From: a virus
Direction: 5' to 3' (one strand)
Virus record (IMG/VR): IMGVR_UViG_3300035703_000408
Location: 1 to 23,743 of that record
Length of the DNA stretch: 23,743 nt
Shown here: piece after piece, positions 1 to 23,743 of the stretch
Layout: each line of letters opens with the position of its first letter
How positions within the stretch are numbered: position 1 is the stretch's first letter
The notes under the pieces: model-generated
Database searches by the model: none
The model's input: only the letters and a program-made list of their open reading frames with translations
What the model was told of the DNA's origin: nothing
Translations under genes and position numbers: made by a program

Positions 1-99
1 TTGGTGCAGTGCATCCTATCGGGCGGCGACCCTACAGAAAAGAACGAGCAAGGCGTTAGCCTGTTGATGCAAGCACAGCAAGCCATACCCAAGGTCTAA
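1..99 (+). CDS. C-terminal fragment of an unidentified phage gene (partial)
   Basis: An open frame enters from the left edge and stops with TAA just before the next ATG, leaving 32 residues that end in QQAIPKV. It is the tail end of a gene whose body lies outside the window. Position in front of tail genes, same strand and 2-base spacing suggest a structural gene of the late operon. The fragment is too short and too featureless to assign a family. Confidence 0.6.
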   Translation: MVQCILSGGDPTEKNEQGVSLLMQAQQAIPKV

Positions 100-101
100 C
101 C

Positions 102-506
102 ATGTTCAGCATCTTGTCTATGGCGGCGCGGCTGGCGCGGTTGAACGCGCTTCTTACCCTTATCAATGAGGGTAACAGGATTGACTTCTACGCTGGCACA
201 CCACCTGCAAAGCCTGAATTGCCAACCACACAAACGCTTCTGGCATCCATTACCCTTGCTACCCCTGCGGGGGTAGTGGGTGTGGTGGACGGTGTAGCAA
301 CCCTGACAATTACAACCCCAAGGGAAGTGACCTGCATCAAAACAGGTGTTATCGGTTGGGCGCGGTTCTTTGATGGGCTAGAGGGCGGCATCATGGACTT
401 GGAGGTGGGCGGTATCGGTAGTAGCAGTCCGGTGGTGTTATCCGATACGAAGGTTTACGGCGGCGGCGAGTTGCAACTTTTATCCTGTTCTATTGCCGAG
501 CAGTAA
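102..506 (+). CDS. Phage structural-module protein of unknown function, 134 aa
   Basis: The start is preceded by AAGGT at a suitable distance, and the stop codon abuts the start of the next gene. The N-terminus has an amphipathic stretch (AARLARLNALLTLINEG), followed by RIDFYAGTPPA, which I associate with small proteins of phage tail modules. The rest is rich in G, V, T and L and looks like a beta-structured domain; there is no signal peptide, cysteine motif or membrane segment. Tight linkage to the 658-aa hub-like gene suggests a tail or tail-assembly role. That role is inferred from context; no biochemical function can be read from the sequence. Confidence 0.7.
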   Translation: MFSILSMAARLARLNALLTLINEGNRIDFYAGTPPAKPELPTTQTLLASITLATPAGVVGVVDGVATLTITTPREVTCIKTGVIGWARFFDGLEGGIMDLEVGGIGSSSPVVLSDTKVYGGGELQLLSCSIAEQ

Positions 507-2483
507 ATGGCAGACATTGACCCCAACCTGATATTTCAGGAGCCACCAGCGGAAACACCGGATTTGCGCTTTGGCTTTGTAAATCAGGCTGCGCCCAATG
601 ATGCTAATTTAGTATTTCAGGATTCGCCACTCACAAGCCCTGATTTGGTGTTTGGCGGCGGGTCGTTTACCGCACCAAGGCGGCGGGTAAGTATTGCGGC
701 GACGGTGCGCGGCGAGGTAAAGGTCAAGGCGCTAGGCTCACAGCCTGTAAAAACCTATGCAGCGGTATTGGTGGGCGGTGTCAACGTATCCGCTGGCGTG
801 TATTACGACAACCGTGTAACACCCTACTTGGATGCGCGGTTTATGACGGGGCAGCAAGCGGCTATTTCCCGTACCAGTGATAACGGCGGGGATTGGGGCG
901 TTAGTAAGTCCTCCGAGCGACAAGCAGAACCCGCATGGCAACCCGCAAAGTTCGGCTCATTGGAGCAGGGCGAATCCACCAAGGCATCGTTACCAATGGA
1001 GCGCGAGTTTGATGTGCTGCACACGCTTGGCGATGGGCGCACTGCGACCACCAGCACACGCACCGAGATTGCCAAGTTTGTTGATACGGCACGTTCAAGC
1101 AAGTACACCACGGCTGACCCGCTTCGCGCTATCAGCGCATCGGGTATGCAAGCGGGTATTTTCAAGGTGCAGTCGCGGGGGCAGGATTGGCAGGGCGGTG
1201 TACCACGGCAGACTATCAAAGGCGGCAGCATTGGCAAGGGCATTGCTAACCAAGGCCATAACGGGCTGCAATCGGGCTGGATACTGGCAGGGCGGGGCAA
1301 GGCAGGGGTAAGTAAGCCACCAGAGCCACCCAAGCCACCGATACCGATTAAGTTGCCAGAGGTGGTGACTTCACACCTGCTGTTCCAGCATCCGCCTATA
1401 ACCGGAATACCGACACTTATCTTTGGCGGTTTGTCCGGCAGCGTCATTCCAGTTACCAATACCAAAATCGTTCCAGTTCGGAGGGTCTATATTGTGATTA
1501 ACAACGCATCATTGCGGCGGGTTGATGGGAACATCCAACTGCCAGTATTAGGTATGTCATTGAGTCTGGACACCGATTCATGGACATGGGGCTTTAACGC
1601 TTCACTGGCTGGTACCGCATTGTCCAGCATTGAGCCTGGCAATAACAACACGCCGGTCGAAGTCGAAGCACTTATCAATGGCGTAGCGTATCGGGCGCTG
1701 ATTGAGCGCGTTTCCCGTAGTCGGGAGTTTGGCAAGACTGACATTAAGGTGCAGGGGCGCGGCAAGAGTGCGCTACTCGATAGCCCATACGCACCGTCGC
1801 TCAACTTCAACAACGAAGCCGACCGGACAGCGCAACAACTGATGAACGATGCGCTGACATACAACGGAGCTTCTATCGGCTGGTCGGTGGATTGGGGTAT
1901 CACCGATTGGCTAGTACCGGCTGGCGTTTTTGCACACCAGGGCAGCTACGTCGGGGCGCTAAACAAGATTGCCAACGCTGCGGGCGCATACATTCAACCG
2001 TCCCCCGTTGCTCAGACAGTGCGCGTTCTACCCCGTTACAAAGCGGCACCCTGGGAGTGGGACACTATCACACCTGACTTCGAGTTACCGGCAGATTTGA
2101 CGACGACCGAAAACACCGAATGGTTGTGGAAGCCGAAATATGAGCGCGTGTATGTGTCGGGCATCGAGAACGGGGTTTTTGCACAGGTGACAAAACGGGG
2201 CGGCACTGGCGCATTGCTGGCACCGATGGTCACGGACGAACTGATGACCGACGTTGCAGCGGCCAGACAGCGCGGTATTGCCGTTTTGTCGGACACCGGA
2301 CGCATAGCCAATATCACCATTAAAGTTCCAGTGTTGCAAGAGACTGGAATCATTACCCCTGGCAAGTTTATTCGTTACGTTGACGGTGGGACAACCCGCA
2401 TTGGGGTTGTTCGTTCCGTGGGCGTGGATGTTTCCATGCCTGAGATTTACCAGACGTTAGGAGTCGAAAGTCATGTCATTTAA
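507..2483 (+). CDS. Tail hub / baseplate-like protein with three internal LxFQxPP...LxFG repeats
   Basis: This 658-aa protein starts immediately after the preceding stop. The N-terminus carries two copies of a 17-residue motif of the form NL(I/V)FQ-(E/D)-x-P-x(4)-PDL-x-FG at residues 7-23 and 34-50, and a third copy (HLLFQHPPI...LIFGG) lies near 290-307. Between copies 2 and 3 is a low-complexity, G/S/T-rich region ending in a proline run (PPEPPKPPIPIKLP). Residues about 325-658 form a continuous domain with features like RSREFGKTDIKVQGRGKSALL and ADRTAQQLMNDALTYNG, the style of tail hub proteins of the gp27/GpD type in siphophages and transposable phages. It probably sits at the tail tip, linking tube to fibres or spike. 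The hub assignment is family-level recognition plus context. The N-terminal repeats may bind a partner. Confidence 0.65.
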   Translation: MADIDPNLIFQEPPAETPDLRFGFVNQAAPNDANLVFQDSPLTSPDLVFGGGSFTAPRRRVSIAATVRGEVKVKALGSQPVKTYAAVLVGGVNVSAGVYYDNRVTPYLDARFMTGQQAAISRTSDNGGDWGVSKSSERQAEPAWQPAKFGSLEQGESTKASLPMEREFDVLHTLGDGRTATTSTRTEIAKFVDTARSSKYTTADPLRAISASGMQAGIFKVQSRGQDWQGGVPRQTIKGGSIGKGIANQGHNGLQSGWILAGRGKAGVSKPPEPPKPPIPIKLPEVVTSHLLFQHPPITGIPTLIFGGLSGSVIPVTNTKIVPVRRVYIVINNASLRRVDGNIQLPVLGMSLSLDTDSWTWGFNASLAGTALSSIEPGNNNTPVEVEALINGVAYRALIERVSRSREFGKTDIKVQGRGKSALLDSPYAPSLNFNNEADRTAQQLMNDALTYNGASIGWSVDWGITDWLVPAGVFAHQGSYVGALNKIANAAGAYIQPSPVAQTVRVLPRYKAAPWEWDTITPDFELPADLTTTENTEWLWKPKYERVYVSGIENGVFAQVTKRGGTGALLAPMVTDELMTDVAAARQRGIAVLSDTGRIANITIKVPVLQETGIITPGKFIRYVDGGTTRIGVVRSVGVDVSMPEIYQTLGVESHVI

Positions 2484-2703
2484 TCCATACAAATTGCTTT
2501 TAGAGTTAATACCCAAATCCGACCTAATAATTGGAATTGTTCATAAAATATCGAACGGAGTAGCAACTATCAACATTGATGGCGGTGGTATAATCAAGGC
2601 TCGTTGCAACGACTCAATAAAAATTGGCGATAAAGTCTTTGTAAAAGACAATAATGTTGAGGGAAAAGCCCCGAATATCCCGTTGAGCGTCATCGAAGTA
2701 TGA
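2473..2703 (+). CDS. Small tail-module protein, 76 aa, possible OB/beta-barrel fold
   Basis: The gene overlaps the end of the hub-like gene by 11 bases, so translation is probably coupled. The protein has an alternating hydrophobic pattern (LIIGIVHKISNGVATINID, then GDKVFVKDN) typical of a small beta-barrel. It ends in EGKAPNIPLSVIEV, resembling small proteins placed after tail hubs in other phages. Codon use is clearly more AT-rich than in the gene upstream, suggesting a different recent history. It is the last gene of the late module in this window; the att region follows. Its function is unknown; a tail-tip accessory role is inferred from position. Confidence 0.65.
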   Translation: MSFNPYKLLLELIPKSDLIIGIVHKISNGVATINIDGGGIIKARCNDSIKIGDKVFVKDNNVEGKAPNIPLSVIEV

Positions 2704-2782
2704 TGTGTTGCATCGTTATAAGTAGTCAGGAAAACGGTTTTTTTACTATTTTTTTGTAAGTCGTTACTTTTAAATGACGTTT

Positions 2783-2831
2783 TCGGATTGCAAATCCGGC
2801 TAGAACGGTTCGACTCCGTTCCGCGCCTCCA
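2783..2831 (+). other. attP core: 3' half of a tRNA-Cys(GCA) gene
   Basis: The segment has the layout of a tRNA-Cys from the anticodon arm to CCA. There is an anticodon stem (2783-2787 with 2795-2799), loop TTGCAAA with anticodon GCA at 2790-2792, a short variable loop CTAG, and a perfect T-arm (AACGG, TTCGACT, CCGTT). The acceptor strand CCGCGCC, discriminator T and encoded CCA follow. No 5' half (a GGCGCGG acceptor strand and D-arm) lies upstream, so it is not a complete tRNA. Phages that integrate into tRNA genes carry such 3' ends to restore the tRNA after recombination, and the integrase starts about 210 bases downstream. I read this as the attP identity segment, with crossover probably near the anticodon loop. 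Confidence 0.85.
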
Positions 2832-2858
2832 AAATCCCCAATAAAATCAACAACTTAC

Positions 2859-2879
2859 AGAAGCAGCTAGATTGCTTCT
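2859..2879. repeat. 7-bp inverted repeat beside attP
   Basis: AGAAGCA at 2859-2865 pairs with TGCTTCT at 2873-2879 around a 7-base loop. No T-run follows, so it is not a standard terminator. It lies between the tRNA fragment and int and may be a protein-binding site of the recombination complex. Confidence 0.35.
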
Positions 2880-2917
2880 AACCCCTATTGTGCTGAAATT
2901 ACCCTGAAAGTCGGGTG

Positions 2918-2951
2918 AAACCGCACGAAAACCGTTTCAAAAACCGCACGA
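2918..2951. repeat. Direct repeats AAACCGCACGA, candidate integrase arm-type sites
   Basis: AAACCGCACGA occurs at 2918-2928 and again at 2941-2951, start to start 23 bases, between the att core and int. The segment between them contains AAAACCGTTT (2928-2937), whose reverse complement AAACGGTTTT lies at about 2732-2741 on the other side of the core. Tyrosine integrases of the lambda type bind short direct repeats flanking the core, so these are reasonable arm-site candidates. This is inference from position and repetition only. Confidence 0.4.
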
Positions 2952-2979
2952 TTCAATATTGTTTGTCCGTAGCGTCGAG

Positions 2980-3008
2980 TTGCACATTTTCGTTCTTTCC
3001 TGTAGTAT
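2980..3008 (+). promoter_or_regulatory. Candidate promoter of the integrase gene
   Basis: TTGCAC (2980-2985) and TAGTAT (3003-3008) are separated by exactly 17 bases, a good sigma70-type match. Transcription would begin near 3015, followed by the ribosome binding site GGAAGGA (3026-3032) and the ATG at 3040. The 336-base stretch 2704-3039 otherwise holds the att core and the repeats listed here, with no gene. Confidence 0.5.
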
Positions 3009-3039
3009 TTTTTCATTTCAACAACGGAAGGACTTAAAA

Positions 3040-4263
3040 ATGGCTGCTGTACGCAAAACACGGTCGGGTAAATATGAATTGTGCATATCCCACCAACTAC
3101 TACCCAAGCGACTGTACTTTACCTTTGAGTCGGAGGTTGAAGCTGAAAACTACGCACTTGAAGCTGAGAAGTGGTTGAAGGCTGGCATTGTACCGGCAGC
3201 ACTGGTGGCACACAAAAAGGATTCAGCGGCCAGAGCCGAGGATTCGACCATGCAAGCGTTGTTGTTGCGCTGGTGCAATGCAGGTCGGCTATCAAAAACT
3301 GACCAGGACTTGATAAGCTGGATGACCAGTGACAAGGTTTTGATGAACGTCAGACTATCGGGACTAACCTACCCTTGGGCTGAATCATGGGTGGAGGACA
3401 TGAAACTGAGTCGAAACCTTGCTCCAAGTTCAATTCGGCAACGGGTTCAAGCCGTTTCAAAAGCAATCGACTGGCACATTCGCTCAAACCCTCACGGCAA
3501 TGTAGTCAACCCTTTGAAGCTGTTACCAAGGGGGTATTCGATTTATCACGAAGCGGAGGCGAGGGTTTTGCGAAACAAAGGGCAGGATGCGAAGCATGAC
3601 CAAGTACGCAACCGGCGACTGTTACCAGGTGAGTTCGAGAAAATTAGGGAAGTGCTGCGCGGAGAACGAAAAAAGCCAAACTCAGAAAGGGGAGTGGGTT
3701 TACATGACGGTGCAGCCATGTTGGTGCTTTTTGAAACAATTGTTTATACGGGCGCTCGATTGCGAGAAGCCTACACGCTGAGAAAAGATTGTGTGGACTT
3801 GATTGGGCGAACCATCAAGATTAAGACCACAAAGCAGCGGCATGGGAAAGTTGCCTATCGAACTGTTCCTATCCGACCGGAATTGATTGAAACTCTGCGA
3901 AACTACATTGAAGTGGTGCCAGGGGATTTAGTTTTCCCATTTTGGGATGGCGACCCCAATACATTGAGACTTGCCAGTGGGCGATTGTCGCACCGCTTTA
4001 CGAGCATATTTCAACACGCAGAATGTGAAGGGCTTACTGAACACGATTTACGACACGAAGCGACCTGCCAGTGGTTTGAACTGCGCGATGCTAACGGGCG
4101 CTGGTTGTTCCGACCGGAGGAAATTAACAAAATCATGGGCTGGTCGGCCACTTCGGTAATGTCGGCGCGGTATGCCTCTTTCCGCGCTGAGAGTTTGTCA
4201 GACCGGCTATGGGAGGGGCTGCGCCCAAATGTTCAGCAAGGTTCTTCTTTGCCAACTCATTGA
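3040..4263 (+). CDS. int: Tyrosine-type site-specific integrase
   Basis: The 407-aa protein is taken from ATG 3040 because GGAAGGA lies 7 bases upstream; a longer upstream open frame lacks such a signal. Residues about 1-60 look like an arm-binding domain (VRKTRSGKYEL). About 75-170 form the core-binding helical domain. The catalytic domain follows: R240 in TGARLREA, a beta-hairpin lysine near KTTKQRHGK, H335-x-x-R338-H339 in EHDLRHE, W368 in IMGWS in place of the usual histidine (a tolerated substitution), and the nucleophile Y378 in SARYASF. It would recombine the adjacent tRNA-Cys attP with the host tRNA-Cys gene. Its 3' end overlaps the excisionase-like gene on the other strand by 131 bases. 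Confidence 0.95.
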   Translation: MAAVRKTRSGKYELCISHQLLPKRLYFTFESEVEAENYALEAEKWLKAGIVPAALVAHKKDSAARAEDSTMQALLLRWCNAGRLSKTDQDLISWMTSDKVLMNVRLSGLTYPWAESWVEDMKLSRNLAPSSIRQRVQAVSKAIDWHIRSNPHGNVVNPLKLLPRGYSIYHEAEARVLRNKGQDAKHDQVRNRRLLPGEFEKIREVLRGERKKPNSERGVGLHDGAAMLVLFETIVYTGARLREAYTLRKDCVDLIGRTIKIKTTKQRHGKVAYRTVPIRPELIETLRNYIEVVPGDLVFPFWDGDPNTLRLASGRLSHRFTSIFQHAECEGLTEHDLRHEATCQWFELRDANGRWLFRPEEINKIMGWSATSVMSARYASFRAESLSDRLWEGLRPNVQQGSSLPTH

Positions 4264-4426
4264 GCGTTTCAAAAAGTGCTTGGCGGGGGCACATCCAACT
4301 GCGGCCAAGTTTAACCCCTGGCAGTTCCCCGCGACGCAATTTTTCCTCTACCGTTTTGGATTCGCACTCCAGGAGTTCGGCAACCTCCTGAGTGCTGAGA
4401 ATATCACCCATTTTTTGTTTCCCCAT
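4133..4426 (-). CDS. Excisionase-like helix-turn-helix protein (HTH_17/MerR-type)
   Basis: This 97-aa protein has one recognisable domain at residues about 8-55. Its sequence (ILSTQEVAELLECESKTVEEKL, then RRGELPGVKLGRSWMCPRQAL) is the winged helix of the excisionase/HTH_17 group, with the typical G-x-K-x-G-R-x-W wing. Such small basic proteins bend DNA at att sites to favour excision or act as regulators. It is the last gene of the leftward operon and runs convergently into int, overlapping it by 131 bases; its start overlaps the DUF3310 gene by 23 bases. A second ATG five codons in is an alternative start. The excisionase role rests on domain type and position; directionality cannot be read from sequence. 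Confidence 0.75.
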   Translation of the reverse strand: MGKQKMGDILSTQEVAELLECESKTVEEKLRRGELPGVKLGRSWMCPRQALFETLNELAKKNLAEHLGAAPPIAGLTNSQRGKRHTAPTLPKWPTSP

Positions 4427-4715
4427 CGTAACGTGGTAAATGAGGGTGAGCTTCGCGCAAATTCACCCGACCGTAGGCATGGTCAATTTTTTCAATAGTA
4501 GATTTAACCTCGTTCGTTTCCGATTCAATCAGCATGTCGATATAGTGACGAGCCTTTCGCAAGTCCTCAACACCGTTCTTAGCCCTCCACCGGCTGACGT
4601 ACTTTATGATGTTTCCATCTATGTACGGGAGGTTGTTCTTGACTATGTATTCAATCGGTTGGATAACCATATCTTTATAATGGCTTCCACCGACTTGACC
4701 TTTTAAAGTTTCCAT
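4404..4715 (-). CDS. DUF3310 family phage protein
   Basis: The 103-aa protein shows the DUF3310 signature: VGGSHYKDMVIQPIEYI near the N-terminus, then NNLPYIDGNIIKYVSRW and a helix with DLRKARHYIDMLI. The family is widespread in phages, often near nucleotide metabolism or replication genes. Some members have been annotated as nucleotide-kinase-like, but a firm activity is not established. The start is preceded by GAGG. An AT-rich 64-base gap separates it from the helicase, with a hairpin there, so it may have its own weak promoter or be read through. Family assignment is confident; function is not. Confidence 0.85.
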   Translation of the reverse strand: METLKGQVGGSHYKDMVIQPIEYIVKNNLPYIDGNIIKYVSRWRAKNGVEDLRKARHYIDMLIESETNEVKSTIEKIDHAYGRVNLREAHPHLPRYDGETKNG

Positions 4716-4767
4716 ATTTACCTCAATTATTTAATTTACATAATATTAGCATAAGCTAAATAAAAAC

Positions 4768-4783
4768 ATAGCAATTTTGCTAT
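4768..4783 (-). terminator. Weak hairpin with T-run after the helicase gene
   Basis: ATAGCAA and TTGCTAT pair around a 2-base loop and overlap the helicase stop codon. Read leftward the stem is followed by GTTTTTATTT, which fits a weak factor-independent terminator or an operator. The nearby ATTAGCATAAGCTAAAT resembles the GCTAA-type motifs in other control regions of the window. Confidence 0.4.
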
Positions 4784-7080
4784 AAATTGTACTTTCTTTT
4801 CATAGCATCTTTTAGCGCATCCTGTACTGACGCTTTGGTTATTAAGCGGGGCAGTACAGTGGTTTGCTCAATGGTGTCCTTTGCCACTATTCGGTAACGG
4901 TACACAGCGCGGTTGTGCCCCGATTGAAGCTGGCGAGTCGGGCCAATGCGTTCAATCACTTGTTCGTCGTATTCCAGGTTCCAACCCGTCGAAAAGTCAA
5001 CAAGGATTCGACCACCATCTTGCAGGTTCAAGCCATGTCCGGCACTGGCAGGGTGGACAATCAGCATTGGGATTTTTCCCTTGTTCCAGTCGTCAATCAT
5101 TCTTGGGTCGTTGTTCAAGACCTTGGCCTTGGGGAAGGCTTTGACAATCTTTTCCTTTTCGGGGACAAACTGATAGGCGACTAGCAGAGGTTCACCATTG
5201 GTTTCTTCGACAATCGAGCGCAAAGCATCAATTTTTTCATCATGTAAATCGACCCATTCACGACTTTCTGGATTGACGAAAACAACTCCGCTACCTATTT
5301 GCAAACACTTGTTGGAACGGGCGGCAGCGTTAAACACTTCCACCTCATGCTCGTTGATTTCCGCAAACAGTTTTGACTCTAAATCGTCATAAATCTGACG
5401 GGCTTTGGGCGGTAAGTCCACCAATACGATATGCTCAATCGGTTTCTTAATATCAAACCAATCTTTCGGGTCAATGGTGATAGTTATGTCTTTGAGGGCG
5501 GCTTCAATCTCAGGTTGTGCGTGTTTCAGTGGTTCCAAAGTGGTGTATCCACTAGAGTTCTGCACGTTCCTAAACCAGCGGCTTTCAAACGCTGAAAAGC
5601 TGCTACCTAATCGCTGACCTTTATCCACGTACCAGTTCTGACCCCAAAGGTCTTGCACACCATTAGGGGCGGGGCTTCCGGTCAGATTGACCCAACGCTT
5701 GACCTTTTTAAATGCGACTTTTGCCAGTGCTTTCGCCCTGACCGAGCCTTGACCCGTTAAAAACTCCTTGCCTTTGGTGCTTTTCTGCAAGCTAATTCTC
5801 AACCCTTTAAGGCGGGTGCAGTTGTGAACAAGAACCCCGCCGGCAAAGTATTCATGGGCATCTTCAACTTCGATGTCCCACACAGTTGTTCCACTTGTGT
5901 GTTGGATATGCGAAACACTTGCCACCCCAATTCTTTCAAGGTGGCCTCTTTCTTTCTGTCCATCTGCTGAACTGAGTCGGCTTTGTGCGAAACCCCATCT
6001 ATTTCCAGACAAATCATCACCACCGGCCAAGCAAAATCCGGTTTGTAGCTTGGGGGGATGTTGGGTGTCGATGCTCCTTTTGTCTTTATTGGCAGGTTCC
6101 ACACCCAACCGCTGACAAGATGCTCCGACGCAAGAGACTCTATTCGACTCATCCCCCTGCCGTTCCCACCTCGATTGCGTGGTGTTATCAAATCCCTGCC
6201 CGACAAGGCACGACTCAATTTCTGTTTCGTCACTTCTCGCATCGGAACCCCTGCGTTCCAACTCCTGTTTATCGCCTGCCACTCGTTCAGTTTTTTGGCA
6301 TGGCTTTGTAACTTCTCTTTCGGGGTGTTGCTTGTCCAATTCAGCGTCGAACACGACCTGCTGCAAAACTTTCCGGTCGTTTCTGCGATTGCCCTGCTGC
6401 GTTGAATTGCAAACATCGCCCCGCAGTGCTGACACTGGCGCAAATAGAGTAGTGGAACATCGCAAGTCTTTAGCTTCCTGCCAACCACTTTCAGTCCAAA
6501 ACAAGTGGCTTGGTGTACAGACAATACGTGTTCCGTTGATGAGTTGAATTTCGATAAGCGACCTTGAGGATTTTTCATATTTGCGAACTACTTTTTTGGG
6601 GCCAATTGATGTAAGAACCAAGTCACCAACCTGTAATTTTTCAATTGGCGTTGTTCCTTCGGGGGTAGAAACGGGCGTACCCGATACAAAACATTCGTCA
6701 GCTATCACCATATCCCACGGCCAGTTATCACCCACAGCTTCAACCAACCACTCCAGATTGTCGTAATTGACGCAGGTTATATCTGCACCAGAGCCGAGCG
6801 CATCGAGCCGTTGTTTTGGCGTACCAATGCACACGGCAACCGTCAGGTGTCCAAACGATTCTCGCCACTTGGTAACTTCGTGCGCCCAGGTGGAGGTTGC
6901 CACTCTTTTAGGTGCAATAACTAGGGCGCGGGTGGCTTCACCAAAGACCCGCAACGCATCAAACGCTGCAATGCTCACACTGGTTTTGCCCATACCCATT
7001 CCGGCCCACACATTACAGCGGGGATGGGTAAAGACAAAATCAAGTATCAGCTTTTGATACGGGCGGGGGGTGAATTTCAT
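4780..7080 (-). CDS. SNF2-type DNA helicase interrupted by an intein (766-aa precursor)
   Basis: The exteins together form a helicase of about 475 aa. Motif I is GMGMGKT (27-33), motif Ia ALVIAPKRV (52-60), and motif II is split: VIADE (125-129) joins CTRLKG (421-426) after splicing to restore DECTRLK, the usual phage motif II region. Motif III is TGSPAPNG (467-474), motif V is HPASAGHGLNLQ (676-687) and motif VI is ERIGPTRQLQ (710-719). Such helicases accompany phage DNA replication or recombination modules with VRR-NUC, DUF2800 and DUF2815 proteins, as here. The start overlaps the dUTPase stop as ATGA. Residues 130-420 are the intein. The insertion splits the Walker B site, so the precursor should be inactive until spliced. 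Confidence 0.92.
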   Translation of the reverse strand: MKFTPRPYQKLILDFVFTHPRCNVWAGMGMGKTSVSIAAFDALRVFGEATRALVIAPKRVATSTWAHEVTKWRESFGHLTVAVCIGTPKQRLDALGSGADITCVNYDNLEWLVEAVGDNWPWDMVIADECFVSGTPVSTPEGTTPIEKLQVGDLVLTSIGPKKVVRKYEKSSRSLIEIQLINGTRIVCTPSHLFWTESGWQEAKDLRCSTTLFAPVSALRGDVCNSTQQGNRRNDRKVLQQVVFDAELDKQHPEREVTKPCQKTERVAGDKQELERRGSDARSDETEIESCLVGQGFDNTTQSRWERQGDESNRVSCVGASCQRLGVEPANKDKRSIDTQHPPKLQTGFCLAGGDDLSGNRWGFAQSRLSSADGQKERGHLERIGVASVSHIQHTSGTTVWDIEVEDAHEYFAGGVLVHNCTRLKGLRISLQKSTKGKEFLTGQGSVRAKALAKVAFKKVKRWVNLTGSPAPNGVQDLWGQNWYVDKGQRLGSSFSAFESRWFRNVQNSSGYTTLEPLKHAQPEIEAALKDITITIDPKDWFDIKKPIEHIVLVDLPPKARQIYDDLESKLFAEINEHEVEVFNAAARSNKCLQIGSGVVFVNPESREWVDLHDEKIDALRSIVEETNGEPLLVAYQFVPEKEKIVKAFPKAKVLNNDPRMIDDWNKGKIPMLIVHPASAGHGLNLQDGGRILVDFSTGWNLEYDEQVIERIGPTRQLQSGHNRAVYRYRIVAKDTIEQTTVLPRLITKASVQDALKDAMKRKYNL
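5799..6578 (-). CDS. EDxHD (Vsr-like) homing endonuclease nested out of frame inside the intein
   Basis: This 259-aa frame is +1 relative to the helicase-intein frame. Residues 1-45 merely overlap intein block B coding. Real domain signals then follow: a zinc ribbon with C49, C52, C72 and C76 (CQHC...FCSRSC), a NUMOD3-like DNA-binding segment (VTKQKLSRALSGR, about 116-128), and an endonuclease core with E147 (SRIESL), D181 (YKPDFAW), E192-x-D194 and H198 (LEIDGVSH), and D207 (MDRKK), then LGWQVFRI. These match the E, D, x-H, D arrangement of Vsr-like EDxHD homing enzymes. It presumably cuts intein-less helicase genes. No ribosome binding site precedes ATG 6578. The in-frame TAG four codons upstream limits the start to this ATG or to a later entry by +1 frameshifting. 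The stop lies about 20 bases inside the C-extein. Confidence 0.8.
   Translation of the reverse strand: MKNPQGRLSKFNSSTEHVLSVHQATCFGLKVVGRKLKTCDVPLLYLRQCQHCGAMFAIQRSRAIAETTGKFCSRSCSTLNWTSNTPKEKLQSHAKKLNEWQAINRSWNAGVPMREVTKQKLSRALSGRDLITPRNRGGNGRGMSRIESLASEHLVSGWVWNLPIKTKGASTPNIPPSYKPDFAWPVVMICLEIDGVSHKADSVQQMDRKKEATLKELGWQVFRISNTQVEQLCGTSKLKMPMNTLPAGFLFTTAPALKG
5821..6693 (-). mobile_element. Class 1 intein (about 291 aa) inserted in helicase motif II
   Basis: The intein runs from C130 to N420 of the precursor. Block A is CFVSGTPVSTPEG...IEKLQVGDLV, block B is IVCTPSHLFWT with the T-x-x-H pattern, block F is VWDIEVEDAHEYFA, and block G is GVLVHN followed by the extein cysteine C421. All canonical splicing residues are present (C1, TxxH, penultimate H, terminal N, +1 C), so it should splice. 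The linker between blocks B and F, about residues 212-390, has no recognisable LAGLIDADG or HNH endonuclease in this frame. It is an odd hydrophilic sequence rich in Q, R, D, E, G and S. In the +1 frame the same DNA encodes a homing endonuclease (separate entry). The split-intein-sized blocks and intact motifs argue against a decayed element. Confidence 0.9.
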
Positions 7081-7535
7081 TTTCCGGTACTTCCAAACCC
7101 GCCTTCGCCACGGTCGGTTTCTGACAGTGCATCGGCCTTCACCAATTCAAAACGTGGCACTGGCACTATCATCGCTTGTGCTATGCGCTCACCTTGTTGG
7201 ACAATATAGGTGTCTTTTCCGTCATTGTTCAAACGGACACACACCTCGCCACGGTAGTCCGAGTCGATGACACCCACGCAGTTAGCCAAGCGCAAACCGT
7301 GTTTGTAACCGTGACCGCTGCGGGAGTACAGCATCATGGCGTGACCGGCTGGCACCTCAACGGCAATGCCAGTGCTGATAGTTGCGGCACGACCAGCGGC
7401 AATAGCCACGGTATCGGTTGCATAAACGTCAAAACAAGCTGCGCCTTCTGTGCCGTAGGTCGGGAGTTGGGCAGCATCGGTTAAGAGTTTTACCTTCACG
7501 CTGTTAGCGGCGGGTGCGGATTTTGTAGCTTTCAT
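7077..7535 (-). CDS. dut: dUTP diphosphatase (dUTPase)
   Basis: This 152-aa trimeric-type dUTPase hydrolyses dUTP to dUMP and pyrophosphate, lowering uracil incorporation and supplying dTMP synthesis. All five family motifs are visible: GAACFDVYA (I), SRSGHG (II), GVIDSDYRGEV (III) with the catalytic aspartate and substrate-contact tyrosine, GERIAQAMIVP (IV) and GEGGFGSTG (V), the flexible C-terminal lid. Length is normal for the family. It is coupled on both sides by ATGA overlaps, to the helicase downstream and the 88-aa gene upstream, placing nucleotide-pool control inside the replication operon. Confidence 0.97.
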   Translation of the reverse strand: MKATKSAPAANSVKVKLLTDAAQLPTYGTEGAACFDVYATDTVAIAAGRAATISTGIAVEVPAGHAMMLYSRSGHGYKHGLRLANCVGVIDSDYRGEVCVRLNNDGKDTYIVQQGERIAQAMIVPVPRFELVKADALSETDRGEGGFGSTGK

Positions 7536-7798
7536 ACAAGTCTTTCAGGTTTAAAAATTAAAGTGATTGCATAACGAACCCGTTGCCAAAACGGTAGCTT
7601 GGCGGGGTTAGGTCGGGGTGTGCCGTTGGTCGGCAACGGGCACCAGGCGACAAAACTTTCATTGAGTTCACCGAACCAGTTACCAACCACAGCGACACCC
7701 CCGATTGTCCTCAACAACACCTTTGAGCCCTTGTACGGGCATACTTCGTGCCTCCAGTACAAGTGTTCGGGCGGGGCTGCAACGTGGGTCAATTTCAT
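7532..7798 (-). CDS. Phage protein of unknown function, 88 aa
   Basis: I start the gene at ATG 7798, giving MKLTHVAAPPEHLYW, because this ATG forms an ATGA overlap with the stop of the VRR-NUC gene; a longer frame running into that gene is less plausible. The C-terminus overlaps the dUTPase start by the same ATGA arrangement. The middle (LLRTIGGVAVVGNW, NESFVAWCPLP) looks beta-structured, and the C-terminus is hydrophobic and basic (RVRYAITLIFKPERL). No family is recognised. Its place in a strictly coupled run of nucleotide and DNA enzymes suggests a replication accessory role. Confidence 0.7.
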   Translation of the reverse strand: MKLTHVAAPPEHLYWRHEVCPYKGSKVLLRTIGGVAVVGNWFGELNESFVAWCPLPTNGTPRPNPAKLPFWQRVRYAITLIFKPERLV

Positions 7799-8073
7799 AT
7801 AGAGTCCACCACATTGACCTGATACCCAAGAGCGCGGAGGCGTTCGTGTTCTCTTGCTTGGGCTTCGGTGGGCTTTCCACCTGGGCGCTTGCACTCCGTG
7901 AACTGAACGTACCTAGCGACCACATGGCGGGCGCTTTCAGGGATGGGTAACAGGTCTAAGCGGTCGGGCACCGAGCGTCGGGCGGGGGAGGTAAACTTGT
8001 AGCTGATACCACCCTCTTTTTTGATGCTGGCGACATGGTGCTTTTCCACATCGCTTTCACGCAGTTCTTTCAT
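7795..8073 (-). CDS. VRR-NUC domain nuclease
   Basis: This 92-aa stand-alone VRR-NUC protein belongs to the PD-(D/E)XK superfamily. The core is visible as GGISYKFTSPARRSVPDRLDLL, with the aspartate in VPDRLDL, then FTECKRPGGKPTEAQ with the E-x-K pair and downstream Q, and ALGYQVNVVDS at the end. Stand-alone phage members are expected to cut branched or flapped DNA, as structure-selective resolvases do. ATGA overlaps couple it to the polymerase upstream and to the 88-aa gene downstream. Family assignment is strong; the substrate is inferred from relatives. Confidence 0.93.
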   Translation of the reverse strand: MKELRESDVEKHHVASIKKEGGISYKFTSPARRSVPDRLDLLPIPESARHVVARYVQFTECKRPGGKPTEAQAREHERLRALGYQVNVVDSI

Positions 8074-9854
8074 ACTCCAATTTCCTTTAACAAATCACTG
8101 GCTTCTGCCAGGTAAAAGTCATAATCAATGTCACTTGGCAGGGTGTCGGGCAGCGTCATTAAGGGCATTGCACAGTCAGAACCACCTACCTTGTTACCGT
8201 TTTTCACGTACTCAATATGGGTTTGTGATTGGGTGCTGCGATACCAGCGAACCACTTTGCCGAGGTATTCGTTACCCCACTTACCACCACCCGTCACCCG
8301 CTTGGTACGGAGGAATTTGCGAACATCCTGACAGCCCAAAATCGTTTGCGCTATCGGTGTTTTTTCATTGAGGAACAGGCAAACCGCTTCGGACACAATC
8401 TGGTTGTCGGGGTTCTTCATCACGCCTGGCGTTGCCAGTACACCCTTGGTCTTGTAGCTACCATCGGTCTTGAGTGCGAGGTAGTTATTCACATCGCGGC
8501 TGAACAGTGCGCGGTAGCAGGTTTCTTCGGTTTCTAGGCCGGTTTCTGCTTCCCACTGCTTGACGATTTGTAGCATCACAGGTTCAAGCTGTGCGGGGCA
8601 AGCCATGACGATTCCATCGGTATTTGCGCTGACAACGGGGATGCTGGCAGCTTCCATGCGCTCAATCAGCATGAGCAATGCCAACTGACCAGTGACGGTA
8701 ACTTGAATCATCAAGTTAGGGGCGTACAAGCTGGCATAAGGTGAACCTAGCTTTCCGTAGGTCGAATTTAATGTGAGCTTAAGTGTCTGCGCTTTGGACT
8801 TGTCACCCGACTTCTTGGCTGCAATACGCCTATCAAAAAAATCTTTGTAAACCGACTGAAAATGCTTGCCCATGTTAGGCGGGAATAACCCACACTGGAT
8901 AATCAGGGAAGGGTAGTAAGACACCACATCGCGGTCACGGAGCAGGGTGTTTTCAGTGGCAATATGGGATTTGCTTTTCTCGCATGAGTGCAAACCACCA
9001 ATACCCATCTGGTACTTTGATTGACCTATTTCCAGTGTGCGACCTAGAGCTTTTGGTAACGCTACTTGACCGTTATCTTTAATCAGAAATTCAGACTCCA
9101 ACACCGATTCCAATACAGACACTAGAAGCGGAGATTTAAACTTGATAAACGCGGGCGCTTGGTATTTGAAAACTGTGCCTGACTCAACCTTTGACTTTTC
9201 AACTGGGCTACCTTTGAGTTGTGCCACACGGCTTTTAATCACAGCTTCCGCAATTTGAGCGTCGCTTTTGCTTCGGAAATCCATACCAAATTCCGCACTG
9301 AGCAGTTCGCGGGTTTTGATAATGTCATCCTTGGGATTTGTAACCACTTTCCACAGGTCAATCGTTGTGTCCAAGTCGTTCACACAGTATTCACGAAGCA
9401 ACTGACGTTGTTCGGGAGTGATGCTGGCAGCGGGGTCAATGGGTAAGTCTTGCAGCTTTTTAGAGTGCAGTCGGGCACCGTACAGCTTCAAGCCGATACC
9501 CACACCAGGAGCAACTTCAATGAGGTCGATGTGGTCGCAGGGCAGGGTGCGAAAGTCATAAAACCGTTCGATTTCCCAACTCTTTTTCTCACCCAAAATG
9601 ATTAAGTCAGCGGCTTGTTTAAGTTGCTCACAGGTGAATTTTTTGAGTGCCAATGTCAATATCGGCATATCAAAATTCAAGCCGTTGAACGTGATGATTC
9701 GATGCGATTTCAGGATTGACAAGACACTTTGACGGTCAAAATCGCACCCATCAAACATTTCAAAAGACCGGACTTTGCCGGTGTCTATACTTTTGAACTG
9801 AGCCAAAAAGTAGTTGGAATAAACCTCAATATCGAGAACGAGTGTTTGTTTCAT
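8070..9854 (-). CDS. B-family-like phage DNA polymerase with 3'-5' exonuclease
   Basis: The 594-aa protein carries an N-terminal proofreading exonuclease: Exo I LDIE (D8, E10), Exo II TFNGLNFD (N60, D62) and Exo III YCVNDLDTT (Y156, D160). The polymerase palm has motif A DVVSYYPS (D309), motif B KLTLNSTYGKLG (K359, N363, Y366, G367) and motif C ANTDG (D413). The first aspartate of the usual DTD is asparagine, as in several phage polymerases. The protein is short for family B (commonly 750 aa or more) and appears to lack large insertions and much of a thumb. It would replicate the phage genome with the DUF2815 protein and primase-helicase. No Shine-Dalgarno precedes the ATG; a long RNA stem ends 4 bases before it. 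Confidence 0.9.
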   Translation of the reverse strand: MKQTLVLDIEVYSNYFLAQFKSIDTGKVRSFEMFDGCDFDRQSVLSILKSHRIITFNGLNFDMPILTLALKKFTCEQLKQAADLIILGEKKSWEIERFYDFRTLPCDHIDLIEVAPGVGIGLKLYGARLHSKKLQDLPIDPAASITPEQRQLLREYCVNDLDTTIDLWKVVTNPKDDIIKTRELLSAEFGMDFRSKSDAQIAEAVIKSRVAQLKGSPVEKSKVESGTVFKYQAPAFIKFKSPLLVSVLESVLESEFLIKDNGQVALPKALGRTLEIGQSKYQMGIGGLHSCEKSKSHIATENTLLRDRDVVSYYPSLIIQCGLFPPNMGKHFQSVYKDFFDRRIAAKKSGDKSKAQTLKLTLNSTYGKLGSPYASLYAPNLMIQVTVTGQLALLMLIERMEAASIPVVSANTDGIVMACPAQLEPVMLQIVKQWEAETGLETEETCYRALFSRDVNNYLALKTDGSYKTKGVLATPGVMKNPDNQIVSEAVCLFLNEKTPIAQTILGCQDVRKFLRTKRVTGGGKWGNEYLGKVVRWYRSTQSQTHIEYVKNGNKVGGSDCAMPLMTLPDTLPSDIDYDFYLAEASDLLKEIGV

Positions 9855-9858
9855 AATG

Positions 9859-9989
9859 TTTTAAAGTAGTTTGGTGATGCAACTGGCAACTCACATGAAG
9901 CAGTGTCTTTTCAACAACTAAAAGGAAGTGCCTAACCACAGCGGCGCTAACCCGCTGCTTACCAGTTACATCACCAAACCACCCTTAAA
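9859..9989 (-). ncRNA. Candidate structured leader RNA upstream of the polymerase gene
   Basis: In leftward RNA, 9989-9962 pairs with 9886-9859 in a stem of 28 positions with only one mismatch. Several of the pairs are G-U wobbles, which fit RNA of this strand and would be A-C mismatches on the other. Inside it, 9960-9955 pairs with 9903-9898 (AAGCAG with CTGCTT). A hairpin at 9924-9907 and a small GC hairpin at about 9954-9942 complete a multibranched fold. The stem closes 4 bases from the polymerase ATG and buries the place where a ribosome binding site should be. It lies in the only sizeable gap of the operon core. It could be a translational switch, an RNase III site or an independent RNA. 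I recognise no known class. Confidence 0.55.
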
Positions 9990-10003
9990 GGGCAGTTTGA
10001 AGG

Positions 10004-10279
10004 TCAACGAACTCGCCACAGACCGACGCACAATTTCTGAGTGACAGGGTGTTTGGCTTTCTTGATAGAAAACTTTTTACCCTCCACGTCCTGATACATT
10101 GCACTGGCTTGGTATATTTTGGTGCGAACATTTTTGGCAACTTTGTAAAAGTTTTCCTCCATGTCCACATCAAAATACATTGAATAACCAATCTGTAGCC
10201 GAGCCAAAACGCTAGAAAACTTTGAGCGTGGCCGACCCTTGCGGGTGGAAGGCTCTTTGACACGCGCATAGACTTCCAT
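10004..10279 (-). CDS. Small basic phage protein of unknown function, 91 aa
   Basis: The start is supported by AAGGTG 7 bases upstream, overlapping the end of the preceding gene. The protein is basic at its N-terminus (STRKGRPRSKF), has a regular middle (IGYSMYFDVDMEENFYKVAKNVRTKIYQ) and ends in GLWRVR, a tail common in short phage proteins of this general type. An overlapping frame at 9985-10269 is judged a shadow because it lacks a ribosome binding site and has atypical composition. It sits between the ssDNA-binding-like gene and the polymerase leader, so a DNA-binding or replication accessory role is plausible but unproven. Confidence 0.75.
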   Translation of the reverse strand: MEVYARVKEPSTRKGRPRSKFSSVLARLQIGYSMYFDVDMEENFYKVAKNVRTKIYQASAMYQDVEGKKFSIKKAKHPVTQKLCVGLWRVR

Positions 10280-10290
10280 TGCGTTTCACC

Positions 10291-10860
10291 TTAGAACAGG
10301 TCGCTTCCGGCCATTTCTTCTTCCAGTGCATCGAAGTCATCGACGCTACCTTTAGAACCACCGAACGAATCACCATCACCGGCAAACTGAACAGCCAACA
10401 AAGTTGCGTCGATGCGTTTACCTAACCCTGGTTTGTCGTGGGCATAGATGTCAATCGTGCAGTTCACATAGCACCCGCCGTAGGGCTTACCGTCGGCTTC
10501 GGTGAGTGGGGATTTGTCGCGGTCGATGACCAGTGGGCGGGTCTTGTTACGGGCGGTAATGTAGAAGTTACCTTCATAGCCGTTGCGAACATCACCGTTT
10601 TTATCGCGGTTACTATCACCTTTGCGGAGACATTTTTTGTCGCTGGATAACTCCGACAAAATTGCTTGGGCATTTTTGCCGAACTTTTCCTGAGCAACTT
10701 TCATCACTTCGGCACTGGCAACTTTGTATGCGTCAGAACCAGGTGCGAAAATAAATTGGGCACCGAACTTTGGTACACCCACTGCACCGGCTGGTGGGTT
10801 GCCTGGTTGGAACAGGTCGGGGAAAGACAAACGAACATTTTTCAATAAAACTTTAGCCAT
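10291..10860 (-). CDS. DUF2815 family ssDNA-binding-like protein
   Basis: I start at ATG 10860 (MAKVLLKNVRLSFPDLF), since the upstream extension begins at TTG and GGAA lies before the ATG. The 189-aa protein shows DUF2815 features: KNVRLSFPDLFQP at the start, PKFGAQFIFAPGSDAYK, YITARNKTRPLVIDRD and GGCYVNCTIDIYAHD. The tail is acidic (DDFDALEEEMAGSDLF), as in single-stranded DNA-binding proteins that recruit partners through the C-terminus. Related phage proteins have an OB fold and bind ssDNA. It presumably coats replication or recombination intermediates for the polymerase and helicase of the same operon. Confidence 0.88.
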   Translation of the reverse strand: MAKVLLKNVRLSFPDLFQPGNPPAGAVGVPKFGAQFIFAPGSDAYKVASAEVMKVAQEKFGKNAQAILSELSSDKKCLRKGDSNRDKNGDVRNGYEGNFYITARNKTRPLVIDRDKSPLTEADGKPYGGCYVNCTIDIYAHDKPGLGKRIDATLLAVQFAGDGDSFGGSKGSVDDFDALEEEMAGSDLF

Positions 10861-10892
10861 GATAAAAAATTCCAAATTAAAAAGAACACAAA

Positions 10893-12209
10893 TTACAAAA
10901 GGTCGGTAGAAACTGCTACCACAGGCATCGCTTGGAAGTCATCCAAGGTATGTTTCGCTGGCCTTGGGTCGGTTTCCAAGGCGATTTCGGGCTTGCCTTC
11001 CGGCTGGACAATCAACTCAGCAAGTCGTTTCCAGCGGGTCGGGCCAATGGGCAGCTTTTCAGCGGCTTCCATGTTTTTAGGTTTGCGACCACCTGAGAGC
11101 TTTTCGGCAACGGTGGGGCTGATAATCTTTTTGGTGTAAATCACCGAGTCGGGCAGGTGCATGGACTCCATCAATTCGATGACCTCTTGTTCATCACGCC
11201 ATTGACGGATACCTTTGCGACCTTCAACGAGCTTGTAGGACAAACCATCGGCGCGAAGCACTGGTTTGCCGTTATCCAAGGCGGCAAGGGTACGGGCTTC
11301 AACATCGGAAACCCAAGCCTTGATGAAGTCCAGTTTTGCGTACAAGTCGCCTAACTCTGTATCACGCACAGGCTTTGTACGGGCATTGGTCAAGTCGTCA
11401 AAGTCACCGAAAACTTCACTCAGTGCCGCATCTTCACGCGCCTTGCAAGTCAGCTTGGCGCTGCAAAAATGGCAGTTGTCAGCGGTCGGGTTGAACGGCG
11501 CATCGTCATCGCGGGTGCGGTCGGCAGCGACCTTGACACCAGCAATAAACGCTTCCAGTTCTTCAACCGTCATGCTGTGTTCTGAAACATGATTCAGCTT
11601 GGGTTGAACAATGACCAGACGCACGTTCTTGAAGTCACCCATCCAACCGAACTGACGCATGGCACCGCTGGCGTAAATTGCCAACTGACTATTGGGCACA
11701 CCGTCAACCACAGCATCAATGCGACCGGAGCCAAACTTGGCATCAATCACAAACAAGGTGTCACCGGCAGCAATGATTGCATCACCAGTTCCAGTGGCCT
11801 TGTCCTCGCCGGTAATGTGGTCGATGGGCAACTTTTGTTCCACCACCAACTCACCACCAGTCAAGGTCACTTGTTCACGGACATAGGACACATAGGTACC
11901 AATGCGCTCTATAGAGGCTTCGTCCAGTGTCAATGTTTCAACGACAGTGCTACCTTCGGGAGGTACGCCGAGGGTTTCAACTTCGTGGTCGGGCTTGTCT
12001 GCGGTTGTGTAAAACACCACGGATTTACCCAAGAACTGAGACACCTCCAAACCATCTTCAAGGGCGACACTAGACACCAGGTGTTCAGCGGTGCCCATGC
12101 GGGATGCTGCATTGGCTTTGCGGGGGATACCCTCAGAAGCCTTGATGCTGGCGGCACAACTCATCCAGCGTTTGGATGACGAAGGCGACAATTTTGCGTG
12201 GTCGCTCAT
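10893..12209 (-). CDS. DUF2800 family protein, Cas4/RecB-like PD-(D/E)XK nuclease
   Basis: The 438-aa protein begins MSDHAKLSPSSSKRWMSC, the usual start of this family. An ATG-rich boundary places its start directly after the stop of the 192-aa gene. The nuclease core shows GTGDAIIAAGDTLFVIDAKFGSG with the D...D-x-K pattern, then QLAIYASGA (motif IV-like). A cysteine cluster (CHFCSAKLTC) follows, like the four-cysteine region of Cas4/AddB-type nucleases, though an iron-sulphur cluster is only inferred. In phages the family occurs beside DUF2815 and a polymerase, and probably makes recombinogenic ends or processes replication intermediates. The C-terminal third is less conserved. Confidence 0.88.
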   Translation of the reverse strand: MSDHAKLSPSSSKRWMSCAASIKASEGIPRKANAASRMGTAEHLVSSVALEDGLEVSQFLGKSVVFYTTADKPDHEVETLGVPPEGSTVVETLTLDEASIERIGTYVSYVREQVTLTGGELVVEQKLPIDHITGEDKATGTGDAIIAAGDTLFVIDAKFGSGRIDAVVDGVPNSQLAIYASGAMRQFGWMGDFKNVRLVIVQPKLNHVSEHSMTVEELEAFIAGVKVAADRTRDDDAPFNPTADNCHFCSAKLTCKAREDAALSEVFGDFDDLTNARTKPVRDTELGDLYAKLDFIKAWVSDVEARTLAALDNGKPVLRADGLSYKLVEGRKGIRQWRDEQEVIELMESMHLPDSVIYTKKIISPTVAEKLSGGRKPKNMEAAEKLPIGPTRWKRLAELIVQPEGKPEIALETDPRPAKHTLDDFQAMPVVAVSTDLL

Positions 12210-12788
12210 TTATTCACCCAACTTTGATTTGACCTGTGCGACCACTTCGGCAAACTTTTCAGGTTGTGATTCCAGTTCAGGCACACGCTTAACACCGAAT
12301 TTGCCGAGCAGTTCAACAACTTTGTCATTGCCGAAAGCGCGGAAGTATGCTTTGACTGCATCCACCACTTCGGCATAGGTCACTTGTGCAACTACGGGAG
12401 CAGGGGCGGCTTCAACTACGGGGGCGCTATGAACAACTTGCAACACTGGTGCGGCTGGTGCTGGCGTTGGTGCTGGTGCAGCAACCTTTTGCTCAATGAG
12501 TGCCTTTTGCACTTGGTATTCAGTTTCAGTAACTTCCACCGCATCGCTGATGTTGCAGTCACCCATGCCTGGCAGTTGCTTGTAAACAGTGTTGTGCTTG
12601 GCGATGTGCCAGTAGCGCGTTCCATCGGGGTCGCCTTGTGTGGCGGCTGGCGCTGCTACGGTAGCGGCTTTGCGCTTCTTTTCGGGCGCTGCTACGGGTG
12701 TAGTGCCCTTATCCATGAACTGTTTGAGCAGTTCCATCACACCGTTGAGGGCGGCGGTGTTTTCTTGTATTGCTAACTCTAGACTCAT
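12210..12788 (-). CDS. Phage protein with A/P/V-rich linker, 192 aa, first gene of the leftward operon
   Basis: This protein opens the leftward early operon. It has an N-terminal helix (LELAIQENTAALNGVMELLKQFM) and a conserved-looking middle (DGTRYWHIAKHNTVYKQLPGMG). A low-complexity linker rich in alanine, proline and valine (about residues 105-138) follows, then a C-terminal helical domain (YAEVVDAVKAYFRAFGNDK, LLGKFGVKRVPEL). The last domain resembles short helical modules at the ends of several phage replication-associated proteins. No catalytic motif is visible. It is separated by no bases from the DUF2800 gene, so the two are probably coupled and may work together. Function unknown. Confidence 0.75.
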   Translation of the reverse strand: MSLELAIQENTAALNGVMELLKQFMDKGTTPVAAPEKKRKAATVAAPAATQGDPDGTRYWHIAKHNTVYKQLPGMGDCNISDAVEVTETEYQVQKALIEQKVAAPAPTPAPAAPVLQVVHSAPVVEAAPAPVVAQVTYAEVVDAVKAYFRAFGNDKVVELLGKFGVKRVPELESQPEKFAEVVAQVKSKLGE

Positions 12789-12975
12789 ATCAAATTTCCT
12801 TGTTTGCTAATTTGTGAAGTTGTTAATGTATCACATTTTGACCTTTGCTAAATTATTTTAAGAAAAAAAGATGATATTAGATAGGTTGCTCTAAAAAACG
12901 CAAATAAAATTTATCTCAAGATAAGAAATTATGCTTAATCGTGCTACAATTTGCTAACTTTAACGAAAGGGCAAT
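12789..12975. promoter_or_regulatory. Divergent early promoter/operator region with TTTGCTAA motifs
   Basis: This AT-rich region separates the leftward replication operon from the rightward small-gene cassette. Rightward, an extended -10 (TGCTACAAT, 12942-12950) is followed by AAAGGG before ATG 12976. Leftward, TGATACATT (complement of about 12825-12833) is a candidate extended -10. The octamer TTTGCTAA occurs at 12803-12810, 12844-12851 and 12950-12957, overlapping or flanking both candidate promoters. A perfect inverted repeat TTATCTCAAGATAA lies at 12911-12924. These look like operators through which one regulator could control both directions; which regulator is not evident. Confidence 0.5.
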
Positions 12976-13158
12976 ATGAAGTTACTAGATATGTTCAAAC
13001 TACCCACGGTCAGGGAGCAAGCCGAGCGCGAGTTGCAGGAAGCACAGCGCGAGTTGCTTGCCGCTGAAAGTGCGTGTGAATACGCACGTCGCATTGCCGA
13101 ATACCAAAAAGACCGTATCCGTCGCCTTACCAACTTCATCGGGGCTGGCAATGTTTAA
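12976..13158 (+). CDS. Small coiled-coil phage protein, 60 aa
   Basis: The first gene of the rightward cassette starts 6 bases after AAAGGG. It is almost entirely a charged helix: PTVREQAERELQEAQRELLAAESACEYARRIAEYQKDRIRRL has a heptad-like pattern of E, L, A and R suggesting a coiled coil. Similar short helical proteins occur in many phage early regions without assigned function. The stop overlaps the start of the 38-aa gene by 8 bases. A regulator-binding or scaffold role is possible, but nothing in the sequence specifies one. Confidence 0.7.
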   Translation: MKLLDMFKLPTVREQAERELQEAQRELLAAESACEYARRIAEYQKDRIRRLTNFIGAGNV

Positions 13159-13267
13159 AAAGTTCTCACTTTTCAACACCCTGTACCGCATGTACCGGCG
13201 CTTTGGTTGCAGCCCTTATGTGGCTGCGCGACGTGCCAAGAAAACGCTTGAACAAGGGGGGTTGTGA
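13151..13267 (+). CDS. Very small basic phage protein, 38 aa
   Basis: The ATG lies behind GGGG within the end of the previous gene and the stop overlaps the next start by one base (TGATG), so it sits in a coupled chain. The sequence FNTLYRMYRRFGCSPYVAARRAKKTL is basic and amphipathic, a pattern I associate with tiny conserved proteins of phage early regions. No function is known to me. The conserved-looking R-R-F-G-x-S-P and A-R-R-A segments and the tight overlaps are the evidence that it is translated. Confidence 0.6.
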   Translation: MFKKFSLFNTLYRMYRRFGCSPYVAARRAKKTLEQGGL

Positions 13268-13404
13268 TGTACGGTAGCAATAGACCCTTAATCTGGTGCG
13301 GCAAGTGCCAGGCGTATCGTGTGCCAGAGGGCGGTGTTCATCTTGGTAGTGCTTGGATGTGCGCCCGATGCTTCAAATTCAAGATGGTGCGAGGTCGCAA
13401 ATGA
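13267..13404 (+). CDS. Zinc-ribbon mini-protein, 45 aa
   Basis: This small gene begins at the TGATG junction with the 38-aa gene and ends in an ATGA overlap with the next. It contains two CxxC knuckles, WCGKC and MCARC, spaced as in a single zinc ribbon, with a basic tail (FKFKMVRGRK). Zinc ribbons of this size usually bind nucleic acid or a protein partner. It is followed at once by a second, unrelated zinc ribbon gene. Function unknown. Confidence 0.65.
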   Translation: MYGSNRPLIWCGKCQAYRVPEGGVHLGSAWMCARCFKFKMVRGRK

Positions 13405-13577
13405 AGTGCCCGAATTGTAAAGAAGCAGAGTTAAAGACCATCGAAACGCGACAGGACGTTGAACGTACCTACAGAAACAAACGATGCCCAAAATGCCTGT
13501 GGACATTCACCAGTGTCGAGGAAATACCGGACACGGTACCGGTTATCCCAACACGAATTAGAAGGAAAAGCAAATGA
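13401..13577 (+). CDS. Zinc-ribbon protein resembling the NrdR N-terminal domain, 58 aa
   Basis: The start is ATG 13401, in an ATGA overlap with the preceding gene, giving MKCPNCKEAELKTIETRQ. Two CPxC knuckles (CPNC and CPKC) about 25 residues apart, with ETR between and WTFTSVEE after, resemble the zinc ribbon of the ribonucleotide reductase regulator NrdR. The ATP-cone that NrdR needs is absent, so it is not NrdR itself. The C-terminus is basic (PTRIRRKSK), consistent with DNA or RNA binding. It is coupled to the 163-aa gene by another ATGA. Confidence 0.7.
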   Translation: MKCPNCKEAELKTIETRQDVERTYRNKRCPKCLWTFTSVEEIPDTVPVIPTRIRRKSK

Positions 13578-14065
13578 GCCGAGTAGCACGCAGAAAACGA
13601 GTGGCAGCGGCCTACAGTTTCATGGATGAGTTGTTGGCCTCACCTACTGAGCCAATGCCGGAAGCCATGCGAACCTATCACCTGACCCGTATTTATCAAG
13701 GTATCAGTTCCTTGGAAAAAGCACCTGTACCGACCTTGCAAGACTGGCAAGCGGTGTCTGATGGAGTCAACATGGTTGAAACGCTGATTGTTGAAATGAA
13801 GCTGGTGGAAGATGCCAGTGGGCTGCTTCAAGATGCGGTCACGGCACTGGCACTGGCGGGCAAACGCTATCTGGCTGGCGGCAATCTGCGGCTCGATGCC
13901 AGTGGTATCCAAGCAGTTCGGGCAATCATTGAGGACTACTCATCAATGCTCGATGTGGTACCCCACCGAACGATGGTGCGGTGTCACCGACTCACTGAAA
14001 TGCGGGTGATGGGCGTTCGCGCTGGAACACGCAAGGCCAATGCCGAGGCGGTGGTGAAGCTATGA
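13574..14065 (+). CDS. Helical phage protein of unknown function, 163 aa
   Basis: This gene is joined by ATGA to the zinc-ribbon gene and, at its other end, to the 81-aa gene. The protein starts with a basic patch (MSRVARRKRV) and is mostly helical, with MPEAMRTYHLTRIYQGISSLEKAP, TLQDWQAVSDGVNMVETLI, LLQDAVTALALAGKRY and YSSMLDVVPHRTMVRCHR as clear segments. I recognise the pattern as one seen repeatedly in proteobacterial prophages but cannot name a function. There are no cysteine motifs, Walker motifs or membrane segments. Confidence 0.72.
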   Translation: MSRVARRKRVAAAYSFMDELLASPTEPMPEAMRTYHLTRIYQGISSLEKAPVPTLQDWQAVSDGVNMVETLIVEMKLVEDASGLLQDAVTALALAGKRYLAGGNLRLDASGIQAVRAIIEDYSSMLDVVPHRTMVRCHRLTEMRVMGVRAGTRKANAEAVVKL

Positions 14066-14307
14066 CGAGAAATCAGATAGCCGAAGTGCTTGGTGATGTG
14101 CTTTTTTTAGACCCGTTATATGACGATGCAATCATCGGTATCGCTGAAAACTTTACCGAGTCAGTTGTTGCCTACAACACCTCAAAGGTGCTCGAAATTC
14201 TGGTCAAAAACGGAATTGAGGACATGGAAGGTGCGGCAGAGTTTTTTGAATACAACATTTTAGGAACTTACAAAGAAGGGCGAATGCCCATCTTTGTTTC
14301 ACTATAG
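14062..14307 (+). CDS. Acidic small phage protein, 81 aa
   Basis: Coupled by ATGA to the gene before it, this acidic protein has short helices (NQIAEVLGDVLFLD, DDAIIGIAENFTESVVAY, SKVLEILVKNGIEDMEGAAEFFEYN) and a GTYKEGRMPIFV ending. Its charge, low pI by eye and small size are compatible with a protein- or DNA-mimic inhibitor, but that is speculation. No family is recognised. It sits in a run of nine coupled or nearly coupled genes leading to the methyltransferase. Confidence 0.65.
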   Translation: MTRNQIAEVLGDVLFLDPLYDDAIIGIAENFTESVVAYNTSKVLEILVKNGIEDMEGAAEFFEYNILGTYKEGRMPIFVSL

Positions 14308-14309
14308 AT

Positions 14310-14489
14310 ATGAACGAAACACCAGAACTAATAAACCCATTGATGGTCACACAGCGCGACAAGCTGGCGGCTGATGCAGTGGTCGAACTGTTACCTAAAT
14401 ACTGCAAAAAGTTTGATTTTGACATTGTGGAACGAGCTTACGCCATTGCAGACAAGACATTGAAGGAAATTGAAAGGACGAAAAAATGA
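14310..14489 (+). CDS. Small helical phage protein, 59 aa
   Basis: The ATG lies 2 bases after the previous stop, and the stop overlaps the next start as ATGA. The sequence has two helices, LMVTQRDKLAADAVVELLPKY and DIVERAYAIADKTLKEIER. There is only a weak ribosome binding site, so translation is probably by re-initiation from the gene upstream. Function unknown. Confidence 0.6.
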   Translation: MNETPELINPLMVTQRDKLAADAVVELLPKYCKKFDFDIVERAYAIADKTLKEIERTKK

Positions 14490-14596
14490 ACGATGAATTT
14501 TACGAACAACAAACCGTGGGCGATTGGGTTGTCAGTGTACTGGCGACCGTTGGGGCAGCGGCAACTTTTATTTTTGCACTGGTGTACTCATTATGA
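14486..14596 (+). CDS. Single-span membrane mini-protein, 36 aa
   Basis: AAAGGA lies before the ATG, which overlaps the previous stop. The protein has an acidic N-terminus (MNDEFYEQQTVGDW) and one hydrophobic span, VVSVLATVGAAATFIFALVY, reaching almost to the C-terminus. It should insert into the inner membrane. Tiny membrane proteins of this kind occur in phage early regions, sometimes in superinfection exclusion, but no role can be assigned here. The stop overlaps the methyltransferase start as ATGA. Confidence 0.6.
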   Translation: MNDEFYEQQTVGDWVVSVLATVGAAATFIFALVYSL

Positions 14597-15825
14597 ACTT
14601 GATTAACTCAGATTGCTTAGAAGCATTGAAGTTGATGCCTGACAACTGCATTGACGCGATTGTGACCGACCCGCCGTATGGACTGGCTTTCATGGGTAAG
14701 AAGTGGGACTATGACGTGCCAAGCGTTGAACTTTGGGCTGAGTGCCTGCGGGTGTTGAAGCCTGGTGGTCACTTGTTGGCGTTTGCTGGCACACGAACAC
14801 AACACCGTATGGCTGTGCGGATTGAGGACGCTGGGTTTGAAATACGCGACATGATTGCATGGGTGTACGGTTCTGGCTTTCCAAAGTCGTTGGCGGTTGA
14901 TAAGGCGCTGGATGGTGTCTTGGGCAAACAGGGAAAAGGGTTTAAAGCGGCTGGCGATGATGGGCGCGAAGCAGAATTTAAACAAGACCTGAGCAAGCGC
15001 AGCGATTATGGTTACAAATACGAGCCAGCTACCGATGCAGCAAAACAATGGGAAGGTTGGGGCACAGCCTTGAAACCCGCACTAGAGCCGATAACCGTTG
15101 CACGTAAACCGCTAATAGGAACTGTTGCCGATAACGTATTGGCGCATGGCACTGGCGGCATAAATGTTGATGGGTGTAGGGTGGGTGACGAGGTTCGCAC
15201 AAACGCAGGGATGTCGTCGTTGGGCGTGATGCATGACGATAACTGGCAACCCAAGGATGTTTCAACAACGGTTCAAGGCCGTTGGCCCGCAAACCTAATC
15301 CATGACGGTAGCGATGAAGTTGTTGCGATGTTTCCTAATACAGCACCGAGCAAAGCGTCAGCGGGGGGCGGCAGCAACCCTAACCCGATGGATTGGGGTA
15401 ATAGCAGGTCTGACGGAGATGAAGTTAAAGGTCATACCGACAACGGCGGCTCTGCATCACGCTTTTTCTACTGCGCCAAAGCAAGTAAAAAAGACCGTGA
15501 CGAGGGGTTGGATGGGTTTGAGAAACGAGAGAACGCCAACTGGCCGCAGAGCATGGACGGCGACGATAAGCGTGGCGCTGCACCCCGCGCCAACATCCAC
15601 CCTACCGTCAAACCAACCGACCTGATGCGCTACCTGTGCCGCTTGGTGACGCCATCAAACGGCGTTGTGCTTGACCCGTTTATGGGTTCTGGTAGCACTG
15701 GCAAGGCGGCGGTGCTGGAAGGCTTCAGGTTCATTGGCATTGAGCGTGAAGCCGCTTACTTTGAAATTGCCAGTGCGCGGGTGCTGGCTGCTACCGATTC
15801 AATTTTTAACGACCTTTGGATGTGA
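14593..15825 (+). CDS. DNA methyltransferase, N4/N6 class with DPPY (probably N6-adenine)
   Basis: I take the start as ATG 14593 (MNLINSDCLEALKLMP) because it makes an ATGA overlap with the membrane gene; the longer frame runs back through that gene. The 410-aa protein has the catalytic motif DPPY at 26-29 near the N-terminus. The AdoMet-binding motif is near the C-terminus as LDPFMGSGSTG (D361-G367), preceded by HPTVKPTDLMRYL. This is the beta order, and DPPY indicates N6-adenine methylation. The central region (about 100-330) is long and variable and probably holds target recognition. No restriction endonuclease gene is adjacent, so it is most likely a solitary phage enzyme that protects its DNA or adjusts regulation. 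Target sequence unknown. Confidence 0.93.
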   Translation: MNLINSDCLEALKLMPDNCIDAIVTDPPYGLAFMGKKWDYDVPSVELWAECLRVLKPGGHLLAFAGTRTQHRMAVRIEDAGFEIRDMIAWVYGSGFPKSLAVDKALDGVLGKQGKGFKAAGDDGREAEFKQDLSKRSDYGYKYEPATDAAKQWEGWGTALKPALEPITVARKPLIGTVADNVLAHGTGGINVDGCRVGDEVRTNAGMSSLGVMHDDNWQPKDVSTTVQGRWPANLIHDGSDEVVAMFPNTAPSKASAGGGSNPNPMDWGNSRSDGDEVKGHTDNGGSASRFFYCAKASKKDRDEGLDGFEKRENANWPQSMDGDDKRGAAPRANIHPTVKPTDLMRYLCRLVTPSNGVVLDPFMGSGSTGKAAVLEGFRFIGIEREAAYFEIASARVLAATDSIFNDLWM

Positions 15826-15827
15826 CT

Positions 15828-16013
15828 ATGAACAATTACCGACCCGCATCAACCGATGCAATGCAATGGCAAACCGAGATTCAAATATTGGGACTCGTCA
15901 AGCGGCTCAAAGAGTACGCAAAAACTGTTGAGAGTGATTCTATGGGGTGCGACCTAGAAGTGGCCGCAAATTTATTGAACGAATTTTTAAGGACGAGTGA
16001 TGACTTCAAATGA
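15828..16013 (+). CDS. Small phage protein, 61 aa
   Basis: The ATG lies 2 bases after the methyltransferase stop, giving MNNYRPASTDAMQWQTEIQ. It is a mainly helical protein (LGLVKRLKEYAKTVES, LEVAANLLNEFLRTS) with one cysteine and no motif. Its 3' end overlaps the next gene by 14 bases. Function unknown; expression is probably coupled to the methyltransferase. Confidence 0.6.
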   Translation: MNNYRPASTDAMQWQTEIQILGLVKRLKEYAKTVESDSMGCDLEVAANLLNEFLRTSDDFK

Positions 16014-16305
16014 ACGACCTGTAGCGTGGTGCGTCATTGAGAGCGGTAGGGTAAAAGGATTATGCAAGTCAATACCTGCTGTAATGAACGCAGATAAATG
16101 GCAACCACTCTACGCCGAGCCGCCTCAGCGCGAATGGGTGGGGCTGACGGATGAGCAGGTCATTAAATTAGCACAAGAATGGCCTGCTGATGAAACAAAC
16201 GATTGGGCGAGCTACCTTGATTTTGCCCGAGCCGTTGAAGCCAAGCTAAAGCAGCTTAATCAGCGCAACGGTAGTGCCAACGGAAGCAGCCATGAACGCA
16301 CCTAG
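16000..16305 (+). CDS. Phage protein of the KWQPLYxxPP type, 101 aa
   Basis: The ATG at 16000 has AAGGA 6 bases upstream and lies inside the end of the previous gene. The protein opens with RPVAWCVIESGRV and continues with NADKWQPLYAEPPQREWVGLTDEQV. That signature is found in many small prophage proteins, often with a C-terminal helix of the form FARAVEAKLKQLN, also present here. These proteins have no established function. The 3' end overlaps the antisense coiled-coil gene by 60 bases. Confidence 0.72.
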   Translation: MTSNERPVAWCVIESGRVKGLCKSIPAVMNADKWQPLYAEPPQREWVGLTDEQVIKLAQEWPADETNDWASYLDFARAVEAKLKQLNQRNGSANGSSHERT

Positions 16306-16536
16306 TTTGATAGTTAGCCGTAGTTCAACAGCTTGTAACTCTTTGGTAAGCGCGTCAATGCGGTTGTCTATACGGCTGACCTCAAATTTAAGGTCTGATT
16401 TTGTAGCAAGGTCTTGACCTGCGGAGTCAAAGACCTCTGCCAGTGCTTCGGCTCTGGCTTCGGCTTGTTCACGCGACACACCTGCTTTTTCAAGGCGTTG
16501 CACAAATTTGAGAGTGTCAAAAGTAAGCGTGGTCAT
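16246..16536 (-). CDS. DUF1640-like coiled-coil membrane protein, 96 aa
   Basis: The protein has the layout of DUF1640 members: FDTLKFVQRLEKAGVSREQAEARAEALAEVF at the start, then ATKSDLKFEVSRIDNRIDALTKELQAVE as a coiled coil, and a C-terminal membrane span (LGAFMAASVGTTVALIKLL). These bacterial and phage proteins are similar in shape to mitochondrial CCDC90/MCUR1 proteins, but their role in phages is unknown. It is the only leftward gene in this stretch and overlaps the 101-aa gene tail to tail by 60 bases. The ribosome binding site is weak. Confidence 0.75.
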   Translation of the reverse strand: MTTLTFDTLKFVQRLEKAGVSREQAEARAEALAEVFDSAGQDLATKSDLKFEVSRIDNRIDALTKELQAVELRLTIKLGAFMAASVGTTVALIKLL

Positions 16537-16577
16537 AGCAACAGTTTACACCACAAATGTTTAGAAAGGATTTAAAA

Positions 16578-16769
16578 ATGTCACATTGCCAAAACTACGA
16601 ACTGGACAACCAGATAGCGGAACTCGAACACGAGAACAAGTTGTTACGTGCCAGAAACGAGCGACTTCAAGCGTGTATTGATGCAATAGTGCCACGGCTT
16701 GAAGCTGCTTGTGGTGCCAGTGCTATGCCCCCTACGGTGATTCGGGACTTCATCAATCAGAATAGTTAG
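16578..16769 (+). CDS. Coiled-coil phage protein, 63 aa
   Basis: GAAAGGA at 16564-16570 sets the start at ATG 16578 and not at an earlier ATG. The protein is a coiled coil (ELDNQIAELEHENKLLRARNERLQACIDAIV) followed by a short tail ending in VIRDFINQN. It resembles small leucine-zipper-like proteins of phage early regions. The stop overlaps that of brnA on the opposite strand by 4 bases. Function unknown. Confidence 0.65.
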   Translation: MSHCQNYELDNQIAELEHENKLLRARNERLQACIDAIVPRLEAACGASAMPPTVIRDFINQNS

Positions 16770-17062
16770 GCTTTCAACCCGCCTTGGTCTAACGCTTGAC
16801 GTAGTAGCGCATTTACTCTTGTTTGCCAACCTTTACCACTGGCACGCAAAGCGGCCGCTACGTCAGCATCAACGCGCAAGGACAACATGGGGCGCACGAC
16901 ATTTGAACGCGGTCTGCCAATGCGTTTACGCATGGTTGTAAACTCAGCTTCGCTCACTTCATGGGTATCAGGGTCGGCAGCAATGCCGGCACGAATGTCA
17001 GCATCTTCCATATCACTAGGTAAGTTGAAAACTCGACCCGATTTAGTTGAAATTTTTAACAT
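16766..17062 (-). CDS. brnA: BrnA-type antitoxin
   Basis: The 98-aa protein carries the C-terminal ribbon-helix-helix of BrnA antitoxins: PMLSLRVDADVAAALRASGKGWQTRVNALLRQAL, with the characteristic G-K-G-W-Q-T-R-x-N. The N-terminal half (LPSDMEDADIRAGIAADPDTHE) is the toxin-contacting segment. It neutralises BrnT and, with it, represses the shared promoter. It overlaps the toxin gene by 20 bases and follows it, the normal order for this system. Identification is strong. Confidence 0.92.
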   Translation of the reverse strand: MLKISTKSGRVFNLPSDMEDADIRAGIAADPDTHEVSEAEFTTMRKRIGRPRSNVVRPMLSLRVDADVAAALRASGKGWQTRVNALLRQALDQGGLKA

Positions 17063-17321
17063 AATTTTTTACCTCTTGTCTGGTTGCTTTACGCAAACTG
17101 ATTACACGCATAACATCTTCGCTACGCTCTACAAACACAACACAATAAATTTCGTTGCCAATCGGCGCAAAACCAATCATGCGTTGTTCATAGTAATCGT
17201 GGCAGGTAGCATCTTCATGGCTAATCATCATGTCCCATTCAATACCCGAAGCCAAAGTCAATGACAACTTGTGATTTTTGACATTGAGAGCATCTTTAAC
17301 AGGGTCGAATGTGATTTGCAT
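17043..17321 (-). CDS. brnT: BrnT-type toxin (RelE-like ribonuclease fold)
   Basis: The 92-aa protein begins MQITFDPVKDALNVKNHKLSL with the F-D-x-x-K...N-x-x-K-H-x-x-S-L pattern of BrnT. It continues with ASGIEWD and a beta segment (RMIGFAPIGNEIYCVVFV), and closes with RVISLRKATRQEVKNY. BrnT toxins are small RNases that stop translation and are held in check by BrnA. It is read from a near-consensus promoter just upstream. In a phage genome it may stabilise the element or act in defence against other phages. Confidence 0.92.
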   Translation of the reverse strand: MQITFDPVKDALNVKNHKLSLTLASGIEWDMMISHEDATCHDYYEQRMIGFAPIGNEIYCVVFVERSEDVMRVISLRKATRQEVKNYVKNFN

Positions 17322-17328
17322 GGTGGTT

Positions 17329-17357
17329 ATTGTATTGACAAATTTACTTTATGTCAA
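17329..17357 (-). promoter_or_regulatory. Near-consensus promoter and operator of brnT-brnA
   Basis: Read leftward, TTGACA (complement of 17352-17357) and TACAAT (complement of 17329-17334) are separated by exactly 17 bases. The interval 17335-17357 is bounded by TTGACA and TGTCAA, forming an inverted repeat that spans the spacer and the -35. This is the natural place for BrnA-BrnT autorepression. The transcript start would fall very close to the brnT ATG, so the leader is extremely short. Confidence 0.75.
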
Positions 17358-17382
17358 GACAAAAAGTAAAATTTTTAACACC

Positions 17383-17404
17383 ATACAGGTTGAATTGCCT
17401 GTAT
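17383..17404 (+). promoter_or_regulatory. Inverted repeat overlapping the -10 box of the 77-aa gene
   Basis: ATACAGG (17383-17389) and CCTGTAT (17398-17404) form a perfect 7-bp inverted repeat. Its right arm runs into TATAAT at 17402-17407, a consensus -10 for the rightward gene at 17434. The placement suggests an operator that would block polymerase. No good -35 at standard spacing is visible. Confidence 0.5.
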
Positions 17405-17433
17405 AATAAATTCAAAGTTTTGGAGAATTAAAA

Positions 17434-17667
17434 ATGACAGAAGAAGTAACAGAAAAAAAGAACAACGGTTGGGGAGGTAAACGGGCTAACACTGGTGGCG
17501 CTCGACCAGGTGCGGGGCGCAAACCTGCTGACCCCGATGCACCAAAGAACGTCATCCTGAACTTGCTAGTTCCCATGTCCATGAAGATTTATGTGCAGGA
17601 GAACGGTGGGGCGGGGTTTGTTCGGGCGCTGATTGAAGCCCATCAACGGGGCAAATTAAAGGTCTAA
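17434..17667 (+). CDS. Small phage protein with GARPGAGRKP basic motif, 77 aa
   Basis: GGAG precedes the ATG. The N-terminal half is polar and glycine-rich (GWGGKRANTGGARPGAGRKPAD), an AT-hook-like, terminase-small-subunit-like DNA-binding tail seen in many phage proteins. The second half (NVILNLLVPMSMKIYVQENGG, FVRALIEAHQRGK) looks like a small ribbon-helix-helix. A DNA-binding regulator is the best guess. It is a single-gene transcription unit ended by a strong hairpin terminator. Confidence 0.65.
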   Translation: MTEEVTEKKNNGWGGKRANTGGARPGAGRKPADPDAPKNVILNLLVPMSMKIYVQENGGAGFVRALIEAHQRGKLKV

Positions 17668-17688
17668 CGCTGTACTGAGGTCAAACCG

Positions 17689-17717
17689 AAAGGGTGTGAA
17701 TTTAGTTCACACCCTTT
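17689..17717 (+). terminator. Factor-independent terminator
   Basis: AAAGGGTGTGAA and TTCACACCCTTT form a perfect 12-bp stem with a 5-base loop, followed rightward by a run of T residues. It ends the 77-aa transcription unit. The repressor gene ends just beyond it on the other strand, so the stem may also serve, less efficiently, for that leftward transcript. Confidence 0.85.
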
Positions 17718-17718
17718 T

Positions 17719-18399
17719 TTATTTGCTCAACTCGATTAGGTTTTGCACAAACTCAGTATCAAGAGCCTGTTTCTTGAACACATCTTTTACTGACATTTTG
17801 AGTACCTTCAAAGCCTTGCCGCTGCTGAGTTCACTGGACTCTATCAGTTCTATCAGTTCAAGCATTGTGCTTTCGTTGATAGTCGGCTTTCTTTTTTCAG
17901 GTGGTTCTGGTTGCGTAACAACACTTAAAAATTCATAAGCCGGACTTTGTTTTCGACTTTCAAGGTTCGCCTTGTCCAAATAACGCAAAACTTTATATTC
18001 GCTGTAGTCAATCTTTGCATACTTACGGCGACCGTCAATCTGAATGATAGGTGTGTCAATTTCACCATCTTCCGGTATTTTTAGTTCCAAGTCACGCTCA
18101 GTAAACATTACAGGTGTATCCAGTGAGTGTTCTGGCAAACCTAGTTTTTGTTCAAATTCTCTTGCGTTCTTTTCACTGATACCACGGATAGGACTTGGGC
18201 CGACCATTTGTGTAAGGTATGTGCTGGTGGCATAACCCAACTCCTTGCTCAATTCTGTTTGCCCACCGAACTTAGATATTAGATGACGTAAGTTACACCT
18301 TCTGTAACCTTGAACAATCTCATGCTTACTTTTATTGCTGATTAAATTAGCAAATTCCTCAGCTTGTGTATCTTTATCTTGCTCCAATACGTCATTCAT
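17719..18399 (-). CDS. CI-like phage repressor without a peptidase domain
   Basis: I start at ATG 18399 (MNDVLEQDKD) because GGAG lies just upstream, within the ATG-containing extension. The 226-aa protein has a helix-turn-helix region, RRCNLRHLISKFGGQTELSKELGY followed by ATSTYLTQMVGPSPIRGISEKNAREFEQKLG. This is the form seen in CI-type repressors of many proteobacterial prophages. The C-terminal half lacks the S24/LexA serine-lysine autocleavage signature and instead has a long helical tail (ESTMLELIELIESSELSSGKAL). Induction may therefore not work by RecA-stimulated self-cleavage. It is divergent from the Cro-like gene, and the palindrome TTTAGCTAAA lies directly in front of it. Confidence 0.82.
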   Translation of the reverse strand: MNDVLEQDKDTQAEEFANLISNKSKHEIVQGYRRCNLRHLISKFGGQTELSKELGYATSTYLTQMVGPSPIRGISEKNAREFEQKLGLPEHSLDTPVMFTERDLELKIPEDGEIDTPIIQIDGRRKYAKIDYSEYKVLRYLDKANLESRKQSPAYEFLSVVTQPEPPEKRKPTINESTMLELIELIESSELSSGKALKVLKMSVKDVFKKQALDTEFVQNLIELSK

Positions 18400-18410
18400 A
18401 AAGCACTCCA

Positions 18411-18654
18411 TTTAGCTAAAGTTAAATAAAAAAGCATAGTTGTTGCAAATAATATACCGCAAAAGCTAAAGAATTGCACAAGGAATTAGCCTAATCTAAC
18501 AAAAAAGTTAGATACAACTAACAAACATTGAGAACGCTCAAAAGTTTGCTTACAATCCGAGTTGAAAATTTGTTTGCACGTTAAGAAAAAATTCTTGCAA
18601 TCACTTTTTGCGTGTGCTAAAATTAGTGCAAACTTTATGGTATCGCACTGAATC
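18411..18654. promoter_or_regulatory. Immunity control region between repressor and Cro-like gene
   Basis: A rightward promoter is clear: TTGCAA (18595-18600), 17-base spacer, TAAAAT (18618-18623). It is flanked by an inverted pair GTTTGCAC (18572-18579) and GTGCAAAC (18626-18633), good candidates for repressor or Cro sites. Further left are the inverted repeat TCTAAC-AAAAAA-GTTAGA (18495-18512), AAAAGCTAAAG near 18462 and the palindrome TTTAGCTAAA (18411-18420) before the repressor. The leftward repressor promoter cannot be pinned down; TATATTAT read leftward near 18452-18459 is a candidate -10. Confidence 0.6.
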
Positions 18655-18933
18655 ATGCAATCACAACCCAAAACACCACTATTAGAGTTGCTTCGGCAAT
18701 GCACACCAGCGGAGCGCGAGGAAATCGCGCAAGCTGCTAACACCTCCGTTGGTTATCTTTACATCTTGGCAGGGTGCCACCGCAAGCTGGTGAACCTGCA
18801 ACTCGCACTCGCCATTGAGGACACAACCAGGGACATGAATCGTTTGACTGATGGGCGCGTGCCGGTCGTGACAGCGCGGGAACTGGCCGCGATGTGCGAA
18901 ATCCGTCAGTTTGACAACTTGGCAGCGGCCTAA
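18655..18933 (+). CDS. Cro/YdaS-like regulatory protein, 92 aa
   Basis: The protein is a compact helix-turn-helix: TPLLELLRQCTPAEREEIAQAANTS, then VGYLYILAGCHRKLVNLQLALAIE. Its C-terminal segment, NRLTDGRVPVVTARELAAMCEI, is the layout of YdaS/Cro-type antirepressors. It is the first gene on the rightward side of the immunity region and opposes the CI-like gene. The start lacks a clear ribosome binding site and the leader is only about 25 bases. It probably represses the ci promoter and opens the lytic pathway toward the primase-helicase. Confidence 0.82.
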   Translation: MQSQPKTPLLELLRQCTPAEREEIAQAANTSVGYLYILAGCHRKLVNLQLALAIEDTTRDMNRLTDGRVPVVTARELAAMCEIRQFDNLAAA

Positions 18934-18947
18934 ATCAACCAAAAAAG

Positions 18948-18978
18948 AAGCCCCTCGGCACTTGATACAGAGGGGCTT
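18948..18978. terminator. 9-bp GC hairpin between the Cro-like gene and the primase
   Basis: AAGCCCCTC (18948-18956) and GAGGGGCTT (18970-18978) form a perfect stem with a 13-base loop. Rightward only TTT follows; leftward the stem is followed by CTTTTTT. It therefore looks like a terminator for leftward transcription and at most an attenuator for the rightward early transcript that must continue into the primase gene. Confidence 0.6.
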
Positions 18979-19055
18979 TGACGTTCTCTAACGGAACATA
19001 CAGAGACAAAACGATTGACTACCAATCAACCATTAACTTGCAGGAATATTTTACC

Positions 19056-21572
19056 ATGCTTTCTATCAAAAACCAAGCAATCGCTAAATTTGACATTCCA
19101 GAGTTGCTAAAAGCGCAACACAATTGGCTGGTCTGGAGATTGACGCAAAAACCAGGGCAGAAAAAACCATCCAAAATTCCCTATTACGCGACCAACGGCG
19201 TGATGCGTTCGGGTGAACAGGGTAGTCAAGAGGACAGGGCACAACTTGTTAGCTTTGAGGAAGCACTGGCAGCGGCAGAGCGCGGCGGGTTCTCAGGCGT
19301 TGGCATGGCACTGCTACCTGGCTTGGACATTGTTGCACTCGACTTTGACAACTGCGTGGACGACACTGGCAAGATAACGGTACCCTTTATTACCGATGTG
19401 GCGACTTCGACATATACCGAGTATTCACCAAGCGGTACCGGAATCCGCGCTTTCATGCGCGGAACACTACCGAGTAAAAAGGACACAAAACCGCTTGACG
19501 GTGGCTTTGCCGTAGAGGTGTTTGGTGACAGCGGCTTTGTGACCGTCACCGGCAATGTGGTACCTGAATGTGCCATGTTCGGCTGTGAAACCGAGGTGGT
19601 GGAGTTGACCGAGGACGTACTGGCGCTGTACCGCGACCGCTTTGGTGAAGTGCCGAGCGCGGGTGGGTCGGCGGGTGCCAGTGGTGCGTTGGATGAAAAC
19701 GACGCTTTCATGCTGAGTGTAAACTTGACACTTGGCTGGACGTTGCAGGATGCCAGAGGGGTGTTGTTTGACTGCGACCCTGGGTGCGACCGTGACCATT
19801 GGGTGAAAGCGGGTATGGCGTTGCATTATGAGTTGGGCGGGTCGGACGAGGCGTTGCGGCTGTACGATGAGTGGTCATCGGGCGGGGCAAACTATGTCAG
19901 TTTTGCCGATGTGCAAGGTCGCTGGCGGTCGTTCAAACCAAGCAAGGGTAACGGCAATCAAATTACAGGCAAGTGGCTGGTTCATTGGCAAGGTGAGAGT
20001 AATAGGCGTAAGGCTTACGCTCAGACTGAGAAGTGGAAGGCTGAAATCAAGAGCACGAGGGACGAATACACGCTCCGCGAGTGTGTCGTCCCAAAGATAA
20101 AAGCTGACCCGATATTGGGCAAGCTGGAGCGTGAATCACTGGCACAGGATTTGCGCGATGCTTTGCGTAGCGCAGGTACGAAGCTACCTATTGGTGAGTG
20201 TCGCAAGATGATTAGCCCTATCAGGGTCAAGTCCGACGGGGATATACCGGAGTGCTTTCAGGACGTGGTGTATGTGACCGATATGGACAAGTTTTATTGC
20301 AAAAAAAGCGGTGAGATTTTGACCGTACAGGGGTTCAACAGCAAATTCAATCGTGACATGCCGAGAGATGAACACGGCAACGTTGTTGCATCGGCAAACG
20401 TATTAGCCACTGAGAAGTACCAGATACCAACGGTGTTACGGGTCATGTATGCACCCCACATGCCAGAGTTTTTCAGTGACCCATGCAACTATACCGAGGA
20501 TGCGGCAACTTTTTTAAACAGTTTCCGACCCGAATCAGTGCCAGTGGAAGCGCAAGAGATTGTGGCAGGTAGCGACGGTGCTGTGGCTGTGGACAGATTG
20601 AAGTTTCACATCGAGCAGGTGTTGTGCGGTGGGCGGCAGGATGTTGCCGACTTGCTGATTAGTTATCTGGCGTTCTGTGTACAAAACCCTGGTGTTAAGG
20701 TGCGCTGGATGCCAGTCATAAAGGGTCTGGAAGGGGACGGTAAATCTTTGCTTCTCACGCTAATGGCAAACGTGATGGGTATTAACAACGTCAAGCCCAT
20801 TAGTTTGACAGAAATATTATCAGCTTTCACCGGATGGGGCGAGGGTGCTTGCTTTGCAGCTTTTGAAGAATTGAGGCTGCAAGGACACAACCGTTTTGAC
20901 GTACACAACACCATTAAACCGTTCATCACAAACGACATGGTGAATATTCACAAGAAGGGGCGCGATGGTTATAAGGCTATCAATGTGACCAACTACATAG
21001 CATTTACCAACTCGAAGGATGCTTTACCTATTGGTGACAGCGACCGACGCTTTATGGTCATTTTCACAAAATTTGAATCAAGGGTACAACTTGATTCGCT
21101 TCTGGCTTCTCGCGGTGGGGCGGCGCATTACTTCTCGCAGCTTAACGACTCCTTTGCTACGCATTTTGCTACTTTCCGTAGGTGGCTATTGGACTACCCA
21201 ATGGCAGCGGGTTTTAACCCCAACAGTACAGCACCCATTACCGATGAAAAACAGCGAATGATTGCCATGAATGTCAGCGAGGAATCCATAGCAATAAAGG
21301 ATGTAATTGCAGAAGGTGGCATGGGTATCACTGAAAACGCTGTGGTGTCCAGCATTTTGAGGGACAGAGTTAATGCTTTTGAGGGCGATATACACATGGA
21401 CAAACGCACATTCAGCATTGAAATGAAAAAACTAGGATGGGAACAACACGCAAAAACTGAACGAGTTTGTGGAAAACCCGACCGAATTTGGCTCAGAGGT
21501 GGTGTAACTTGGAACAAAGAGTTAAAGGCAAAACTTGAAAATCCGACAGGTACACAAGGATTTGAGTTCTGA
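19056..21572 (+). CDS. Phage primase-helicase (prim-pol-like N-terminus, SF3/D5-type helicase)
   Basis: ATG 19056 is preceded by CAGGAA; the longer frame begins at TTG within a hairpin. The 838-aa protein has an N-terminal primase-polymerase-like domain (NWLVWRLTQK, GVGMALLPGLDIVALDFDN with the metal-binding D-x-D, EYSPSGTGIRAFMRG). A PriCT-like domain follows (GCDRDHWVKAGMALHYELGG, LYDEWSSGG), about residues 220-325. The C-terminal superfamily 3-type ATPase has Walker A GLEGDGKS (557-564), Walker B CFAAFEEL (599-606) and sensor FTNSKDALPIGDSDRRF with N652 and the arginine finger region. It should synthesise primers and unwind DNA. The adjacent iteron region downstream is its likely origin. 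Confidence 0.92.
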   Translation: MLSIKNQAIAKFDIPELLKAQHNWLVWRLTQKPGQKKPSKIPYYATNGVMRSGEQGSQEDRAQLVSFEEALAAAERGGFSGVGMALLPGLDIVALDFDNCVDDTGKITVPFITDVATSTYTEYSPSGTGIRAFMRGTLPSKKDTKPLDGGFAVEVFGDSGFVTVTGNVVPECAMFGCETEVVELTEDVLALYRDRFGEVPSAGGSAGASGALDENDAFMLSVNLTLGWTLQDARGVLFDCDPGCDRDHWVKAGMALHYELGGSDEALRLYDEWSSGGANYVSFADVQGRWRSFKPSKGNGNQITGKWLVHWQGESNRRKAYAQTEKWKAEIKSTRDEYTLRECVVPKIKADPILGKLERESLAQDLRDALRSAGTKLPIGECRKMISPIRVKSDGDIPECFQDVVYVTDMDKFYCKKSGEILTVQGFNSKFNRDMPRDEHGNVVASANVLATEKYQIPTVLRVMYAPHMPEFFSDPCNYTEDAATFLNSFRPESVPVEAQEIVAGSDGAVAVDRLKFHIEQVLCGGRQDVADLLISYLAFCVQNPGVKVRWMPVIKGLEGDGKSLLLTLMANVMGINNVKPISLTEILSAFTGWGEGACFAAFEELRLQGHNRFDVHNTIKPFITNDMVNIHKKGRDGYKAINVTNYIAFTNSKDALPIGDSDRRFMVIFTKFESRVQLDSLLASRGGAAHYFSQLNDSFATHFATFRRWLLDYPMAAGFNPNSTAPITDEKQRMIAMNVSEESIAIKDVIAEGGMGITENAVVSSILRDRVNAFEGDIHMDKRTFSIEMKKLGWEQHAKTERVCGKPDRIWLRGGVTWNKELKAKLENPTGTQGFEF

Positions 21573-21613
21573 ATTTGCCGCTGAGTATCAGTTACGTTCA
21601 ATGCCAGTGAGGT

Positions 21614-21629
21614 GTTTTCTATAGAAAAC
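21614..21629. repeat. 16-bp perfect palindrome GTTTTCTATAGAAAAC
   Basis: The sequence equals its own reverse complement over 16 bases and lies just after the primase-helicase gene, beside the longer inverted repeat. It has the symmetry of a dimeric DNA-binding site. Confidence 0.6.
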
Positions 21630-21636
21630 GAGCTTA

Positions 21637-21690
21637 AAAACTGTAGAAAAAACATCAATATTTCAAAACTGATGTTTTTTCTACAGTTTT
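21637..21690. terminator. 21-bp perfect inverted repeat after the primase-helicase gene
   Basis: 21637-21657 is the exact reverse complement of 21670-21690, with a 12-base loop. The stem contains AAAAAA/TTTTTT blocks and ends in TTTT, so it can act as a bidirectional terminator. Twenty-one perfect base pairs exceed what termination needs, and a cruciform or protein-binding role near the putative origin is possible. Confidence 0.65.
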
Positions 21691-21947
21691 AAAGTTGAAA
21701 ACGTAACTAACCTTAACTTTAGTTACGTTTTCAGTTACAGCCTAAGTCCTTGTTTTTATTTATCTTTTTTTATTTTGTAACTGTGTAACTGTGTAACTAA
21801 TAAAAATAGGTTATAGAAAAAAAGATTGTGTATATAAAAATATATTTTTATATAAAAGGATTTTGAGAGTTAGTTACGTAACAAGTTACAAATTGGTTAA
21901 ACGGTATTTTTTGAGGAATTTCCTCAGATTTTTAAAAGGTGATTTTT

Positions 21948-22412
21948 ATGACGGATTTGAAAAACACAACACTGGACGACATTGCTGGCGTGATTGGTTT
22001 CAGTGCCACGGTCAGGCTTGCGGCGCATTACGGTGGGCGTGACCTTCACGTACCCCTGGCAATAAATGACTCGCATCCAGTGTGCAAACTGATTGGCACA
22101 TCAAGGATGCAAAGATTGAACAAGGAGTGGGGAGGGCAAAGGCTATCAGTCCCAAGCCTTAATTTGGTTGATTGCGAGGTGCGTAGCGGTAGGGTGCTGA
22201 CGCTGCTACTGGCAGGGTTATCGACTAGCCAAACAGCAAACATCACTGGCTTAACTGAGCGCAGGGTTCAACAGTTGAAAAAAGATTACGTGGAAGAAGG
22301 GTTACTGGATTCCGACAATCAAACTGAGCAGCCAAAAATCGAGGAAAAAATGGTTTTGGAAAATGCCTGGGGAATTTCCCGACCCGATTTTGAACTGAAA
22401 ACTGGCACCTGA
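21948..22412 (+). CDS. Mor-like DNA-binding regulator, 154 aa
   Basis: AAGGTG lies just before ATG 21948 (MTDLKNTTLDDIAGVIG). The middle matches the Mor/C transcription activator pattern: IAGVIGFSATVRLAAHYGGRDLHVPL, HPVCKLIGTSRMQRLNKEWGGQRLSVP, with the two repeated G-G-x-x-L-x-V-P units. The C-terminal helix-turn-helix is LSTSQTANITGLTERRVQQLKKD. In Mu-like phages such proteins activate middle or late promoters. Here it may control late genes or the neighbouring origin. The acidic tail (about 30 residues) is low complexity, and its coding DNA blends into the palindromic repeats downstream. Confidence 0.75.
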   Translation: MTDLKNTTLDDIAGVIGFSATVRLAAHYGGRDLHVPLAINDSHPVCKLIGTSRMQRLNKEWGGQRLSVPSLNLVDCEVRSGRVLTLLLAGLSTSQTANITGLTERRVQQLKKDYVEEGLLDSDNQTEQPKIEEKMVLENAWGISRPDFELKTGT

Positions 22413-22604
22413 AATTTCAAAGCAAAATTTGAATCTGATTTTTGATGGGAAATTGAAGCCTGAAATTTCAGTCGATTTTTTGAATCCGATTTTTCACTCA
22501 AAATTTGAAAGCAAAATTTATGCCGGAAATCCAGTTTGAAAATTCAAACCAAAAACTTGTACCGGAACAAGTTTTGCAGCAAAAGTTTGCATCGGTGCAA
22601 ACTT
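22410..22604. repeat. Cluster of short palindromes and hairpins
   Basis: The palindromes in order are TGAAATTTCA (22410-22419 and again 22461-22470), TCAAAATTTGA (22498-22508) and GTTTGAA-AA-TTCAAAC (22534-22549). A 9-bp hairpin AAAACTTGT/ACAAGTTTT (22552-22575) and a 9-bp hairpin AAGTTTGCA/TGCAAACTT (22583-22604) follow. The first part also looks like a degenerate direct repeat with a period of about 51 bases, marked by GAATC(C/T)GATTTTT. No gene is visible between the Mor-like stop and 22698. Confidence 0.65.
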
Positions 22605-22622
22605 ACCCGCAACACCATTGAA

Positions 22623-22663
22623 AAAGCCCTTAAAAACGCTTTGTAGGCGTTTTTAAGGGCTTT
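22623..22663 (+). terminator. Strong terminator-like hairpin
   Basis: AAAGCCCTTAAAAACGC (22623-22639) pairs perfectly with 22647-22663 around a 7-base loop, a 17-bp stem that ends in TTT. It closes the rightward transcription unit of the Mor-like gene and, read the other way, follows the leftward 78-aa gene, so it is probably bidirectional. Confidence 0.8.
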
Positions 22664-22698
22664 GGTAGGGGTATGTATGGGTTTGGTTTTAAATCGCT

Positions 22699-22935
22699 CT
22701 AATCGCGTTTTGTAGCCCACTCAGCGGAGCAGTCAACTAGACCTAGCGCGTGTAAAGCTAAAGTAAATTCCCCTTCTGTAAATCCGTTTTCCTTTACCCA
22801 ATCGTCAACACCTTTGTCGTTAACTTCTTTAAATTTTAAATACATGCTTATGGGTATTTCCGATTCTTCCATAACATCTAACATTTTGCAGTGAATTTTG
22901 CAAACGTTAATCAGGTCGTCATAATTTTTCATCAT
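22699..22935 (-). CDS. Small acidic protein of unknown function, 78 aa
   Basis: AAGGA lies 8 bases before ATG 22935 (MMKNYDDLINVCKIHCKML), so the longer upstream frame is not used. The protein is small and acidic, with ISMYLKFKEVNDKGVDDWVKENG and a C-terminal helix (FTLALHALGLVDCSAEW), and four cysteines without a metal-site pattern. It is an isolated leftward gene facing the strong hairpin at 22623-22663. A TTTGCTAA motif occurs about 60 bases upstream. I recognise no family. Confidence 0.6.
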   Translation of the reverse strand: MMKNYDDLINVCKIHCKMLDVMEESEIPISMYLKFKEVNDKGVDDWVKENGFTEGEFTLALHALGLVDCSAEWATKRD

Positions 22936-23235
22936 TAATTTTTCCTTAAACTGAGTATTTACCACAGCGTTAACTCTACATCATTTGTTTTCATTAGCAA
23001 AACCGAGCAACGAACACTTTTTAGTGCGTTGCACGAAAAACGTGTGAAATAACATCTTTTTCTGCATGTACATTACATTATTTAGGTAAGTATCATGATA
23101 ATGGCAGTTATCATGAAAGTTTTATAAAATAAATATCAATAAAATCATAGACTTACAACAACTTAAAATATTTTGTTGTATTTAAGCAACATATTAAACT
23201 TTTTTCACTTTTTACTCCTATTTTTAAAACAATCC
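22936..23235. other. AT-rich gene-free stretch with a 9-bp inverted repeat
   Basis: The stretch has no credible gene. It holds TTTGCTAA on the minus strand (22994-23001), which matches the motif in the divergent early promoter region. It also holds a perfect inverted repeat TCATGATAA (23093-23101) / TTATCATGA (23108-23116) with a 6-base spacer, a likely operator-sized site. The remainder is strongly AT-rich, consistent with promoters for the 78-aa gene, but none is clear. Confidence 0.5.
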
Positions 23236-23421
23236 GGCTCACTTTTCAAATGAACAGGGCAGCTTTTCCAATTTCAAAATGAATAGGGTCACTTTCATTT
23301 TGAACAGGGTCACTTTTCAAATGAACGGGCTAACTTTTCAAATGAACAGGGTCACTTTTCAAATGAACAGGGTCACTTTCATTTTGAACAGGCTACCTTT
23401 TCAAATGAACGGGCTGACTTT
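23236..23421. repeat. Array of about nine 21-bp repeats, GGGTCACTTTTCAAATGAACA type
   Basis: The unit GGGTCACTTTTCAAATGAACA recurs about nine times with variation. Two alternating forms differ in the centre: CTTTTCAAATGAAC and CTTTCATTTTGAAC. The second centre is close to the first read in reverse. Repeated terminal motifs of this sort are found at the ends of some IS21-family elements, but no transposase is present here. Frames through the array yield only the repetitive peptide MNRVTFQMNRVTF and are not genes. Confidence 0.75.
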
Positions 23422-23486
23422 TTGCCAGTGCATCGAGAGTAGTGCCAGCGGCTATCCTTACCAGGTATATAACATTCCATCAAAAT

Positions 23487-23743
23487 TGACCACTGCACCA
23501 CTGCAAAGCCTGACCACTGGCACCACTGCAAAGCCTGACCACTGCACCACTGCAAAGCCTGACCACTGCACCACTGCAAAGCCTGACCACTGCACCACTG
23601 CAAAGCCTGACCACTGGCACCACTGCAAAGCCTGACCACTGGCACCACTGCAAAGCCTGACCACTGCACCACTGCAAAGCCTGACCACTGCACCACTGCA
23701 AAGCCTGACCACTGCACCACTGCAAAGCCTGACCACTGGCACC
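23487..23743. repeat. 24/25-bp tandem repeat array reaching the window edge
   Basis: Ten full copies and a partial copy of TGACCACTGCACCACTGCAAAGCC occur head to tail with no spacers. Copies 2, 6 and 7 (and the partial eleventh) have one extra G, reading CCACTGGCACCACTG, giving 25 bases. Each unit contains CCACTG twice. It is a minisatellite-like array and not a CRISPR. It shares the CACTGGCA word that is over-represented throughout the window. The array may have broken the assembly, since it runs to the last base. Confidence 0.85.

Follow-up and report, generated by a model that had tools for sequence, protein, structure and literature searches.

A phage helicase intein with a putative homing endonuclease gene in the +1 frame of its linker

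The helicase gene and its intein

The window, i.e., the complete stretch of 23,743 nucleotides that was analyzed (positions 1 to 23,743 of the IMG/VR virus record IMGVR_UViG_3300035703_000408), carries on its minus strand a helicase gene interrupted by an intein. The following features were assigned in the helicase frame.

4780..7080, minus strand: SNF2/DEAD-type helicase precursor with intein, 766 aa, frame open throughout
5821..6693, minus strand: intein, 291 aa (precursor residues 130 to 420), C1...H-N/C+1, inserted after D-E of helicase motif II
6436..6693, minus strand: N-terminal half of the Hint splicing domain (intein residues 1 to 86), with conserved C1, G23, D24, and H63
5944..6435, minus strand: intein-frame linker (residues 87 to 250), predicted to be disordered, its DNA being that of the nuclease core
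5821..5943, minus strand: C-terminal half of the Hint splicing domain (intein residues 251 to 291), pLDDT 93 to 98

An earlier note on this DNA, made from the letters alone, had described a helicase frame open from end to end with complete splicing blocks, and both statements held. In Pfam, the precursor matched SNF2-rel_dom (3.7e-11) and Intein_splicing (4.4e-11), and it matched the PHROG 62 DNA helicase family with an E value of 2e-129. The closest intein-less relative found is the helicase of Curvibacter phage PCA1 (62.5% identity), which reads VIADESTKLKGL where the window has VIADE[intein]CTRLKGL; 37 of 45 bases before the insertion site and 25 of 45 after it are identical between the two. 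The intein begins with CFVSG and finishes with GVLVHN, followed by C, and it displays the class 1 signature, namely, C1, H63, the terminal H-N, and C+1. Its halves are not split but lie in one continuous frame (7080..4780), and profile matches in the PDB were to the PI-MtuI, gp41-1, and NrdJ-1 inteins. As the insertion falls within motif II, the unspliced helicase should, by what is known of helicase biology, be devoid of ATPase activity.

In the predicted structure of the intein, the Hint halves reach pLDDT values of 85 to 98 (mean per block), and the linker of about 165 residues stays near 50. Foldseek retrieved the gp41-1, Mtu RecA, and DnaB inteins with this model, the gp41-1 intein with an E value of 4e-7 and a TM score of 0.86 on the target; the two halves are accordingly modeled as a Hint fold.

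The window also carries a temperate-phage gene set (positions 507 to 4263 on the plus strand, 7077 to 12209 on the minus strand, and 18978 to 21572 on the plus strand) comprising a tail protein, an integrase, a dUTPase located beside the helicase, a DNA polymerase, an exonuclease-type protein, and a primase. In phage PCA1, too, the dUTPase gene precedes the helicase gene. In Salmonella phage wksl3 (L007:1495-3960), the related helicase is interrupted within its Walker A region (GSGK/C...HN/T) by a different insertion, also in frame, which seems to be a further intein with an insertion site of its own.

The nuclease reading frame

The region between the splicing halves is also open in the +1 frame, for which the following features were assigned; residue numbers are those of the 259-aa reading frame.

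5799..6578, minus strand: longest +1-frame version of the nuclease ORF, starting at ATG 6578, 259 aa, with DUF559 match
5799..6443, minus strand: likeliest extent of the nuclease gene, 214 aa from a TTG that aligns with the ATG of relatives
6351..6434, minus strand: zinc ribbon CxxC...CxxxC (residues 49 to 76), its four Cys present in 81 to 83 of 84 nucleases
6198..6269, minus strand: NUMOD3-like segment (residues 104 to 127), assigned by the motif N-P-M/V-P-M
5871..6164, minus strand: Vsr/EDxHD-like catalytic domain, with motifs invariant or nearly so in 84 sequences
5901..5933, minus strand: dual-coding stretch of low divergence, nuclease ELGWQVFRISN over RIGVASVSHIQH of the intein C domain

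It is this frame, and not that of the splicing domain, that matches DUF559 (PF04480; E value 3.2e-6, 27.4 bits versus a Pfam gathering cutoff of 20.6), as expected from the earlier proposal of an endonuclease encoded out of the splicing frame, and its product matches nucleases nested in phage helicase genes with E values down to 7e-8. The proposal had started the protein at ATG 6578, a choice that we would revise: TTG 6443 is the likelier start, located 250 nt into the intein (median start in relatives, 251.5), and the protein read from it, MRQCQHCG..., aligns with the MKC..C of relatives. Because homology places the start near this TTG, the first 45 residues read from ATG 6578 probably do not belong to the nuclease. 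The gene had further been said to occupy exactly the place of the endonuclease in in-frame inteins; it does lie inside the intein, but the final approximately 11 codons of its core extend into the C-terminal splicing domain, and the stop codon falls 22 nt within the C-extein.

The domains named in that proposal fared differently. The zinc ribbon was supported by the conservation of its cysteines. For the NUMOD3-like segment, P112 and M113 are invariant in a 16-sequence alignment, but Pfam gave no match to the segment, leaving the assignment to the motif only. The catalytic domain displays the motifs GGNG, D181, E192-x-D194-G-x-S-H198, D207, and GW...R..N, with D181, E192, D194, H198, and D207 as the invariant acidic/His set. 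Of the suggested EDxHD arrangement, D181, H198, and D207 are invariant in 84/84 sequences and are putative catalytic residues, but residue 147, E in the window, varies (62 Q and 22 E among the 84 nucleases) and corresponds to the first E of the I-Bth0305I motif, on the N-terminal helix, only by the numbering of the earlier note. All 14 family-invariant residues and the four zinc-ribbon cysteines are retained in the window. Two tandem zinc-ribbon-like CxxC/CxxxC motifs precede the nuclease in the loci L003:1967-2716 and L004:1943-2731, and a single one does so in the window.

The structure predicted for the nuclease from TTG 6443 has a mean pLDDT of 81, exceeding 90 in the catalytic domain. Its top Foldseek match was the catalytic domain of the homing endonuclease I-Bth0305I (PDB 3R3P; probability 0.99, TM score 0.59 on the target, E value 0.03). 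VIA-align gave ties or near-ties between 3HRL (Z 9.5), I-Bth0305I (Z 8.7), and Vsr (Z 8.5), with 3.0 Å over 79 residues for I-Bth0305I, and the sequence profile retrieved 3HRL with 2.6e-11 and I-Bth0305I (3R3P) with 0.025. Mitoribosomal chains also ranked high in the fold search; these were taken to reflect the common restriction-nuclease-like fold rather than relationship. Structure-based comparison of both frames, as suggested in the earlier note, thus assigns a predicted Hint fold to the intein and a predicted Vsr/PD-(D/E)XK-like catalytic fold of the I-Bth0305I/Vsr/DUF559 kind to the nuclease. With I-Bth0305I, Vsr, and DUF559 proteins the nuclease shares this fold and the D...E/x-D...H...D pattern; I-Bth0305I, unlike the window nuclease, is intron-encoded, and the DUF559 proteins of bacterial contigs in our data differ in standing alone without an intein.

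Distribution of the layout and selection on the two frames

In a direct scan of viral contigs, the window nuclease alone as query found no match; relatives were obtained only via tblastn against phages, followed by alignment-based scans. With the +1 protein as tblastn query, 40 annotated phages were matched, Corynebacterium phage phi673 being the only actinophage among them. The matched genes, among the matches listed, are annotated as helicase, as other ATPase-type or coiled-coil protein, or are unnamed, and frame arithmetic on five of these phages placed the nuclease in the +1 frame of the annotated gene. The alignment scan of viral contigs yielded 311 relatives, 80 of which were fetched. 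Of the 85 loci in the first set, 79 encoded the nuclease in the +1 frame of a single ORF that spans both splicing halves; an in-frame nuclease was seen in none of the 85. After further scans of viral and bacterial contigs, the final census comprised 154 non-identical copies with the nuclease in +1 in a single ORF with both splicing halves, including copies from the isolated phages CP-T1, phi673, and MR14 and from Vibrio phages; many stand-alone DUF559-like proteins without intein from bacterial genome contigs were not counted. The frame was checked in every fetched locus, and no nuclease in frame or in +2 was found.

The inteins are equally uniform. The insertion lies directly after D-E of motif II in 128 of 142 distinct inteins, all 142 of which start with C and end with N, nearly all being followed by C or S; C1, H63, and N291 are invariant across 50 aligned inteins. 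The window copy has no close relative, the best nuclease identity being 39%.

The census bears on the origin of the frame offset. From a single contig alone, it could not be excluded that sequencing or assembly indels had moved an in-frame nuclease out of frame. With 154 of 154 distinct copies from many contigs and isolate genomes in +1, both halves in one open frame, and the in-frame homologues considered in the earlier note not encountered, two assembly indels cannot explain the layout; this explanation is refuted by the census and retains next to no probability.

The dual opening itself had been estimated to arise by chance in fewer than one case in a thousand, which is about right as a first-order figure: upon synonymous shuffling of the helicase codons over the ORF, the +1 frame stayed open in 0.12% of trials, and upon shuffling of the nuclease codons, the helicase frame stayed open in 0.008%. 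These figures are modest evidence on their own; the comparative evidence is decisive. In the +1 overlap, helicase codon position 1 equals nuclease position 3. For 15 closely related pairs, the per-site change at the first, second, and third helicase positions was.276/.185/.447 in the N-terminal splicing domain; the nuclease core gave.401/.218/.208, and the C-terminal splicing domain gave.172/.133/.281. The pattern was similar with 16 pairs. Specifically, in the nuclease core helicase position 1 exceeded position 3 in 15/15 pairs, and nuclease position 3 exceeded nuclease position 2 likewise in 15/15. Wobble thus follows the nuclease frame within the overlap and the helicase frame on either side of it, indicating that selection in the overlap preserves the nuclease protein. 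As judged from these alignments, the nuclease frame is under purifying selection across the family, a result that favors the reading of the earlier note. In the dual-coding stretch, where the nuclease core ends over the first strand of the C-terminal splicing domain, positions 2 and 3 are the least divergent of any zone (15 pairs).

Since both frames are open, either could in principle be the passenger, and the +1 ORF might be a chance opening with the intein linker as the real product. The matches in Pfam, the PDB, and the fold searches all fall in the +1 frame, however, third-position wobble follows that frame, and the linker is predicted to be disordered and is hardly conserved; the codon-position test refutes a chance opening, to which we assign a negligible probability. 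In the intein frame, it is chiefly the absence of stops that is preserved. The window linker contains no stop, although synonymous shuffling of the nuclease codons predicts about 7; in a set of copies that had been chosen for an open intein frame, such shuffling introduced a mean of 7.7 intein-frame stops into each copy. Exceptions to the open-frame rule number 4 among the 158 distinct copies in which both halves were detected.

For the window copy itself, identity to the nearest relatives is 34 to 42% in the nuclease frame and 14 to 19% for the same bases read in the intein frame. Differences from the nearest relative amount to 0.66 at nuclease position 3 and to 0.46 and 0.41 at the others. 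Together with the intact invariant residues, the family pattern suggests that selection has also acted on this copy. One may still ask whether its nuclease frame is a decaying relic in an intein that splices but has lost homing: the copy represents a deep branch, lacks a Shine-Dalgarno sequence (see below), and its ORF continues into the C-extein. The frame is nevertheless intact over more than 210 codons, the residues invariant in the family are all kept, and differences are commonest at nuclease position 3, so that we regard decay as improbable, though it is the most serious of the alternatives.

Expression, proposed homing, and related elements

In the relatives, the first start codon is found approximately 250 nt into the intein, just 5' of the zinc ribbon, and is often preceded by GAGGT, which at the same time encodes E-V of the intein N domain. 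When the 45 nt before the first Cys were considered, 37 of 133 copies had a start codon with Shine-Dalgarno sequence in the nuclease frame; the corresponding numbers for the other two frames were 1 and 6. In the window copy, no Shine-Dalgarno sequence is recognizable at any candidate start; its nuclease may consequently be poorly made or silent, and its expression is the weakest link.

A programmed frameshift from the helicase frame would dispense with a separate start and yield a fusion of N-extein, N-terminal intein half, and nuclease instead of a separate protein. The missing Shine-Dalgarno sequence in the window and the extension of the +1 ORF upstream of the zinc ribbon in many copies would fit such a mechanism. 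The common -1 shift, however, reaches the other alternative frame and cannot reach +1, several relatives have a nuclease-frame stop one or a few codons before the start (in CP-T1, ORF from 1967 and ATG at 1970), and starts preceded by a Shine-Dalgarno sequence are concentrated in the nuclease frame. We therefore consider a frameshift quite unlikely.

The locus is very probably a mobile intein with a homing endonuclease gene nested in the +1 frame of its linker. According to this reading, the helicase would be translated straight through the intein, and the Hint halves would come together around the disordered linker and splice the intein out. Motif II (DE/C), without which the helicase would presumably be unable to hydrolyze ATP, would thereby be re-formed. 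Translation of the nuclease would begin independently on the helicase mRNA, at an internal start near 250 nt into the intein. With its zinc ribbon and its helical DNA-binding part, the nuclease would recognize the intein-less motif II of the helicase gene of a co-infecting phage and cut the empty site, and repair would copy intein and nuclease together. The sequence data establish the two conserved frames, selection on the nuclease frame, stop avoidance in the intein frame, the fixed insertion site, and similar elements in unrelated helicases, with both folds as predictions; from these, we infer splicing, nuclease translation, cleavage, and homing. That nuclease production would be decoupled from splicing, as the earlier note had suggested, is a sound inference.

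The textbook intein has its endonuclease built as a domain into the polypeptide that is spliced; nuclease dose then follows the dose of the host protein, and mutations in the nuclease can disturb splicing. With the two functions residing in separate proteins on shared DNA, an intein could gain a nuclease without compromising splicing. In large inteins of the PI-SceI and PI-MtuI type, as in the proposed element, the nuclease lies between the N and C splicing blocks and homing is into a conserved active-site motif, but the endonuclease belongs to the same polypeptide, whereas it is encoded as a separate +1-frame protein in 154/154 copies of the present family. In the public records examined, the entire frame is annotated as "helicase" or carries no name, which hides the nuclease and makes elements of this kind easy to miss. 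The arrangement provides a natural example of long dual-frame coding with clean opposing constraints.

Several loci have a different arrangement. In two of them, L069:2998-3639 (helicase from 3608) and L079:2956-3600 (helicase from 3566), a free-standing nuclease gene directly precedes an intein-less helicase gene; these nucleases are possibly ancestors or partners in collaborative homing. In three fractured loci (L054:2373-4340, L104:2169-4460, and L312:2501-4987), the splicing halves are in separate ORFs, with many helicase-frame stops between them and the nuclease ORF across the gap. L223, whose linker frame is interrupted by one stop, and L215, which is degenerate, were not counted as fractured; apart from L054, L104, L312, and L223, all copies with both halves are continuous. 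Dassa et al. are said to have described, in 2009, fractured genes with split inteins and an EDxHD homing endonuclease between the halves. Such elements resemble the present family in their phage-type hosts, gp41-1-like Hint fold, and Vsr-like nuclease gene between the halves, and the three fractured loci take that very form; the difference is that the intein here is a continuous cis intein overlapped by the nuclease in another frame.

Similar intein-nuclease units occur in unrelated helicases, with bit ratios of about 0.54 for the nuclease and 0.04 to 0.07 for the extein. Distance correlation was 0.62 between splicing domain and nuclease, compared to 0.50 and 0.58 for either versus the host. 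Both observations fit joint horizontal movement of the unit, although the difference between the correlations is not large. Chances are about even that the family represents a distinct and widespread class of mobile intein, with splicing and homing in overlapping frames of one segment and the nuclease expressed apart from the precursor, that is linked to fractured-gene elements via surviving intermediates, meaning the free-standing nuclease beside an intact helicase, the fractured intein, and the continuous overlapped intein. The layout suggests a path connecting fractured with continuous inteins, and it opens the acquisition and loss of endonucleases by inteins to testing.

The ShiLan element likewise has an out-of-frame nuclease in an insertion that is open in the host frame and spreads selfishly; its insertion is without a splicing domain and encodes an HNH nuclease, in contrast to the intact Hint domain and Vsr/EDxHD-like nuclease found here. 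Among the papers accessible, literature searches with varied wordings found none on a continuous intein with an out-of-frame nuclease, nor any experiment on a member of the family. A preprint (Gosselin et al., bioRxiv 2025, doi 10.1101/2025.01.02.630785) is cited in PMC11855218 for overlapping reading frames in actinobacteriophages; going by this citation, its inteins of "non-canonical architecture" may follow the same principle.

At the end of the contig, the window contains a tandem array with a 24-base unit (positions 23487 to 23743, 10.5 copies, 97% matches), and a second array with a 21-base unit is located at positions 23272 to 23422 (7 copies); these arrays may have broken the assembly.
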